Shown here in pieces: positions 1 to 64,000 of a DNA stretch of 64,000 nt. This DNA comes from Bradyrhizobium sp. SRS-191 (GTDB lineage: Bacteria; Pseudomonadota; Alphaproteobacteria; Rhizobiales; Xanthobacteraceae), in contig NZ_JANBVS010000002.1 in assembly GCF_024586915.1 (NCBI RefSeq), positions 62,001-126,000 of the forward strand. The letters are read 5' to 3'. Within the stretch, counting starts at the first letter, position 1. Every line of letters begins with the position of its first letter. A program made the translations under genes and the position numbers. Below the pieces are notes generated by a model, which was not told where the DNA came from, did not search any database, and saw nothing but the letters and a program-made list of their open reading frames with translations.

Positions 1-281
1 ATCCCCTAGCTGATCTGGTCCGATCGGTCAGCGGCGGCCAAGGCAACACGCCGCGGCCGCAGCCCACGCAGCAGGGCGGCAATGCCCGCCGGGTCGCGGC
101 CGTTCAGCGCGCGCTGACCGAATATGGCTATGGCCAGCTGAAGCCGACGGGCATGATCGGCTCCGACACGCAGACCGCGATCCAGAAGTTCGAACGCGAA
201 CGCAAGCTGCCGGTGACGGGCCAGGTGTCGGATCGCCTGGTGCGCGAGCTCGCAATTGTCATCGGTCACCCGATCGAATAG
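1..281 (+). CDS. Peptidoglycan-binding domain protein, C-terminal part
   Basis: The gene enters from the left edge. The open frame runs from base 3 and stops with TAG at 279-281, leaving about 92 residues. A Gln/Pro/Gly-rich linker is followed by a compact helical stretch reading AVQRALTEYGYGQLKPTG and then a TQTAIQKFERERKLPVTG-type segment. This is the PG_binding_1 fold, in which a short three-helix unit binds peptidoglycan, here at the extreme C-terminus. Such a domain is usually carried by an exported or membrane-anchored envelope protein, but the catalytic or anchoring part lies outside the window, so the function of the whole protein cannot be stated. Confidence 0.8.
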   Translation, partial: PLADLVRSVSGGQGNTPRPQPTQQGGNARRVAAVQRALTEYGYGQLKPTGMIGSDTQTAIQKFERERKLPVTGQVSDRLVRELAIVIGHPIE

Positions 282-332
282 AGCAGGCCGGCGGCTGCGC
301 TTGGCAGCACGCATTCACCTGGCTGAACCATC

Positions 333-683
333 ATGCGGTTGAAGACGAGCATCTGGGTCAGCGCCTATCTGCGCCGCTGCCAGTCGGCCGGCGTGTTCGG
401 CGCCATCAGCCATCGCGGCGCGGAGGAGGCGGGCGCCGTCTTCATCAAGGTCGCGCTGATGGATCGGACCGCTCAGCTCTACGTTCCGGCGCCGCAGACC
501 GTCTATGAGGACAGCCGGCCGTTCGAACGGCTGTTCGTTGCCGCCTCGCCGCAGCCGATGCCGGAGTTCGAGGTCGACGAACGGCTGCGCAAGGAGCTGC
601 GTTTCGATCCCGACGCCTGGATCGTCGAGACCGAGGACAAGCAGGGCCGCCACTTTCTCGATCTCGCGCCGGAGCAGCTCTAG
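333..683 (+). CDS. DUF1491 family protein
   Basis: A 116-residue soluble protein with no signal peptide or membrane segment. The N-terminus (MRLKTSIWVSAYLRR), the central GAVFIKVALMDR segment and the C-terminal DPDAWIVETED stretch match my recollection of DUF1491, a small alphaproteobacterial family of unknown function. It starts at the first ATG after the upstream stop codon, 51 bases downstream of the peptidoglycan-binding gene, and could be co-transcribed with it. A palindromic repeat follows directly after its stop codon. The coding call is firm; the biochemical role is unknown. Confidence 0.85.
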   Translation: MRLKTSIWVSAYLRRCQSAGVFGAISHRGAEEAGAVFIKVALMDRTAQLYVPAPQTVYEDSRPFERLFVAASPQPMPEFEVDERLRKELRFDPDAWIVETEDKQGRHFLDLAPEQL

Positions 684-726
684 AGCATGATCCGGAAAAC
701 CGGAAACCGGTTCTCCGAAAAGATCA
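684..726. repeat. Intergenic palindromic repeat
   Basis: The sequence agcatgatccggaaaaccgg continues into a mirrored half ending gaaaagatcat, giving an imperfect inverted repeat of about 43 bases between two convergent genes. The pattern GATCCGGAAAA...TTCTCCGAAAAGATC is one I recognise as a very common dispersed intergenic palindrome in Bradyrhizobium and Rhodopseudomonas. It may also act as a transcription end for either neighbour, though there is no T-tract. Confidence 0.7.
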
Positions 727-746
727 TCTTCCAACACTAGCGCGCG

Positions 747-1703
747 TCAGCGTTTGAAGCCGTCCGTGCCGGTGCGCACGATCGGCTTGGCCGGCGAGGG
801 CGTGCCGGTCCGCGCGCTGCCGCCGCGCACATGCTGCCGCTCATCGTCGTACAGCGCCGCGCGATGTTTCGCGCGCATCGCCGCGACGGCCGAGCCGCGC
901 CACGCCGCCAGCATGACCAGCGCCGCGCGCTCGCTCAGGCGCTCGTAGAAGCGCGACAGCCGGAACACCGTCTGAACGGATTGGCCCATCTCGGGCTTCA
1001 GGAACAGCAGCACGCGCTCGAACACCGGCGCGGGCATGCCCAGCGCCTTCGCGGCGCAGGCGAGCGGCTCACCGCCTGAATCGTTCATCACCTCATGGGT
1101 GATGCGCGCGGGCAGGATCAGGCTCTCGCCGAGCTCGATGGTGAAAGTCTCGACGTCGGCGTTGAAGGCGGCCATCTCCAGTGCCTCGATCGCGTGCCGG
1201 GCGCGATGCTGCGGGATCGGCGCGGCCGGCTTCAGCGGCGCGGTGGCGAGGTTCTCCAGGATGGCGATACGCTCCTTCGAGGCGGCGCGCAGGAACATCT
1301 CGCTGAGCTCGGCCGCGTCCTTCGGCTGCATCGCGAGCCCTGCAGGCGCAGCCTCGCCGCGCGCGGGCGCCTGGGGGCGAAGGGCAGGCGGGATCAAACC
1401 GGCGAGCGGCAGCATCGCTTCGTCCTGCGCAGGACGCAGCCCGAGCCTTCTCAGGATCTCGATCGGTGTGCCCGGATAGATCGCAAGACGCGCACGAACA
1501 GCCGCGCGGGTCGTGTCGTCGACATCGTCGATGAGCCGCGACACCAGCTCGACGAATTGCCGCTCCTCATCGGCCGAATGCGTGCTCGCCTGGACGTAGA
1601 GGTCGGTCAGCACGCGCAGCAAGGTCGGCTTGATGTCGACGCCTTCGCGACGCGAGAGCGTCAACAGCCCGTCGAAGCCGGGAAACAGCGATGATCTTGT
1701 CAT
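747..1703 (-). CDS. DUF2336 domain-containing protein
   Basis: A 318-residue soluble protein. I placed the start at the ATG giving MTRSSLFPGFDGLLTLS, because the longer open frame upstream has no family-like sequence. The body is a series of short amphipathic helices with repeated patterns (DDVDDTTRAAVRARL, RHAIEALEMAAFNADVE, LARRL-like), as in the alpha-solenoid DUF2336 family of alphaproteobacteria. The C-terminus is basic and low in complexity. No catalytic motif is visible. It is convergent with the DUF1491 gene and its function is unknown. Confidence 0.75.
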   Translation of the reverse strand: MTRSSLFPGFDGLLTLSRREGVDIKPTLLRVLTDLYVQASTHSADEERQFVELVSRLIDDVDDTTRAAVRARLAIYPGTPIEILRRLGLRPAQDEAMLPLAGLIPPALRPQAPARGEAAPAGLAMQPKDAAELSEMFLRAASKERIAILENLATAPLKPAAPIPQHRARHAIEALEMAAFNADVETFTIELGESLILPARITHEVMNDSGGEPLACAAKALGMPAPVFERVLLFLKPEMGQSVQTVFRLSRFYERLSERAALVMLAAWRGSAVAAMRAKHRAALYDDERQHVRGGSARTGTPSPAKPIVRTGTDGFKR

Positions 1704-2097
1704 GTCGGGTACGCAACTTCGGCAATCGTTGCGCCGATTAGACTCCAGTTGTTTTAATGGGCCGTTAAGGAAAACAATCGGTGAAGATCGGCCGAATTTT
1801 CCCGGTGAGACAAAGGCGCAACGCCAGCGTGCCATTTGCGCGACGTCTGCACGCGATCCGTGTTCCATGGCGCTGCATTAAGATCCTCTTAACCACGTCC
1901 TGATCTTAATCGACCCGTTCGATGATCTCGCCTTGGCCTCGTCACGCCGCCGGCCTGATCTTCGCCGCGTTGGATGCCGCGTCGTCTGTCAGTGCGCTGG
2001 GCATTCGTGATCGTCAGTTTTGCGTGCTCTCTTGCCTGCGAAGTTCGGGCAACGGGGAGTTGGGGGGTAAGAACTTCGGGCACGAAAGAGAGTAGAC
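1704..2097. other. Intergenic region, divergent promoters likely
   Basis: This 394-base gap lies between the DUF2336 gene (leftward) and a small gene (rightward). It is locally AT-richer near 1740-1790 and 1880-1920, so promoters for both directions probably lie here. The open frames crossing it show no plausible protein. I see no RNA gene or clear operator. Confidence 0.5.
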
Positions 2098-2286
2098 ATG
2101 GCGACCATCATTGAATTTCCGGCGGACATTGCGCGTCGCGCGCGGCCTGCCGTGACCGGCGCGCCGCAGGAGGGCATGGGAACGATCCTGATTCTTCCCG
2201 TCGTTCGGATCGAGCGCGAGAGCACGACCGACGATCGCGACCCCCGCGAGGGCGCCGCTCCGAGCCGACGCCGACGTCGCCGCTGA
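2098..2286 (+). CDS. Small hypothetical protein with an Arg-rich tail
   Basis: A 62-residue protein beginning MATIIEFPADIARRAR and ending in an arginine run (PSRRRRRR). A purine-rich GAAAGAGAG lies just upstream of the ATG and is a plausible ribosome binding site. The next gene starts 16 bases after its stop codon, which suggests an operon with the lipoprotein. There is no signal peptide or membrane segment. The basic tail could bind nucleic acid or acidic lipid, but that is only a guess. I believe it is coding because of its start signal, its position and the third-position GC bias. Confidence 0.6.
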   Translation: MATIIEFPADIARRARPAVTGAPQEGMGTILILPVVRIERESTTDDRDPREGAAPSRRRRRR

Positions 2287-2302
2287 CCTCAGGGGAATGG
2301 GA

Positions 2303-3064
2303 ATGCCGGACGTGATGGTTCGGGTCCGGCGAGCCGCTCCGGCCGTCGCACTCATTCTTTCCAGCGGACTGCTCTGCGCCTGCAGCGGCGGCGATTTCGG
2401 CCGCACCCGCGCCGACATGCGCAACGACGACATGCACAAATGGATCGGGGCGGAAGCCACCGCCAGCGTGGGCGTCGCGCCATCGCAGTTCCAGCTGACC
2501 GACAACGAACGCCAGCTGCGCGATCTCGCTTATCCGCTGATCGAGCCGCCGCATTCGCGTCCCGCCTGGAAGGCCGTGTTCGGCGACTATCAGCCGTCGG
2601 CCTCGCCGTGGCGCCAGAAGGTCGTGTTCGATCGCACCGCCTATGGCCGCGCCCTGATCGACGAGCCGCACCGCTCGCATGCCTCGCGTTATGCGCAACT
2701 GACCGACGACGTCCGCGACGACCTCACGCGTTTCGAGCCGTTCTTTGCATCCGCCATCCGCGTGATCGATCTCGATCGCAAGCGCGACGCCAGCATGAAA
2801 TTCATGACCGAGCTGTCGCCGCGCGAAAAGGCCGACGCGGTCGCCCGCATGCAGGAGAACTCGCTGATCGTGCAATGGGTGCAGATCTGCCTGGAGCAGC
2901 GCGTCTCGTCCTACCGCTGGGCCCTGGAGCGCCTGGTGCTGCAGGCGCCGGACGGAATGGCCGCCGAGGCCGATCGCCTGATCAATGAGCTTGCCGCCCA
3001 GACCGCCAATCCGCCGGTCGCCGCGCGTCCCTACATCCAGCGGCCGCTGACGACTCGTGGATGA
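2303..3064 (+). CDS. Predicted lipoprotein, unknown function
   Basis: About 253 residues. The second of two nearby ATGs (2303) is preferred because an AGGGG at 2291-2295 sits seven bases ahead of it; the alternative start is 2297. The N-terminus has Arg residues, a hydrophobic stretch and a Cys-containing end (SSGLLCACSGG), so Cys27 is a likely lipidation site, although LCAC is a weak lipobox. The mature part is hydrophilic and helical with no recognised domain. It probably forms a transcription unit with the small gene before it and converges on the CoA-transferase gene. It is likely an envelope protein of unknown role. Confidence 0.75.
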   Translation: MPDVMVRVRRAAPAVALILSSGLLCACSGGDFGRTRADMRNDDMHKWIGAEATASVGVAPSQFQLTDNERQLRDLAYPLIEPPHSRPAWKAVFGDYQPSASPWRQKVVFDRTAYGRALIDEPHRSHASRYAQLTDDVRDDLTRFEPFFASAIRVIDLDRKRDASMKFMTELSPREKADAVARMQENSLIVQWVQICLEQRVSSYRWALERLVLQAPDGMAAEADRLINELAAQTANPPVAARPYIQRPLTTRG

Positions 3065-3082
3065 TTGCAGGCCTATTGGCAG

Positions 3083-4573
3083 TCACTCCGGCCTGAGCAG
3101 GCGGAAGGCCTCCTCGAGCAGATGCGGCGTGTGCTTGCCGGTCGCATCGCGACAGGCGCGCTCGAAATAGTCGTCGAGCGCCGGCCGGAAGCGTGGATGC
3201 GCCGTGTTCTCGATGATGACCCGCGCGCGCTGCTTCGGCGACAGGCCGCGGAGGTCGGCGAGCCCGCGCTCGGTCACCAGGATCTGCACGTCGTGCTCGG
3301 TGTGGTCGACATGCGTCACCATCGGCACGATGCAGGAGATGGTGCCGTTCTTGGCGGTCGACGGCGTCATGAAGATCGACAGATAGGCATTGCGGGCGAA
3401 GTCGCCGGAGCCGCCGATGCCGTTCATGATGCTGCTGCCGCGGACATGCGTGGAGTTGACGTTGCCGTAGATGTCGGCCTCGATCATGCCGTTCATCGCG
3501 ATCACGCCGAGCCGCCGGATCACCTCGGGATGGTTGGAGATCTCCTGCGGCCGCAGCACGATGCGGTCGCGCAGGAATTCGATCTCGCGGTTGAACTCGA
3601 TTGCGGCCTCCGAGCTCAACGACAACGCCGTCGCGGAGGCCAGATCCATCCGGCCGGAGCGGAGCAGGTTGAGCATGCCGTCCTGGAGGACCTCGGTGTA
3701 GGCGGTCAGATGCGGGAAGGGGCCTTCGTCGAGCCCGGCCATCACGGCATTGGCGACGTTGCCGACACCGGATTGCAGCGGCAGCAAATTGCGCGGTAGG
3801 CGGCCCTGCTTCACCTCGTGCGCGAAGAATTCGAGGATATGCCCGGCGATCGCGTTGGAGATCTCGTCCGGCGCGGCGAAGGTCGTGTTGCGGTCCGGTG
3901 CATGGGTTTCGACGATTGCGATCACCTTGTCCGGATCGCAGCGATAGGTGGTCTCGCCGATGCGGTCGCCCGGCGCCACGATCGGGATCGGCTTGCGGTG
4001 CGGCGGCAGGCGGGTGCCGTAATAGACGTCGTGCATGCCGAGCAGCGCCGGGTTCATCCACGAATTGACTTCGATGACGACGCGGTCTGCCAGATCGAGC
4101 CAGGTCTTGTTGTTACCGATCGAGGTCGATGGGATCAGCCGCCCGTCGGGCATGATGCCGGAGCATTCGATGACCGCGACGTCGAGATGGCCGAGAAAGC
4201 CGAACCACACGAACTGCGCGACATGGCTGAGATGGAGGTCGATGTAGTCGATGCTGCCGGCGTTGATGCGCTGGCGTGTGATCGGATCGGACTGATAGGG
4301 CAGGCGAAGGTCGATGCCGTTGGCCTTGGCGAGCGCGCCGTCGAGCTCGGGGGCGGTCGAGGCGCCGGTCCACACGCCGATGCGAAACGGCTCGCCGCGC
4401 CCATGCGCCGCTTCGATGCGGCGCGCCAGCGCCAGCGGCACGGCCTTCGGATAGCCGGAGCCGGTGAAGCCGCTCATGCCGACATGGCTGCCGGGCTTCA
4501 CCAGCGCGGCGGCGTCGTCCGCCGACATGATCTTGGCGCGCAGCGCCTGCGACATCACTTGCGATGAACTCAT
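3083..4573 (-). CDS. Acetyl-CoA hydrolase/transferase (succinate:acetate CoA-transferase type)
   Basis: A 496-residue cytosolic enzyme of the acetyl-CoA hydrolase/CoA-transferase family, which moves CoA between acetyl-CoA and carboxylates such as succinate. The glycine-rich GVGNVANAV motif is at residues 269-277. A glutamate in YTEVLQDGM falls at residue 294, the position of the covalent catalytic Glu in AarC-type enzymes. A second glycine-rich stretch, GSSIMNGIGGSGDF, lies near the C-terminus. Length is normal for the family. It is transcribed alone and leftward, converging on the lipoprotein gene. The family call is firm; hydrolase versus transferase activity cannot be decided from sequence alone. 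Confidence 0.9.
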   Translation of the reverse strand: MSSSQVMSQALRAKIMSADDAAALVKPGSHVGMSGFTGSGYPKAVPLALARRIEAAHGRGEPFRIGVWTGASTAPELDGALAKANGIDLRLPYQSDPITRQRINAGSIDYIDLHLSHVAQFVWFGFLGHLDVAVIECSGIMPDGRLIPSTSIGNNKTWLDLADRVVIEVNSWMNPALLGMHDVYYGTRLPPHRKPIPIVAPGDRIGETTYRCDPDKVIAIVETHAPDRNTTFAAPDEISNAIAGHILEFFAHEVKQGRLPRNLLPLQSGVGNVANAVMAGLDEGPFPHLTAYTEVLQDGMLNLLRSGRMDLASATALSLSSEAAIEFNREIEFLRDRIVLRPQEISNHPEVIRRLGVIAMNGMIEADIYGNVNSTHVRGSSIMNGIGGSGDFARNAYLSIFMTPSTAKNGTISCIVPMVTHVDHTEHDVQILVTERGLADLRGLSPKQRARVIIENTAHPRFRPALDDYFERACRDATGKHTPHLLEEAFRLLRPE

Positions 4574-4682
4574 TCTGCCAACTCCGTGCGCGATCGGTCA
4601 GACCGCAAGTCCCGCGCTGTTTAAGCTGGGCCTCCCGACGGCGGTTTGACAGGGGTCAAGGCCCGGCGTGCCTCTGTGCGGG

Positions 4683-5186
4683 TTACGGCCCTGCAAGGCA
4701 GGCGCGACGCAGCTCCCGGACCTTGGCGGCGCGCAGACGCTCGCTCAGCAGGTTGGCCTTGCTGTAGCGGGGATCGCCGGTGACCTCGTCGCCGACCCAG
4801 TCTGGCAGCGTCACGACCGCCGTTTCGCTCGCCAGCTCGATCTCGGCGATGACGATGCCTTCGAGTTCGCCGTGATAGACGTCGACCTCCCAGATGCCGC
4901 TCTCGCCCGGCACATAGTGGCGCGTCTTCTCCATGATGCGCCCTTCGCAATGCGCGAAGATCGCCTCCGCATGATCGCGCGGGATGTCGTATTCGAACTC
5001 TTCGCGGGACAGCCCGCGCCGGCCGCTCTTCACGCAGAGCGTCGTTCGATTGCCGTAGCAGCGCACGCGAACCTTGAGGCCGTCCTGACGCGCGACGAGA
5101 CCGTCGCGAAGGTGCTCATTGTGTGTCGCCTGATCCCGCCAGGAGTCGGTCCTGACGAGAAACTTCCGTTCGATTTCGAGGGGCAT
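4683..5186 (-). CDS. CYTH domain protein (inorganic triphosphatase-like)
   Basis: A 167-residue protein. I chose the ATG giving MPLEIERKFLV because the ExExK signature of CYTH enzymes (E4, E6, K8) must be near the N-terminus; the longer upstream frame adds nothing family-like. Further charged strands (LKVRVRCYG, LCVKSGRRG, EEFEYDIP, WEVDVYHGELEGIVIAEIEL) line the triphosphate tunnel in this family. Single-domain bacterial CYTH proteins usually hydrolyse inorganic tripolyphosphate with a divalent metal ion. The neighbours do not indicate a pathway. Confidence 0.9.
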   Translation of the reverse strand: MPLEIERKFLVRTDSWRDQATHNEHLRDGLVARQDGLKVRVRCYGNRTTLCVKSGRRGLSREEFEYDIPRDHAEAIFAHCEGRIMEKTRHYVPGESGIWEVDVYHGELEGIVIAEIELASETAVVTLPDWVGDEVTGDPRYSKANLLSERLRAAKVRELRRACLAGP

Positions 5187-5312
5187 GACCTGATGTTGAG
5201 CGAAGCGCCGCCGTCCTGAACCATCATAGCAACGGAGCGCGACGAACACTATGCCACGAAGGATGAAGAGCGCGTTGTTGAATTGATCGAAGGTCGCTTA
5301 ACGACTTACCAT

Positions 5313-5897
5313 TCAGCGTTTGCCGCGCGGCTTTTCAGCCTTGGCAGGCGCCTCCGCCTGCACGCCGCAGGTGGCCGACGCAAGGGAGGCCTGCGCCTGG
5401 GGCATGAGGCCGGGTTCGGCTGCGAGCGCCTTCAACACGATCAGTCCCGTCGTCGTCGGCGAATCGATGATCAGCCGGTCGGCGGCGGTCACTTCTTCGT
5501 CCTCGGGCAGATCCTCGTGCTGGGCTTCGGTCATCAGGTCGAGCTCGATGACGCGCTTGCCCGCCGAACGGTCGTTGATGGCGTAATAGGCGATCTCGTT
5601 GCGCGTGTAGAACGACACCGACGTGTAGGCCTGGCTCACGGGCACCGTCAGCTTGATCGGCCCGTCCGAGAGGTCGTAGCGGCAGATCGCCATCGCGAAG
5701 GCCGGATCCATGAACGGCATCGGCGAGTTGTTGGGATCGGCCAGCGGCAGCGGCGTGACGGCGTTGAGCTTGGTCATCGGCGTCAGCCGCGAATAGGCGT
5801 CCTGGGTCGAGATGCGCGGCAACGCCAACACGCTGACGAGATGGACCACGCCGCCGAGCAGAACGCCGACCAGGATCGTGAACAGCAGCCGGATCAT
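5313..5897 (-). CDS. DUF1254 domain-containing membrane-anchored protein
   Basis: A 194-residue protein with an N-terminal membrane segment or uncleaved signal (residues 3-25), then a DUF1254-like region (SRLTPMTKLNAVTPLP, DPAFAMAICRYDLSDGP, PVSQAYTSVSFYTRN) and a basic, Ala/Lys-rich C-terminus. It is downstream of, and overlaps by four bases (ATGA at 5894-5897), the DUF1214 gene, so the two are almost certainly translated together. In many bacteria DUF1254 and DUF1214 form one protein; here they are separate subunits. The function is unknown, with an envelope location inferred from the N-terminal anchor. Confidence 0.85.
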   Translation of the reverse strand: MIRLLFTILVGVLLGGVVHLVSVLALPRISTQDAYSRLTPMTKLNAVTPLPLADPNNSPMPFMDPAFAMAICRYDLSDGPIKLTVPVSQAYTSVSFYTRNEIAYYAINDRSAGKRVIELDLMTEAQHEDLPEDEEVTAADRLIIDSPTTTGLIVLKALAAEPGLMPQAQASLASATCGVQAEAPAKAEKPRGKR

Positions 5898-6475
5898 GAC
5901 GGGCAGCCCACGGTGGTGATCGAGGGCATCGGCGCGTCGCGCTGGGTGCGCGTCGCGACTCCGACCGGCGTGTCGTAGAGCCGCAGCATCAGCGAATAGC
6001 GCTCGATGCCGCCGGTCGGCAGCCAGTTGCCGGCGCGCGAGCGCGCGGCGACCCGGATCTCGAACGAGCCGTCAGCGCCGCGCACCAGCTCCTGGCTGGT
6101 GAAGCCGTAGCGCTGCAGCGTGTTGGCGACGAGATGGCCTTTGCGATCATACAGCGTGATCGTCCAGAAGCGCGCCGGCGGCGTCACGCCGCTGACCAGG
6201 ATGTCGCAGCGGCCATCGAGCGGCTTCTTCGTGTCGTCGCTGGTGGCGGTGAAGGCGACACCGTCGCCGGTGCCGATCGGCAGCTCGCCGTTGCGGGTGA
6301 TGGTCGCGCGCGCATAGGGGTCGACATCGGCGGTGCCGGTCTTCGGACGCGCGGTCCAGGCGCCGATCGTCAGCGTGCCGAACTCGGTGCCGCGGGTGGT
6401 GGTGATCCAGGTCGCGCCGACGCCGACGCCGGTGGCGATCAGCAGCGCGAGCAAGGTGATGAAGAGCAGCCGCAC
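5894..6475 (-). CDS. DUF1214 domain-containing membrane-anchored protein
   Basis: A 193-residue protein starting with a hydrophobic anchor (MRLLFITLLALLIATG). The C-terminal half carries DUF1214-like features: PPARFWTITLYDRKGHLV, SFEIRVAARSRAGNWLPT and YSLMLRLYDTP, the WLP segment being typical. It is the promoter-proximal gene of the DUF1214-DUF1254 pair. Only 15 bases separate it from the stop codon of the PBP1A gene upstream, so all three may be one transcript. The biochemical role is not known. Confidence 0.85.
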   Translation of the reverse strand: MRLLFITLLALLIATGVGVGATWITTTRGTEFGTLTIGAWTARPKTGTADVDPYARATITRNGELPIGTGDGVAFTATSDDTKKPLDGRCDILVSGVTPPARFWTITLYDRKGHLVANTLQRYGFTSQELVRGADGSFEIRVAARSRAGNWLPTGGIERYSLMLRLYDTPVGVATRTQRDAPMPSITTVGCPS

Positions 6476-6490
6476 GGGAATTCGCTGTCG

Positions 6491-8770
6491 TCAGTTCTTG
6501 CGCAAGGCAGGGGTGGTCACGCTGTCGGCTGTCGCCGTGGCGTAGTTCTCAGGGAAGGCGAGCGCGCTGGAGGAGACCGGCTTGCCGGCCTTCTTCGGAT
6601 CGGCAGGCGCTGCCTTTTCAGCGACGCGCGCGGCATCGTCCAGCATCTTCTCGACCTGGACCAGCACCTCGGCGCCGCGTCGCGTCAGGATCGGCGGCGG
6701 ACCCGGCTTGATCTCCAGCGTTTTCGGCTGGCCGGCCTGGGCCATCGCCGCGGATGGCGGCTGCGGCAGCTTCTCGCCCATGCCGACGCCCGGCAATTCC
6801 TTGACCTCGACGCCCTGATGCGCGGCCAGCATGATGTCGTGCCACGTCTGCGCCGGCAGCGATCCGCCGGTCATGCGGTTGGTCGGAGAGTAGTCGTCGT
6901 TGCCGTACCAGACCGCGCAGGTGAAGTTGCCAGTGTAGCCGACGAACCAGGCGTCGCGATAGGCATTGGTGGTGCCGGTCTTGCCGGCGGTCGGGATGCC
7001 GTCGAGCGCGGCGCGCCGCGCGGTGCCTTCGCTGACGACGTGGCTCATCATGCCCGCCATGTCGGCGGCGACGGAGGCGGGGATCGCTTGCTTCGGCTTC
7101 GGACCGTCGCGGTCCCAGCGCCACACCAGGTCGCCGGCGCCGGTACGCACCTCGAGCACGGAGTGCGGCGTCACCGCCTTGCCCTTGTTCGGGAAGGTCG
7201 CATAGGCAACGGCATGCTCCAGCACGGTCACCTCGTCCGAGCCGATCGGCATTGACGGCGTATCGGGCAGCGGCGCCTTGAGGCCGAAACGACGGGCGAC
7301 ATCGACGATCTTGGCGCGGCCGGCCTTCGGGCCGTCCTTGCCGCCGAGCGCGATCGACAGCTTCACCGGCACGACGTTGATGGACCGCGTGATCGCCTGG
7401 GTGAGGGTCACCGAGCCGGAATAGGAGTGGCCATAATTCTGCGGGCACCAATTGCCGATGCAGACGGGCCCGTCGACCACGATCGAGGTCGGCTTGAAGC
7501 CGTTGAGCAGGGCGGTGGTGTAGACATATGGCTTGAACGACGAGCCCGGCTGCCGGTAGGCGTCGGTGGCGCGGTTGAACTGGCTGGCGCCGTAGTCGCG
7601 GCCGCCGACCATGGCGCGGATGCCGCCATCGAGGTCGGACACGACGGTCGCGGCCTGGGTGGCGTGATAGTCGCGGCCGAACTGGCGCAGCTGGTTCTCG
7701 ATCGCCTCATCCGCCGCGTGCTGCACGGTCATGTCGATCGAGGTCCGGACCACGAACACGCGCTCGGTGTAGGACTTCGGAAACGTGTCGACCAGCTTGC
7801 GCATCTCGTCGAAGGCATAGTCGAGGAAGTAGTTGGGCGAGCTCTCGTCACGGCGGTCGACCGCGAAAGCCGGATTGCGGCGGGCGCCGAACACCTGGCC
7901 CTCGGTCATGAAGCCGGCGTCCACGAGATTGTCGAGCACGACGTTGGCGCGGGCACGCGCCGCGGGCAGGTTGATGTGGGGGGCGAACTTGGTCGGCGCC
8001 TTGAACAGGCCGGCCAGCATCGCCGCTTCCGACAGGTTGATGTCGCGCACCGACTTGTTGAAATAGAAATGCGCCGCGCCGTCGACGCCGAAGGTACCGC
8101 CGCCCATATAGGCGCGGTCGAGATAGAGCTTGAGGATCTCGTTCTTGGTCAGGCGGGTCTCGAGCCAGATGGCCAGGAACGCCTCGTTGACCTTGCGCTC
8201 GATGGTGCGCTCGTTCGACAGGAACAGGTTCTTGGCGAGCTGCTGGCTGATCGAGGAGCCGCCTTGGCGGACGCCGCCAGCCTGGGCATTGGTGACGAGT
8301 GCGCGGGCAAGGCCGGGGAAGTCGATGCCGAAATGATCGTAGAAGCGGCGGTCCTCGGTCGCGAGCGTCGCCTTGATCAGATTGTCCGGAAAGTCTTCCA
8401 GCGGGATCGAGTCGTTGTGCTTGATGCCGCGGCTGCCGATCGGGTTGCCGTAACGATCGAGGAAGGTGACGGCGAGGTCGGACTTCTTCAGCCAGTCCTC
8501 GTCGGCCGTCTCCCGGAAGGCGGGGATGGCCAGCGCCAGCATCAGTACCAGGCCGCCGAGGCCGATCGTGGCCGCTTCCGACAGCGGCTCGACGAACACC
8601 CAGCGCTTCCAGCCGCCGACATAGAAGCGGTCCATGAACGCCGAGTAGCGCTCGTAGAGTTCGCGGGTGCCGCGCAGCGAGGAGAACAGCGCCGAATCGA
8701 ATCGGGCGTCGAGATCCAGGCGGAAATTGTTGATCCGCTTCTTCCAATCGTCTGGAATGATCTGCCGCAC
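6491..8770 (-). CDS. Penicillin-binding protein 1A (bifunctional transglycosylase/transpeptidase)
   Basis: A 759-residue class A PBP that polymerises and cross-links peptidoglycan at the inner membrane. A basic cytoplasmic N-terminus precedes a membrane segment at about 67-85. The GT51 glycosyltransferase domain has the catalytic Glu139 in ATEDRRFYDHFG and the GGSSISQQLAKNLFL motif at 170-184. The transpeptidase domain has SSFK (nucleophile Ser410), SIN at 463-465 and KTGTT at 597-601, so both activities look intact. The C-terminal 90 residues are Pro/Ala/Lys-rich and probably disordered. The DUF1214/DUF1254 pair follows at 15 bases. Which numbered paralogue this is in the organism cannot be told. 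Confidence 0.95.
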   Translation of the reverse strand: MRQIIPDDWKKRINNFRLDLDARFDSALFSSLRGTRELYERYSAFMDRFYVGGWKRWVFVEPLSEAATIGLGGLVLMLALAIPAFRETADEDWLKKSDLAVTFLDRYGNPIGSRGIKHNDSIPLEDFPDNLIKATLATEDRRFYDHFGIDFPGLARALVTNAQAGGVRQGGSSISQQLAKNLFLSNERTIERKVNEAFLAIWLETRLTKNEILKLYLDRAYMGGGTFGVDGAAHFYFNKSVRDINLSEAAMLAGLFKAPTKFAPHINLPAARARANVVLDNLVDAGFMTEGQVFGARRNPAFAVDRRDESSPNYFLDYAFDEMRKLVDTFPKSYTERVFVVRTSIDMTVQHAADEAIENQLRQFGRDYHATQAATVVSDLDGGIRAMVGGRDYGASQFNRATDAYRQPGSSFKPYVYTTALLNGFKPTSIVVDGPVCIGNWCPQNYGHSYSGSVTLTQAITRSINVVPVKLSIALGGKDGPKAGRAKIVDVARRFGLKAPLPDTPSMPIGSDEVTVLEHAVAYATFPNKGKAVTPHSVLEVRTGAGDLVWRWDRDGPKPKQAIPASVAADMAGMMSHVVSEGTARRAALDGIPTAGKTGTTNAYRDAWFVGYTGNFTCAVWYGNDDYSPTNRMTGGSLPAQTWHDIMLAAHQGVEVKELPGVGMGEKLPQPPSAAMAQAGQPKTLEIKPGPPPILTRRGAEVLVQVEKMLDDAARVAEKAAPADPKKAGKPVSSSALAFPENYATATADSVTTPALRKN

Positions 8771-9109
8771 GGGAACCCTGGTCGTTTCGAAAGCGTGTCA
8801 GCGGGCTTCGAAAGCACTCAGCAAGCCGGCTGGAGCCTTCGAAGGGTCTTGCGCGTATGTTGCGGCAAACCCAAGGCACTGCAAAGTCTGAGGCCTCGAC
8901 CGGAAGCGCCAGGACCCAAGCCGCTTTGCCGGCGCCGCCGCCGGAGTGACTCGTTTCTATCTAGCCGAGCGGGGGGCATAAACCAATGGTTCCCCTCAGA
9001 ATTTGATCCACAAAGCTAACGTGCCGCTTGAACCGGAGAGCCGCCCCTTGCGCCGGTCGGGGCGCGCCCCCTAGATGGCCCCCATGCCGCGCCCCCTTGG
9101 AATCGCCCG
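8771..9109. other. Divergent intergenic region
   Basis: This 339-base gap separates the leftward PBP1A gene from the rightward ycgN-like gene. It should hold a promoter for each. I see no convincing small gene, hairpin with T-tract, or repeated element; the open frames crossing it are high-GC artefacts. Confidence 0.4.
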
Positions 9110-9622
9110 ATGACCGCACCGCTCAAACGTCCCTCGGGCCAGGAGGGAATGTTCTGGAAAACCAAGACCTTGGAGGAGATGTCCGAGGCGGAATGGGAAA
9201 GCCTGTGCGACGGCTGCGGGCGCTGCTGCCTCGAGAAGCTCGAGGACGAGGATACCGGCGACATCTACTTCACGCACATTTCCTGCAAGCTTCTGGACGC
9301 CGGCCTATGTGCCTGCAAGGACTACCCGAACCGCTCGGAACAGGTGCCGGACTGTGTTCGCCTGACGCCTGAGAATGTCCGCACCATCACCTGGCTGCCG
9401 CCTAGCTGCGGCTACAGGCTGGCGGCGGAGGGACGCGATCTCTATTGGTGGCATCCGCTGATCTCGGGCGATCCTCAGACGGTGCATGAAGCCGGCGTGT
9501 CCGTGCGCGGCCGGGTCGAGGGCACCGAGGACGACGTTCCGGACGACCAGCTCGAGGATCACATCGTGCAGTGGCCGGTGCTGCTGCCCAAGCGCGCCAA
9601 GCTCAGGCACCGGCCGAAATAG
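9110..9622 (+). CDS. YcgN-type cysteine cluster protein (UPF0260)
   Basis: A 170-residue protein of the UPF0260/CxxCxxCC family. The zinc- or iron-binding Cys cluster appears early as [13 protein letters not shown], followed by further cysteines in [18 protein letters not shown] and VPDCVRL, then the conserved [10 protein letters not shown] and WWHPLISGD blocks. Length matches the family. The ATG at 9110 is used; an internal ATG at 9149 ([11 protein letters not shown]) would also preserve the conserved part. The molecular role of the family is unclear. It is transcribed alone, divergent from PBP1A. Confidence 0.92.
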
Positions 9623-9638
9623 CGCGATCACTTCGCAC

Positions 9639-9662
9639 TCGCACCAAGTCACGATGGTGCGA
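9639..9662. promoter_or_regulatory. Inverted repeat upstream of the MFS exporter, candidate operator
   Basis: The half-sites TCGCACCA and TGGTGCGA are perfect 8-base complements separated by eight bases, lying about 130 bases ahead of the MFS gene and just after the ycgN-like gene. Dyads of this size are common operators for TetR- or MarR-type repressors of drug exporters, but no regulator gene is adjacent, so this is only a candidate. It has no T-tract and is too short to be a good terminator. Confidence 0.35.
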
Positions 9663-9791
9663 CCGGTCCTGTGCTGTCGGGATACGCCCATGCGCGCGGC
9701 CCGCTGCCGCAAGGGAAAATTATGCCTTAAGTAGTTCGCTATCTGGCGAATCTGCGCGGCGCCGGCCGCGCGCGGCATAGCAATTATCCCC

Positions 9792-11375
9792 ATGAACAAG
9801 TTTGATCGGCAGAGCCATTACCCTGCCGCGTCCCAATCCTTGCCCGAAGAGCTCGCCGCCGAGCTGCCGGCGATCCCGCCGCAGGTGCAGGCCATCGAGG
9901 ATGCGCCGCCGCTCGCGGCCCAGGTGCCGCTGACCCAGGCCGAGGTCCGCACCATCCTGATGAGCCTGCTGCTGACGATGTTCCTGGCCGCGCTCGACCA
10001 GACCATCGTCGCCACGGCGCTGCCGACGATCGGTCGCGAGTTCCAGGACGTCACCAATCTCTCCTGGGTGATCACGGCCTACCTGCTGGCCTCGACCGCG
10101 GTCGCGCCGGTGTTCGGGACGCTCTGCGACATCTATGGCCGGCGCTCGATGATCATCACCGCGCTCAGCCTGTTCGTGGTCGGCTCGGTGGTCTGCGCAC
10201 TGGCGCCGAACATGCCGGTGCTGATCCTCGCCCGCGGTCTGCAGGGGCTCGGCGGCGGCGGCATCATGCCTGTCGTGCAGACGGTGATCTCCGACGTCGT
10301 CAGCCCGCGCGAGCGCGGCCAGTACCAGGCCTATTTCAGCGGCGTCTGGCTGCTGGCGGGATTGCTTGGCCCCGTCATCGGCGGCTTCTTCGCCGACCAC
10401 CTGCACTGGTCGATGATCTTCTGGATCAACGTTCCCCTGGCGATCGCGGCGCTCGCATTGCTGCTGCCCAAAATGGGCCGGCTGCCGGTCTATCACCGGC
10501 TGCGCAAGGTCGACTGGGCCGGCGGCCTGCTGCTGATGGCCTCGGCGGTCGTCTTCATGCTGGTGCTGACCTGGGGTGGGCACAAGCTGGCGTGGCTGTC
10601 GCCGACGCTGCTGGCGATGATCGGCAGTGCCGTGGCGCTGGGGCTCGCCTTCGTCTGGCACGCCAAGCGGGCGGATGAGCCGTTCCTGCCGCTGTCGCTG
10701 ATGGGCGGCACGGTGGTGCCCTACGGCATGCTGGCGAGCGGCTGCGCGCTCGGCGCCCTGATCGGTCTGACCGTTCACCTGCCGCTGTATTACGAGCTGG
10801 TCTATCATTTGACGCCGAGCCAGGCCGGTCTCGGCCTGATCCCGATCGCGGCGATCTCGACCTTCGGCGCGGCGATCGCCGGCCGTACGATGGCCCGGGT
10901 GAAGCACTACAAGCGCGTCGCCATTGTCGGAACGCTGATCGGCACCGTCGCCGCCGCCGTGATGACGGTCACGACACCATCGCTTTGGGTGCTGATGGCG
11001 CTGCTGTCGATCTTCGGCATCGGGCTCGGCACCGCATTTCCGATCTCGGTGGTGTCGCTGCAGAACGCGGTCGACCGTTCGCAGATCGGCACCATCACCG
11101 GCGCGATGAACTTCTTCCGCTCGATGATGTCCTCGTTCACGGTCGCAGCCTTCAGCGCCATTCTCTTGATGGTGCTTGGCGCGGACATCTCGCTCGCCGA
11201 GGGCGCCCACGGCGCGGTCAGCGGCATTGCGGAGGCCGACATGATCCACGCCTTCCGCTTCGTCTACGCCGCGGCGACCGCGATGCTCGCCTGCGCCTCC
11301 GTCTGCATGATCCTGATGGAAGAGCGCCCGCTGGCCGGCCCGTCGCGCAACGAGCCGGTGGAGCTGGCGGAGTAG
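9792..11375 (+). CDS. MFS multidrug exporter, DHA2 (EmrB/QacA) type
   Basis: A 527-residue integral membrane protein of the 14-TM drug:H+ antiporter-2 family. A hydrophilic N-terminus of about 55 residues precedes the first helix. Characteristic motifs are LDQTIVATALPTIGREF (motif D1, end of TM1), WVITAYLLASTAVAPVFG, the loop GTLCDIYGRRSMI (motif A) and LARGLQGLGGGGIMPV (motif B/C region), and the whole length is hydrophobic. It probably exports toxic organic compounds using the proton gradient. No adjacent periplasmic adaptor (EmrA) gene is present, so it resembles stand-alone exporters. Substrate unknown. Confidence 0.92.
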   Translation: MNKFDRQSHYPAASQSLPEELAAELPAIPPQVQAIEDAPPLAAQVPLTQAEVRTILMSLLLTMFLAALDQTIVATALPTIGREFQDVTNLSWVITAYLLASTAVAPVFGTLCDIYGRRSMIITALSLFVVGSVVCALAPNMPVLILARGLQGLGGGGIMPVVQTVISDVVSPRERGQYQAYFSGVWLLAGLLGPVIGGFFADHLHWSMIFWINVPLAIAALALLLPKMGRLPVYHRLRKVDWAGGLLLMASAVVFMLVLTWGGHKLAWLSPTLLAMIGSAVALGLAFVWHAKRADEPFLPLSLMGGTVVPYGMLASGCALGALIGLTVHLPLYYELVYHLTPSQAGLGLIPIAAISTFGAAIAGRTMARVKHYKRVAIVGTLIGTVAAAVMTVTTPSLWVLMALLSIFGIGLGTAFPISVVSLQNAVDRSQIGTITGAMNFFRSMMSSFTVAAFSAILLMVLGADISLAEGAHGAVSGIAEADMIHAFRFVYAAATAMLACASVCMILMEERPLAGPSRNEPVELAE

Positions 11376-11442
11376 CAAAGTTGCAAACATCAAGCCCATT
11401 TCGGCAGTGAACGTCGGAAGATGAGCCGGTGCTTGTGAATGT

Positions 11443-11600
11443 GCCCTCTCCCCTTGCGGGAGAGGGCATGCACGAAAGTGCGGCGATGTCGGTCGGGTGG
11501 AGGGGTATCTCTCCGCGCACATCGCTCGCGGAGAGATACCCCTCACCCAATCTCCCGCGCGGACCGACCGGAGATGCCCTCTCCCGCAAGGGGAGAGGGC
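11443..11600. repeat. Nested inverted-repeat element between convergent genes
   Basis: The outer arms at 11443-11469 and 11574-11600 are perfect 27-base complements, beginning gccctctccccttgcgggag. Inside them a second pair at 11500-11517 and 11527-11544 (gaggggtatctctccgcg and its complement) is perfect over 18 bases. The element lies between the convergent MFS and repeat/HhH genes, so it may end transcription from both sides. The gagaggg/ccctctc signature is typical of dispersed intergenic palindromes in Bradyrhizobium, and related sequence occurs at 55185-55524. Confidence 0.8.
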
Positions 11601-11641
11601 GCTGTATCTGGCAGCACGCTGGAACTTAGCTGATCGTCATC

Positions 11642-13357
11642 CTACTCGCGCGGCTGCACCACCTCGATGTTGTCCTGTCCGCGAGAGCCGTCGTCGAGCG
11701 ACGATTTGACGAGACCTGCCTCGGCTCGACGGGAGAACTCCGTCGTGCCGCCGCTCGCCAGCTCCTTGGCCTGGCTGATCCATTGCTCGCGCTCGATCCG
11801 GCCTGCAAAGGCCAGATAGGAGCCCACCCATTTGGCGTGTTCGGCCGTCCAGGCCGCGACCTGGTCGAAGTGCCAGATGCCGAGGCCATGCAGCCGCGCC
11901 TCGTTCTGCTTGCCGATGCCCTTGATCAGCTTGAGATCGTCGGCTTGCCCGCCACGTGGAGCGGCGAGGCCGAGCGGCCGGGTGCCGGCGTGGGCCTCCT
12001 CGTTCTCGACCGGCGGCATCAGCGCCGGCAGGTGGGCCAGGAGGTAGCTGGCCTCGTCCTCGCTCAGCGGCGCATCGGCCTGGTCGTCGATGGTGATCGC
12101 GCCCGATTTCACCGCCGTCGAGTGGGCAGTGTCCAGGCCGGCGGCGAGCAGCTTGGCCTGCGCGATCCAGTGCTCGCGCTCGATGCGGCCCGGGAAAGCC
12201 ATGTGGTGGCCGACCCACTCGGCATGCGGCGGCGCCCACTCGGCGATCTGGCTGAAATGATGCACGCCGATGTCGTTGAGGATGGCCTCGTTCTTCGGTC
12301 CGATGCCCTTGATGAGCTTGAGATCGTCGGCCGCGCCGTCGGGCGCAAGCAGGGACGGGGGGCGGCCATCATCGGCGCCATTGCCGTCGCTCGGCGGAGG
12401 TTCGGCCGCCGATGCCGCAACTTCGGCGGCGAGGCGATCGGCTTCCGCGTTGGCTGCGGCGTCCGCGGCGAGACGCTCGGCCTCGGCCTTGGCGGCCGCT
12501 TCGGCGGCCAGTCGATCCGCTTCGGCTTTGGCCGTGGCCTCCGCGGCCAGGCGGGCAGCCTCCGCCTCCGCCTTCGCGACGGCCTCAGCGGCAAGACGCT
12601 CAGCTTCCGCCTTCGCGGCAGCTTCCGCCGCAACACGATCGGCTTCGGCCTTTGCGGCAACTTCCGCCGCGAGACGATCGGCCTCGGCCTTTGCAGCCGC
12701 TTCAGCGGCGAGCCGATCAGCCTCAGCCTTTGCAGCCGCTTCAGCGGCGAGCCGATCAGCTTCTGCTTTTGCGGCCGCCTCCGCGGCGAGCCGATCGGCT
12801 TCTGCTTTTGCGGCCGCCTCCGCGGCGAGCCGATTGGCCTCGGCCTTCGCAGCCGCTTCCGCGGCGAGGCGATCGGCCTCGGCCTCTGCTGCGGCTTCAG
12901 CAGCGAGGCGATCGGCCTCGGCCTTTGCTGCGGCCTCCGCAGCAAGGCGATCGGCCTCGACTTGGGCCGCGGCCTGCGCGGCCGGCGACGGGCTGTCCGC
13001 CCATGGACGCGCGGGGGCCGGCGCCGTGAACGCTGCGACATTGCCAGGGCCGCCCGGGGACATCGCGCTTGAGTCACCGATCCCGACATAGTCCTTCAGC
13101 TGTCCGCCGACGAAGCAGCCGACGACGTAGCCGCCGACCATCAGCAGCGCCACCTCGAGCCACAGGCCGGCGCGGCCCGGCAGCACGCTCAGCATCGCCA
13201 TCAGGGCGCCGATCAGGAAGGCCAGAATGGCCGGCAACAGCCAGGTCCGCATCCAGTCCGGCTGCTTCGCATCCGACCAGGTGCGCCAGCCGACGAAGCC
13301 GCCGATGACGATGGCGAGGAGGATCCAGAAAAAGAACGTCGTCAGGTCGTACATCAT
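11642..13357 (-). CDS. Membrane protein with 14 Ala-rich 13-residue repeats and two helix-hairpin-helix domains
   Basis: A 571-residue protein. Residues 5-26 and about 40-85 contain hydrophobic segments, giving probably three membrane helices. Residues 135-319 are 14 tandem copies of a 13-residue unit ADRLAAEAAAKAE, predicted as a long charged alpha-helix or coiled coil like the TolA stalk. The C-terminus has two copies of a domain starting DDLKLIKGIG, each followed about 30 residues later by an ERE.WI.QAK segment. LIKGIGxxNE is a helix-hairpin-helix motif. The gene starts 12 bases after the OmpA/BON gene's stop codon, so they form an operon. A stalk crossing the periplasm, or a cytosolic rod holding HhH pairs, would both fit. 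Function unknown. Confidence 0.85.
   Translation of the reverse strand: MMYDLTTFFFWILLAIVIGGFVGWRTWSDAKQPDWMRTWLLPAILAFLIGALMAMLSVLPGRAGLWLEVALLMVGGYVVGCFVGGQLKDYVGIGDSSAMSPGGPGNVAAFTAPAPARPWADSPSPAAQAAAQVEADRLAAEAAAKAEADRLAAEAAAEAEADRLAAEAAAKAEANRLAAEAAAKAEADRLAAEAAAKAEADRLAAEAAAKAEADRLAAEAAAKAEADRLAAEVAAKAEADRVAAEAAAKAEAERLAAEAVAKAEAEAARLAAEATAKAEADRLAAEAAAKAEAERLAADAAANAEADRLAAEVAASAAEPPPSDGNGADDGRPPSLLAPDGAADDLKLIKGIGPKNEAILNDIGVHHFSQIAEWAPPHAEWVGHHMAFPGRIEREHWIAQAKLLAAGLDTAHSTAVKSGAITIDDQADAPLSEDEASYLLAHLPALMPPVENEEAHAGTRPLGLAAPRGGQADDLKLIKGIGKQNEARLHGLGIWHFDQVAAWTAEHAKWVGSYLAFAGRIEREQWISQAKELASGGTTEFSRRAEAGLVKSSLDDGSRGQDNIEVVQPRE
12400..12955 (-). repeat. 39-bp tandem coding repeats (14 units)
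   Basis: Within the repeat/HhH gene, 14 units of 39 bases encode ADRLAAEAAAKAE with small changes (K to E, D to N or E, A to V). Unit 11 carries a two-residue insertion (AEAARLAAEATAKAE), and the last unit is slightly degenerate. DNA identity is highest in the central units, for example around 12700-12840 where adjacent units are nearly identical, suggesting recent expansion. Copy number is likely to vary among strains. Confidence 0.85.
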
Positions 13358-13369
13358 GATGTCAGCGCC

Positions 13370-15487
13370 TCACTTCACGACGAATTCGATGCGGCGGTTC
13401 TGCGCGCGGCCGTCAGGCGTGTCGTTGGAGGCGACCGGTCGGTTCTGGCCGTAGCCTTCCGAAGTCATCCGCGAGGTGTCGATGCCGGCCTCGCTGATGT
13501 AGCCGACCACGGCCTCCGCCCGCCGCTTCGAGAGATCCATGTTGTCGGCTTCGTCGCCGACATTGTCGGTGTGGCCTCCGATCGCGATCTCGGCGTCTTT
13601 GCAGCGCTGCGCCACGTCGACGATGTGGTCCAGCAGCGCCAGCGACTCGCGGCTGAGCTCGGCGCTGCCGGTCGCAAAGCGGATGCGCCCCTTGGCGAGC
13701 AGGCCCTCGAACGCCGGCTGGCATTCGGCCACGGGGAGCGGCGGGCTCTCCGGCTTCACCCCGATCTTGACCTCGTCGAGCTTGAGATCGCCGCCGGCGT
13801 CGGCAAGCTCCTTGCGCACCTGCTCGGCTGATTTGTCGTAGATGGCGAGCGCGTCGACCGAGACGGTCGCGTCCTTCGCCGTCAGAGATCCGGACCACAG
13901 CCGCGCCAGGGCCGGGAATGTCGCCGTCAGCGATTTGACGAAATCCTTCGGCGCGCCGTCGGCGATCTTCAAACCGTCCTCGACCGTTTCGGTGACGAAG
14001 GCCGATGTGGCCGCGCCGACGAGATCGCGGCGTGCGGCATCATCTGGCACATAGCCGCTCAGCTGGACGCGGCCGTCCTGCTTCTGCAGGCTGAAGGTGT
14101 AAGGCGAGACCGGGCCGTCGCGCACGTCCACGGCAGCGAGCGTGAACGGCGCGGGCAGCGCGCCGGCCAGTTGCTCGCGCACCGCAGCGCCGGTGACGTT
14201 GGCGAGCCCGACCCCGCTGATCGAGACCTGCGTGTCGTTGATATCGGCGCGGCCGTCCGAAAGCTTGGCGAGCTGTTGCAGCAGGCCGGCACCGACCTTG
14301 GCGACATCGCCGTCGGGCGCGCCGCGCGCGATGCCGATCTGGCTGTTGATCGGCTTGCCGTCGAACTGTCCGGTCGCCGCGCCCATGATCGCCTCGCGAG
14401 AGGCTGTGCTGGGCGCGAGACCCGACAGGCTCAGCCCGGTGCCGTTGAACTCTGCCGTCCAGCGGTACGGCTTGATCTCCGGCGGCAGAATGTCCGCCTT
14501 GGCAAGCGTCAGGCCGGCCGGCAACTTGCCGACGCCGGCCATGGCCTCGTCGTAGGCGGCAGAGGAGGGCGCCTCGCCGGAGATCGTGTAGGAGGCGTCG
14601 GTGATGACGACACGGCCCGTGCTCAGCCGCGCCAGCTCGGCCAGCGCGTACGTGGCAAAGGCATTGAAATCACCAGCGGGCGCGCCGCGCGCGATCTGCA
14701 TCTGATGCATCACGGATGACCCCGGCCACGCCTTGGCCGCGGCAGTCTCGAGCGCGCGCCTGAGATCGTCGGTCGGAACGACGCCGGATAAGACGACCGA
14801 TTTGTCGTCCCGCACCGCGCTCCAGATGAAGGGCTTTGCCTCCGGCGGCAGGATGGCGACCTTGTCGAGCACCGCGCCGCTCGGCAGCTGCCGCGTCGCC
14901 GCAACAGCCGCCTCATACACATCGGACGAGGCGGCCGTGCCCGCGATCGAATAGGACTTGTCCGCGAGCGCGAAGGCGCCGCCATTGAGCTTGGCGGCCT
15001 GGGCCAGGCCATGGCCGGCGATGGCGGCAAAGTTGACGGGAGCCCCCAGAGCATAGCCGAGCCGATCGACGACTCCGCCGCCGCCCGCGGAGCGGGCCGC
15101 GTTGAGAATGGCTTCGCGGACCGCGGGCGTCGGCACGCCGCCTTCGAGCACGAGCTGGTTGCCGTTGCGTGCGGCGCGGAATGCGTAGGGTTTCGGTGTC
15201 GGCAGCTTGTCGTAGCTGTCATCGACCAGGCGGACGCCGTTCACTGCTGCGGCTTCGCTCAGCCGCTCCGGCTGATCGGCGCTGAACTCGGGCCCCTCGA
15301 TGCGAACGTCGCGGCCGGCGACTGACACCTTCAGCGCAGCAGTGGTATCCGGTGCGGCCGCCGCGACGGCGGCGCGCGCTCGCGGCGCAATATCGTCTTC
15401 GACGTCAGCTGTCTTGAAGCTCACCGCCGCCAGCCAGAGCACGGCGACAGCGATCAGTCCCGTCCACCATTTCGATGGTTGATGCAT
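13370..15487 (-). CDS. OmpA-family protein with BON-like repeats
   Basis: A 705-residue envelope protein. An N-terminal hydrophobic segment (residues 9-24, WTGLIAVAVLWLAAVSF) serves as a signal or anchor. Residues 45-560 contain about four degenerate repeats of a BON-like unit, each with LSG/LEG.VP....R and a GAP.G motif (for example ALGAPVNFAAIAGHGLAQ, IARGAPAGDFNAFATYAL, IARGAPDGDVAKVGAGLL). The C-terminal 110 residues are a classic OmpA-like peptidoglycan-binding domain (GRIRFATGSAEL, GGHTDNVGDEADNMDLSKRR, AQNRRIEFVVK). This layout resembles mycobacterial ArfA-type proteins. It leads an operon with the repeat/HhH membrane protein. It probably anchors to peptidoglycan; the BON repeats may bind lipid or another protein. 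Confidence 0.9.
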   Translation of the reverse strand: MHQPSKWWTGLIAVAVLWLAAVSFKTADVEDDIAPRARAAVAAAAPDTTAALKVSVAGRDVRIEGPEFSADQPERLSEAAAVNGVRLVDDSYDKLPTPKPYAFRAARNGNQLVLEGGVPTPAVREAILNAARSAGGGGVVDRLGYALGAPVNFAAIAGHGLAQAAKLNGGAFALADKSYSIAGTAASSDVYEAAVAATRQLPSGAVLDKVAILPPEAKPFIWSAVRDDKSVVLSGVVPTDDLRRALETAAAKAWPGSSVMHQMQIARGAPAGDFNAFATYALAELARLSTGRVVITDASYTISGEAPSSAAYDEAMAGVGKLPAGLTLAKADILPPEIKPYRWTAEFNGTGLSLSGLAPSTASREAIMGAATGQFDGKPINSQIGIARGAPDGDVAKVGAGLLQQLAKLSDGRADINDTQVSISGVGLANVTGAAVREQLAGALPAPFTLAAVDVRDGPVSPYTFSLQKQDGRVQLSGYVPDDAARRDLVGAATSAFVTETVEDGLKIADGAPKDFVKSLTATFPALARLWSGSLTAKDATVSVDALAIYDKSAEQVRKELADAGGDLKLDEVKIGVKPESPPLPVAECQPAFEGLLAKGRIRFATGSAELSRESLALLDHIVDVAQRCKDAEIAIGGHTDNVGDEADNMDLSKRRAEAVVGYISEAGIDTSRMTSEGYGQNRPVASNDTPDGRAQNRRIEFVVK

Positions 15488-15754
15488 GTGAGAGCCCCCC
15501 GTTTCCCCACCTGCGCCGGGTTCACCCGGATCGTGCCGTTGTCGTGAACCACCCGTCGAGCGTAGCAGAATAGTTCCCGGAGACCAGCCGTCTGCGCGTT
15601 GTGTCGTTTCCTATTCACAAGCGCAGATGGCGTCGTCTTCGGCAGCCGCGCTCCGCGCGTCATCGATCTTTGTCCGATGCGACGAGGGTGCGATCGAACT
15701 GTGACCGTTCGACGACGAAGCTCTTGCCTCGTCTTCACGCCGCCGTGCGGAGCT

Positions 15755-17347
15755 TCACTCCTCCAGCGCCCGCCTGAGGCGGCGGATGATGACGCCGCGG
15801 GCGCGATCGTCCGCGGCCTGCTCGATGCGCGCGTGGATGTCGAGCAGCAGGCCCGACATATCATTATGCCAGTCGAGCCGGGTGACGGCCTCCGGCGCGA
15901 GCCGTCGCCTTCGTGCGGCGTCGAGCAGCGTCGGCGCGGCGCTGGTGAGCTCATAGACGTCGTCGAGCAGGGGAGAGAACACCTTGGCCGCCGGCACGAT
16001 CCGCTCGCCGACGCGCGTCGCCAATGCGGCGATCGCCGCCTCCTCGCCATGCGACAGGAACAGCCCGCGCGCGATCGGCCGGCGCGCCGCGATCCAGCGC
16101 GCGATCTCGGCGCCGTCGGCGTGACCCGAATAGTCGTCGATCATGCGGATGCGGGCGCTGACCTTGATCTCCTCGCCCTGGATGCGCACCGCCTTGACGC
16201 CGTCCTGCAGGAAGCGGCCGAGCGTGCCGTTGGCCTGGTAGCCGACCAGCAGCACCGTGGCGCGGCTGTTCCACAGCCAGCGCTTGAGATGATGGCGGAT
16301 GCGGCCGGCATCGCACATGCCGCTGGCGGCGATGATGATGTGAAAGCCGGTCAGCTTGGCGATCGCCTTGCTCTCGTCGACGGTTTCGGTGAAGCGCAGA
16401 TGCGGCGAGGACAGCAGGCGGCCGATATCGCTGCCGCCGTCGAGGCTCTCGGTGTGCGCGCGAAACACCTCGGTGGCGTGGATGGCGAGCGGCGAGTCCA
16501 GGAAGATCGGCGCGGCCGGAATCGCGCCATGCTCCATCAGCCCGACCAGATCGACGATCAGCTCCTGCGTCCGCTCCACTGCGAAAGCCGGGATCAGCAG
16601 CGCGCCTCTGGCGGTCGCGGCGTCGCGCACCTCGCCGGCGAGACGGTCGCGGCGTTGCTCCGGCGTGATCGGCTCGCGAATGCGATCGCCGTAAGTGGCT
16701 TCCGAGATCACGTAGTCGAAGCCTTCCGGCGCCTTCGGATCAGGCTGCAGAAGCTTGGCGTCCGGGCCGACGTCACCTGAGGCGAGCAGGCGCAGCGGCG
16801 CGCCGTCGGCGCCTTGTCCGGCAAATTCGATCTCGATCGAGGCCGAGCCCAGGAGGTGTCCGGCATTCCAGTAGCGGGCGCGGACGCCCGGCATGATGTC
16901 GGTCCAGGTCTCGTAGGGCACGGCTTGAAAATATTGCAGCGACGCGATCGCATCGGCCTGGGTGTAGATCGGGCTGACCTCGTCGCGGCCGCGCGCGATG
17001 TTACGCCGGTTCAACGCCAGCACTTCCTGCTCCTGGATGTTGCCGGCGTCCGGCAGCATCCAGGAGCACAGATCGATAGTGCCGCGCGTGGCGAAGATCT
17101 TGCCGTCGAAGCCCATCCGCACCAGCTTCGGCAGCAGGCCGCTGTGGTCGATATGCGCATGCGTCAGCAGCACGGCCTCGATGTCTTCAGGCCGGAACGG
17201 GAAGTCGCCGTAGTTCAGCTCCTTCAGCGTCTTCTGGCCCTGGAACAGGCCGCAATCGATGAGGATCTGGCCCTGGTCGGTGCGGACCAGATAGCAGGAC
17301 CCGGTCACGGTATGCGCGGCGCCGCAGAAGCGAAGGCTGACACTCAT
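15755..17347 (-). CDS. MBL-fold beta-CASP/RMMBL metallohydrolase
   Basis: A 530-residue soluble protein. I used the ATG giving MSVSLRFCGAAHTVTGSCYL, which matches the family N-terminus. The metal-binding HAHIDHSG motif lies near residues 65-72, then a beta-CASP region (ASGMCDAGRIRHHLKRWL) and a C-terminal RMMBL block (RMIDDYSGHADGAEIARWI). Members include CPSF-like and RNase J-like ribonucleases and many uncharacterised bacterial proteins. The gene lies 43 bases downstream of an AMP-phosphorylase-like gene in the same direction, suggesting an operon in which RNA-derived nucleotides are processed. Nuclease activity is inferred, not shown. Confidence 0.92.
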   Translation of the reverse strand: MSVSLRFCGAAHTVTGSCYLVRTDQGQILIDCGLFQGQKTLKELNYGDFPFRPEDIEAVLLTHAHIDHSGLLPKLVRMGFDGKIFATRGTIDLCSWMLPDAGNIQEQEVLALNRRNIARGRDEVSPIYTQADAIASLQYFQAVPYETWTDIMPGVRARYWNAGHLLGSASIEIEFAGQGADGAPLRLLASGDVGPDAKLLQPDPKAPEGFDYVISEATYGDRIREPITPEQRRDRLAGEVRDAATARGALLIPAFAVERTQELIVDLVGLMEHGAIPAAPIFLDSPLAIHATEVFRAHTESLDGGSDIGRLLSSPHLRFTETVDESKAIAKLTGFHIIIAASGMCDAGRIRHHLKRWLWNSRATVLLVGYQANGTLGRFLQDGVKAVRIQGEEIKVSARIRMIDDYSGHADGAEIARWIAARRPIARGLFLSHGEEAAIAALATRVGERIVPAAKVFSPLLDDVYELTSAAPTLLDAARRRRLAPEAVTRLDWHNDMSGLLLDIHARIEQAADDRARGVIIRRLRRALEE

Positions 17348-17390
17348 GCGGCAATCTCCAGACAATGAGACGAACCATGACGACGGCTCA

Positions 17391-18926
17391 TCACGGCCGT
17401 CCGTCCGGGCCTTCGGCAAAGGCATAGCCGTGGTTGGCGCCGGCGGCCGCGAGGGCCAGATCATGCTCCGACGGATCGCAGGTGAACACGCGATACAGTG
17501 GCTCACCCTGGTCGACGCGGTCGCCGATCTTCTTGAACAGGCGGATGCCGGAGCCCTTGTTGACCGGAGCGCCGGCCGTGCGCGCCAGGCGATTCAGCCG
17601 CAGGCAGTCGATGGCGGACACGATGCCGTCGTGCTCGGCCCTGACGTCGAAAGCGAGATCGCCGAGCTCGCTGCGGCACTCCGACGGCCCCTGCGCATCG
17701 ATGATCTTCAGCATCTGCTTCAGCGCCGCGCCGCTGTCGAGCAGCTCGCGCGCCCGTGCATAGCCGGCGCCGCCGCGCAGCTTCGGATCATATTCGAGCA
17801 GATGCGCCGCGAGCCGCAGCGACTTCTCGCGCAGGTCCGCCGGCGCCGTGGGCTCGTTGCCGAGCACGGCCATGACGTCTCGTGCTTCCAGCACCGGGCC
17901 GATGCCGTTGCCGATCGGCTGGCGCCCGTCGGTCGTGATCACCTCGACCTTGAGCCCGAATCGGTCGCCGACGAACTCGAACAGCTTGCGCAGCCGCATC
18001 GCCTCCGCGCCGCTGGTGAGTTTGGCCGTCGGTCCGACCGGCAGGTCGAGCAGCAGATGCGTCGAGCCGGCGGCAAGCTTCTTGGAGAGGATCGAGGCCA
18101 CCATCTGCTCGCGGGTGTCGAGGCTGAGCGGCCGCTCGACCGAGATCAGGATGTCGTCGGCCGGCGACAGATTGACGTGGCCGCCCCAGATCACGCAGCC
18201 ATTGCAGGCCGCGACGATCGACTTCATCTCCTCGGCGCCGACATTGACCCGCGCCAGCACCTCCATCGTATCGGCGGTGCCAGCCGGCGAGGTGATCGCG
18301 CGCGACGAGGTCTTCGGGATGGTCAGGCCATGCGCCGCGACGATCGGCACCACCACCATCGAGGTCCGGTTGCCGGGAATGCCGCCGATGCAGTGCTTGT
18401 CGACGACCACGGGCTCAGGCCATTTGAGCTGGGTGCCGGCATTGGCCATCGCGCGGGTCAGCGCCAGCAACTCGCCCGAGGTCATGAAGCTCGCGGAGCC
18501 GATCAGGAAGGCCGCGATCTCCATGTCCGAGTAGCGGTAATGGGCGAGGTCGTCGATCACGGCGGCGATCGCCTGGTCGCTCAAGGTCTCGCCGCGGATC
18601 TTGGCGCGGACGGATTCCAGGCTCTCGGGCGGGGTGGCCGGCGACACCGTGGCGAGCGTCCCTTCCGGCTCGGCGAATCGCCGCAGCGCCGGCTCCGACA
18701 GGCCGATCTCGTTGGGTCCCACCAGGGCGTCGTCGTCGGTGATCAGCAGGGTGGCGAGCAGGGTTCGCGAATTGCAGCGCAGCTCGACCCGGCTGAAGCC
18801 GCTGAACACCTCGGGCCGCAGCGCACGCGAGCGCCGTGAGATCACGACGACGTTCTCGCGCCCGGTATCGAGCGCGACGCTGCGGATCTTGAGCTGGGGG
18901 CGGGTGGTGTCTGATGCGGCGGTCAT
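17391..18926 (-). CDS. AMP phosphorylase / thymidine phosphorylase family protein
   Basis: A 511-residue enzyme of the nucleoside/nucleotide phosphorylase superfamily. It has an N-terminal domain of about 90 residues absent from classical DeoA, then the catalytic motifs [14 protein letters not shown] and [18 protein letters not shown]. These match archaeal AMP phosphorylase more closely than E. coli thymidine phosphorylase, which reads KHSTGG and SGRGL.HTGGT. AMP phosphorylase converts AMP, CMP or UMP with phosphate to base plus ribose 1,5-bisphosphate. The RMMBL metallohydrolase gene follows in the same transcript. Substrate is inferred; genome annotations usually call such bacterial genes putative thymidine phosphorylase. 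Confidence 0.88.
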
Positions 18927-19349
18927 GGCGTTCAGGATAAACCCTATGCGGTGCGCCGCCAGGGCCGTTGACCCAGATCATGCCATGGAATCCCCAGGTG
19001 GGATCTTCGGGTGCATCTTGAGATGCCATCTGCCGGACAAGCCGAATTTTTTCTAAATGTATCGCATGAGAATTCGGAAGCAGCGAAGAGGTTCGGCCGA
19101 TCCCCCAGGGCCGGCGAGCCGAAAACAAAACGCAATGAAGTCAGCTGCTTGTGATGTCTTTTGAGCATGCCGGGACAACGCAGGCGCGAGCTCGCCTTGG
19201 CCTCGCGCGTTGATGTCCGGACGCCGCGGCTCCCTTGTCGGGTTAACCCATTGTTCAAGCCGATGACGCAGGGTTTCCGCGGGGCGTCCGTCCCGGCCTT
19301 GGCGCGCCCTTCCGGCGCATCAGATGATCGAGCCCGACCGGAGTGGTAG
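18927..19349. other. Intergenic region ahead of the Flp pilin gene
   Basis: This 423-base gap separates the leftward AMP-phosphorylase gene from the rightward pilin gene. An AT-richer patch at 19040-19075 is a possible promoter for one of them. No repeat, RNA gene or convincing extra open frame was seen. Confidence 0.4.
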
Positions 19350-19514
19350 ATGCGGCAGTTGATTGCGAGCTTTCTCAAAGATCAGGCCGGTGCGACGTCG
19401 ATCGAATACGCCATCATTGCCGGCGGCCTCAGCATCGTGATCCTGGCGGCGGTCAACGGCCTGGGGTCCGGCCTCAGCAGCAAGTTCACGTCGATCAACA
19501 GCTCGATCAAGTAA
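19350..19514 (+). CDS. Flp-family type IVb pilin
   Basis: A 54-residue prepilin. MRQLIASFLKDQAG is a short basic leader ending in Gly14, followed by ATSIEYAII, which has Glu at +5 and Tyr at +6 as in Flp/TadE-type pilins, then a hydrophobic stretch (AGGLSIVILAAVNGLG) and a short polar tail. TadV-type prepilin peptidase would cut after Gly14, and the mature 40-residue pilin would polymerise into an adhesion pilus. No tad/cpa assembly genes are nearby, so it must rely on a locus elsewhere or be a spare pilin. A strong hairpin follows 90 bases downstream. Confidence 0.88.
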   Translation: MRQLIASFLKDQAGATSIEYAIIAGGLSIVILAAVNGLGSGLSSKFTSINSSIK

Positions 19515-19603
19515 TCGACCTCGCTGCCGGAACGCACGCGCCTGCTCATAATATCCTGATGTGATCGATCCCTTGGTGCGATCGATCCGGTGTCCGAATG
19601 AAG

Positions 19604-19639
19604 CACGAGCTTCCGGCGGGGCATCGCCGGAAGCTCGTG
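19604..19639. terminator. Strong hairpin between convergent pilin and porin genes
   Basis: A perfect 15-bp stem (cacgagcttccggcg and its complement) closes a six-base loop (gggcat). It sits 29 bases past the porin stop codon when read leftward and 90 bases past the pilin gene when read rightward. There is no long T-tract on either side, so it is a bidirectional hairpin terminator or an RNA-stabilising 3' end rather than a textbook intrinsic terminator. Confidence 0.7.
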
Positions 19640-19667
19640 GCCTGTTCGGAGGTTCGATCGTCCAGCG

Positions 19668-21215
19668 TCAGAAGTTGCGCTGGGCGCGCAGCAGCATGCT
19701 CACGGTGTCCTGGTCCTTGAGCTGGTAGATCGCGGCCGGCTTCGCCGTGCTGGCGACGGTCGGAGCGTTCGCCGTTCCCGAGAACTTCTGGTCGAGATGG
19801 CTGTAGGTCACGTCGGCCGAGAAGGTCAGGTTCTTGACCGGCACCCAGCGCGTGATCAGGCCGATCTGCGACAGGTTGAAGTCTGGGTTGCAGGTCGAGC
19901 CCGCCGTGAGCAGTCCGGTCGCCGCGATCCGCGTGCAGATCAGATCCGAGCCGGTCTGGCCGTAGCGGACCTGGGCGTAGGCGCCGTACAGCGCCGTGTT
20001 CCAGTGCGGATCCCAGTTATGGGTGAAGGCGCCGCGCATGCCCCAGGTCTGCACGGTCGACAGGCCCGTGCCGTTGCCGAACACCGCATCGGCAACGCCG
20101 GCAAAGCCGATGCTCTGGTAGGCGCCGGCGACGCCGGTGCTGCCGTACATCGAGTAGGACGTCGAAGCCAAGCTCTGGAAGTTGTAGCGGCTGGCGCCGT
20201 CGGTATAGACCGCCTGCAGGTTCAGGACGTCGCCTGGACCGGTCGGGATGTTCTTGATCGACAGCGACAGCTGGCCGGCCCAGCCCCATTTGTCCGACGG
20301 ATGACCGGCGGTCTCGACGCCCGGAGAGTAGTAGCCGGCGTGGTTGTCATGCGCAGCGAACGACGCCTGGAACAGGCCCCAGGCCTGATCGACGCGCACC
20401 ATGCCGATGATGTCGGGCGCCACGTTGCCGCCGATGCTGTTCGTGCCATAGGCGCCGCCCAGCACGCCGGACGAGGTGATGCCGGACGTGTTCCAGATGT
20501 TGCTGGTGAAGAACTGGCTCTGGTCCTCGACCGAGACCGCAGCCGTGATGCCCTGGCCGAAATCGGCGGTGTAGGTGAACTGGTTGACGCCGTTGTTCGA
20601 GCCGCTGCCGCCGACCAGGCCGTCGAAATTGTTGCCGGGGTAGTTGGTCCACGGCGCGTCGAACGTCGACACCGCCTTGCCCATGGTGAAGCCGGCGAAC
20701 TGGATGAAGGCGTAGTAGACGCCGAGCGAGCCGCCCGAGATGCCGTCATTGCTGAGACCGTTGACGGAGGTCAGGGCGGTCGTGCTGGCGGAGCCGGTGT
20801 TGTACTGGGTGCCGCCATTGCCGACGCCGGCATAGGTGCCCGACGTCCAAGTCAACACCGCGTCGAAATAGGTGCGGACCACGCCGTACTCGGTCGCGGT
20901 GCGCGTATCGATGTTCAGATCCTGGCGTGCGCGGGTCTGAAGCCGGTTGCTGAGGCGATTGTCCGCGCCGCCCTGGGCGGAATAGGCGCCGCCATAATTG
21001 CTGTTGGTCCACATCGCGGTTTCCGCGCGCACATAGCCACCCAGCTTGATGCAGGTGTCGGTGCCGGGAATGTAGTAGAAGCCCGTGCCGTAGAGCGAGC
21101 AGACCTTCACGTACTCGACGGCCTTGGCCTTGATCGGAAGATCCGCGGCCTGAGCCGCTGCGGCTGACAAAATCACTGCTCCCGTTCCGAGAAGCAGGCC
21201 CCTCATCGTCTTCAT
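19668..21215 (-). CDS. Outer-membrane porin (Porin_2 family)
   Basis: A 515-residue porin. The start at 21215 is set by a GGAGA 8-10 bases upstream and by the signal peptide that follows (MKTMRGLLLGTGAVILSAAAAQA, cut before ADLP). The mature N-terminus, YVKVCSLYGTGFYYIPGTDT, then IKLGGYVRAE, is characteristic of alphaproteobacterial Porin_2/Omp2b-like 16-strand porins. The rest alternates aromatic and polar residues as beta-strands do, ending in a C-terminal Phe (QRNF) recognised by the BAM machinery. It is a general diffusion pore; such genes occur in several copies in Bradyrhizobium. Single-gene unit with its own terminator-like hairpin. Confidence 0.93.
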   Translation of the reverse strand: MKTMRGLLLGTGAVILSAAAAQAADLPIKAKAVEYVKVCSLYGTGFYYIPGTDTCIKLGGYVRAETAMWTNSNYGGAYSAQGGADNRLSNRLQTRARQDLNIDTRTATEYGVVRTYFDAVLTWTSGTYAGVGNGGTQYNTGSASTTALTSVNGLSNDGISGGSLGVYYAFIQFAGFTMGKAVSTFDAPWTNYPGNNFDGLVGGSGSNNGVNQFTYTADFGQGITAAVSVEDQSQFFTSNIWNTSGITSSGVLGGAYGTNSIGGNVAPDIIGMVRVDQAWGLFQASFAAHDNHAGYYSPGVETAGHPSDKWGWAGQLSLSIKNIPTGPGDVLNLQAVYTDGASRYNFQSLASTSYSMYGSTGVAGAYQSIGFAGVADAVFGNGTGLSTVQTWGMRGAFTHNWDPHWNTALYGAYAQVRYGQTGSDLICTRIAATGLLTAGSTCNPDFNLSQIGLITRWVPVKNLTFSADVTYSHLDQKFSGTANAPTVASTAKPAAIYQLKDQDTVSMLLRAQRNF

Positions 21216-21590
21216 TCTATGTCTCCGGTTGATCGGCGCCCACACGGCCCCCCGCGTGTCGCCCCTGGCGTCGCCAGACTTCATGTCCCCACACCGATAC
21301 GCTCGGCTCTCGGATCGCGTGAACGAATTGTCCACGAGCCCATTTCAATTTGATGAAAGTTGCTCGTTTGCTCGGGTTCCGCTCGATCGTCGTTAACGCG
21401 CTCTTCGTTCGCACGCGCTTCGACGCGATCACGCCATCCTTCTGACCTGTCGATGGCAATCTGTTAATGATGTTATTCGTGAATAGGGTAGATGGGAATC
21501 CCGAACAATCCCGGTGGTGATGCTCTGCACGTCATCGTGCTTCGGCAAGTCCCTGACCCACCCGCAGAAACGCTCTTCTCGCGCGACGTC
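21216..21590. promoter_or_regulatory. Upstream region of the porin gene
   Basis: This 375-base gap lies between the LysR gene's stop codon and the porin start; both are leftward. Its middle (21430-21500) is AT-rich relative to its surroundings, as expected for the porin promoter and a leader of some 200 bases. I could not pick a -35/-10 pair with confidence. No gene or repeat was seen. Confidence 0.4.
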
Positions 21591-22589
21591 TCATCGGCCC
21601 GACTCGATCTGAGCCGATACCCGATGTGACGGTGTGACGACAAGCGCGTTGCCGCCTAGTCTCGTGATGGATGCGATCGGCTGTCGCATGGCGTCGCCTC
21701 GCCAACGCTTCACGAAGTCGAGAAACACCTGCAAAGGCATCGGCGGCTGTCGCCGACTCGGATGATACAGAAACAGTCCTGGAGTCGCGTAGTTCCAGTC
21801 GGGCAGCAGACGCACCAGGCGTCCGTCCGCCAGATGCGGATCGACCATCGGCTCGACGAGATAGGCGACACCGACGCCGTCCAGCGCGGCATTCAGGGCC
21901 AGATCAAAATCGTTGACGATCAGCGAGCCGTCCACGGCGATCTCCGCCCGCTGCTCGCCCTTGTCGAAGATCCACGGCTGCAGCGTGTCATCGGCCGGAA
22001 AGCGATGCCGGATGCAGTTGTGTGTCTGAAGCTCTTCCGGATGGGACGGCGCCGGACGGCTCGCGAGATAGTCCGGCGAGGCGACGGCGATGAAATTGCA
22101 GTCGTCGAACACGCGGATCACCTTCATGTCGCGCTCGACCCGATGACCGGATCGGATACCGGCATCGAAGCGATTGCGGACGATGTCGCTGTTCGTATCG
22201 TCGACGGCGAGCTCGAGCTGAATGGACGGATATTCGGCGAGGAACGACCTGATCAGCGGCCCAAGGCCTCTGAGGGCGAACACGCGCGACACCGCCAGCC
22301 GGAGCGTGCCCACGGGCTTGTCTCGGAAGGCGTTGATGCTCTCGATCGCCTGATCGACACGTTCGAGAGCCGGCTGGATCTCCGCGAGCAGCCGTACGCC
22401 GGCTTCGGTCAGCGCGACGCTGCGCGTGGTCCGGTTGAACAGCCTGACGTCGAGCCGCTCCTCGAGACTCTTGATCGTCTGGCTGATGGTCGGCAGCGAG
22501 CAGCCGATGTGAGCGGCAGCCTTGGTGAAGCTCAACGTGTCCGCGACGGCCGCGAACGCCGAGAGCTCGGACAATTGGACTCGCGCCAT
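21591..22589 (-). CDS. LysR-family transcriptional regulator
   Basis: A 332-residue regulator. The N-terminal winged helix-turn-helix spans about residues 5-64 (FTKAAAHIGCSLPTISQTIKSLEERLDVRLFNRTTRSVALTEAG is the family hallmark, given here as the region 21-64), followed by a linker helix and a two-lobed effector domain from about residue 92. FNRTTRSVALTEAG places it with the large YafC/DmlR/PgrR-like group. The C-terminal 25 residues extend beyond the usual end. It lies upstream of the porin gene in the same direction, but a 375-base gap argues against simple co-transcription. The target and ligand are unknown. Confidence 0.92.
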   Translation of the reverse strand: MARVQLSELSAFAAVADTLSFTKAAAHIGCSLPTISQTIKSLEERLDVRLFNRTTRSVALTEAGVRLLAEIQPALERVDQAIESINAFRDKPVGTLRLAVSRVFALRGLGPLIRSFLAEYPSIQLELAVDDTNSDIVRNRFDAGIRSGHRVERDMKVIRVFDDCNFIAVASPDYLASRPAPSHPEELQTHNCIRHRFPADDTLQPWIFDKGEQRAEIAVDGSLIVNDFDLALNAALDGVGVAYLVEPMVDPHLADGRLVRLLPDWNYATPGLFLYHPSRRQPPMPLQVFLDFVKRWRGDAMRQPIASITRLGGNALVVTPSHRVSAQIESGR

Positions 22590-23028
22590 GCCCTAGTCCA
22601 GCCGCGCCTGATCCTGTCTCTCATCGCGCTGAAACATGCACACCCCCTGACACACTGCGTCGTGCAGCCGGAACGACTCCGCCAAGATCGTTCCACCATC
22701 CGGACCAGATGCACCGACTCGACGCGCGCCCGATCATTCACCCGCGCCGCAGAGCTAGGCGCGACGTGCTCATTCCGCAAGCATCGACGCCGCCTCATCG
22801 TGATCACAAATCCGCGTCTGACAATGGCAAATGGCTGACCGACTCAGCTGATTCCGAGGGCCAGGCGGGGATCGCTGCTGCTCGCAGATGAGTGCGAGGC
22901 GTCGCCTGGGTTGTGGCCGATAGGGATGGGGAAGGGCCTGGACCTTCGCGAGACCGAGCTCGTCAAGCTCCGCGGCGACCTCGGAGAGCGTGCCGCGTGT
23001 TTCGAAGACGGTGGATCGTCTCGGCGTG
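22590..23028. other. Intergenic region without recognised gene
   Basis: A 439-base gap between the Ku gene's stop codon (leftward) and the LysR start codon (leftward). It must contain the LysR promoter. Several short open frames cross it in different phases, but none has a start signal, conserved motif or consistent codon use. No repeat or RNA gene was found. Confidence 0.4.
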
Positions 23029-24003
23029 TCAGCTCGCCTTGCGCGAGCGCGCGGTCGTCCGAACCGGCTTCTCGGCCTTCTTCGGCTCCTCCGCCTTCTT
23101 CGGCTCGTCCTTGGCCTTCTTGCCGCTGATCGGCAGCAGCATCTCGCGCTGGCCCTCGACCCGCTTCTTCGGCTTCTTGGCCTTGGTCTTCGGAGCAGGG
23201 GCCGACGCGGCGGGCGCCTTGTCGCCTTCGTTGGCCAGGCTGCGCTTCAGCGCATCCATCAGGTTGATGACGTTGCCGCTCGACTTCGGCGCCGCCTTGG
23301 CGGTGATGGTCACGCCGTTGCGCTTCTTGTTGATGAGTTCGACCAGCGCGGCCTCGTAATGGTCTTCGAAGTTCTCCGGCTGGAAGTCGGCGGATTTCTT
23401 CTCGACGATGTGCTTGGCGAGATCCAGCATGTCGCCCGTGATCTTCACGTCCTGGATGTCGTCGAAATATTCGTCCTCGTTGCGGACCTCGTAGGGATAG
23501 CGCAGCAGCGTGCCCATCAGGCCTTTGCCGAGCGGCTCCAGCGCAATGATGTGCTCGCGGTTCGTCAGCACCACGCGGCCGATCGCAACCTTGTCCATGC
23601 TGCGGATCGTCTCGCGGATGACTGCGAAGGCGTCATGGCCGACCTTGCCGTCGGGGACGAGATAATAGGGGCGGATCAGATAGCGGCTGTCGATGTCGGC
23701 GCGCGGGACGAACTCGTCGATCTCGATCGTATGCGTCGAGTCGAGCGCGATGTCCTCGAGCTCGTCCTTGGTGACCTCGATGTAGGTGTCGGTGTCGACC
23801 TTGTAGCCCTTGACGATGTCCTCGTTGGCCACTTCCTCGCCGGTCTCGGCGTCGACCCGGCTGTATTTGATACGATGACCGGTCTTGCGGTTGATCTGGT
23901 TGAAGGAGACCTTCTCGGACTCCGACGTCGCCGGATAGAGCGCGACCGGACAGGTCACGAGCGACAGCCGCAGAAAACCCTTCCAATTGGCGCGCGGGGC
24001 CAT
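23029..24003 (-). CDS. ku: Non-homologous end-joining protein Ku
   Basis: A 324-residue prokaryotic Ku. The N-terminal Ku beta-barrel core reads MAPRANWKGFLRLSLVTCPV, then VSFNQINRKTGHRIKY, DIVKGYKVDTDTYI and a central segment RPYYLVPDGKVGHDAFAVI, all diagnostic. The homodimer encircles DNA ends and recruits ligase D. Residues after about 250 form a Lys/Ala/Pro-rich basic tail with repeated EEPKKAE units, which in other bacterial Ku proteins enhances DNA binding and LigD recruitment. No ligD is in the window, so its partner must be elsewhere. Bradyrhizobia often carry several ku copies. Confidence 0.95.
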   Translation of the reverse strand: MAPRANWKGFLRLSLVTCPVALYPATSESEKVSFNQINRKTGHRIKYSRVDAETGEEVANEDIVKGYKVDTDTYIEVTKDELEDIALDSTHTIEIDEFVPRADIDSRYLIRPYYLVPDGKVGHDAFAVIRETIRSMDKVAIGRVVLTNREHIIALEPLGKGLMGTLLRYPYEVRNEDEYFDDIQDVKITGDMLDLAKHIVEKKSADFQPENFEDHYEAALVELINKKRNGVTITAKAAPKSSGNVINLMDALKRSLANEGDKAPAASAPAPKTKAKKPKKRVEGQREMLLPISGKKAKDEPKKAEEPKKAEKPVRTTARSRKAS

Positions 24004-24268
24004 TCCTCAACTCCACTCAACTGCGAACTGACGGGCGGACTCTCCGGGGACCGGGCTGCTGCGGACGTAGTTGTCGCCAGCGGCCGCGAGGATAACATCG
24101 CAGGCCCTGGATTCAACAAGCGTAGCTGCAGATTCTGAGAGCGGCGTTAACTGGTCGCAGCCGTGCCGGTCCCCGGAACATCATCTGGCGGTCGACGTTG
24201 CCAACGGGAGCAACTGAGGGAGCGCGATACCGCGCTCGATATCGAAATAGCAGCGAGCTGAGGGCGCC

Positions 24269-24421
24269 ATGGCAACAAGACGAGGGTCGCAGATCGTCGA
24301 AACTCCCACCGAAGCGCGGCAGGGTGAACCCGGCCCGTCGGTCCTGGCCATGCTGGCCATCTCCACGGGGCTGGCGCTGCTGGTCCTGGGCCTCGTGTGG
24401 TTCGTGTTCTTCCATACCTGA
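24269..24421 (+). CDS. Small single-pass membrane protein, 50 residues
   Basis: The ATG at 24269 opens a 50-codon frame. The first 23 residues are polar and charged (MATRRGSQIVETPTEAR), and residues 24-48 are one hydrophobic helix (AMLAISTGLALLVLGLVWF) ending FFHT. A near-perfect intrinsic terminator lies 53 bases after the stop codon, which strongly supports a transcribed unit. It is divergent from ku. I know of similar short single-TM proteins in Bradyrhizobium annotated only as hypothetical. The positive-inside rule puts the N-terminus in the cytoplasm. Function unknown. Confidence 0.65.
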   Translation: MATRRGSQIVETPTEARQGEPGPSVLAMLAISTGLALLVLGLVWFVFFHT

Positions 24422-24473
24422 AGGCGCATCGGCCGACCGCGGGACGCAGCAGTCGCCACCCATCACCAGCTCC

Positions 24474-24502
24474 AGCCCGGCCATCCCCATGGCCGGGCTT
24501 TT
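24474..24502 (+). terminator. Intrinsic terminator
   Basis: A 10-bp stem (gcccggccat at 24475-24484 paired with atggccgggc at 24489-24498) closes a CCCC loop and is followed by TTTTC. This is a good rho-independent terminator for the 50-residue membrane-protein gene and separates it from the two-component genes downstream. Confidence 0.85.
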
Positions 24503-24675
24503 CATCGTGGTGTCCCAGAGCTTATATCCGCCCCAATTCTGTCGGCCCTTGCCGACGGTCCGGGCCGAGATGACCAAAAAGTAACCCCATCGGTCGGGTT
24601 CCGTTCATGCGCGGTTCACGGCCTTCCGGTTCATCTTGAGGGCGGAAATCGTGCAGTTCAGCTTTGGAGGCAAGC

Positions 24676-25350
24676 GTGCGTCTGCTCGTTGTCGAGGACG
24701 ATCCGGATCTCAACCGTCAGCTCACCACGGCCCTGAGCGACGCCGGCTACGTCGTGGACCGTGCGTTCGATGGTGAGGAGGGGCATTATCTTGGCGACAG
24801 CGAGCCGTACGACGCGGTCGTGCTGGATATCGGCCTGCCCAAGATGGACGGCATCTCGGTGCTGGAAGCGTGGCGGCGCAATGGCCGCGCGATGCCGGTC
24901 CTGATCCTGACCGCACGGGATCGCTGGAGCGACAAGGTGCAGGGCTTCGATGCCGGCGCCGACGACTACGTCGCCAAGCCGTTTCACCTCGAAGAGGTGC
25001 TGGCGCGCATCCGCGCGTTGCTGCGCCGCTCTGCCGGCCATGCCCAGAGTGAGCTGACATGCGGACCGGTCACGCTCGATACCCGCACGGGTAAGGTCAG
25101 CGTGTCGGGCAATCCCGTCAAGATGACCTCACATGAATACCGCCTGCTGTCCTACCTGATGCATCATTCCGGCCGCGTCGTGTCGCGCAGCGAGCTGGTC
25201 GAGCATCTCTACGACCAGGACTTCGACCGCGACTCGAATACGATCGAGGTGTTCGTCGGCCGAATCAGGAAGAAGCTCGACTGCGACGTCATCCAGACCG
25301 TGCGCGGCCTCGGCTATCTCTTGACTCCCCCGCCGGCCGCCGGCGCCTGA
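24676..25350 (+). CDS. PhoP-like OmpR-family response regulator
   Basis: A 224-residue regulator. I chose GTG at 24676 because GGAGG (24666-24670) sits five bases upstream and the protein then begins directly with the receiver (VRLLVVEDDPDL). The receiver has acidic pocket residues, Asp51 as phosphoacceptor in LDIGLPKMDG, and Lys102 in DYVAKPF. The C-terminal winged helix (SHEYRLLSYLMHHSGRVVS, EVFVGRIRKKL, VRGLGYLL) is OmpR/PhoB-type. The PhoQ-like kinase follows 61 bases later, forming a two-component operon likely sensing envelope conditions such as divalent cations, pH or membrane stress. The signal is inferred from family resemblance only. Confidence 0.92.
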   Translation: MRLLVVEDDPDLNRQLTTALSDAGYVVDRAFDGEEGHYLGDSEPYDAVVLDIGLPKMDGISVLEAWRRNGRAMPVLILTARDRWSDKVQGFDAGADDYVAKPFHLEEVLARIRALLRRSAGHAQSELTCGPVTLDTRTGKVSVSGNPVKMTSHEYRLLSYLMHHSGRVVSRSELVEHLYDQDFDRDSNTIEVFVGRIRKKLDCDVIQTVRGLGYLLTPPPAAGA

Positions 25351-25411
25351 TCCGAGCTCGGCGCCCGCCATTGATGTGGCCGGGCGCCGGCCGTTTCGCT
25401 AATTTGCGGTC

Positions 25412-26788
25412 ATGCGCCAGAGTTCACTTGCCACCCGGTTGTTCCTGTCCGCGACCGCGTGGCTCGTGGTCATCCTCGCCATCACCGGCATCGTGCTGTC
25501 CTCGGTCTATCGCAATGCGACCGAGCGCGCCTTCGATCGCCGGCTCAACCTCTATCTCCGCACATTGATTGCCGAGGTCGCCACGCCTGACGACCCGCCG
25601 GACCGGCAATTCCAGTCGCTCGGCGAACCCTTGTTCGAGCTGCCATTGTCCGGCTGGTACTGGCAGATCACCCGCACCGATACCGAGAAGCCGGAGGTGC
25701 GGGCCTCGCGCTCGCTCTGGGACAAGAAGCTGCCCAAGCTGGAGGAGCAGGGGATCGAGCTGACCGCGGCTGGTATCCGGATCGGCTACGTCGAGGGACC
25801 GGAGAATCAGGATCTGCGCATGGTCGAGCGCCCGGTCGATCTCGGCTCCGACGGCAAATTCCTGGTCAGCGTCGCCGGCGATGCGTCGGAGATTTTCGAC
25901 GAGACCCGCAGCTTCGACTATTACCTCGGCGGCACCTTCACCGCGCTCGGCATCGTGCTGCTGCTCACCACGGTCTTCCAGGTCAATTATGGTCTGGCGC
26001 CGTTGAAGCGCATCTCCGAATCGATCGCCGACATCCGCTCCGGCCGCGCCGAGCGGCTCGAAGGCGAGTTTCCGGTCGAGATCGCGCCGCTGGCGCGCGA
26101 GACCAATGCGCTGATCGACGCCAATCGCGAGATCGTGGAGCGGGCGCGCACCCATGTCGGCAATCTGGCCCATGCCATCAAGACGCCGCTGTCGGTCATC
26201 GTCAACGAAGCGACCACCCATGCGGCAGATCCGTTCGCGGCGAAGGTGATGGAGCAGGCGGATGTGATGCGCGACCAGGTCGCCCATCATCTCGAGCGGG
26301 CGCGGATCGCGGCCCGCGTCACCATCGTGTCGACGGTCACCGAGGTCGCGCCGGCGATCGAGGCGCTGCGCCGCACCATGGAAAAGATCTACCGCGAGCG
26401 CAGCATCGCGGTCGAGGCGACCGCGGATGCCGCCGCTCGGTTTCGCGGCGAGCGCCAGGACCTGGAGGAGATGGTCGGCAATCTCGTCGACAATGCCTGC
26501 AAATGGGCGGCGTCGCGGGTGTCGGTGGAGGTCGCGGTGCAGCCGCCGGCCCAGGCGGGGGCGTCGCCGATGCTCCGTATCGTCGTCGATGACGACGGCC
26601 GTGGCCTGTCGGCGGCCGAGCGCGCCCAGGTGTTGCGGCGCGGTCAGCGGCTGGATGAGTCCAAACCCGGCTCAGGGCTCGGCCTGTCGATCGTGAGCGA
26701 TCTGGCTGCGCTGTATGGTGGCCGCCTGACCCTGGGCGATGCCCCGATCGGGGGCTTGCGGGCGGAGCTGGTCCTGCCCGGCGTTTGA
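25412..26788 (+). CDS. PhoQ-like sensor histidine kinase
   Basis: A 458-residue membrane kinase. TM1 is at about 9-31, a periplasmic sensor at 32-170, TM2 at about 172-192, then HAMP (LKRISESIADIRSGRAERL). The dimerisation box has His254 in NLAHAIKTPLSVI; an H-box reading H-x-x-K-T-P, rather than HELRTP, is the PhoQ-type hallmark. The ATPase domain has NLVDNACKWA (N box), VDDDGRGLS (G1) and GSGLGLSIV (G2), all intact. It should autophosphorylate and pass phosphate to the regulator encoded just upstream. The periplasmic part is not obviously a PDC domain with an acidic patch, so the stimulus is open. Confidence 0.93.
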   Translation: MRQSSLATRLFLSATAWLVVILAITGIVLSSVYRNATERAFDRRLNLYLRTLIAEVATPDDPPDRQFQSLGEPLFELPLSGWYWQITRTDTEKPEVRASRSLWDKKLPKLEEQGIELTAAGIRIGYVEGPENQDLRMVERPVDLGSDGKFLVSVAGDASEIFDETRSFDYYLGGTFTALGIVLLLTTVFQVNYGLAPLKRISESIADIRSGRAERLEGEFPVEIAPLARETNALIDANREIVERARTHVGNLAHAIKTPLSVIVNEATTHAADPFAAKVMEQADVMRDQVAHHLERARIAARVTIVSTVTEVAPAIEALRRTMEKIYRERSIAVEATADAAARFRGERQDLEEMVGNLVDNACKWAASRVSVEVAVQPPAQAGASPMLRIVVDDDGRGLSAAERAQVLRRGQRLDESKPGSGLGLSIVSDLAALYGGRLTLGDAPIGGLRAELVLPGV

Positions 26789-26898
26789 CGGGCCGGCGAA
26801 TTCCGCCATCCTAAAGGTGTTCTTAATACCGCGGCGGCTATGGTGGGGGCCGGGGTGCGCGATGTGCGCTCTCGCCGTGGAAATTTGCACGTCGGCGC

Positions 26899-28368
26899 AT
26901 GGGTCAGACAGCTCACGAACGGTTGAGGGAATATCTCGGGCAGCTGCCGCCGAGCGCGCAGTCGCTCTTGATGCGCGAGTTCGAGCGCGCGATCGAGCGC
27001 GGCCAGGACGTGGCCGTGGCCACCATGGTGCTCGAGCAGTTGCGCAAAGTTGTGCGTCCCCCGGCACCCGCTGTCGCTCCGCCCGCCGCAGCCGAACCGG
27101 TTCGTCCGCCAGCAGCCGTCGAGGTCGCCCGTCCGCAGGCGCGCGAGGAGCGCCGCCAGAGCGGCGATGGCCCGCGCCGGCTGTTCCGACCGCTCGAGCC
27201 GTTCCTCACCGATTCCACCGGCTCTCTCCGTCCCGGCCAGATCCGCCGCGCCTCGCTGCTGGCGGTCTGGCAGTGGCTTGGCCGCGAAGGCGCGCCGGAG
27301 CGCTATGCCGAGTTCGACGCCGCGATGTCGGCGGGCGGCGACAGCACGCGCGAGGTCGACATGGCCGCTCGCAAGCTGCAGCTCGCCGCCGCAGAGGCCT
27401 TGATGAAGCTGGTCGGTCCCAATGCGACCGGCGACCGCCAGCGCCTGCTCGCCCGCATCGGTGCGCCCAGCGTGATCGAGGACCTGCTGCCGATCGCGCT
27501 AGTGCTGCAGAATCGCGAGGCGCTCGACGGCCTCAACGGCCGGCTGCCCGGCATCATCCGCGTGCTCGGCGATTCGCAGATCGCCTCGGTCACCGAGGCC
27601 ATCAACGTGCCGTCGCTGCAGACGCCCGCGATGCTGCCGTTTGCGCTGTCGCTGGTGATGCAGCGCCTCGCCGCGCCCTGGCAGATCATCCGCCTGGCCA
27701 CCAAGATCGCGGCATCCGACGACGAAATCCGCGTGGCTGCGACCCCATTCGGCGTCGCCGTCACCATTGCGCTCAACGATCTCGCGAACCTCGCCTCGGT
27801 GCTGCGCGCCGACATTCGGCGCGGGCACTTTTCCAATCTCGGCGACACGCTGAAGACGCTGCATGACGGCGTCCGCGGCCTGCGCACAGAGCTCGACCTG
27901 CGGTCGGAGTCGAACTGGGGCAAGCAGCTCACGGCCATCCGCGCCGACATCTCCAACGCCTTGCAATCTGAGATTGATAGCGTGCCGGGCCGGGCCCGCC
28001 GCATCCTCCGCCAGCGCGCCGACAAGGACATTCCGGCCGGCGCGGGCGTCGATGCCGGCGAGGTTGAGGAGGTGGCGGCGCTGATCGAGTTCGTCGCGGT
28101 GTGCCGCAACTATGCCAGCGAGCTCGCGATCAACGAGGTCACGCTGCGCACCTATACCGACCTGCAGCAATATGTCGAAAAGGCCACCGAAGCGCTGGTG
28201 CAGTCGCTGCGCTCGGGCGATGCGCGGGCGCGCGCCTATCGGCAGTCCCAGGTGTCGGCGGCGATCCGCTTCTGCCATGTTCTGTTCGGTAACGACTACG
28301 CCCAATTGATGAGCCGGTCGGCCGACAATGCCATGAACGGCGAGCGAAAATCCTCGCGCGCCGGCTGA
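26899..28368 (+). CDS. Conserved hypothetical protein, 489 residues
   Basis: A large soluble protein I cannot assign. It starts MGQTAHERLREYLGQLPPSAQ, has a Pro/Ala-rich basic linker at about 53-100, and then a mostly helical body with RRLFRPLEPFLTDSTGSLRPG and two long helical stretches, ending near CHVLFGNDYAQLMSRSADNA. There is no signal peptide, membrane helix or catalytic motif. Codon use is normal for the genome. It follows the PhoQ-like kinase at 110 bases and may be read from the same promoter. The start is supported only by frame; RBS evidence is weak. Confidence 0.75.
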   Translation: MGQTAHERLREYLGQLPPSAQSLLMREFERAIERGQDVAVATMVLEQLRKVVRPPAPAVAPPAAAEPVRPPAAVEVARPQAREERRQSGDGPRRLFRPLEPFLTDSTGSLRPGQIRRASLLAVWQWLGREGAPERYAEFDAAMSAGGDSTREVDMAARKLQLAAAEALMKLVGPNATGDRQRLLARIGAPSVIEDLLPIALVLQNREALDGLNGRLPGIIRVLGDSQIASVTEAINVPSLQTPAMLPFALSLVMQRLAAPWQIIRLATKIAASDDEIRVAATPFGVAVTIALNDLANLASVLRADIRRGHFSNLGDTLKTLHDGVRGLRTELDLRSESNWGKQLTAIRADISNALQSEIDSVPGRARRILRQRADKDIPAGAGVDAGEVEEVAALIEFVAVCRNYASELAINEVTLRTYTDLQQYVEKATEALVQSLRSGDARARAYRQSQVSAAIRFCHVLFGNDYAQLMSRSADNAMNGERKSSRAG

Positions 28369-28471
28369 GTTTTTCTGCTATTCTGTCTACGTTTTTGATT
28401 GTGCAATTTTAGGTTGACCCCACGCCGGGGCGTGCATAGGTTCCCGCCGGTTCCATCTTTTCATCAAGACC

Positions 28472-28741
28472 ATGATTTCCGTCATCAGATTCGTCGAAGT
28501 CGAGAATCGCGTGGTCAGCGCGACCTATCGCAACCTCATGATCAAGGCCAAGGTCGTGCTCGTCGACAAGACGAGCGGGACGCAACTGCCTGATCCCGTC
28601 ACGACCATCGCCTCGCCGGTCCCGGCGGGCTCGCTGCGGATCCGGCTGAGCCAGGAGGTTCGGCCGGGCACCTATTTCCTGGTGGCGTTCAACGGCCACG
28701 GCAGCTACCTGGCCAAGAGTGCGGAGTTCGAGGTCCGCTAA
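28472..28741 (+). CDS. Small beta-rich hypothetical protein
   Basis: An 89-residue protein, MISVIRFVEVENRVVSATYR, with alternating hydrophobic residues typical of a small beta-sandwich and a C-terminal SYLAKSAEFEVR strand. It has no signal peptide or cysteine. It lies between the 489-residue unknown gene and ccmI in the same direction, with an AT-rich stretch just upstream (28370-28415) that could be its promoter. Function unknown. The frame has good codon use; confidence in its being coding is moderate to good. Confidence 0.65.
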   Translation: MISVIRFVEVENRVVSATYRNLMIKAKVVLVDKTSGTQLPDPVTTIASPVPAGSLRIRLSQEVRPGTYFLVAFNGHGSYLAKSAEFEVR

Positions 28742-28897
28742 TTACGTAATCCTCCTGAGTTTTTCGGCGGGGGCGGCTGGGGTACCAGGGCGGCAATTGT
28801 GAATTGCCGCCGGGAACGGTGCTGGTTAAAAGCTCCCGCAACCCGCGTCCGCCGGTGGGCGCTGCCTGGAACTCTCTCCGATGACGCGTTGGGTCCG

Positions 28898-29998
28898 ATG
28901 ACGCTGTGGTTCGTGTTCGCCGTGATGACGGCTGCGGCGATCTTCGCCGTGCTGCTGCCGCTCGGGCTCGGCGCGCGCTCGCCGTCGGACGGCCGCGAAG
29001 CCGCCGTCTACAAGGACCAACTGGCCGAGATCGAGCGCGACGTCGAAACCGGCCTGATTGGCAAGGTCGAGGCCGAGGCGGCCAGGGTCGAGATTGGCCG
29101 CCGCCTTCTGGCTGCCGCCGATCAGGAGAGCGAGCCATCGGCCAAGCCGCGCGTCGGCCTGCGCCGGGTTGCCGCGGTGCTGGCGCTGATCGGCGTGCCG
29201 ATCGTGGCGCTCGCGGTGTACCTGCCGCTCGGCTCGCCGCAACTGCCTGATTTTCCGCTCACCGCCCGCGCCAAGCCGGCCGACGGCTCGCAGCCGCTGG
29301 AGAACCTCGTCTCCCAGGTCGAGCAGCATCTGCAGAAGAACCCGACCGACGGCCGCGGCTGGAGCGTGCTCGCCCCGGTGCTGGCGCGGCTCGGCCGCAC
29401 CGAGGACGCGATCCGCGCCTATCGCAACATGATCAATTATGCCGGGGACGGCGCCGCCAAGCGGGCCGATCTCGGCGAGGTCATCACGGCTGCCGCGGGC
29501 GGCGTGGTCACCGCCGAGGCCAAGGCCGAGTTCGAGCGCGGCCATGCCCTCGATGCCGACGAGCCCAAGGCTAATTACTATCTCGGGCTGGCCGCCGAGC
29601 AGGACGGCCGCAAGGACGACGCCGCCAACATCTGGCGCGCCATGCTCAGCAAGGGCCCGGCGGATGCGCCGTGGCGGCCGCTGGTGGTTGCCGCGCTCGC
29701 CCGCGTCGGCGGCGGTGAGGCGCCGGCGTTGCCGAACGAGGCGATGGCCGCCGCCAAGGACATGAACGACGGTGACCGCGAGGCGATGATCCGCGGCATG
29801 GTCGACCGGCTCGCGACCCGGCTGAAGCAGAACGGCGACGATGTCGAGGGCTGGCTGCGTCTGGTGCGCGCTTATGTCGTGATGGGTGATCTCGACAAGG
29901 CCAGATCGGCGTTATCCGATGCGCGGCAGGCCGTGAAGGATGCCGATCGGTTGCGCCAGCTCAACGAGGGCGTGAAGACCTTCGGGCTGGATGGATAG
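28898..29998 (+). CDS. ccmI: Cytochrome c biogenesis protein CcmI (CycH)
   Basis: A 366-residue membrane protein and the first gene of the ccmI-E-F-H operon. The start at 28898 ([19 protein letters not shown]) puts a membrane helix at the N-terminus as in CcmI; the longer frame is not supported. A cytoplasmic leucine-zipper-like stretch ([17 protein letters not shown]) precedes a second helix near residues 90-110. The periplasmic remainder has TPR-like repeats ([20 protein letters not shown]-like, [38 protein letters not shown]) that hold the C-terminus of apocytochrome c and pass it to CcmF/H. Confidence 0.93.
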
Positions 29999-30033
29999 AT
30001 GAGCGGCGCGTCGGCCGCGAACGGGATAATGGG

Positions 30034-30549
30034 ATGACACGCAAGCAGAGGCGTTTGACGATCATCGGCGGGGCGCTGTTCGTGCTCGCGGTCGCAGCCG
30101 GGCTGGTGCTGAATGCGCTGCGCGACTCCATCGTGTTCTTCTCGACGCCGACCATGGTCGCCGAAAAGCACGTCGCGCCGGGCAAGCGCTTCCGCCTCGG
30201 CGGCCTGGTGCAGCCGGGCTCGCTGAAGAAGGGCGACGATCTCGCCGTCACCTTCGAAGTGGCCGACGGCGGCGCCAAGCTGCCGGTCGCCTACAAGGGC
30301 ATCCTGCCGGACCTGTTCCGCGAAGGGCAGGGCGTCGTCGCCGAGGGCGCGCTCGATGCTAACGGCGTGTTCAAGGCCGACACCGTGCTCGCGAAGCATG
30401 ACGAGACCTACATGCCGAAGGAAGTCGCCGACAGCTTGAAGAAGCAGGGCCACTGGAAGGACGATTACGGCAAGCCGCAAGGCGGCGCCAAACCGGGGCC
30501 CGTGTCGATGCGCGAGGGCGAGAAGACGGCGGCAGGAGCGACGCAGTGA
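30034..30549 (+). CDS. ccmE: Heme chaperone CcmE (CycJ)
   Basis: A 171-residue membrane-anchored chaperone that covalently binds heme in the periplasm and delivers it to CcmF. One N-terminal helix spans about 9-28. The OB-fold barrel follows ([24 protein letters not shown]), and the heme-attaching His122 with Tyr126 is in [11 protein letters not shown]. The C-terminal tail is basic, flexible and longer than the E. coli one. The stop codon overlaps the ccmF start (GTGA at 30546-30549), indicating coupled translation. Confidence 0.96.
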
Positions 30550-32525
30550 TTGCAGAAAGCGGACATTATGCCCTGGTGCTGGCGCTCGCGCTGGCGCTGA
30601 TCCAGTCGACCGTGCCGATGCTCGGCGCCGCGCAACGCGACGTCGCGCTGATGAATGTCGGCCGCTCGGCGGCGCTGGCGCAATTGCTGTTCGCCGGCCT
30701 CTCCTTCATCGCGCTGATCACCTTGCACGTGACCTCGGATTTCTCCGTCGCCAACGTGTTCGAGAACTCGCACTCGATGAAGCCGCTGCTCTACAAGATC
30801 ACCGGCGTATGGGGTAACCACGAAGGCTCGATGCTGCTGTGGGTGTCGATCCTGGCGCTGTTCGGCGCCATGGTCGCAGCCTTCGGCAACAATCTGCCGC
30901 TGTCGCTGCGTGCCCGCGTGCTCGCGGTGCAGGCCTGGGTCGCGAGCGCGTTCTATCTGTTCATCCTGACCACCTCGAATCCGTTCGCGCGCCTCGCCAC
31001 GCCGCCGATCGAGGGCCGCGACCTCAATCCGGTGTTGCAGGACATCGGGCTGGCCGTGCATCCGCCGATGCTCTATCTCGGCTATGTCGGCTTCTCGATC
31101 TCGTTCTCGTTCGCCATCGCCGCTTTGATCGAGGGCCGCATCGATGCGGCCTGGGCGCGCTGGGTGCGGCCGTGGACCCTGATGGCCTGGATATTCCTCA
31201 CGCTCGGCATCGCCATGGGCTCGTACTGGGCCTATTACGAGCTCGGCTGGGGCGGCTGGTGGTTCTGGGACCCGGTCGAGAACGCCTCGCTGATGCCCTG
31301 GCTCGCCGGCACCGCGCTCTTGCACTCCGCGCTCGTGATGGAGAAGCGCAACGCGCTCAAGGTCTGGACCATCCTGCTCTCGATCCTGACCTTCTCGCTG
31401 TCGTTGCTCGGCACCTTCCTGGTGCGCTCCGGCGTCATCACCTCGGTGCATGCGTTCGCCAGCGATCCGACGCGCGGCGTCTTCATCCTCGGCATTCTCG
31501 TGCTGTTCATCGGCGGCAGCCTGACGCTGTTCGCCGGCCGCGCCACCGCGCTGAAGCAGGGCGGGCTGTTCGCGCCGATCTCGCGCGAGGGCGCGCTGGT
31601 GCTGAACAATCTCTTGCTCACCGTGTCCTGCGCCACCGTGCTGTTCGGCACGCTCTATCCCGTGATCATGGAAGCGCTCGACTTCAAGCTCTCGGTCGGC
31701 GCTCCCTTCTACAACCTCACCTTCGGCCCGCTGTTCGCGCTGCTGCTGCTGATGGTGCCGTTCGGCCCGATGCTGGCGTGGAAGCGCGGCGATCTCTTAG
31801 CTGCCACGCAACGGCTGCTCGCCGCCGGTGTCGCCTCGCTGGTGGCGATCGCGATCGCCTGGGCCTGGGCGCGTGGCGGCAGCGCGCTGGCGCCGCTCGG
31901 CATTGGCCTGGGCGTGTTCGTCATATCAGGCGCCATCGTCGATCTGGTCGAGCGCAGCGGCATCACCCGCGTGCCGTTCAAGACCGCGCTGCATCGGACT
32001 AAGGGTCTGCCACGCTCGGTGTGGGGCACGGCCTTTGCCCATGCCGGCCTGGGCGTGGCGCTGCTCGGCATCGTCTGTGAGACCACCTGGAACAGCGAGC
32101 TGATCTCGACGCTCCGTCCCGGCGACGTCCGCGGTCTCGCCGGCTATGAGATCAAGTTCGACGGCATGACCCAGCGCCAGGGGCCGAACTTCACCGAGGT
32201 CGTCAGCACCTTCGTGATCAGCGAGGACGGCAAGCAGCTCGCGGTGATGACGCCGAGCAAGCGCAGCTTCTCCACGCGCGGCATGTCGACCACCGAAGCG
32301 GCGCTGCTGACGCGCGGCGTCAGCCAGCTCTACGTCTCGCTGGGCGACACCACCCCGGATGGCGGCCTCGCCGTGCGCATCTATCACAAGCCGCTGGTGC
32401 TGCTGATCTGGTTCGGCCCGGTGCTGATGGCGTTCGGCGGCTTGCTGTCGCTGTCCGATCGCCGCCTGCGCGTCGGCGCCCCGCGCCCGGCGCGGGCGGC
32501 GCGCGCGCTGCAGCCGGCGGAGTAG
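30546..32525 (+). CDS. ccmF: Heme lyase subunit CcmF (CycK)
   Basis: A 659-residue polytopic membrane protein of the cytochrome c System I heme lyase. It begins with GTG overlapping the ccmE stop codon. The tryptophan-rich WWD motif ([16 protein letters not shown], about residues 232-247) lies in a periplasmic loop and interacts with heme from CcmE. Conserved histidines occur before and after it, and some fourteen hydrophobic helices span the protein. The C-terminal periplasmic domain ([13 protein letters not shown]-like region, 540-620) precedes a last helix. With CcmH and CcmI it ligates heme to CXXCH motifs of apocytochromes. Length is normal. Confidence 0.97.
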
Positions 32526-32530
32526 GGCGG

Positions 32531-33019
32531 ATGCGACGTCGTCTCAGCTCGCTGATGCTCGTGCTAGTGCTGCTCGCGGCCCCCATGGCGCATGCGGTGC
32601 AGCCCGACGAGGTGATGTCGGACACCGCCAAGGAGCAGCGCGCCCGGGCGCTGTCGCGCGAGCTGCGCTGCATGGTCTGCCAGAACCAGTCGATCGACGA
32701 TTCCGACGCGCCGCTGGCCCGCGACCTGCGCCTGCTGGTGCGCGAGCGCCTCGCCGCTGGTGACAGTGACAATCAGGTGCTCGATTTCCTGGTCGCCCGC
32801 TACGGCCAGTTCGTGCTGCTCAAGCCGCGGTTCGAGCGCCAGACCTGGCTGCTCTGGCTGTTGCCTCCGGTGCTGCTGCTCGGCGGCGGCCTGGCGCTGT
32901 GGTGGCAGGTCCGCCGCCGCGGCCAGCGCGGCACGGACGCCACGCCGAAGCTGACGGCCGAGGAGGAGGCGCGGCTGGCCGCGCTGATGGCGGCGGAGAA
33001 GCAGCCGCCGGCGGCGTGA
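32531..33019 (+). CDS. ccmH: Cytochrome c maturation protein CcmH (CycL)
   Basis: A 162-residue protein beginning with a signal peptide (MRRRLSSLMLVLVLLAAPMAHA). The thiol-redox motif is in LRCMVCQNQSIDDSDA with Cys47 and Cys50, followed by a three-helix domain and a C-terminal membrane helix at about 103-123 (LLWLLPPVLLLGGGLALWW). It keeps apocytochrome CXXCH thiols reduced before heme attachment. It starts five bases after ccmF and ends the operon. The tail is Lys/Ala/Glu-rich. This is the short CcmH lacking the TPR part, which here is the separate CcmI. Confidence 0.95.
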   Translation: MRRRLSSLMLVLVLLAAPMAHAVQPDEVMSDTAKEQRARALSRELRCMVCQNQSIDDSDAPLARDLRLLVRERLAAGDSDNQVLDFLVARYGQFVLLKPRFERQTWLLWLLPPVLLLGGGLALWWQVRRRGQRGTDATPKLTAEEEARLAALMAAEKQPPAA

Positions 33020-33430
33020 CGCGCTCGGCCTAGGGTTGATGTGCCGCGCCAAGATCGGAGCTTCCCTCTCCATGAACACGCCTCTCGGCGCGTTCATGGT
33101 CGGTGTGCAGGACCCCCTTAGGTGCCAACCCCTCATGGTGAGGAGGCGCGCAGCGCCGTCTCGAACCATGAGGCCACCGCGCGGGCCTCGCCCTTCGGGA
33201 CGCCCGCCTGCGGCGGGCTCCTCAGGGTGAGGGGCGGGAGCGGTGCTGTGTCTTGCTAAGCGTTAGCGACGGCGACTGGGATCAAACAAACATCCCAGCT
33301 CGCAACTCGCGCCCCCCCCGTAAAATCCCGTGCTCTCCCGTGCTCCACCCGTCCTCCGGCTTTCATCTTATTTTACCATTGTCTGGAAGGTTGCACAGGA
33401 CATTCCGTCTGACGCGTCCGGGCAAGCTCC
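33020..33430. repeat. Intergenic region with a dispersed palindromic element (33120-33240)
   Basis: After ccmH there are 411 bases without a gene. Bases 33120-33240 hold an element with cctcatggtgagga near its start, then gtctcgaaccatgagg, and later gcggcgggctcctcagggtg, so the arms cctcatggt and accatgagg are inverted and further gaggag/ctcctc arms enclose them. I recognise cctcatggtgaggagcgc-like elements as highly repeated in Bradyrhizobium intergenic DNA. The AT-richer 33290-33420 stretch probably contains the chemoreceptor promoter. No coding sequence is supported. Confidence 0.65.
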
Positions 33431-34774
33431 ATGTTCTCCAACAGCAATCTGACGATCCGCTTCCTCGTGGGGGGCGTCGTGGCCGCGCTCCTGATGCTGC
33501 TGGCGATCGGCGGCGGCACCGGCTTCATTGCGGTGCTCTATCTCAACAACCAGATCACCAGCCTGTCGTCGGACTTCGCCAGCCTCAGCGGCCCGGCGCG
33601 CGACCATGCGACCCTGATTTATCAGCAGGCGCAGTCGGCGTTCTCCTGGTTCCTGATCGCCTGCGTCGCCATCGCGGTGTTCGCCAGCGCGGTCTGCCTG
33701 ATGACCTACGCCGCCGTGCAGAACGGCATTCTGCGTCCGCTCGCTGCGATGGTCTCGGCCATGCGCGACGTCGCCGACCAGAAATACGCCACGCGCATTC
33801 CCGGCCTCGGCCTCTCCAACGAGATCGGGCAGCTCGCCGGCGCGCTGGAGGTGTTCAAGACCAACGGCATCGAGCGCCAGCGCCTCACCGAGCGCGAATT
33901 GCAGGAGGCGCAGCGCCAGGGCGAGCGCTCGCGCTTCCTCGACGGCCGCATCCACTCCTTCAACGAGCTCGTCGCCAGCGTCGTCAGCAGCGTGGCGTCG
34001 TCGGCGGTCCGCCTGAAGAGCAACGCCGAGACGCTGTCGCGCGCCGCCAACGACACCTCGGCGAAGGCGAATGCGGTCGAGGCCGCCGCCAACCACGCCA
34101 ATCGCAGCGTGCAGACGGTGGCGGGCTCCACGGAGGAGATGACCAGCTCGATCGGCACCATCAGCCGCCGCGTCTCCGACGCCACCCAGCGCGCCGAGGG
34201 CGCGGCCTCGCAGGCCGAGAAGAGCAAGAACACCATCCATTCGCTGTCGGATGCCGCCGAGAAGATCGGCACCGTCGTGCAGCTGGTGCAGGCGATCGCC
34301 GCGCAGACCAACCTGCTGGCGCTCAACGCCACCATCGAGGCGGCGCGTGCGGGCGAAGCCGGCAAGGGCTTCTCGGTCGTGGCCTCGGAGGTGAAGAACC
34401 TCGCCGACCAGACCAGCAAGGCGACCGACGAGATCTCGGCCCATGTCGCCAGCATCCAGGGCATCACCGCGGAGACCCGCGGCGCCATCGACGGCATCTC
34501 GACGACGCTCTCCGAGATCAGCGCCATCATGTCCGGCATCGAGGTCGACACCTCGCAGCAGCGCAACGCCACCCAGGACATCTCCAAGAGCGTCCAGGAA
34601 GCCGCCCGCGGCACCCTCGACGTCTCCAACCACATCGCCCAGATCACCTCCACCTCGGCCGAAACCGGCCGCCTCGCCACCGACGCCCGCGACGCCGCCG
34701 GCGATCTCTCGCAGCAGGCCGAGACGCTGAAGCGCGAGGTGGATGCATTCATCGTCAGCGTAAAGGCGAGCTGA
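33431..34774 (+). CDS. Methyl-accepting chemotaxis protein with a short periplasmic loop
   Basis: A 447-residue chemoreceptor. TM1 is about 10-37 and TM2 about 70-95, leaving only about 35 periplasmic residues, far smaller than a usual ligand-binding domain. HAMP follows ([20 protein letters not shown]). The signalling hairpin tip is intact: [22 protein letters not shown] with [18 protein letters not shown]. The C-terminus lacks a CheR/CheB-tethering pentapeptide. With so small a sensor it may respond to membrane or cytoplasmic state, or pair with another protein. A second receptor of different design lies 886 bases downstream. Confidence 0.94.
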
Positions 34775-34867
34775 GGGCAGGCGCGCCGCTCCTCAGCCAG
34801 CCGAATGACGGCGGCGAGAGGCTTCGCCGTCCACCGTCCATCGTCGCGCGACGTCCCCGCCCAGTCC

Positions 34868-35000
34868 TCCGCTGTCGTCCCTGCGAACGCAGGGACCCAT
34901 AACCACAGGGAGAGGTTGTTGTGCGGGATGTGGGACCAGTCATGTCTCACGACAACCGCCGCGGAGTATGGGTCCCTGCGTTCGCAGGGACGACAGCGGA
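34868..35000. repeat. 133-bp palindromic element, copy 1
   Basis: Perfect 34-base terminal inverted repeats (34868-34901 and 34967-35000, starting tccgctgtcgtccctgcgaa) flank a 65-base centre. Each arm also contains its own short hairpin (ctgcgaacgcag). The size and structure suggest a MITE-like or REP-type element with no coding capacity. Confidence 0.88.
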
Positions 35001-35036
35001 GTCTGCCGAGGCCGCTCGCGCGATACGGGCGGAAAG

Positions 35037-35129
35037 TAGGGCGGATGAGCGCAGCGTCATCCGCCATTCCCTCACGATGGACAGCAACTGCCGCGCGGCG
35101 GCTTACGCCTGCGGCTAAGCCGCCCTACA
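35037..35129. repeat. Hairpin repeat element with gtagggcgg ends, copy 1
   Basis: Ends gtagggcgg and ccgccctac are perfect complements, and the interior contains ggatgagcgcagcgtcatcc, itself a hairpin, then gcggcttacgcctgcggctaagccgc. A closely similar 82-bp copy is at 37704-37785, and partial forms occur at 35331-35365 and 40233-40276. Confidence 0.8.
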
Positions 35130-35163
35130 AGCTTTCGTCATGAGGCACGCTCCTACCCAGTCC

Positions 35164-35296
35164 TCCGGCGTCGTCCCGGCGAACGCCGGGACCCATAACC
35201 CCAGGGAGAGGTTGTCGGGCGGGATGTGGGCCCAGTTGTGTCTCACAATAACCGCCGGGGAGTATGGGTCCCTGCGTTCGCAGGGATGACAGCGGA
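35164..35296. repeat. 133-bp palindromic element, copy 2
   Basis: Same length and orientation as copy 1, beginning tccggcgtcgtcccggcgaa and ending with an arm nearly identical to copy 1's right arm. Its left arm has changed to the cggcgaacgccg version, so its two arms no longer match perfectly although each keeps its own small hairpin. Confidence 0.85.
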
Positions 35297-35660
35297 GCAT
35301 GTCGAGGCCGCTCGAGCGACACGTGCAAAGGGGAGGGCGGACGAGCGCAGCGTCATCCGTCATTCCCTCACGACCAACCGCGATTTGCCGTGCGCCGGCA
35401 TATGCCTCCGGCCCAAGCTGCCCAACGATCCCGCATCCCGAGCTGCGACGGTCGACCACGCAACTCATCGCAACTACGTAGCTCCGCAAACGCCATCATC
35501 CCCGGAACTTCACGGGCCTCTCTAACCGGCTATTAGCAAATACCCTTCATCGTGCACATGCTCTGCTGGGAGGAGTCGTCGCGCATGCGGCGGATGCTGT
35601 GCGGGCAGGCGCCGTGACATCGGACGCCCGTTGACCGCACAAGGGAAGGGGCCAACGGGA

Positions 35661-37670
35661 ATGATGAGCTTCGGGTTGAAGATCAGGGGTCGTCTCTACG
35701 CCGGTTTCGCGGCGCTGGTGGCGGTGGGCATGATCATGGCGGCGGTCGCGGTGTGGAATCTCCGCGCCGTCAGCGACCAGGTCGCGAGCATGTCGGCGCT
35801 GTCGGACGCAACCGCGCGCATCCTGCAGATCTCCAACCACCTCCAGGCGATCCAGCGCGCCAACCTGCGCTACATCCACGACGCCAACGAGCCCGCGCTG
35901 AAGGAGGCCGCCGACCGCGAGGCCGCCGCGACCGAGCTGCTGCAGGCCGCCGGCAACGGCCCGCTCTCCGCCGAGCGCCGCAAGGCCTTTGCCGATCTGC
36001 TGACCGACATCGCGCAGATGAAGACGCTGCGCGATCAGTTGCAGGACGCCGTCAGGCAGATCAAGTCCGGCCGCGCCGCGCTGCTGCCGGGCGGCGAGGA
36101 CCTCGCCGCCAAGACCGCCAAGCTCTCGATCTCCGCGCGCATCTCCAAGGAGCCGGAGGTGATGACCGCGGTCGCCGACATCGACACCCGCCTGCAGCTG
36201 GTGCGCATCGCGACCTGGCGCTTCCTGGCGCTGCGCGACGCCAAGGCCGCGTCCGCCTTCCGCGCCGGCGTCGACAATGTCGAGCAGCGCCTCGCCACCT
36301 TGGAGGGCAACTCGCCGCCGGCCAGCGTGCTCGCGGCGATCGCGCCGGTGAAGGCCTCGCTCGACCTCAACAAGAACGCATTCGAGGCCACCGCCGCCGC
36401 GACCTTGAAGTCGGAGGAGGTCTACGCCAACGCGATCGAGCCGCTGATCGCAAGGAGCATCGAGACCCTCAAAGCCGCCGAAGCAAGCATCAACTCCGAC
36501 TATCACGCCGCGCGCACGACCGCGGAAGGCGCGATCGGCCACACCATCTCGTTGCAGATGCAGGTCGGCGCCGCTGCCGTGCTGTTCGGCTGCCTCGTCG
36601 CGTTCCTGATCGCGCGCGGCATCGTCGGCCCGCTCGCCGCGATGACGCGGGCGATGGGGCGGCTGGCGAGCGGCGAGGTCGCCGTCGAGATCCCCGGCCG
36701 CGGCGCCCGTGACGAGATCGGCGCCATGGCCACGGCGATCCAGGTGTTCAAGGACAACATGGCCGAGACCGAGCGCCTCCGTGCCGAGCATGCGGACGCC
36801 GAGGCGCGGCAGGAGCACGCGCGCAAGGCCGACATGGCCCGGCTCGCCCATCAGTTCGAGCAGGCCATAGGCGAGATCATCGATGCGGTGTCGCATGCGT
36901 CCGCCGAGTTAGAGGCCTCCGCCGGCACGCTGACCAGCACCGCCGCGCGCGGCCAGGACCTGTCGACCGAGGTCGCCGCCGCCTCGCAGGAGGCCTCGTC
37001 CAACGTGCAGACGGTGGCCTCCGCCGCCGAGGAGCTGTCCTCTTCAGTGAGCGAGATCTCCCGCCAGGTGCAGGAATCCGCGCGCATCGCCGGCGAAGCC
37101 GTGGCGCAGGCCAACCGCACCAATGAGCGCGTCGGCACGCTGTCGAAGCAGGCCGCGCGCATCGGCGACGTGCTCGAGCTGATCTCGAGCATCGCCGGCC
37201 AGACCAATTTGCTGGCGCTCAACGCCACCATCGAGGCTGCCCGCGCCGGCGAAGCCGGCCGCGGCTTCGCCGTGGTCGCCGCCGAGGTCAAGGCGCTGGC
37301 CGAGCAGACGGCGAAAGCCACCGGCGAGATCGCCCAGCAGGTCTCCGGCATCCAGGCCGCCACCGAGGAGTCGGTCGGCTCGATCCAGGAGATCGGCAAC
37401 ACCATCGGCCGCCTGTCCGAAATCTCCGCCGCCGTCTCCGCCGCCGTGGAAGAGCAGGGCGCCGCCACCCAGGAAATTTCCCGCAACGTCCAACACGCCG
37501 CCAACGGCACTCAGCGCGTCTCGCGCAACATCGACGACGTGCAACGGGGAGCATCGGAGACGGGGTCAGCGTCGGCCCAGGTGCTGACGGCGGCACGTTC
37601 GCTGTCGGCGGAGAGCGGGCGGTTGAAGCGAGAGGTAAGCCGGTTCCTGGGCTCGCTGCAGGCGGCGTGA
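35661..37670 (+). CDS. Methyl-accepting chemotaxis protein with a helical-bundle sensor
   Basis: A 669-residue chemoreceptor; tandem ATGs at 35661/35664 give MMSFGLKIRGRLYAGF. TM1 is about 14-35, a long helical periplasmic sensor spans about 36-295, TM2 about 302-322, then HAMP (GPLAAMTRAMGRLASGEVAVEIP). The signalling tip [20 protein letters not shown] and GRGFAVVAAEVKALAEQT is intact. The C-terminus (FLGSLQAA) lacks a CheR-tether. The sensor is compatible with a four-helix-bundle type (HBM or similar). Two receptors of different classes lie in tandem here without any che genes nearby. Confidence 0.94.
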   Translation: MMSFGLKIRGRLYAGFAALVAVGMIMAAVAVWNLRAVSDQVASMSALSDATARILQISNHLQAIQRANLRYIHDANEPALKEAADREAAATELLQAAGNGPLSAERRKAFADLLTDIAQMKTLRDQLQDAVRQIKSGRAALLPGGEDLAAKTAKLSISARISKEPEVMTAVADIDTRLQLVRIATWRFLALRDAKAASAFRAGVDNVEQRLATLEGNSPPASVLAAIAPVKASLDLNKNAFEATAAATLKSEEVYANAIEPLIARSIETLKAAEASINSDYHAARTTAEGAIGHTISLQMQVGAAAVLFGCLVAFLIARGIVGPLAAMTRAMGRLASGEVAVEIPGRGARDEIGAMATAIQVFKDNMAETERLRAEHADAEARQEHARKADMARLAHQFEQAIGEIIDAVSHASAELEASAGTLTSTAARGQDLSTEVAAASQEASSNVQTVASAAEELSSSVSEISRQVQESARIAGEAVAQANRTNERVGTLSKQAARIGDVLELISSIAGQTNLLALNATIEAARAGEAGRGFAVVAAEVKALAEQTAKATGEIAQQVSGIQAATEESVGSIQEIGNTIGRLSEISAAVSAAVEEQGAATQEISRNVQHAANGTQRVSRNIDDVQRGASETGSASAQVLTAARSLSAESGRLKREVSRFLGSLQAA

Positions 37671-37703
37671 GGCAGGGCGAGGTGTTGCGCTAACCGCCGA
37701 CGC

Positions 37704-37785
37704 GTAGGGCGGATTAGCGCAGCGTAATCCGCCATCCCCGCCCAACAAAGAGCGGCGGCTTACGCCTCCGGCTAAGCCGCCCTAC
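37704..37785. repeat. Hairpin repeat element with gtagggcgg ends, copy 2
   Basis: An 82-bp element with the same gtagggcgg / ccgccctac ends as the 35037 copy. Its internal hairpin has a paired change: ggattagcgcagcgtaatcc here against ggatgagcgcagcgtcatcc there, so G-C became T-A and the stem is preserved. It lies between the second chemoreceptor and the AAA+ ATPase gene. Confidence 0.8.
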
Positions 37786-37812
37786 GGACCGCCGATTGGG
37801 CGGGCCGTCCCT

Positions 37813-37893
37813 GTAGCCCTGATGAGCGCAGCGACATCCGAGTCACACGAGCTTTAGAGATGCCCCCGGATGTCGCTGCGCTCATCCGTGCTA
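37813..37893. repeat. Inverted repeat at the 3' end of the AAA+ gene
   Basis: A perfect 20-bp pair (gatgagcgcagcgacatccg at 37821-37840 and its complement at 37867-37886) encloses 26 bases, with partial gtag.. and ..ctac flanks. It lies six bases beyond the ATPase stop codon, so it can form a strong hairpin at the end of that transcript. The sequence is one I recognise as a common Bradyrhizobium intergenic repeat. Confidence 0.75.
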
Positions 37894-37898
37894 CCCCG

Positions 37899-39176
37899 CT
37901 AGTCACCCGCCGTCGTATTGTGCCGACCCAAATCAATACCCTCGTGGACCGCACGTAAGCGCACATAGCCCCGCATGATATTTTCGCGAAAGGCGTACCA
38001 TCCGGAGCCGAACCCAACGACAATACGGCCGTGCGTATCCTTTCGAAGGGCCAAGTAACGTTGATTAAGTCTATCGCGCGGCAAACGTACACGTGCGCGT
38101 TTGGCTACAATCCACGTGTACGAACTTTCATAGATCTGTGCGATCTGCCGGCTGTCGGCTGTGCTATCAGCAAGCGCCCAAAGCGCATCCTCATAGTCGG
38201 CTGTATTGCGCGTCTTTCGCGTAGCTTTTTCATATTGCGCTCTTAGCATCGCCTCGGTTCGTTGAAGCGCGCCCTCGATTCCTGTCTTGAAGTGGGAGGC
38301 GTTAGATATTGTTACTAGTTCTGGATCGTCGAACATGCTCCAGAATAGGGACTCACCAATCAGGTGAACGTAATGGGGAAAACCGTCGCTGATTTGCCCT
38401 ATCCGAATGAGCGCGTCTCGTTGGATTTTAACTTTAAGCCTGTCAGCAACGACCGTAATAATTTGCCATAGATCACTATGGTTCAAGCGCTCAAGTTTTA
38501 TCGTTTCCAGTATCCTGCCAGCGGAGGCATGTGCCTGTAGAAGCTCCGTAAGGTCATGTCCAATACCGCAGAAGATGAAACGAAGGTTGTCCGGCATCTC
38601 TTGGAGATTCTTGATAAACTCCGCAAATTTTTCTCGCTCATCGGCCGAGCTTACACGCTCCATCTCATCGATGATTACGACTTGCTTCCCTTTGGCGACC
38701 TGAGCCACATAACGAACGATGTCCAACGCCTCGTTGAGCGACTTAGGCGCTTCCATGGAGCCAGTACTGACCGTTGGTCGGGTGAAGCCCACTCCACCAA
38801 TTCCGCCCGGTAGGTTGAAGTTAAAGCCGCCGCCTGTTGCTCGCTCTCCAAGCCGACGCTCCACTGGAACTGTTGCAGCTCCAATCGCATGGATGACTTC
38901 GGCGAAGGTGCTATGTGCACCGCACATTACATGTATCGGTTTTAATGTGCTATCTGTGTGCAGGTTTGCTGCAGTGAGCGCCAATGACGTCTTTCCTACG
39001 CCTCGATCTCCGTGAATGAAGATTTGCCGCCCGGGAGAACTCAGCGCCCGATCGATAGTGCGAAGGTTTTTGGTTCGACCGAACAGCCGCTCCGGCGTTT
39101 GGATTGACTTAGAAGGTGTCAGGTGCTCGGCGAGCAGCTCTTTTAGTAGCTCGTCACTGATGCCGTTAAGCGACAT
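37899..39176 (-). CDS. AAA+ ATPase with Orc1/Cdc6-like domain layout
   Basis: A 425-residue protein. Walker A is GDRGVGKTS at 56-64, Walker B QVVIIDE at 165-171, and a sensor-1-like FIFCGIG at 200-206. A helical lid with DGFPHYVHLIGESLF lies at 264-278, and the C-terminal 95 residues (about 327-420) look like a winged helix (ALWALADSTADSRQIAQIYE, then LNQRYLAL). This order resembles Orc1/Cdc6 and related prokaryotic ATPases (AAA_16 type). Codon use is visibly less GC-rich than its neighbours and it stands alone among dispersed repeats, both pointing to horizontal acquisition. A defence, plasmid or phage origin is possible but not shown by any partner gene. Confidence 0.85.
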   Translation of the reverse strand: MSLNGISDELLKELLAEHLTPSKSIQTPERLFGRTKNLRTIDRALSSPGRQIFIHGDRGVGKTSLALTAANLHTDSTLKPIHVMCGAHSTFAEVIHAIGAATVPVERRLGERATGGGFNFNLPGGIGGVGFTRPTVSTGSMEAPKSLNEALDIVRYVAQVAKGKQVVIIDEMERVSSADEREKFAEFIKNLQEMPDNLRFIFCGIGHDLTELLQAHASAGRILETIKLERLNHSDLWQIITVVADRLKVKIQRDALIRIGQISDGFPHYVHLIGESLFWSMFDDPELVTISNASHFKTGIEGALQRTEAMLRAQYEKATRKTRNTADYEDALWALADSTADSRQIAQIYESSYTWIVAKRARVRLPRDRLNQRYLALRKDTHGRIVVGFGSGWYAFRENIMRGYVRLRAVHEGIDLGRHNTTAGD

Positions 39177-39516
39177 TACGTTCGGCTCCCAGATCTATCC
39201 AGAGGCTAACCTAAAGGCGACTCACACGCATGGCCCATGACTATAGCTGCCTCGCTCTACTCGAGCGCGGCTAGAAGCGAAATTGCTGGATTCCACATAA
39301 TACCGAGCTCACGAAGATCGCTCCCCCAGATCACATCACCTTCCAAATCCGACGAAATATTCCGAAAATCAAAAATCCTCTTGCCTGCCACCCCAAATCA
39401 CCCGTATCTTCCGCCTCGTTCCGTTCCACCGAGGGGGCGTATCGCGATCGTCACGGACGTCGGATGCGGAATGCGATGGACGCGGGCTGCTGCATGCGGG
39501 GCTTTGGCCTCGCCGA

Positions 39517-39775
39517 CGAACGGCGGCGTGCGGACGTGAAATCGTGTGGTCCTGGTCGCCCGGTGCTGCGGCCAAGCCGGCGGGGATGATCCGCCAGGCG
39601 ACGGGGTCAAGAGCCGGTCCCCGGGGAGAGCACGTATAAGCGTTAACACCATCGCACAGGGAGGGCCGGGCGTGTTCGGCCAGACCTGTGGTGACTGCCG
39701 CCTGCTTTTTGTTTGCAGGCGGGCCACGGGCGCGGCCAGCGCCCGGCCTTCCCTGTGCCCTCGCTGTGAGGGTGC
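39517..39775 (+). repeat. Dispersed structured element, copy A
   Basis: About 260 bases matching the reverse complement of 48308-48575. Conserved blocks include gtgaaatcgtgtggtcctg, gtataagcgttaa and acctgtggtgactgccgcc. The core folds as a 16-bp stem (39655-39670 with 39742-39757, one G-T pair) enclosing a second hairpin gcctgc...gcaggc at 39700-39720 whose loop holds TTTTT. It probably belongs to a repeat family spread through Bradyrhizobium genomes; whether it is transcribed is unknown. Confidence 0.75.
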
Positions 39776-39982
39776 GAGTTTGACGGGCATGACTCGGGCG
39801 CGGGATGCGCGGCGAGGATGTGGAGGCGCGACTCAGTGTTGGGTGTGTCCGGCCGCTGTTAGGTGTCTCCAAAGGCTGTTTGACAATGTAGATCGCGATG
39901 TTGTCTCGCGCTTCATCTCCAGCAAGGCGCGCTTCGCTCGCAATGACGCAGCTTGTTGGAGGCGGGGCATTCAACAAACACA

Positions 39983-40140
39983 GTGTCGTCCCGGCGAACG
40001 CCGGGACCCATACCCCAGGGAGCGGTTTGAGGCAGGCTGGTCATTGGCTTTTTCGCCCACATGACGGCTGCGGCGTATGGGTCCCTTATCGGCGCCGTGC
40101 CGCGCTTTGCGCGTCACGGCTTGTCCGGGACGACGACGAT
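39983..40140. repeat. Divergent copy of the 133-bp palindromic element with insertion
   Basis: The left arm gtgtcgtcccggcgaacgcc (39983 onward) matches the left arm of the 35164 copy. The right arm begins tatgggtccct at 40075 but is then interrupted by about 45 bases before gtccgggacgac resumes. The centre is unrelated in length and sequence to the other two copies. Confidence 0.7.
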
Positions 40141-40541
40141 GGGTGCGGCGGCTTGCGCGACAACGGCAGGGGCGGGAAACCGCATGTCGCTTCGCTCATG
40201 CGGGCGACGGGGACGGTGGCTCTGGGGCCGTTGAGGGGTGGCGGGTTACGCCTGCGGCTAACCCGCCCTACGGGAGTTCATACTTTTGGATGGATGGTCA
40301 TAAACATGGCCGGCCTCGGGCACAGGAGAATCCCCCAACCCATTGTCTGGAAATGCCTTTTCCCCGCCGCTCTGCCATCTGCGCCATTCTGCCGCAGTCT
40401 GTGTGTCCGTCCATTACAGAAGTTTAACGCCGCAGCCAGCACGCCGTAAGGCGGCGCGCCCCATGTTCACTGGCGAACGGGGCGAACAGCCCGGGACACA
40501 CGATTTAGACCTTGACCAAAATCACTTGCGGAGAAAACCGT

Positions 40542-42131
40542 ATGACTGACCGTCCGACCGACCTGTCCTCGCTTCCCTCCTATCGCCAGCCCCGGCGTGG
40601 CCTGTTCTCGGCGCGCAAGTTTGCGCTGATGGCCTCCGTCGTCGCGGGCCTCGGCGTCGCCGCCTATGGGCTGTCGCCGCAGGGCGCGCCGCTGAACCTG
40701 TTCTCGACCTCGGCGCATGCGCAGGTCGCCAACGAAGTCAGCAAGGTCGCGCGCCCGGTCGGCTTTGCCGACATCGTGGAGCGGGTGAAGCCGTCGGTGA
40801 TTTCGGTCAAGGTCAACATCGCCGAGAAGGTCGCCAAGAACGACAATGACGACGACACGCCGTTCCAGCCGGGCTCGCCGATGGAGCGCTTCTTCCGCCG
40901 CTTCGGCGGTGAGAACGGCATTCCCGGCATGCCCGGCCGCGGCGGCCGTGGTGGCGGTCGCGCCGTGACCGGGCAGGGCTCCGGCTTCTTCATCTCCGCC
41001 GACGGCTATGCCGTGACCAACAATCACGTGGTCGACGGCGCCGACAAGGTCGAGGTGACGACCGACGACGGCAAGACCTACAGCGCCAAGGTGATCGGCA
41101 CCGACCAGCGCACCGATCTCGCGCTGATCAAGGTCGAGGGCGGCTCGAACTTCCCGTTCGCGAAACTCGCCGACGGCAAGCCGCGCATCGGCGACTGGGT
41201 GCTGGCGGTCGGCAATCCCTTCGGTCTCGGCGGCACCGTGACAGCGGGCATCGTCTCGGCCGTGGGCCGCGACATCGGCAACGGCCCGTATGACGATTTC
41301 ATCCAGATCGACGCGCCCGTGAACAAGGGCAACTCCGGCGGTCCGGCGTTCGATGTCGACGGCAACGTGGTCGGCGTGAACACCGCGATCTATTCGCCGT
41401 CCGGCGGCAGCGTCGGCATCGCGTTCTCGATCCCGGCCTCCACGGTGAAGAGCGTGGTGGCGCAGCTCAAGGACAACGGCTCGGTCAGCCGCGGCTGGAT
41501 CGGCGTGCAGATCCAGCCGGTGACGCAGGACATCGCCGACAGCCTCGGCATGAAGAAGGCCGAGGGCGCCCTGGTTGCCGAGCCGCAGGCCAACGGCCCG
41601 GCGGCCAAGGCGGGCATCGTGTCCGGCGACGTCATCACGGCCGTCAACGGCGAGCCGGTGAAGGACGCGCGTGAGCTCGCCCGCACCATCGGCGGCATCG
41701 CGCCGGGCGCGGCGGTCAAGCTCAACGTGCTGTCGAAGGGCCAGGACAAGACCGTCAACCTCACGCTCGGCAAGCTGCCGAACACCATCGAGGCCAAGGC
41801 CGACACCGGCGGTGACAACGACAACGCGAATCCTACTCGCGGCGCCGATGTGCCGAAGCTCGGCATGACCGTCGCTCCCGCGTCGAGCGTGGCCGGCGCC
41901 GGCAAGGACGGCGTCATCGTCACCCAGGTCGACCCCAAGAGCGCCGCAGCCGACCGCGGCTTCAAGGAAGGCGACGTGATCCTCGAAGTCGCCGGCAAGT
42001 CGGTGACCTCGGCCGGTGACGTCCGCGAGGCGATTAATGCCGCCAAGGCCGACAACAAGAACAGCGTGCTGATGCGCGTGAAGAGCGGCGGCCAGTCGCG
42101 CTTCGTCGCGGTGCCGCTGGCGAAAGGCTAA
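40542..42131 (+). CDS. degP: Do-family serine endopeptidase DegP
   Basis: A 529-residue periplasmic protease/chaperone. The ATG at 40542 has GGAGA eight bases upstream; an earlier TTG frame start is not needed. An internal-type signal (KFALMASVVAGLGVAAYGL) reaches about residue 60, ending AHA. The trypsin-like triad is His162 (NNHVV), Asp192 (RTDLALIKV) and Ser265 (GNSGGP). A Gly/Arg-rich LA-type loop (about 125-142) precedes the first conserved strand. Two PDZ domains follow (SRGWIGVQIQPV and KLGMTVAPASS onward). It degrades or refolds damaged envelope proteins. A response regulator gene follows at 264 bases. Confidence 0.96.
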   Translation: MTDRPTDLSSLPSYRQPRRGLFSARKFALMASVVAGLGVAAYGLSPQGAPLNLFSTSAHAQVANEVSKVARPVGFADIVERVKPSVISVKVNIAEKVAKNDNDDDTPFQPGSPMERFFRRFGGENGIPGMPGRGGRGGGRAVTGQGSGFFISADGYAVTNNHVVDGADKVEVTTDDGKTYSAKVIGTDQRTDLALIKVEGGSNFPFAKLADGKPRIGDWVLAVGNPFGLGGTVTAGIVSAVGRDIGNGPYDDFIQIDAPVNKGNSGGPAFDVDGNVVGVNTAIYSPSGGSVGIAFSIPASTVKSVVAQLKDNGSVSRGWIGVQIQPVTQDIADSLGMKKAEGALVAEPQANGPAAKAGIVSGDVITAVNGEPVKDARELARTIGGIAPGAAVKLNVLSKGQDKTVNLTLGKLPNTIEAKADTGGDNDNANPTRGADVPKLGMTVAPASSVAGAGKDGVIVTQVDPKSAAADRGFKEGDVILEVAGKSVTSAGDVREAINAAKADNKNSVLMRVKSGGQSRFVAVPLAKG

Positions 42132-42395
42132 AGGCGTTCACGAGATGGAGGGTCGCCGGCCTGTTGCCCCCGCGCCGGCGGCTCTTCCTGGGGGCGGGCT
42201 TCAAGTCCCGCTCCCGCAACCCTTCCGTCAGGAACAATGCCCCCCTCCGTCGGAAGGAACTCGGGCGGTGAAGTCCCCCAGCTTCACCGCCCACTTTCCT
42301 GTCGATCGCCCCCGCGCTGACGCCGCCTTGCACGGAAACGGCAGCCGGGCCATGTAGATGGACATCCAACCGTGACCGTCGCCCCCGTTTCCGCA

Positions 42396-43076
42396 ATGCG
42401 CCTCCTGATCATCGAAGACGACCGCGAGTCCGCCGACTATCTGGTCAAGGCGTTCCGCGAGGTCGGACATGTCGCAGACCTCGCCAGTGACGGCGAGGAG
42501 GGGCTCGCCATGGCCGAAAGCGGCGATTACGACGTGCTGGTGGTCGACCGCATGCTGCCCAAGCGCGACGGCCTGTCGCTGATCGGCGCGCTGCGCGACA
42601 AGGGCAACCGCTCGCCGGTGTTGATTCTGTCCGCGCTCGGCCAGGTCGATGACCGCATCAAGGGCCTGCGCGCCGGCGGCGACGACTATCTGCCCAAGCC
42701 TTACGCCTTTGCCGAGCTGCTCGCCCGCGTCGAGGTGCTGTCGCGCCGCCATGGCGGGCCGGCTGAGGAGACGACCTACAAGGTCGGCGATCTCGAGCTC
42801 GACCGTCTGTCGCATCGCGTCGCCCGCGGCAAGGACGAATTGACCCTGCAGCCGCGCGAGTTTCGCCTGCTCGAATATCTGATGAAGCATGCGGGGCAGG
42901 TTGTCACGCGCACGATGCTGCTGGAGAACGTCTGGGACTATCACTTCGATCCGCAGACCAACGTGATCGACGTCCACATCTCGCGGCTGCGCTCCAAGAT
43001 CGACAAGGGTTTTGACCGTCCGCTGCTCCACACCATCCGCGGCGCGGGGTACATGATCCGTGACGGGCTTCGCTAG
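42396..43076 (+). CDS. OmpR-family response regulator downstream of degP
   Basis: A 226-residue regulator beginning MRLLIIEDDRESADYLVKAF at the ATG 42396; an in-frame GTG at 42372 would add eight residues and neither has a strong ribosome binding site. Receiver: Asp51 in VVDRMLPKRDG and Lys in DYLPKPYAF. The effector is a winged helix (QPREFRLLEYLMKHAGQVVT, DVHISRLRSKI, IRGAGYMIRD). The probable partner kinase is encoded at 43745, separated by an opposite-strand gene. Being next to degP suggests an envelope-stress role, as with CpxR/RstA-type systems; this is inference. Confidence 0.93.
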   Translation: MRLLIIEDDRESADYLVKAFREVGHVADLASDGEEGLAMAESGDYDVLVVDRMLPKRDGLSLIGALRDKGNRSPVLILSALGQVDDRIKGLRAGGDDYLPKPYAFAELLARVEVLSRRHGGPAEETTYKVGDLELDRLSHRVARGKDELTLQPREFRLLEYLMKHAGQVVTRTMLLENVWDYHFDPQTNVIDVHISRLRSKIDKGFDRPLLHTIRGAGYMIRDGLR

Positions 43077-43128
43077 ACCATGGCGACCGACCGCGGGGTC
43101 GGCCGCCAGCCTCGCTGATCGGAGCGCC

Positions 43129-43500
43129 TTAGCTGGCGCGCGCGAGCTGAGCGTCGGCCGTTTCGGACTTGAGCTGACTGCCGGAGACCATGCCGGCGGC
43201 GTCGACCGTGACCTGGATGTGCAGGATGCCGCTGCCGCTCACCGGCACCGCGACCTGCTGCCCGGTCTGCACATTCTGGAAAAAGATCGTCCAGTTGTTA
43301 TCCCAGACCCACCACTCGCCGGCCGATGTGAGGAGCGCCTGGTCCTTGAAGTTGCCCGTGACGTCCCAGCCGAAGCCCTGGTCGGGGGCGTTGGGCGCGA
43401 AGGCCCAGGAGGCCCAGCCGGTCGGCGTTCCGCCCTTCTTGCCGACGTAGGCCACAGGAGCCGCGGATTGATTGGTGATCTTGTCGATCGTGGTCGTCAT
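43129..43500 (-). CDS. Hypothetical protein wedged inside a two-component locus
   Basis: A 123-residue protein, MTTTIDKITNQSAAPVAYVG, started at 43500 because AAGGGA lies about ten bases upstream; the two-residue longer start is less likely. It is rich in Trp, Gly and Asn (WASWAFAPNAP, GEWWVWDNNWTIFFQ), is beta-rich in pattern, and has no signal peptide, Cys or membrane helix. It is transcribed against its neighbours, between the response regulator and its presumed kinase. I do not recognise the family; the Trp-rich strands recall small lectin-like or pore-forming beta proteins, but that is weak. Confidence 0.7.
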   Translation of the reverse strand: MTTTIDKITNQSAAPVAYVGKKGGTPTGWASWAFAPNAPDQGFGWDVTGNFKDQALLTSAGEWWVWDNNWTIFFQNVQTGQQVAVPVSGSGILHIQVTVDAAGMVSGSQLKSETADAQLARAS

Positions 43501-43744
43501 TCTCAATTCTTCCCTTCTGAAATGATGGTCTGCGACAATGAAGGTCCAACGTTTGCGTCGGACGTGAACTCAGTAGACGTTGGTTCCGGCGCAGTCGGTG
43601 AACCCGTTCACAAAGCCGGCGATCGGCACTTCAAACGTTCGTGAGGCTTGCTATGCACCTTGAGATAGAGAGCGACGCAGGCGGTCCGGTGAAGGAATCC
43701 GGATCGTGGAGCGCCGCGCGCCTCGGCGGGGCGAGGACGTTTCC

Positions 43745-45205
43745 GTGACGGCCTTCGGCAAGCTGATCCGCACCACGGCCTTCCGGCTGACGCTGGTCTA
43801 TCTGTTGTTGTTTGCGCTGTTTGCCGCCTCGCTGCTCGGCTATTTCGCCTGGAACACCCGCCGCCTCATCACCGAGCAGATCTCGACCACGGTCAGCTCT
43901 GAGATTGGCGAGATGACCGATATCTACACCCGCGGTGGCCTGCGCTGGATCGTCGGCACGATCCAGAGCCGCGCGCTGCGCCCCGGCGCCAATCTCTATT
44001 TGCTCACGACGCCCACCGGGCAACAGGTCGCCGGCAATGTCGACGCTCTGGCGCCGGGCGTGATGGGCAGCTCCGGCTGGTCGGAGACGTTCTACCGGCG
44101 GCTGGATGATTCCAGCGAGCAGAACCATCGCGCGCTGGTCTATGTCACGCAACTGTCGAGCGGCTTTCGGCTTTTGATCGGCCGTGATCTCGAGGAGCGG
44201 CGGCGGCTGTTCGGCATCGTCGCCAAGGCGGCGCAATGGTCGGTGCTCGTGGTCATCGTGCTCGGCATCGGCGGCGGCATCTTCGTGGCGCGGCGTGTGC
44301 TGGTCCGGATCGACGCGATGACCGGCACGACGCGGCGGATCATGGACGGCGATCTGTCGGGCCGTCTGCCGGTCGGCCGCAGCGGCGACGAGCTCGATCG
44401 TCTCGCCGAAAATCTCAATGCGATGCTGGAGCGCATCGAGGCGCTGATGACCGGCCTCAAGGAGGTCTCCGACAACATCGCGCATGACCTCAAGACGCCG
44501 CTGACGCGGCTGCGCAACCGCGCCGAGGAGGCGCTGTCGAAGTCGCGCTCGGAGGAGGAGTATCGCGGCGCGCTGGAGCGGACGATCGAGGAATCCGATG
44601 GCCTGATCCGGACCTTCAATGCGCTGTTGATGATCGCGCGCGCGGAATCGGGGCAGGCGCGCGGTGACATGGTCGAGTTCGACGCCGCAGAGGTCGCCGG
44701 CGGCATCCACGAGCTGTATGAGCCGCTCGCCGAGGACAACGAGATGACCCTGCGCGTCAAGGCGGCGGCTGCGCCGGTGCATGGCAATCGCGAGCTGATC
44801 AGCCAGGCGCTCGCCAATCTCGTCGAGAACGCGATCAAATACGGCAAGCCGGCGGCGCTGCCGCTCGATGCCAGCGCCGCGGCGGCGAGTCGCGAGATCC
44901 TGATCGAGGCGCGGCGCGAGGGCTCCCAGGTGCTGCTCAGCGTCACCGACCACGGCGAGGGCATCCCCGAGGCCGAGCGCAAGCACGCGGTCGAGCGCTT
45001 CGTGCGGCTTGAGGCGAGCCGGACCTTGCCCGGTTCCGGCCTCGGCCTCAGTCTCGCCTCCGCGGTGGCGACGTTGCATGGCGGCGAGCTCCGGCTCGGC
45101 GATGCCAGACCCGGGCTGATCGCGACGCTCGTTCTGCCCGCCGGCGCAGGCGTGCCCGCGAAGCTTGCGGCGCCGACACAGGATGTGCCACAGAAGGCCG
45201 CATGA
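43745..45205 (+). CDS. Sensor histidine kinase, likely partner of the 42396 regulator
   Basis: A 486-residue membrane kinase. GTG at 43745 is chosen because GAGGA lies seven bases upstream and the protein then begins just ahead of TM1 (about 15-38); an upstream GTG (43706) is possible. A periplasmic sensor spans about 39-155 and TM2 about 165-183, then HAMP (RIDAMTGTTRRIMDGDL). His247 is in NIAHDLKTPLTRL, with NLVENAIKYG, VTDHGEGIPEAE and GSGLGLSLA completing the ATPase. The stop codon overlaps the glnE start (ATGA, 45202-45205), so kinase and GlnE are translated together. Confidence 0.92.
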   Translation: MTAFGKLIRTTAFRLTLVYLLLFALFAASLLGYFAWNTRRLITEQISTTVSSEIGEMTDIYTRGGLRWIVGTIQSRALRPGANLYLLTTPTGQQVAGNVDALAPGVMGSSGWSETFYRRLDDSSEQNHRALVYVTQLSSGFRLLIGRDLEERRRLFGIVAKAAQWSVLVVIVLGIGGGIFVARRVLVRIDAMTGTTRRIMDGDLSGRLPVGRSGDELDRLAENLNAMLERIEALMTGLKEVSDNIAHDLKTPLTRLRNRAEEALSKSRSEEEYRGALERTIEESDGLIRTFNALLMIARAESGQARGDMVEFDAAEVAGGIHELYEPLAEDNEMTLRVKAAAAPVHGNRELISQALANLVENAIKYGKPAALPLDASAAAASREILIEARREGSQVLLSVTDHGEGIPEAERKHAVERFVRLEASRTLPGSGLGLSLASAVATLHGGELRLGDARPGLIATLVLPAGAGVPAKLAAPTQDVPQKAA

Positions 45206-48159
45206 CCTCATCCGCGCCGGGAAACGCGGACGGGCAGAATCTGGCCGGGCGTTTCGTTGCCGGCCCGCATGTCCGTGCGCCCGACAAAGCCGAACACCGT
45301 CTGCAAGACTGGCTCGCCGAGCTCGAGCCCTCCCTGGCCGCCTCGCTCGGTGCGCTGCTCGGAGAAGGCTGGGCGCGCACGATCCTGCTCGGCATCGCCG
45401 AATGCTCGCCCTATCTCTCCGATCTCGTCCGCGCCGACGGGCAACGTCTCGACCGCCTCTTGCGCTGCGAGCCGCAGGCGCATCTCGACGAGCTGATCGC
45501 CCGCACCGGCCGCGAGGTGTTCGCCGCGACCAGCGAAGCCGACGTCATGCGCCTGCTGCGGCAGTTGAAGGCGGAGGCGGCGCTGCTGATCGCGCTGTGC
45601 GACATCGGCGGCGTCTGGCCGGTGATGCAGGTGACGGCAGGGCTGACCGATGTCGCCGTGTCCTCGGTGCAGATGGCGCTGCGCTATCTGCTGCGGCAGG
45701 AGACCGCACGCGGCCGGCTCGCCCCACCGGATGTCGAGCGGCCGGAGCAGGGCATCGGGCTGTTCGTGCTGGCGATGGGCAAAATGGGCGCGGGCGAGCT
45801 GAACTATTCCAGCGACATCGACCTGATCGTGTTCTTCGATCCCGAGGCGAATTCCCTCGCACGCGACATCGAGCCGCAGCCGTTCTTCGTCCGCGTCACC
45901 CAGGCCATGGCGCGGCTGCTGCAGAGCCGGACCGCGGACGGCTATGTGTTCCGCGTCGACCTCCGGCTGCGGCCGGATCCCGCCTCGACGCAGGTGGCGA
46001 TGTCGACCGAGGCGGCGCTGCATTACTACGAGCGGGAGGGCCGCACCTGGGAACGTGCCGCGATGATCAAGGCCCGCATCTGCGCCGGCGACGTCGCGGC
46101 GGGCGAGGCGATGCTGGCCGAGCTGTCGCCGTTCGTCTGGCGCAAGCATCTCGACTTCCAGGCGCTGACCGACGTGCACGACATGAAGCGGCAGATGCAG
46201 GTCTATCGCGGCCAGAGCGAGATTGCGGTCGAAGGCCACAACGTCAAGGTCGGCCGCGGCGGCATCCGCGAGATCGAGTTCTTCGCCCAGACCCAGCAGC
46301 TGATCGCCGGCGGCCGTCACCCGGAGCTGCGCGTGCGCCCGACCTTGCAGGCGCTCGATGTGCTGACCGCGAGCAAATGGATCACCGAGCAGGCGCGCGA
46401 CGAGCTCACCGCGGCCTATGAGTTCCTGCGCCGCGTCGAGCACCGGCTGCAGATGATGGCCGATGAGCAGATCCACAGTCTTCCCGACGACGTCGAGGGT
46501 GTGAGCCGCTTCGCCTGCTTCTTCGGCTACGACAGTCGCGAGCGCTTTGCGACCGACCTGCTGTTCCACCTCAACATCGTGCAGGGACACTACGCGCGGC
46601 TGTTCGAGGGCGATCCCACCGGCACCGTGAGCCTGCCGCCGGTGAACTACGGCGCCGGTCCCGACGAGCCGCGCCTGATGGAGCATCTCGCAGGCCTCGG
46701 CTTCCGCGATCCGGTCATGGTCGCCAAGACGCTGCAGCAATGGCTCGCCGGCGAGTACCGCGTGTTCCGCACCGACACGACGCGCACAGCGTTCAACGAG
46801 TTCCTGCCGGCGCTGATCGTCGGGCTCGCTCATGCCGACGAGCCCGATCGCGCCGTCGTCGCGTTCGACCGCTTCCTGCAGGCGCTGCAGCTCGGCGGCC
46901 GGCTCATCACCCTGCTCGGACAGAACCGCGATCTCGTCGCGCTCGTAGCCCTCGTGCTTGGCGCGGCCCCCCGGCTCGGCGACATGCTGGCGCGGCAGCC
47001 GCGGCTGATGGACGGCCTGATCGATCCGCGCTTTTTCGGCGCGATCCCCGACAAGCGCGAATTGTCGGAACGTCTGGCCGCGACCCTGCAGGATGCCGGC
47101 ACCTATGAGGAGTTTCTCGACCGCCTCCGGCTGTTCGGCCAGGAGAGCCTGTTCCTGATCGGCACGCGCATTCTCTCGGGCACGGTGTCGGCCCAGCAGG
47201 CCGGCACGGCCTTCGCCGACGTTGCCGAGGGCATCGCGCACACGGTGCACGGCCTCGTCACCGATCGCTTCGCCGCGCAGCACGGCCGCATCAAGGGCCA
47301 GGAGACCGCGATCATCGCCATGGGCCGGCTCGGCGCGCGCGAGATGACGGCGTCGTCCGATCTCGACCTGATCCTGCTGTATGACTTCGACGCCGACGCG
47401 CCCGACTCCGACGGTGAGCGGCCGCTGCAGGGCGCGCATTACTTCGCCCGTTTCACGCAGCGGCTGATCTCCGCCTTCACCTCGCGCACCAATTACGGCG
47501 TGCTCTACGACATCGACATGCGGCTGCGTCCCTCGGGGCGCGCCGGCCCGCTCGCCTCGCACATCGATTCCTTCGCGCATTATCAGGAGCAGGAGGCCTG
47601 GACCTGGGAGCACATGGCGCTGACGCGCGCGCGCGTGATCTCGGCCTCGCCGGCGTTCCGCGCCCGCATCGAGGAGATCATCCAGACCGCGCTGCGCCGC
47701 AGCCGCGATGCCCAGGCGATCGCGCGCGATGTCGCGGACATGCGCCGCGCCATCGCTGCAGAGAAGGGCGAGACCGATCTGTGGGACCTCAAGCACGCCG
47801 CCGGCGGCATGGTCGATATCGATTTCGTCGCGCAATATCTGCAACTCGTCCATGCCGCGACGACGCCCGAGATTCTCGACGTCAGCTCGCTGACGGTGCT
47901 CGACAATGCCGAACGGCTCGGCGTGTTGGCGCGCGCGGAAGCCGTGATCCTGCGCCAGGCGGCGCGGCTCTATCATGACCTCACGCAGATCCTGCGCCTG
48001 TGCGTCAGCGACAAGTTCAAGCCAGACCAAGCCGGCGAGGATCTGTTGCGGGTGCTGGCGCGGGCCGGCGACGCGCCGGATTTCTCGGCGCTGGAGGCGC
48101 GCGTGCGCGAGACGCAGAGCGAGGTGCGGCGGGTGTTCACGGCGCTGCTCGAAGGCTGA
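45202..48159 (+). CDS. glnE: Bifunctional glutamine synthetase adenylyltransferase/deadenylylase GlnE
   Basis: A 985-residue cytosolic enzyme that attaches AMP to, or removes it from, glutamine synthetase according to nitrogen status and PII. Two homologous nucleotidyltransferase domains are present: ELNYSSDIDLIVFFD with the metal-binding Asp pair at 205 and 207 (deadenylylase half), and EMTASSDLDLILLYD near 714-728 (adenylyltransferase half). Each is followed by its conserved helical block (YVFRVDLRLRPDP; DIDMRLRPSGRAGPL). Length is normal. Translational coupling to the upstream sensor kinase places nitrogen control in an envelope-stress transcript, an arrangement I recall from other rhizobia. 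Confidence 0.97.
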   Translation: MTSSAPGNADGQNLAGRFVAGPHVRAPDKAEHRLQDWLAELEPSLAASLGALLGEGWARTILLGIAECSPYLSDLVRADGQRLDRLLRCEPQAHLDELIARTGREVFAATSEADVMRLLRQLKAEAALLIALCDIGGVWPVMQVTAGLTDVAVSSVQMALRYLLRQETARGRLAPPDVERPEQGIGLFVLAMGKMGAGELNYSSDIDLIVFFDPEANSLARDIEPQPFFVRVTQAMARLLQSRTADGYVFRVDLRLRPDPASTQVAMSTEAALHYYEREGRTWERAAMIKARICAGDVAAGEAMLAELSPFVWRKHLDFQALTDVHDMKRQMQVYRGQSEIAVEGHNVKVGRGGIREIEFFAQTQQLIAGGRHPELRVRPTLQALDVLTASKWITEQARDELTAAYEFLRRVEHRLQMMADEQIHSLPDDVEGVSRFACFFGYDSRERFATDLLFHLNIVQGHYARLFEGDPTGTVSLPPVNYGAGPDEPRLMEHLAGLGFRDPVMVAKTLQQWLAGEYRVFRTDTTRTAFNEFLPALIVGLAHADEPDRAVVAFDRFLQALQLGGRLITLLGQNRDLVALVALVLGAAPRLGDMLARQPRLMDGLIDPRFFGAIPDKRELSERLAATLQDAGTYEEFLDRLRLFGQESLFLIGTRILSGTVSAQQAGTAFADVAEGIAHTVHGLVTDRFAAQHGRIKGQETAIIAMGRLGAREMTASSDLDLILLYDFDADAPDSDGERPLQGAHYFARFTQRLISAFTSRTNYGVLYDIDMRLRPSGRAGPLASHIDSFAHYQEQEAWTWEHMALTRARVISASPAFRARIEEIIQTALRRSRDAQAIARDVADMRRAIAAEKGETDLWDLKHAAGGMVDIDFVAQYLQLVHAATTPEILDVSSLTVLDNAERLGVLARAEAVILRQAARLYHDLTQILRLCVSDKFKPDQAGEDLLRVLARAGDAPDFSALEARVRETQSEVRRVFTALLEG

Positions 48160-48307
48160 CCGCTGCATCGAAAGCGGCGCTCACTTTCGATGCGTGCGAC
48201 ATCGGCATGCTCCGTCCATCATCTTCAACCGGTCAAACAGCAAAGCAAGCAACAACGCATCCGCGGCGCGATCGCGCCCGGAGGATGCGGAAGGCGTCCG
48301 CCCTCGA

Positions 48308-48575
48308 ACGATGATGAGGGCGCAGGGAATGCCGGGTGAAGGCCTCACCCATGGCCCGCCTGCAGCAAGAAAAGCAGGCGGCAGTCACCACAGGTGCAGC
48401 CGATTCGACCCGGCATTCCCTGCGCGATGGTTTTAACGCTTATACGCGATCTCCTCGGTGCACCGGCTTGTTGGCCACCGTTCGCCGCACTGCGCTTGCG
48501 CGCATTGCGCGGGGGACACCAGCTTCGGGGTGTCAGGACCACGCGACTTCACGTCCGCGAGCCCATCATTCGTCC
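48308..48575 (-). repeat. Dispersed structured element, copy B (inverted)
   Basis: Reverse-complement relative of copy A at 39517-39775. Its core stem is perfect over 16 bp (cgcagggaatgccggg at 48321-48336 with cccggcattccctgcg at 48409-48424), and it keeps the inner hairpin gcctgc...gcaggc. Differences from copy A in the stem are paired, so base pairing is preserved. The flanks also match (cgtataagcgtta, cggacgtgaagtcgcgtgg on the minus strand). Confidence 0.75.
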
Positions 48576-49051
48576 GCGCCGTAAAGCGCGCTGATGCCCT
48601 CACGTCCACCGCATTGCCGGCCCAACGTGTCGTGACGACGCGTACGTCCCTCATCCGGACCGGAACGGGGAGAGAATAGACATGACTTGCTGATTTTCGG
48701 AAGCCCTTTGTTTTGCGCGATCCTCTTGAAAGCAGCGATGTGACTGAGGCGGATGGCGAATTAAGTTTTTTGGCGCAGGCGACTTCGATAGCAGGATGAT
48801 GGCCGTCGGGCCGCGTCTGCGTCACGAACGCTGCTCGTCGGGCAAATCAACGAGCCTCCGCCAAGGATGTCGAAACTAGGCGCGCCGCGACGGCGACTCT
48901 CTCCTTTGCCGTTGTCTGCCGGAATCGGAGCGGTGGGCGTCAGCATGCCCACACGCAGCGGCTTAAGCCTTGCGGACCTCATGCCTGAGGGTGTGCCGCA
49001 ATTGCAGGCAACGGATGCCTCGCGCGTGAGTGTATATTTCGCAATGCGGTA

Positions 49052-49069
49052 TGTGACACTCATGTCACA
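49052..49069. promoter_or_regulatory. Inverted repeat TGTGAC-N6-GTCACA upstream of the porin
   Basis: A perfect 6-6-6 dyad in AT-rich DNA about 210 bases ahead of the OprB-type porin start. It resembles CRP/FNR-family operators in half-site sequence, but the spacing between TGTGA and TCACA is eight rather than six bases, so ordinary CRP binding is doubtful. Another dimeric regulator could use it. Confidence 0.4.
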
Positions 49070-49281
49070 GTTACGCATATACCGACTCCAAGATATAATA
49101 TGACTATTCAAAGGCACCCGAGCGCTTGCTAGGCTGACCATCCAATCTCAGGTTGACAAATTCGCCTAACAAATGGGCGGCGACTGGGGTTGAGCCGTGG
49201 GGAAGCGCGTGCCGGGCGGAGGCTCTGGACCGGACGCGTCAGATAACAGCCAGAGCCTGGGGCGCTGCGAGGAGCAGGAAA

Positions 49282-50625
49282 ATGAGTGGGTTTGTGACGA
49301 CCGCGCGCATGTGCGGCGCAGGGGTCGCGTTGTCTTGTTTGATGGGGAGTGGGGCTGTCGCGGCAGATCTGCCGACGAAGGCACCGGCACCGGTCCCCTA
49401 TACCGATGATTTTTGGACGCGGCCGTATCTGTTCGGCGATCTCGGCCGGACCAAGCTGAAGGAGCAGGGCATCTCGCTCGCGCTCACGCTGGGTGACGAA
49501 GCTGTCACCAATCTGTCGGGCGGATCCCGCAAGACGTCAGCGAATGCCGGGCAATTGTGGTTCGAGGCCAAGTTCGACATGGCCAAGCTCGCCGGCATTC
49601 CGGGCGGCCTGATCGGCGTGACGTTGGTCGATCGCTTCGGCAAGAATCTCAACAGCGAAGCCGGCATTCCGGCGCTGATGCTGACCAACGAGGTGTTCGG
49701 CCGCGGCAACATCCTGCGCCTCACCGAGCTCTACTATCAGCAGAAGCTTTTCGATGACCGCCTCGTGCTGAAGGGCGGCCGGCTGCCGGTCGGCTCGGAC
49801 TTCTTCTTCGGCCAGTGCGAGTTCATCAACCTGACCTTCTGCGGCGGCCAGCCCGGCAACATCCAGGGTGGCTACATCTACAACTGGCCGGTCAGCCAGT
49901 GGGCCGGCGTGGCGCACTACAACTTCACCAAGGAGTGGAAGCTGTCGGTCGGTGTCTACGACGCCAATCCGAACTACCTGACCACATCCGACGCCGGCGT
50001 CTATCTCGCGCCGGGCATTGCGCGCTCCAATCCGGCCTCGGGCGTCCTGGTGCCGGTCGAGGTGGTGTATGAGCCGAGCGGTCCGCTCAACGGCACCTGG
50101 CGCTTCGGCGGCTGGTATGACAGCGCTTCGACCATCGATGGCGGCCTGCCTGGCATCACCGGCGTCTACGTCGGCGGTCCGGGCGTGGGCGACCAGAACC
50201 TCAGCAGCTCGCGCGGTCGCTATGGGATCTACGAATCGATCCTGCAGCGCTTGACCGTCGAGGGGCCGAAGGCGCAGGGCTGGTACACCTTCCTCAACAC
50301 CAGCGTCGCCGATCACCGCACCGCGTATCAGGACTACCAGGTCTCCTGGGGCATCAAGCACACCGGAACATTCTCGTTCCGGCCTGAGGACGAGGTCGGC
50401 TTCGCGGTCGGCACCACGCATGTCAACTCGGCGGCGCTGACGCCGAATGCCGGCGGCAACGAAGTCCCGCTCGAGGCCTGGTACGGCTGGCAGGCGACCG
50501 GCTGGATGAACCTGAAGTTCGACGCCCAGTACGTGATCAATCCGGGCGGCCGCGGCTTCAATGCCGCCGGTGTGAAGACCGGCAATGCCGTCGTCCTCGG
50601 CCTCCGCACCGTGGTCCACTTCTGA
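49282..50625 (+). CDS. Carbohydrate porin, OprB family
   Basis: A 447-residue outer-membrane porin. The ATG at 49282 is preceded by an AGGAGC/AGGAAA purine tract, and a signal peptide follows (VTTARMCGAGVALSCLMGSG, cut after AVAA before DLP). The mature start includes WTRPYLFGDLGRTKLKEQGI and YYQQKLFDDRLVLKGGRLPV with GSDFFFGQCEFINLTFCGG, features of OprB-type sugar porins. It ends in the C-terminal aromatic VVHF. It likely takes up mono- or oligosaccharides. Transcription ends at a strong hairpin 15 bases past the stop codon. Confidence 0.93.
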   Translation: MSGFVTTARMCGAGVALSCLMGSGAVAADLPTKAPAPVPYTDDFWTRPYLFGDLGRTKLKEQGISLALTLGDEAVTNLSGGSRKTSANAGQLWFEAKFDMAKLAGIPGGLIGVTLVDRFGKNLNSEAGIPALMLTNEVFGRGNILRLTELYYQQKLFDDRLVLKGGRLPVGSDFFFGQCEFINLTFCGGQPGNIQGGYIYNWPVSQWAGVAHYNFTKEWKLSVGVYDANPNYLTTSDAGVYLAPGIARSNPASGVLVPVEVVYEPSGPLNGTWRFGGWYDSASTIDGGLPGITGVYVGGPGVGDQNLSSSRGRYGIYESILQRLTVEGPKAQGWYTFLNTSVADHRTAYQDYQVSWGIKHTGTFSFRPEDEVGFAVGTTHVNSAALTPNAGGNEVPLEAWYGWQATGWMNLKFDAQYVINPGGRGFNAAGVKTGNAVVLGLRTVVHF

Positions 50626-50639
50626 GCTGCAAATCAGGC

Positions 50640-50675
50640 GAGGGGCGGATGTCCAGCATCCGCCCCTCTTCGTTT
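50640..50675 (+). terminator. Intrinsic terminator of the OprB porin gene
   Basis: A perfect 12-bp stem (gaggggcggatg with catccgcccctc) closes a five-base loop (tccag) and is followed by TTCGTTT. It lies directly after the porin stop codon. Confidence 0.85.
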
Positions 50676-50803
50676 GCCGATGCGCGCGCTCAGTCCGCCC
50701 CTACCCATCCGGGTGGGGGCGCGATGCGTTGGTATCGGTTGACTCTTTTGCGCTGCGACACGACATCTCCCGGGGCATTGCCGAGCCCGCCCAGGAGACC
50801 GCC

Positions 50804-52003
50804 ATGACCGCAACCGACGCCCATCTCGCCCCCGGCCAGCGCCTTGGCGACGAGGTCGTGGACTGGCTCACCAACGGCACCCACGACGAACGCTTCATCG
50901 ACAACATCTTCGCGCAGATGTGTCTTCGGCTGCAGCGCGCCGGCATCCCGGTGAAGCGGGCATCCTTGCATGTGCAGATCAATCATCCGCAATGGCTCGG
51001 CGCGCGCATCCTGTGGAGCGACGGGATGGAGAGCTCCGAGATCAACCGCGTCGACTACGACGTCGGCGAGCGGGCCGAATTCATCGGCAGCCCGGTGAGC
51101 GAGGTCTATCACGGGGCGGACGAAATCCGCGAGAATCTGGCTGGTGATGCCGCGCTGGGCCGGCAGCACGGCGTCTATGACGACATGCGGGCGCAGGGCC
51201 TGACCGACTATGTCGCCTGGCCGATCCTCCACACCCTCGGCAAGCGGCACTGCGTCACTTTCGCGACCGATAGTGAGGGCGGTTTCGATGATGCCGAGAT
51301 CGATGCGCTGAAGCGGCTGTTGCCGGTGCTGGCGCTGGTCAGCGAGATCCGCATCAAGAACCGGCTGGCGCGCACATTGCTCGAAACCTATGTCGGGCCC
51401 CATGCCGGCGAGATGGTGCTGGCCGGCGCGACCCGGCGCGGCAGCGGCGAGACCGTACGCGCCGCGATCATGATCTGCGATCTCCGCGACTTCACCAAGA
51501 TCTCCGACAACTGGCCGCGCGATGACGTCATCGATCTGCTCAACGGCTATTTCGACGCGATGGTCGAGCCGATCACCCAGCATGGCGGTGAGATCCTGAA
51601 ATTCATCGGTGACGGCCTGCTGGCGATCTTCCCGCTCAGCCAGCCCGGCGCTTGCGAGAACCTGCTGCACGCCGTCACCGGTGCCAGGCAGGCCATGGCG
51701 GAGCTGAACGAGCGTCATGCCGAAGGCGGCCGTGCGCCGCTGCGCTACGGCATCGGCATCCATGTCGGCGACGTCATGTACGGCAATATCGGCTCGCGCA
51801 CGCGGCTGGATTTCACCGTCATCGGACCGGCGGTCAACATGGCCTCGCGGATGGAGGCGCTGACCAAGCAGGTCGGCCGCCCGGTGCTGATGTCACGCGC
51901 CTTCGCCGAACTCGTCGAAGGGCCGTTCGCGCTCGAGCGTGTCGGCGAATTTCCGGTGCGCGGCTTCAGCGACCCGATCGAGCTGTTTGCGTTCGAAGGG
52001 TAG
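50804..52003 (+). CDS. Class III adenylate/guanylate cyclase
   Basis: A 399-residue cytosolic cyclase. The ATG at 50804 has CAGGAG seven bases upstream; the long upstream frame is rejected. Residues 1-195 form a GAF-like sensory domain (VKRASLHVQINHPQW, YVAWPILHTLGKRHCVTFAT). The class III catalytic domain covers about 215-395: metal Asp in ICDLRDFTKIS, second Asp in GGEILKFIGDGLLAIFP, then GIGIHVGDVMYGNIGS and VIGPAVNMASRME. It makes a cyclic nucleotide, probably cAMP, from ATP. It has no membrane helix. The GAF-like module suggests control by a small ligand. Confidence 0.93.
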   Translation: MTATDAHLAPGQRLGDEVVDWLTNGTHDERFIDNIFAQMCLRLQRAGIPVKRASLHVQINHPQWLGARILWSDGMESSEINRVDYDVGERAEFIGSPVSEVYHGADEIRENLAGDAALGRQHGVYDDMRAQGLTDYVAWPILHTLGKRHCVTFATDSEGGFDDAEIDALKRLLPVLALVSEIRIKNRLARTLLETYVGPHAGEMVLAGATRRGSGETVRAAIMICDLRDFTKISDNWPRDDVIDLLNGYFDAMVEPITQHGGEILKFIGDGLLAIFPLSQPGACENLLHAVTGARQAMAELNERHAEGGRAPLRYGIGIHVGDVMYGNIGSRTRLDFTVIGPAVNMASRMEALTKQVGRPVLMSRAFAELVEGPFALERVGEFPVRGFSDPIELFAFEG

Positions 52004-52018
52004 GGGCGCGGCGTTCTT

Positions 52019-52153
52019 GTAGGGCGTGGAGAGCGGCCGCCGCCAGGCGGACGCGTGCCCACCGTCGATCGCAATTCGCGGTGAGACGGTGGGCACGGCG
52101 TCACGGCGATCTCATATGACGAGATGGCGCGGCCGCGCCTTTGCCCACCCTAC
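52019..52153. repeat. Dispersed palindromic element with gtaggg ends
   Basis: The region between the cyclase and the macro-like gene begins gtagggcgtgg and ends ccaccctac, with internal inverted phrases cgtgcccaccgtc / gacggtgggcac (around 52057-52095). Such gtagggtgggcaaag-type elements are abundant in Bradyrhizobium. It lies between convergent genes and can form a hairpin at either transcript end. Confidence 0.65.
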
Positions 52154-52209
52154 GCGTCCTCGCGCTGGTCGAAGATGGTGAACACGCTGCCCCGTGCACA
52201 CCGTATCGC

Positions 52210-53220
52210 TCAGCTGCCGAACTCTCGCTGCAGCCTCAGGAATGTTTCGGTCGGTCGATCATAGCTGACGAGCCTGACGTCGAGGTCGAAGCCGGACGCC
52301 AGCGACAGCGCGCGGCGCAGCGCGTCTTCGATCCAGGTTTCCTCATTGCCGAATGCGCCGCCGCCGACGCTGGTGAGCAGCACGATGTTCGAGCCGCTGA
52401 TGGCGTTGAGGACTGCCGCCCAGATCGTTGCCTCGTAGGTGGCCTCCAGGATGAGGCGAGCGAATGACTCCCAATATCGAGGGGCGGGCGAGCCATAGGC
52501 CACGGGGAGCGCGGAGCAGAACGCCTGCGACACCGTCGGCATCGGCTCGGTTGCGTCGGTCAGTTCGACATCGCTGTGAATGCCGATCCGGAGATGTCCG
52601 CGCAGCGCATCGATCTCCTCGGGGCTGCTTACTCCAAGGAGCGCTGCAACGGTGTCGAGGCCGTTTCGCGTACACAGCGCGTAGCCGTTGGTCATCGCCC
52701 AGAGTTCGCCGGTGTTGCCGGGCAGGCGGCTCCTGAGCGCCGCACCGAGATCTGCGAGCGCATCGAGTTGCCGGTCGCAGGTCTGACCCGTTTCCTCTCC
52801 GACCGGGACAAAGTAGTTCCGGTAGATCGTCGCGGCGCCTGCGGCGATGGCGCAGGCAGGTCCCTGCGTCGGATCGGACTGATAGATCGTCACGCCGTCT
52901 TCGGGGGTGGCGTGCGGTCCGATCATCTCCAGCAGATTGAACTGCGACGCGACCTGGAACAGGGCGCCCGCGAACTCCGGAAATAGATGCAGGGTGCGGA
53001 CGTCGCCGCTGACGAGGCTCACGCGAAGTCGCCCGCTGCGATACGCCGAGCCTTGAACCATGGTCCGGAGCTCCGACAATCTCGGCAGCTCCAGCCGTCC
53101 GGTAAGATAGGTCTTGCCGTTGACCAGAGACGTCAGCCGTCCATCTTCGCAGGCGAGCCTCGCGCGCGTGGAGGCATAGTCGGTCTCCTTGAAGCCGGTC
53201 AATCGTTCGAACCAGTCCAC
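52210..53220 (-). CDS. Hypothetical protein with macro-domain-like C-terminus
   Basis: A 336-residue soluble protein. The N-terminal 130 residues have no recognised fold. The C-terminal half contains VSQAFCSALPVAYGS, ARLILEATYEATIWAAVLNA and VLLTSVGGGAFGNEETWI, then LDVRLVSY. This pattern, a Gly-rich loop (GGGAFGN) after a hydrophobic strand and an A.YEATI-type helix, resembles macro/PARG-like ADP-ribose-binding domains and a group of uncharacterised proteins found sporadically in bacteria, protists and plants. ADP-ribose or nucleotide binding is a guess. It is followed by unrelated membrane and DUF3303 genes on the same strand at 123 bases distance. Confidence 0.7.
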   Translation of the reverse strand: MDWFERLTGFKETDYASTRARLACEDGRLTSLVNGKTYLTGRLELPRLSELRTMVQGSAYRSGRLRVSLVSGDVRTLHLFPEFAGALFQVASQFNLLEMIGPHATPEDGVTIYQSDPTQGPACAIAAGAATIYRNYFVPVGEETGQTCDRQLDALADLGAALRSRLPGNTGELWAMTNGYALCTRNGLDTVAALLGVSSPEEIDALRGHLRIGIHSDVELTDATEPMPTVSQAFCSALPVAYGSPAPRYWESFARLILEATYEATIWAAVLNAISGSNIVLLTSVGGGAFGNEETWIEDALRRALSLASGFDLDVRLVSYDRPTETFLRLQREFGS

Positions 53221-53343
53221 GACGTCAGCCTTTCATCATTGGCAATCAGATGAGGCGCCATCGCCTCGGCGCCTGCCGATCGCACGTGACCAAAGTGTAG
53301 ATCATCGCAGCTCACCGCAGCAATGAACGACGCTGTCTCGCAC

Positions 53344-53736
53344 CTAGAGGATCCGCAGCGGCCGCCAGTAGACGAGGCTCGGCGCGAACACGAGGATGGC
53401 AAGCGCAGCTGCGCTCCCGGCGAGACATACCAGGACGACGGCCCGCGGCGACAGGCTGCGGGCCTGCGGCAAGAATGTGAGCGCCCGAACGATGGCTCCG
53501 GTGATGAAGCCGGCTCTTGCGATCGGCAGCAACGGGATGTCGAGCAGATCTTCGAGCGTACAAGCGTTGCTGCAGCCGCCTTGCGCTGGCGTCCACCAGT
53601 CGCGCAGGGCGCCGATCGTGGTCGCCAGCGCGAGCAGCAGCGTTGCCACCGCCAGCGCCCGCCACGATGGCATCAGCACCGCGATTGCATAGGAGATCAG
53701 GCAGACCCCGAGAAGCTGCGTCGGATAATCGAACAC
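53344..53736 (-). CDS. Predicted membrane protein, about 130 residues
   Basis: A start at GTG 53736 (VFDYPTQLLGVCLISYAIAV) is chosen because the DUF3303 gene ends at 53751, leaving 14 bases; the longer open frame overlaps that gene out of phase. There are three to four hydrophobic helices (YAIAVLMPSWRALAVATLLL, GFITGAIVRALTFL, VVLVCLAGSAAALAILVFAP) and a loop with two cysteines (GGCSNACTLEDLL). It is probably co-transcribed with the DUF3303 gene. Function unknown. The exact start is uncertain. Confidence 0.6.
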   Translation of the reverse strand: MFDYPTQLLGVCLISYAIAVLMPSWRALAVATLLLALATTIGALRDWWTPAQGGCSNACTLEDLLDIPLLPIARAGFITGAIVRALTFLPQARSLSPRAVVLVCLAGSAAALAILVFAPSLVYWRPLRIL

Positions 53737-53750
53737 GATCCGCTCGCGCC

Positions 53751-54038
53751 TCAGCTTTGATCCAGAAACGGCGCCACCACCTCGCGCGTCTCGGCGCTGG
53801 TCACCACCGGCACGATTTCGAAGGTCATGCCGGTGTCGCGGGCGTTGGCCAGGATCCATTGCTGCAGCAGCCGCGCATCGTCGCATTCCATCAGCTGGAA
53901 GCAGCGGTCGAAATTCGGCTCGATCCAGCTGCCGATGTATTTCAAGCCATCCGGAAAAATGATGCCGGGGTCGCGGACGCGGCGGTAGACGGGGATCGGG
54001 TCGCGGTCCTTGAAACGTTCGATGACCATGAACAGCAT
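53751..54038 (-). CDS. DUF3303 domain protein
   Basis: A 95-residue protein beginning MLFMVIERFKDRDPIPVYRR at 54038, the family-typical start; the longer frame adds 21 unrelated residues. DUF3303 proteins are small ferredoxin-like-fold proteins with the pattern LFMVIE.F..rd...vy.R....G...PdGL.Y..SW.......CFQLME, seen here up to WIEPNFDRCFQLMECDD. Their function is not known. A membrane-protein gene follows 14 bases downstream. Confidence 0.88.
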   Translation of the reverse strand: MLFMVIERFKDRDPIPVYRRVRDPGIIFPDGLKYIGSWIEPNFDRCFQLMECDDARLLQQWILANARDTGMTFEIVPVVTSAETREVVAPFLDQS

Positions 54039-54217
54039 GCGCGCCTCATCTCGATGCGTCGGTATTATGAGCTGGGTCGCGCCGTCGCGCCAGCGCCGCA
54101 AGAAGTCAGCCCGTCGCGGATGTTGCTCCAGCCAAGCCGTGAAGGGCGCGGATGCAGGAGCCGTGGCCCGCTCCTTGCTTTTGCCGGGCTACCCGTATCC
54201 AAAGCCAAGGGAAGCCA

Positions 54218-55126
54218 ATGAACAAGGCACGTCTCGTCGCGTATGCTCTGGTCGCAACGGTGCTGGTTGCACCCGCGGTTGCCGAGGAGCTGACCGGCAC
54301 GCTGCAGAAGGTCAAGGAGACCGGCGCGATCACGGTCGGCTACCGCGAAACCTCGCTGCCGTTCTCCTACATCGATGACAACCAGAAGCCGCTCGGCTTC
54401 GCGCTCGACATCTGCGGCAAGATCGTCGACGAGATCAAGACGACGCTGAAGCTCGACAAGCTCGACGTCAAGCTGACGCCGGTGTCGTCGGCGACCCGCA
54501 TTCCGCTGATGGCCAACGGCACCATCGATCTGGAATGCGCCTCGACCACCAACAACCTCGACCGGCAGCGGCTGGTGTCGTTCTCCCACACTTATTTCCT
54601 CACCGCCAATCGCTTCGTCGCCAAGGCCGCGAGCGGCCTGAAGACGATCGACGATCTCAAGGGCAAGACGGTGGCCTCGACGTCGGGCACCACCAACATC
54701 AAGCAGCTCTACGAGGCCAATACATCCCGCCAGCTCGGCCTCAACATCGTCGCGGCGAAGGACAATGCCGAGGGATTCCTGATGGTCGAGAACGGCCGCG
54801 CCGACGCCTATGTGATGGACGACATCCTGCTCGCAGGCCTCGTCGCCAGCGCCAAGGCGCCGGCGGACTTCGCGATCTCGACAGATCAGTTCTCGATGCC
54901 CGAGCCCTACGGCATCATGCTGCGCAAGGACGATCCCGCCTTCAAGGCCGTCGTCGACCGCGCGACGACCAAGCTCTACACCAGTCCGGAGATCGCGACG
55001 TTGTATGCGAAGTGGTTCATGAGCCCGGTGCCGCCCAAGGGCGTGAACTTCAACTTCCCCATGACGGCGGTGCTGCAAAAGGCGTTCGCGCAGCCGAACG
55101 ACAGCGGCGATCCGAAGGCGTATTGA
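54218..55126 (+). CDS. Amino-acid ABC transporter substrate-binding protein (glutamate/aspartate GltI-like)
   Basis: A 302-residue periplasmic binding protein. The ATG at 54218 follows AAGGGAAG and opens a signal peptide (MNKARLVAYALVATVLVAPAVA). The type-2 solute-binding fold shows GAITVGYRETSLPFSYIDDN, then GFALDICGKIVDEIK, IPLMANGTIDLECASTTNN, and VASTSGTTNIKQL, all matching GltI (SBP_bac_3) proteins that bind glutamate or aspartate. No permease or ATPase gene is adjacent, so it must supply a transporter encoded elsewhere. Followed by a repeat region. Confidence 0.92.
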   Translation: MNKARLVAYALVATVLVAPAVAEELTGTLQKVKETGAITVGYRETSLPFSYIDDNQKPLGFALDICGKIVDEIKTTLKLDKLDVKLTPVSSATRIPLMANGTIDLECASTTNNLDRQRLVSFSHTYFLTANRFVAKAASGLKTIDDLKGKTVASTSGTTNIKQLYEANTSRQLGLNIVAAKDNAEGFLMVENGRADAYVMDDILLAGLVASAKAPADFAISTDQFSMPEPYGIMLRKDDPAFKAVVDRATTKLYTSPEIATLYAKWFMSPVPPKGVNFNFPMTAVLQKAFAQPNDSGDPKAY

Positions 55127-55524
55127 GGGATGAACGGAAGAAATTCTACCGAGCCTTTCGTTAGCTGAGGCTCGATGAATAGCCGCGCAAGCGGTGCGCT
55201 CCCTCTTCCCGTTCTTCACGGGGAGAGGGTCGGGGTGAGGGGCAGCCGTACGGGTGGTGCTGCTATCGAAGGACGCCTTACGAATCCGATGGAGCTGCGA
55301 TGAGGCTTCGTCAGTGCCATGCCCCTCACCCGGATTGCTTCGCAATCCGACCTCTCCCCGCAAAGGGCGGGGAGAGGTTGCACCGTCGACGCCGACAGAT
55401 TACTGCCTCAAGACAATGAGCTTGCCGTCCATGATGAGCTTCGCATCGCCGACGCGATTCGAGGCATCCACACGAACGGTGCGCTCCCTCTCCGGGTTCT
55501 TCACGGGGAGAAGGGCAGCCTTAC
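55127..55524. repeat. Intergenic block of three gagaggg-type repeat units
   Basis: This 398-base gap contains three units related to each other. One is at about 55190-55245 (gcgctccctcttcccgttct, then gggtgagggg), a second is inverted at about 55318-55385 (cccctcacccggattgcttc through ggcggggagagg), and a third is at about 55478-55524, a near copy of the first, abutting the ilvD stop codon. They resemble dispersed palindromes in Bradyrhizobium and may end transcription of the convergent binding-protein and ilvD genes. No gene is supported here. Confidence 0.75.
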
Positions 55525-57363
55525 TTACTTCACGATACGCACCGCGCCCTTGGCGGCGCTGCTCGCGAACGCTGCGTAGGCCTTGAGCGCGGTCGAGACC
55601 TTGCGGGCGCGGGTCTTCGGCTTCCAGGCCTGGTCGCCCTTCGCTTCCATCGCAGCGCGCCGCTTCGCGAGCTCCTCGTCCGACACCGCCAGGTGAATGG
55701 TGCGGTTGGGGATGTCGATCTCGATGCGGTCGCCTTCCTGCACCAGGCCGATCAGTCCGCCCTCGGCGGCTTCCGGCGAGACGTGGCCGATCGACAGGCC
55801 CGAGGTGCCGCCGGAGAAGCGGCCGTCGGTGATCAGCGCGCAGGCTTTGCCGAGGCCTTTCGACTTCAGATAGCTGGTCGGATACAGCATCTCCTGCATG
55901 CCGGGGCCGCCGCGCGGGCCTTCATAGATGATGACGACGATGTCGCCTTCCTTGATCTTGTTGGTGAGGATCGCCTCGACCGCCGCGTCCTGGCTCTCCA
56001 TGACGCGCGCGGGACCTGCGAATTTCAGGATCGAGGCATCGACGCCAGCGGTCTTCACGATGCAGCCGTCCTGGGCGATGTTGCCGGTGAGAACGGCGAG
56101 GCCGCCGTCCTTGGAGTAGGCGTGCTCCATGTCGCGGATGCAGCCCTTCTCGCGGTCGAGATCGAGCTCCTGGTAGCGGCGGTCCTGGCTGAAGGCGACC
56201 TGTGTCGGCACGCCACCCGGTGCGGCCATGTAGAAGTTCTTGACGCTTTCGCTCGACGTCTGGCGGATATCCCAGCGCTCCAGCGCTGATGCCAGCGAGG
56301 CCGAATGCACGCTCGGCAGCTCCGTGTGCAGCAGGCCGGCGCGGGCGAGCTCGCCGAGGATGCCCATCACGCCGCCGGCGCGATGCACGTCCTCCATGTG
56401 CACGTCGGCCACGGCCGGCGCGACCTTGCACAGGCAGGGGACCTTGCGCGACAGGCGGTCGATGTCGGTCATCGTGAAGGGGATCTCGCCCTCATGCGCG
56501 GCGGCGAGCAGATGCAGCACGGTGTTGGTCGAGCCGCCCATCGCGATGTCCATGCTCATGGCGTTCTCGAACGCCTTGAAGTTGGCGATCGAGCGCGGCA
56601 GCACGGAGGCGTCGTCCTGCTCGTAGTAGCGGCGGGCGAGATCGACGATCAGATGTCCGGCCTCGACGAACAGGCCGCGGCGGTCGGCATGCGTCGCGAG
56701 CACCGAGCCGTTGCCGGGCAGGGACAGGCCGAGCGCCTCGGTCAGGCAGTTCATCGAATTGGCCGTGAACATGCCGGAGCAGGAGCCGCAGGTCGGGCAG
56801 GCCGAGCGCTCCATCACCTCGACATCTGCGTCCGAAACCTTGTCGTCGGCGGCCGTGATCATCGCGTCGATCAGGTCGACCTTGCGCAGCTTGCCCTGGA
56901 TGTTGACCTTGCCGGCCTCCATCGGGCCGCCCGAGACGAACACCGCGGGGATGTTGAGCCGCATCGCGGCCATCAGCATGCCGGGGGTGATCTTGTCGCA
57001 ATTGGAGATGCAGACCATGGCGTCGGCGCAATGCGCGTTGACCATGTATTCGGTGCTGTCGGCGATCAGCTCGCGCGACGGCAGGCTGTAGAGCATGCCG
57101 TCATGGCCCATCGCGATGCCGTCGTCGACGGCGATGGTGTTGAATTCCTTGGCAACGCCGCCGGCTTTCTCGATCTCGCGGGCGACCAGCTGACCGAGGT
57201 CCTTGAGGTGGACGTGGCCGGGCACGAACTGGGTGAAGGAGTTGACCACGGCGATGATCGGCTTGCCGAAATCCTCGTTGGTCATGCCGGTGGCGCGCCA
57301 CAGGCCGCGGGCGCCGGCCATGTTGCGGCCATGGGTGGAGGTGCGGGAGCGATAGGCGGGCAT
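55525..57363 (-). CDS. ilvD: Dihydroxy-acid dehydratase IlvD
   Basis: A 612-residue iron-sulfur enzyme of branched-chain amino-acid and pantothenate synthesis that dehydrates 2,3-dihydroxyisovalerate to 2-ketoisovalerate. It has [12 protein letters not shown] and [20 protein letters not shown] with the cluster-binding cysteines, [15 protein letters not shown], and the C-terminal [19 protein letters not shown]. The N-terminus [20 protein letters not shown] is canonical, and GAGGA lies 6-10 bases before the ATG. Length is normal for the E. coli-type enzyme. It is monocistronic and ends in repeat DNA. Confidence 0.97.
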
Positions 57364-57679
57364 GACGGTGTCCTCAAGCGTTCCTCAGGGAAGGCAATGT
57401 TGGTCCGGCGGGCGGGGCGGCTGGCCGCGACGGCCGGACGGGCGGCAAAACGTGCCGGAGGCATACAGCGAAGTCCTTGACGATTCGACCCTAAATTTCG
57501 CCGCAGCGGGGATGCGGGAGGGGCAGGGCAGGTGTCGGAGGGCTGCGTGCAAAAGGAACTGTCCACAGCTCAGCTCACGGCATTGTGGTGAGGTGTGGAA
57601 CGGGCGGCTGCCATAGATTAGAACGGAATCGTTCTTTTCCGGGCGCAGCTCTTGCTTGCGGGATGCTGTGCATCCTCAG
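57364..57679. other. Divergent intergenic region between ilvD and copC
   Basis: This 316-base region must carry the ilvD promoter (leftward) and the copCD promoter (rightward). A short palindrome at 57620-57635 is the only regulatory-looking feature I found. No gene or leader peptide of branched-chain residues typical of attenuation was seen. Confidence 0.45.
57620..57635. promoter_or_regulatory. Palindrome AGAACG-GAAT-CGTTCT ahead of copC, candidate operator
   Basis: A perfect 6-4-6 inverted repeat in an AT-rich patch (ccatagatta just before, ttttcc just after), 45 bases upstream of the copC start. Its position fits a repressor or activator site over the promoter of copCD. It does not match CueR or CsoR sites that I recall, so the binding factor is open. 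Confidence 0.4.
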
Positions 57680-58054
57680 ATGTCGGCCATCGATCCCATG
57701 CTCGCCCTGCGACTTCGCCTCCTGCTGCCCCTGGCCGCTCTCGCCTTGCCCGGCGCCGCCTCGGCCCACGCCATCATCGTCTCCTCGCAGCCCGCCTCGG
57801 GCGCGACCATCGACAAGGACGCGCTCGCGATCCGGCTGCGCTTCAACAGCCGCATCGATCACACGAGGTCGCGGTTGAAGCTGAAGGCGCCTGACGGAGC
57901 CGAGCAGGCGCTGAGCCCCGCCGCGGATGCGCCGGCCGATGAGATCGACGCGCAGGCGAGGGCGCTCAGCCCCGGCGCTTGGCACCTGCAATGGCAGGTG
58001 CTCAGCGTCGACGGCCACATCACCCGCGGCGACATCCCGTTCACCGTGCGCTAG
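57680..58054 (+). CDS. copC: Periplasmic copper-binding protein CopC
   Basis: About 124 residues from the ATG 57680; a second ATG at 57698 (MLALRLRLLLPLAALALPG) gives an equally good signal peptide, so the start is uncertain. The signal is cut after ASA to expose His as first residue (HAIIVSSQPASGATI), the N-terminal Cu(II) ligand of CopC. The rest is the CopC beta-barrel (LAIRLRFNSRID, VLSVDGHITRGDIPFTV), with the DGH His as another likely ligand. There is no Met-rich Cu(I) loop, so this is the Cu(II)-only type. CopD follows at 13 bases. Confidence 0.9.
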   Translation: MSAIDPMLALRLRLLLPLAALALPGAASAHAIIVSSQPASGATIDKDALAIRLRFNSRIDHTRSRLKLKAPDGAEQALSPAADAPADEIDAQARALSPGAWHLQWQVLSVDGHITRGDIPFTVR

Positions 58055-58067
58055 CCGTCTTGCTGTC

Positions 58068-59726
58068 ATGGCGCTGTTCCTCGACATCTTCGGCTATCTC
58101 TCGGTGGTGCTGCGCGGGCTGACCCTGCTGGCGCAGTCGTTCACCATCGGCGGCATCGCGTTCCAGCTCCTGCTGATGCGGCCGATGCAGGACAAACTGT
58201 CAGCGGATGCGCTGGTGGTGGGGAAGCGGGCACAGCGGTTCCTGCGCCGCAGCGCTACCGGCTGGTTCGCCGTGGTGATGGTCTCGCTGGCCGTCAACAT
58301 GGCGGCGCTCACCGGCACGCTCGATTTGTCGCTGTGGGAGGCCATCGGCGCGGACTTCGTCCGCTCGGGCGTCGTCGTTGCCGCCTGCGCCCTTGGCATC
58401 GCCGTGCTGGCGCGGACCGGCACCTGGGTGACGTGGCGCGCCGCGGCGCTGGTGGCGCTGACGGGGCTTGCGCTGGCCATGCAGCTCAACCTCACCCACG
58501 CAGCCAGCCGGCTCGACGTGCGCTGGCCGCTGCTCGCGGCCGATTTCCTGCACATGTTCGGCGCGGGCGTGTGGATCGGCGGACTGCCGTATTTCCTGAT
58601 GGCGCTGAACGGCTGCCCGTTGGAGGACGATCAGCGCCGTATCGGCCGGCGCTATTCGCTGATGTCGATGGCTTCCGTCGCGGCCATCGTGACGGGCGGC
58701 ACGATCATGGCCGTCGCCTATCTCGGCTCGTTCGAGGCGATCTACGGCACGGCCTATGGCGTGATGACCTCGGCCAAGGTCGCGATGCTGCTGATGCTGC
58801 TCGCGCTCGGCGCCGGCAATTTCCTCGCCGTCGAGCGCCTGCGTCGCGGCGATCCCTCAGCGCCGCTCTCGCGGATGAAGCGCTTCGTCGAGGTCGAGCT
58901 CGGCATCGGGCTGACGGTGCTGCTCACCGCGGGCTCGCTGACCTCGCTGCCGCCCGGCATCGATCTCAGCCAGGACCGGCTGAGCTGGTCGGAGATCGTC
59001 GAGCGCGCCGCGCCGCAATGGCCGCGGCTGACCAGCCCCTCGGTGGACCAGCTCACGGTCTCCCAGCTCCAGGCCAAGATCGATGCCGCCGATGCGCAGC
59101 GCGTGACCGCGCCGCAGGCCTATGTGCCGGGCGAGGGCGTGATCCTGCCGCGTAGCGCGGCTGATATCGCCTGGTCGGAATACAACCACCATTGGGCGGG
59201 CATCTTCGTCGTGCTGATCGGCGTGCTCGCGCTGATCGAGCGCTTCTCCTGGGGCCGATGGGCGCGGCACTGGCCGCTGCTGTTCCTGGTGATGGCGGCG
59301 TTCCTGTTCCTGCGCGCCGACGAGATGGCCTGGCCGCTCGGCCCGATCGGCTTCTGGGCCTCGTGGCGCGATCCGGAAGTGGCGCAGCACCGGCTGTTCG
59401 TGGTGCTGATCATCCTGTTCGGCCTGTTCGAATGGCGGGTGCGGCTGCGCGGGCAGCAGGCGGGACGCGCGGCGCTGGTGTTTCCGCTGACGGTCGCCGC
59501 CGGCGGCGCGCTGCTGATGACGCATTCGCACGCCATCGCCAACATCAAGGACCAACTGCTGATTGAGGTGAGCCACACGCCGCTGGCCTTGTGCGGCATC
59601 ACCGCCGGCTGGGCGCGCTGGCTGGAGCTGCGCATGGATGGCAAGATCAGCCGTGTCGCGGCCTGGGTGTGGCCGGTGGCGTTCGTGCTGGTCGGGCTGA
59701 TCCTGCTGGACTATCGCGAGGCGTGA
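58068..59726 (+). CDS. copD: Copper resistance/uptake membrane protein CopD
   Basis: A 552-residue polytopic protein (ATG 58068, MALFLDIFGYLSVVLRGLTL). The family blocks are FLHMFGAGVWIGGLPYFLMA near residue 165 with membrane-embedded His, then YSLMSMASVAAIVTGGTIMAV and AMLLMLLALGAGNFLAVERL. The C-terminal part (about 365-552) has extra helices and histidines (YNHHWAGIFVV, MTHSHAIANIKDQLLIEVSHTP), an extension beyond short YcnJ/PcoD-like proteins. CopC and CopD together move copper into the cytoplasm or buffer it in the periplasm. Operon with copC. Confidence 0.92.
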   Translation: MALFLDIFGYLSVVLRGLTLLAQSFTIGGIAFQLLLMRPMQDKLSADALVVGKRAQRFLRRSATGWFAVVMVSLAVNMAALTGTLDLSLWEAIGADFVRSGVVVAACALGIAVLARTGTWVTWRAAALVALTGLALAMQLNLTHAASRLDVRWPLLAADFLHMFGAGVWIGGLPYFLMALNGCPLEDDQRRIGRRYSLMSMASVAAIVTGGTIMAVAYLGSFEAIYGTAYGVMTSAKVAMLLMLLALGAGNFLAVERLRRGDPSAPLSRMKRFVEVELGIGLTVLLTAGSLTSLPPGIDLSQDRLSWSEIVERAAPQWPRLTSPSVDQLTVSQLQAKIDAADAQRVTAPQAYVPGEGVILPRSAADIAWSEYNHHWAGIFVVLIGVLALIERFSWGRWARHWPLLFLVMAAFLFLRADEMAWPLGPIGFWASWRDPEVAQHRLFVVLIILFGLFEWRVRLRGQQAGRAALVFPLTVAAGGALLMTHSHAIANIKDQLLIEVSHTPLALCGITAGWARWLELRMDGKISRVAAWVWPVAFVLVGLILLDYREA

Positions 59727-59883
59727 GATGCGCCCGTCAAGGCCGCGAGGCGTGCCGATCAGGGGTACAGCTCTTGCGTGTGTGCGATCTGTCAATATCG
59801 AGATAATTCGTCGATAGGCTTTAGAGAGTTCTTATAAAATTCACCCTTAGGTAGCGAACGCGTTGGTGTCAGGAGAGACCACA

Positions 59884-60459
59884 ATGACGTTCGGCAAACG
59901 CCAGTCCGGTGTTGGCGCCTCGGCGCAGACGTTCAGTGCCGAGATGGCCACTGTAAGACCGGATACTGCAAGGACCGATACTGCAAGAAGCGACGTCGCG
60001 ACCGAGGACCGTCCAGTCAAGGGCGGTCCGATCCGCTGGGCCATTGCCACGCTGGTCTGTGGCGCGTTCCTCTATGGATTTCTCACCAGCTACGGCCCGG
60101 ATCTCCGGCGCGATCGGCATCTGGTTGGCACGTGGCAACCAGCCTACGACCTGCGGGCGACCGAGGGAAAGTGCAAGCGAACGAACTTCGTGATCACCAA
60201 CTGCACCGCCACCATCGTCTCCGTTGCCCAGCCTGATCGAGCGCCGATCAAGGTCGACTTCTTCATGCTTTTCGCGGGCGGCGGCGGCGAGGCGATCGTG
60301 CCGGTGCGCTCGACGGCGGATCGTGCGGCGGTCTCGATCCACTACGCGGTGGAAACGAAGCTCTGGAACCGGACGCTGACGTTCGTCTTCGGGACGGTCA
60401 TCCTGGCCCTGATGACGGCAGCTGCGGCGCTCACCTTCTGGAAGAAGGTCAATTCCTGA
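59884..60459 (+). CDS. Hypothetical two-TM membrane protein
   Basis: A 191-residue protein started at ATG 59884 with AGGAGAG eight bases upstream. A polar N-terminus of about 50 residues precedes TM1 at about 52-68 (AIATLVCGAFLYGFLT). A periplasmic domain with two Cys (EGKCKRTNFVITNCTATI) and beta strands follows, then TM2 at about 165-185 (FVFGTVILALMTAAAALTFW). The promoter is probably in the AT-rich segment 59795-59850. The ClpP-like gene starts 44 bases downstream in the same direction, suggesting a two-gene operon. The two Cys could form a disulfide. Function unknown. Confidence 0.7.
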   Translation: MTFGKRQSGVGASAQTFSAEMATVRPDTARTDTARSDVATEDRPVKGGPIRWAIATLVCGAFLYGFLTSYGPDLRRDRHLVGTWQPAYDLRATEGKCKRTNFVITNCTATIVSVAQPDRAPIKVDFFMLFAGGGGEAIVPVRSTADRAAVSIHYAVETKLWNRTLTFVFGTVILALMTAAAALTFWKKVNS

Positions 60460-60503
60460 CAACGCGGTGCAGGTTCACTCCTGCCTGGATTGTGTAGGCC
60501 ACC

Positions 60504-61181
60504 GTGCCCCTGTTGAAATCACTCGGCATCATCTGCGGCGTCCTGCTGCTCTGGGGCTCCTTCCAATTGCCGTCCGGCTCGGGAGACGTCGCGTCCCGGC
60601 AGATCCTGTCGGTCAAGGAAGAGCCGGACCGCATCGTGCTCGGCTGGAGCGGGCCGGTGGAGCCGCCGATGAGCGAGCGCGTCGGCGCGGCGCTGGATCG
60701 CTACCGGGCCGACCCGCGCCGGCTGGTGCTGCTGCTGAATTCGCCGGGCGGCTCGATCCAGCATGGCCGCGACGTCGTCGCCGTGATCCGCGGACGCGAT
60801 CGAACGGTCGACACGCTCGTCGAAAGAGCAGGGGTCTGCGCCTCGATGTGTGTGCCGATCTTCCTCGCCGGCGCCAGGCGCATGGCTGACCCCGAAGCCA
60901 ACTTCATGTTTCACGAGGCCAGCCTGAACAGCAGTGCACGCGATGAGCTGAAGCGCCGGGAGATCGGCGCCGCCGAGGAGGCGGCGTTGTCGACGCTCGT
61001 CAAGACCACGGTCACCGACGAGATGTTCCGTCACGACATGGGCATTCGCGGCGTCAGCGCGCTCTGGCTTGCGGGCTTGCGGAAGAAGATCGCGGGGCGC
61101 GATGTATGGATGAGCGCTCAGCAACTCGTTGATGAGGGCTCCGGCATCGTCGATGGTCTCGTGCGTGCATCGGGCCGATAG
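60504..61181 (+). CDS. Membrane-anchored ClpP-like serine protease homologue
   Basis: A 225-residue protein beginning with GTG. An N-terminal hydrophobic helix (about 5-20, LKSLGIICGVLLLWGSF) suggests membrane anchoring with a periplasmic domain. The ClpP/crotonase fold reads LVLLLNSPGGSI (oxyanion loop), VCASMCVPIFLAG with Ser114 in the ClpP ASM nucleophile position, FMFHEAS with His137, and GRDVWMSAQQLVDEG with Asp200, aligning to the ClpP triad. Cys112 and Cys116 flank the Ser and are unusual. SppA and NfeD proteases share the fold. Downstream of a two-TM protein, likely in operon. Proteolysis is inferred. Confidence 0.8.
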   Translation: MPLLKSLGIICGVLLLWGSFQLPSGSGDVASRQILSVKEEPDRIVLGWSGPVEPPMSERVGAALDRYRADPRRLVLLLNSPGGSIQHGRDVVAVIRGRDRTVDTLVERAGVCASMCVPIFLAGARRMADPEANFMFHEASLNSSARDELKRREIGAAEEAALSTLVKTTVTDEMFRHDMGIRGVSALWLAGLRKKIAGRDVWMSAQQLVDEGSGIVDGLVRASGR

Positions 61182-61256
61182 CCGCCGCAGCCGCCGCGGC
61201 CGGTAGCGTTCTTGGTCAGGCCGATCCTGCTGGATGATCGCGCGGCGTGAGATCGT

Positions 61257-61910
61257 TCACGTTACGCAATTGACCCAAAGCACGACGGCTTTGGCGTCGT
61301 CGGACGGATTGGAGAAGCGGTGCGGCCGTCGGCTGGCGAAGCGGAAGCTGTCGCCGGTCTTGAGCGACCAGGTCTCGGCATCGACCGTCAGCATCATCTC
61401 GCCGTCGAGCACCAGGCCCGCTTCCTCGCCGTCATGCGTGTAGAGCTCGTCGCCGGTCGAGCCGCCGGGCTCCAGATGCACCAGGAACAGGTTGAGCTTG
61501 TTGTCGGCGCCGGCCGCGCTCAGCAGCTGCTTCGAGACGCCGGTGCGCCACAGCTTCAGCTCCGGGCGCTGCGCGCCGCGCGTGACCACGGAGTCGGACG
61601 CCGCATCGCCGCCCGGGCTGGAGCCGAACAGCGCGGCAATGCCGACGCCGAGCACATCGGCCAGCGTCGCCAGCACGCGCAGCGATGGTGACGACAGGCC
61701 GCGCTCGATCTGGCTGAGAAAGCCGATCGATAGCGCGGTCTCCGCCGCGACGGTCTCGAGCGACAATTTCCTGTCGCGCCTGAGATCGCGGATGCGCCTG
61801 CCCACCGCAACGTCCATCGCCGGCTCGCCCCCCGGCGCGGCCGACGGCGCCTTGCGTTTCCGGGAAGGCTCGGCTGCGCCCGGTTTGCGCAATCTCCTGC
61901 CACCACTCAC
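61257..61910 (-). CDS. XRE-family regulator with C-terminal cupin
   Basis: A 217-residue regulator. A GTG start at 61910 is preferred because AAGGA lies about nine bases upstream; an internal ATG at 61817 is the alternative. After a basic N-terminus the helix-turn-helix spans about 34-90 (LRRDRKLSLETVAAETALSI, LSQIERGLSSPSLRVLATLA). The cupin_2 domain covers about 120-215 (EPGGSTGDELYTHDGEEAGL, VLDGEMMLTVD, FRFASRRPHRFSNPSD), a small-molecule sensor. It is divergent from the amino-acid ABC operon, which it probably controls, as PuuR/SinR-cupin proteins do for amine or amino-acid genes. Confidence 0.92.
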   Translation of the reverse strand: MSGGRRLRKPGAAEPSRKRKAPSAAPGGEPAMDVAVGRRIRDLRRDRKLSLETVAAETALSIGFLSQIERGLSSPSLRVLATLADVLGVGIAALFGSSPGGDAASDSVVTRGAQRPELKLWRTGVSKQLLSAAGADNKLNLFLVHLEPGGSTGDELYTHDGEEAGLVLDGEMMLTVDAETWSLKTGDSFRFASRRPHRFSNPSDDAKAVVLWVNCVT

Positions 61911-61924
61911 GTCAGTCCGCTTCC

Positions 61925-61991
61925 TTCATGTGCATGAAAACCGCTTGCATGATCAGGCGAAGTATGGCCAAATTTTCATATTGGTGAAAAT
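61925..61991. promoter_or_regulatory. Two related palindromes between XRE-cupin and ABC genes, candidate operators
   Basis: TTCATG-TG-CATGAA (61925-61938) and ATTTTCA-TATTGG-TGAAAAT (61972-61991, 7-6-7) both present TTCA/TGAA half-sites. They lie in the 155-base divergent region, where the XRE-cupin regulator would be expected to bind and control itself and the transporter. The AT-rich content at 61965-61992 is also consistent with promoter elements. Confidence 0.5.
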
Positions 61992-62065
61992 AGGCCGAAA
62001 CGGCGCGGCCCGCAACGGTCGCCGTGCGCGACCGGTGAGACGCACCGGGTCCAAAGGGGGATGCG

Positions 62066-62824
62066 ATGCTGTTGAAGCGTTTGGTTCAGGCCGCCTGTGC
62101 GGCGCTCGTCGTGGCCGCGGTGACGCCAGCCTCTGCGCAGCAGGTGCTCAAGGTTGGCTCGACCCCGACCGGCATTCCCTTCACCTTCCTCGACACCAAG
62201 ACCAACCAGATCCAGGGCGTGATGGTCGATCTCATGACCGAGATCGGCAAGGACGCCGGCTTCAACGTGCAGATCGAGCCGATGCAGTTCTCGGCGCTGA
62301 TCCCCTCTCTCACCTCCAGCAAGATCGACATCATCGCCGCGGCGATGTTCATCACGCCGCCGCGCAAGGAGGTCGTCGATTTCTCCGATCCGATCTACAC
62401 CTATGGCGAGGGCCTGATCGTGCCCAAGGCCGACACCAAGGCCTATGCCTCGCAGGAGGATCTCAAGGGCGAGGTGGTCGGCGCGCAGGTCGGTACCGCC
62501 TTCGTCGATGCGCTGAAGAAGTCCGGCCTGTTCTCGGACGTGAAGGCCTACGACACCATTCCCGACATCCTGCGTGATGTGAACACCGGCCGCCTCAAGG
62601 CCGGCTTCGCCGACTATCCGATCCTCGCCTACAATCTCAAGCAGGGGGCCTTTCCCGATGCGCGGCTCGTCGCCAGCTACAAGCCCGTCACGGTCGGCTC
62701 GGTCGGCATCGCCGTGCGCAAGGGCGAGGCCGAGCTGCTCGGCAAGATCAACGCTTCGCTGGCCAAGCTGAAGGCGAACGGGACGGTAGACAAGATCCTC
62801 GACAAATGGGGCCTGAAGGGCTGA
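62066..62824 (+). CDS. Amino-acid ABC transporter, periplasmic binding protein
   Basis: A 252-residue SBP_bac_3 protein with a signal peptide (MLLKRLVQAACAALVVAAVT, cleaved after ASA). The core motifs are LKVGSTPTGIPFTFLDTKTN, VDLMTEIGKDAGF, IPSLTSSKIDIIAAAMFITP and VGAQVGTAFVDALKK, followed by DILRDVNTGRLKAGFADYPI. It captures a polar amino acid or similar amine in the periplasm and passes it to the permease gene that starts seven bases after its stop codon. The exact ligand cannot be read from the sequence. Confidence 0.93.
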   Translation: MLLKRLVQAACAALVVAAVTPASAQQVLKVGSTPTGIPFTFLDTKTNQIQGVMVDLMTEIGKDAGFNVQIEPMQFSALIPSLTSSKIDIIAAAMFITPPRKEVVDFSDPIYTYGEGLIVPKADTKAYASQEDLKGEVVGAQVGTAFVDALKKSGLFSDVKAYDTIPDILRDVNTGRLKAGFADYPILAYNLKQGAFPDARLVASYKPVTVGSVGIAVRKGEAELLGKINASLAKLKANGTVDKILDKWGLKG

Positions 62825-62831
62825 CCCGACA

Positions 62832-63485
62832 ATGAGCAGGTTCTGGCACGACGCCGTCGAGTTCTTTCCGATCCTGCTCAACGGCGTGGTGCTGACGATC
62901 GTCGTCACCCTGGGATCGCTGCTGCTCTCCACGGTGCTGGGCCTGGTCTGGGCGATGATGCGGGTGTCCGGCATCCGCGTCCTCTCGGGCGTGAGCGCCG
63001 GCCTGATCAATTTGATCCGCGGCATCCCGATCATCGTGCTGCTGTTCTATCTGTACTTCGTGATGCCCGATCTCGGCGTCACTCTGTCAGCGCTGCAGGC
63101 GGCCATCCTCGGCCTCGGCATCGCCTATTCGGCCTATCAGGCCGAGAACTTCCGCGCCGGCATGGAGGCCATCGACAAGGGGCAGATCGAGGCCGCGCAA
63201 TCGATCGGCATGGGCTGGTGGATGACGATGCGCCGCGTGGTGCTGCCGCAGGCGGTGCGCATCGTGCTGCCGCCCTACGGCAACGTCATGATCATGATGC
63301 TGAAGGATTCCTCGCAGGCCTCCACCATCACGGTCGCCGAGCTGGCGCTGCAGGGCAAGCTGATCGCATCCTCGACCTTCAAGAACTCCAGCGTCTTCAC
63401 GCTGGTCGCGCTGATGTATCTCACCATGAGCGTGCCGCTGATCCTGCTGGTCAGGCACTTCGAGAAGCGAGCGGCGCGGAGATGA
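62832..63485 (+). CDS. Amino-acid ABC transporter permease (HisM/GlnP type)
   Basis: A 217-residue inner-membrane subunit with about five helices. The family-typical start reads FFPILLNGVVLTIVVTLGSL, then LINLIRGIPIIVLLFYLYF. The coupling-helix EAA loop is MEAIDKGQIEAAQSIGMGWW, followed by VVLPQAVRIVLPPYGNVM and KDSSQASTITVAELALQG. It forms the channel, probably as a homodimer since only one permease is present. Its stop codon overlaps the ATPase start (ATGA, 63482-63485). Confidence 0.95.
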   Translation: MSRFWHDAVEFFPILLNGVVLTIVVTLGSLLLSTVLGLVWAMMRVSGIRVLSGVSAGLINLIRGIPIIVLLFYLYFVMPDLGVTLSALQAAILGLGIAYSAYQAENFRAGMEAIDKGQIEAAQSIGMGWWMTMRRVVLPQAVRIVLPPYGNVMIMMLKDSSQASTITVAELALQGKLIASSTFKNSSVFTLVALMYLTMSVPLILLVRHFEKRAARR

Positions 63486-64000
63486 TCGAGCTCGTCGACG
63501 TCCACAAGAGTTTTGGCAAGGTCGAGGTGCTGAAGGGCATCACGGCCTCGGTCGAGAAGGGCGAGGTGGTCTGCATCATCGGCCCGTCAGGCTCCGGCAA
63601 GTCGACCATCCTCCGCTGCATCAACGGGCTGGAAAACTACGATCGCGGCACGATCAGCGTCGAGGGGCTGCGCGTGGACCGCGCTGCGCCGTCGATCGTG
63701 GCGATCCGCACCCAGGTCTCCATGGTGTTCCAGCGCTTCAACCTGTTCCCGCATCGCACCGCGCTCGACAATGTCATCGAAGGGCCGCTGTACGTGAAGA
63801 AGGAGCCGCGCGCGGCGACGCTGGAGCGCGGCCGGGCGCTGCTCGCCCAGGTCGGGCTGGCCGACAAGGCCGACATGCATCCGCCGCAGCTCTCCGGCGG
63901 TCAGCAGCAGCGTGTCGCGATCGCCCGCGCGCTGGCGATGCAGCCCAAGGCGATCCTGTTCGACGAGCCGACCTCGGCGCTCGACCCGGAGCTGGTCGGC
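63482..64000 (+). CDS. Amino-acid ABC transporter ATPase, 5' part
   Basis: The frame runs off the right edge after 173 residues. Present are MIELVDVHKSFGKVEVLKGI, Walker A GPSGSGKST, Q-loop VFQRFNLFPHRT, signature LSGGQQQRVAIARAL and Walker B AILFDEPTSALDPELVG. It belongs to the polar amino-acid family (GlnQ/HisP). The D-loop is complete, but the switch His and C-terminus lie outside. It completes the binding protein-permease-ATPase operon. Confidence 0.95.
   Translation, partial: MIELVDVHKSFGKVEVLKGITASVEKGEVVCIIGPSGSGKSTILRCINGLENYDRGTISVEGLRVDRAAPSIVAIRTQVSMVFQRFNLFPHRTALDNVIEGPLYVKKEPRAATLERGRALLAQVGLADKADMHPPQLSGGQQQRVAIARALAMQPKAILFDEPTSALDPELVG

What the first reader, a model, noticed from the sequence alone, without database searches (positions are those of the whole stretch)
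37899..39176. Solitary AAA+ ATPase with an Orc1/Cdc6-like layout in a low-GC pocket
Walker A, Walker B, a sensor-like strand, a GFPHYVHLIGE lid and a C-terminal winged helix form the order seen in initiator-type ATPases. The gene is visibly less GC-rich than its surroundings, lacks any partner and is fenced by repeats, the profile of an acquired gene. Stand-alone ATPases of this kind could act in replication control of a lost element or in anti-phage defence. Nothing in the sequence decides between these.
Basis: partly seen in the sequence, partly recalled or inferred. Interest (0 to 1): 0.6.

Follow-up and report, generated by a model that had tools for sequence, protein, structure and literature searches.

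The report
Phage-borne Orc1/Cdc6-like cargo ATPase
A bacterium has picked up a lone gene for an ATPase built like a DNA-replication initiator; its relatives ride as single cargo genes in temperate phages and plasmids, in several cases at spots where phages keep genes against rival phages, but what it does has not been tested.

Summary
Window 37899-39176 (minus strand) encodes an intact 425-aa AAA+ ATPase with Walker A/B, lid and C-terminal winged helix. The AlphaFold2 model (pLDDT 87.5) matches archaeal ATPase_2 proteins (Z 21.6) and Cdc6/Orc1 (Z 19.5); its C-terminal domain alone matches Orc1 best (Z 10.0). The gene looks foreign: GC 52.6% in a 66% window; about 5.6 kb around it are missing at this site in nine relatives examined; genus copies are rare (9 of 265 genomes) and the eight closest are not one clade (AU p 2e-10). 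The 'fencing' repeats are dispersed palindromes.

The family is PHROG 6841 (function unknown). Copies sit alone in temperate phages and plasmids: in the A-Q defence hotspot of P2-like prophages, between antiterminator Q and lysis genes of lambdoid prophages, in the variable region of mycobacteriophage Kevin1, behind an R-M pair on a plasmid. No gene recurs beside it in more than 6 of 74 loci. The sensor-2 arginine of Orc1/Cdc6 is not seen.

Best reading: mobile cargo in phage/plasmid competition, probably a one-gene DNA-binding defence ATPase. This is inference: no known defence model fits, chromosomal neighbours are not clearly defence-enriched, and no bench data exist here.

The parts
37899..39176 (-). 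AAA+ ATPase gene, 425 aa, member of PHROG 6841
38985..39011 (-). Walker A, residues 56-64 GDRGVGKTS
38739..38870 (-). insert after strand 2, residues 103-146; 114-138 have pLDDT under 50; glycine-rich here and variable in the family
38658..38684 (-). Walker B, residues 165-173 (DE at 170-171)
38514..38531 (-). HxSxxR, residues 216-221; H216, S218, R221 in 58 of 58 rows of A2 and 30 of 30 of A1; candidate arginine finger (inferred)
38352..38384 (-). lid motif GFPHYVHLIGE, residues 265-275; histidine, not arginine, at position 268
37944..38207 (-). C-terminal winged helix, residues 324-411; best fold matches are Orc1/Cdc6 winged helices
37692..37894 (.). dispersed palindromic repeats just downstream of the gene (20 and 14 related sites in the genome)
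34790..40400 (.). about 5.6 kb present here (second chemoreceptor gene, ATPase, repeats) and absent at this site in nine relatives examined; ends approximate

Best explanation
It is a horizontally acquired, single-gene cargo ('moron') of temperate phages and plasmids: an AAA+ ATPase of the Orc1/Cdc6-STAND kind whose winged helix binds DNA. Shown: sequence family, predicted fold, foreign composition, patchy distribution that is not one clade within the genus, strong purifying selection between related copies, repeated solitary placement at phage cargo sites including the P2 A-Q hotspot. Inferred: ATP-dependent oligomerisation (via R221) on DNA through the winged helix, and use of that complex to block replication or another early step of a competing phage or plasmid, i.e. 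a one-gene defence or superinfection-exclusion factor. In this bacterium it is a stranded or domesticated chromosomal copy with an intact frame.
For: Relatives stand alone in the gap between replication gene A and portal gene Q of P2-like prophages (viral contigs L097, L098, L101, L103, L107), the gap that holds old/tin and several validated anti-phage systems in Rousset 2022 (PMC9122126 section 10). Other copies stand alone between antiterminator Q and holin in lambdoid prophages. Backbones about 93% identical carry other small genes in the same two gaps. Of E. coli genomes with any match to the two cargo regions, 4 of 1625 (P2) and 5 of 3929 (lambdoid) cover at least 80% of the region with the gene. 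Kevin1 gp30 is an 'orpham' in the cluster N variable region, and central genes of cluster N phages are expressed in lysogens and implicated in defence. A copy follows a methylase/BsuBI-PstI REase pair by 32 nt. Lower GC than flanks in 31 of 32 loci. dN/dS 0.02-0.07 in the 5 of 8 pairs where dS was finite. The eight closest genus copies are not one clade.
Against: No defence model fits: the best PADLOC hit of P0001 is partial, 1.4e-5 to PDC-S27. Defence models around chromosomal copies are not clearly above control: at most 6 of 108 ORFs against 3 of 104. Among 50,697 annotated phage records only three (two phages) match, and the single-sequence viral scan found none. IMG/VR contigs are predicted prophages and can include host DNA; in L066 the copy lies near a contig end. 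The Q-to-holin site lies in a late transcription region (recalled biology), so these copies may act in lytic growth. The A-Q gap also carries cargo not known for defence. No separate effector domain is seen. Some plasmid copies lie among transport or other genes with no annotated defence neighbour. No expression or phenotype data.
Confidence: 0.55

Rival explanations
1. Replication or maintenance factor of its carrier (initiator, helicase loader or partition helper), stranded here after loss of the element.
For: Fold and winged helix are nearest to ATPase_2 and Cdc6/Orc1; 16 plasmid records carry copies; one copy lies next to an AAA/ParB pair.
Against: Several carriers have their own initiators (P2 gene A; Rep proteins); position varies and is away from replication genes in the lambdoid prophages read; closely matching phage backbones lack it; sensor-2 arginine not seen.
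Confidence: 0.15
2. Transposition or integration helper ATPase (TnsC/IstB/TniB-like).
For: TnsC is among the fold matches (7UFI Z 15.7, 3.5 A over 270); transposase, resolvase and integrase families are hit among neighbours of chromosomal copies.
Against: No constant transposase partner: an IS1-like transposase (named by eye) recurs beside 4 of 74 loci, all of the distant clade; Pfam TniB only 0.079; ATPase_2 and Orc1 chains rank higher.
Confidence: 0.07
3. Prophage-encoded modulator of host physiology or of the phage's own late programme, not defence.
For: Lambdoid copies lie between Q and lysis genes in the same orientation; the same gap in another strain carries a small gene of unknown role.
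Against: The P2 and cluster N placements are at sites tied to exclusion of other phages; also found on plasmids.
Confidence: 0.2

Closest known systems
PHROG 6841 (phage protein family, function unknown)
   Same: P0001 matches over residues 15-416 at 2.1e-68; 58 of 58 aligned members match
   Different: Nothing: this is the sequence family. It carries no function.
Archaeal/eukaryotic Orc1-Cdc6 initiators (2QBY, 2V1U, 1W5T)
   Same: AAA+ core, lid, C-terminal winged helix in the same order; Z 19.5 whole (2QBY_A, 8.5 A over 328), Z 10.0 for the winged helix alone (2V1U_A, 2.4 A over 87)
   Different: No sensor-2 arginine seen; only a weak, partial family match (TIGR02928 4.6e-4, residues 27-101, far under its cut-off); sporadic, so not a housekeeping gene
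Archaeal ATPase_2 / STAND-like ATPases (2QEN, 2FNA)
   Same: Best whole-chain fold matches, Z 21.6 (6.2 A over 320) and 19.7 (6.7 A over 320); GxP lid motif
   Different: Pfam ATPase_2 29.2 bits, under its 33.2 cut-off
ORC/Cdc6-clade ATPases of defence systems (BrxC, BrxD, SspC, HerA/FtsK capture systems)
   Same: Same ATPase clade used in conflicts with mobile elements (PMC12839542, PMC10853773, passages)
   Different: Those are described as parts of multi-gene systems; this gene has no constant partner
P2 old/tin and other A-Q hotspot systems
   Same: Same locus, lone cargo, other genes there in a closely matching phage
   Different: No sequence link to old or tin was looked for; activity of this family untested

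Membership tests
PHROG 6841 | full-length profile match | tested here: met
   2.1e-68, profile 20-423 of 470; 58 of 58 members match
Orc1/Cdc6 initiator family | AAA+ core plus lid plus C-terminal winged helix | tested here: met
Orc1/Cdc6 initiator family | sensor-2 arginine in the lid (GxxR; motif recalled, position matched by spacing from G265, not by superposition) | tested here: not met
   P0001 has H268; the five commonest residues there in A2 are H22 Y16 N6 S5 F5, 54 of 58 rows, the other four not printed; none of the 30 rows of A1 has R there, read by eye
Orc1/Cdc6 initiator family | curated family score (TIGR02928) | tested here: not met
   19.1 bits against 181.3
Orc1/Cdc6 initiator family | origin binding and helicase loading | not testable with these tools
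   needs experiment
STAND / ATPase_2 | curated Pfam score | tested here: not met
   29.2 against 33.2 bits
STAND / ATPase_2 | same fold as 2QEN/2FNA | tested here: met
   Z 21.6 and 19.7
AAA_16 (Pfam PF13191) | score above gathering cut-off | tested here: met
   39.5 against 32.6 bits; a broad domain, says little on function
PDC-S27 (ATPase + PD-(D/E)XK) | full-length match including nuclease part | tested here: not met
   best stretch residues 140-275 only, 1.4e-5; what PDC-S27 is comes from PMC12988326 passages
Known anti-phage system | match to a described system | tested here: not met
   PADLOC 2023 and NCBIfam: partial or superfamily-level hits; newer DefenseFinder models not held
Known anti-phage system | protects cells from phage | not testable with these tools
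   needs plating assay
TnsC/IstB/TniB helper ATPases | transposase partner | tested here: not met
   no constant partner within three ORFs on either side in 74 loci

The most novel reading that the evidence does not exclude
PHROG 6841 is a widespread one-gene anti-phage system in which an Orc1/Cdc6-like initiator mimic, with no nuclease and no partner, loads on the DNA of a competitor and blocks its replication: an initiator fold turned into a weapon between mobile elements.
Probability: 0.3. Interest if true: 0.75.

Novelty: new variant of a known kind. Interest (0 to 1): 0.5.

Why it matters
Orc/Cdc6-type ATPases are known inside multi-gene defence systems. A solitary version carried as exchangeable cargo by P2-like, lambdoid and actinobacterial phages and by plasmids would be a compact, easily testable defence candidate in several bacterial phyla, and would show an initiator fold used by itself in conflicts between mobile elements. 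It also gives a function to test for a PHROG family that has none.

Tried and rejected
PDC-S27 as identity: rejected, partial match and no nuclease region. IetA, mad8, PDC-S59, BrxD and others appear for some members only at weak scores, best 1.2e-9. Defence-island clustering on chromosomes: not shown. PADLOC models at 1e-10 hit at most 6 of 108 neighbour ORFs (9 loci; PDC-S35 two proteins; TIR, RT, NERD+UvrD and REase_II one each, if all distinct) against 3 of 104 in nine control regions. I fetched twelve control regions and used nine, and used 9 of the 13 neighbourhoods I listed, leaving out L030, L031, L033, L034 and one ORF of L029 that is a piece of the gene. One McrBC-domain ORF (Pfam) is among the 108, but I did not find out in which locus; a REase_II-like ORF lies in L026. 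Mobile-element families look commoner near the gene (Resolvase 3, DDE_Tnp_1 3, rve 2, rve_3 2, Phage_integrase 2 of 108) than in control (one transposase and one plasmid initiator among the 25 families shown, 104 ORFs), but both tables are cut (25 of 58 and 25 of 103 families). Viral scan with the single sequence found nothing; the alignment gave 77 loci out of 129 stretches, of which L135 and L136 did not pass the profile. For the PHROG tally of direct neighbours I used 92 of 96 ORFs, leaving out three pieces of split family genes (L092, L109, L116) and one ordinary ORF of L116. Sigma-70 promoter scan found none (other promoter types are not covered). Partner search, three ORFs either side, crude ORF calling: groups in three or more of 74 loci are DUF968 (6), P2 terminase (5), P2 portal (4), an IS1-like transposase (4, named by eye), a group that holds a resolvase-type ORF (3), and two unidentified groups of three loci (L070/L090/L115 and L102/L120/L126). 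BFVD fold search: top rows are mostly clamp loaders and general AAA proteins, TM under 0.5. Literature: in the listings I saw no paper on this family's function; the library is open-access only. One passage of Vassallo 2022 (PMC9519451) was seen, no match. The supplement of Rousset 2022, which lists 169 P2-hotspot systems, could not be opened (0 look-ups allowed), so an untested listing there is possible.

Full report
WHAT IS THERE. The open frame at 37899-39176 lies on the minus strand and reads 425 codons from an ATG. Pfam gives AAA_16 (1e-9), AAA_22 and AAA above cut-off, ATPase_2 just under it. NCBIfam, PADLOC and the Protein Data Bank by sequence give only weak or partial, superfamily-level matches. 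PHROG 6841, a phage family of unknown function, matches residues 15-416 at 2.1e-68.

STRUCTURE. An AlphaFold2 model from 58 aligned family members has mean pLDDT 87.5 and pTM 0.85; residues 114-138 are under 50. Among the 999 chains re-aligned by VIA-align 2 the best are the archaeal ATPases 2QEN (Z 21.6, 6.2 A over 320) and 2FNA (19.7, 6.7 A over 320), then Cdc6/Orc1 2QBY_A (19.5, 8.5 A over 328) and 1W5T (19.2, 7.4 A over 343); TnsC 7UFI has 15.7 (3.5 A over 270) and the NRC4 resistosome 14.9 (7.6 A over 316). Large rmsd values probably reflect domain angles. The C-terminal domain folded by itself (pLDDT 86.6) has Orc1/Cdc6 winged helices at the top: 2V1U_A Z 10.0 (2.4 A over 87), 2QBY_B 9.8 (2.1 A over 81); other winged helices follow from 8.7 down, so the lead is modest. 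Foldseek alone gives no E under 0.001 for this small domain, with 2QBY_B first at 0.12. Membership is another matter: where Orc1/Cdc6 have the sensor-2 arginine (GxxR, recalled), this protein has histidine, and no arginine is seen in the family as far as printed; TIGR02928 scores 19.1 against a cut-off of 181.3. An HxSxxR motif between strands 4 and 5, invariant in 58 of 58 rows, may supply an arginine finger (inference by position).

FOREIGN ORIGIN. Gene GC is 0.526 in a 0.662 window; the lowest of 44 other gene-like ORFs is 0.629. GC3 is 0.55 against a mean of 0.858, with the caveat that those ORFs were picked by GC3 bias. In nine relatives whose DNA around degP I fetched, the cyc cluster, in six of nine with one chemoreceptor gene after it, is followed by degP within a few hundred bases; the window has about 5.6 kb more there, with a second chemoreceptor gene, the ATPase and repeats. 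Whether chemoreceptor and ATPase came together is not known; the chemoreceptor has host-like GC (0.703) and its 3' part has relatives of about 81% identity elsewhere in other genomes. The flanking palindromes are dispersed: 20 and 14 sites genome-wide, none for the reversed control pattern. In the genus 34 of 265 genomes match at 1e-3; 9 of 265, own included, have a copy at 1e-65 or better, one of them (G191) split in two frames; six more have distant copies at 1e-9 to 1e-16; the rest are weak. In the order 11 of 297 genomes match at 1e-15, own included. In the phylum sample 109 of 398 match PHROG 6841 at 1e-3, but so do 7 of 14 control genomes, and only 11 reach about 1e-16, so the weak hits are mostly general AAA similarity. 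On the tree the label 'this genus' (11 copies) needs at least five gains or losses, and one clade of the eight closer copies is rejected (AU p 2.4e-10; quick tree). dN/dS is 0.02-0.07 in the 5 of 8 pairs with finite dS (two of these have dS near 2); in the three pairs among the window gene and its nearest kin dS is saturated.

WHERE RELATIVES LIVE. Plasmids: 16 records, 13 of them over at least 80% of the query. Annotated phages: three of 50,697 records, namely Kevin1 twice and Cashline. IMG/VR: 77 loci. E. coli, by DNA similarity to one copy only, so more distant copies would be missed: 9 of 5426 genomes. Four match at 90-95%; in the two whose context I read the gene lies in a P2-like prophage between gene A/DinI and portal Q, and 4 genomes cover at least 80% of the DinI-gene-portal query (one of the four was listed). 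Five match at about 66%; in the four whose context I read the gene lies in a lambdoid prophage between antiterminator Q and holin, and 5 genomes cover at least 80% of the Q-to-lysozyme query (one listed). A Salmonella plasmid record that holds P2-like phage genes has the same A-Q placement, and so have viral contigs L097, L098, L101, L103 and L107; L113 and L069 fit in part. These P2 cases are partly related by descent and are not independent trials. In E. coli Ecol_545 and FDAARGOS_1303 flanks about 93% identical carry other small genes in the same two gaps. In the direct-neighbour tally 81 PHROG families are hit by 92 ORFs (one ORF can hit several); portal (4) and Q-like antiterminator (4) families are among the most frequent of the 25 shown. 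In Kevin1 the gene lies between lysis genes and integrase; its describers call it an orpham in the variable region and say that characterising it may bear on immunity (PMC6544188, passages); central genes of cluster N phages are expressed in lysogens and implicated in defence (PMC10700106 passages; see also PMC6426596 passages). On an Acinetobacter indicus plasmid it follows a methylase and a BsuBI/PstI-type endonuclease by 32 nt. Other plasmid settings are mixed: a DUF4238 gene nearby in Clavibacter (a DUF4238 protein gave T7 resistance in Rousset 2022); ArdA, an AAA/ParB pair and a pifC/P-loop NTPase pair within 8 kb in Enterobacter; a protein kinase and an ATP-binding gene upstream in Cupriavidus; no annotated defence gene next to it. 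Two plasmid regions had no annotation.

MECHANISM. Nearly all of the 425 residues are accounted for by AAA+ core, lid, winged helix and a disordered insert, so no separate effector is seen. The most likely action is ATP-dependent assembly on DNA through the winged helix, which hinders replication or establishment of a competing element. Fold (predicted), motifs, mobility, placement and selection are shown; DNA binding, oligomer and target are inferred. Published Orc/Cdc6-clade ATPases in conflict systems (BrxC, BrxD, SspC, HerA/FtsK capture systems; PMC12839542 and PMC10853773, passages) make such use plausible, but they are described with partners.

AGAINST THIS. Chromosomal neighbourhoods do not show a clear defence excess. 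No known-system model fits. The family is rare among annotated phages, and IMG/VR contigs are predicted, with host DNA possible at their ends. The Q-holin site suggests late transcription for those copies. The A-Q hotspot also carries cargo not known for defence (partition genes and a toxin are named in PMC9122126 section 10). So placement alone cannot prove defence.

VERDICT. Observation confirmed; interpretation partly supported and sharpened. New variant of a known kind: a stand-alone, phage-carried Orc1/Cdc6-like ATPase without a visible sensor-2 arginine, function untested.

Noticed in passing
window 33431-37670: Two chemoreceptor genes stand between the cyc cluster and degP; the first is also there in six of nine relatives, the second is at this site in none of the nine.
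   Followed up: partly
window 43060-43644 (+) and 43129-43506 (-): The plus-strand ORF has low GC3 (0.58); an overlapping minus-strand 125-aa frame may be the real gene.
   Followed up: no
L018, L019, L020 and others: Many genus genomes have a frame of about 502 aa that matches P0001 weakly (E near 1e-4); probably another AAA family.
   Followed up: no
L038:9063-12876: N6-methylase, BsuBI/PstI-type endonuclease and a family ATPase run in line on a 13.5-kb Acinetobacter indicus plasmid; the ATPase may be part of that operon.
   Followed up: no
L039:7525-11350: On an Enterobacter conjugative plasmid the family gene follows an AAA ATPase/ParB pair.
   Followed up: no
L030:10504-11385, L031, L032, L100: A 276- to 299-aa IS1-like transposase (named by eye) lies next to four distant family members, on the upstream side.
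   Followed up: partly
L029 (G191), L092, L109, L116: The family gene is split over two frames in these copies, as expected of a dispensable gene; sequencing error not excluded.
   Followed up: no
L170:2581-3867 and L171:2439-2774: Small genes of unknown function occupy the same P2 and lambdoid gaps in place of the ATPase; candidates for other cargo functions.
   Followed up: no
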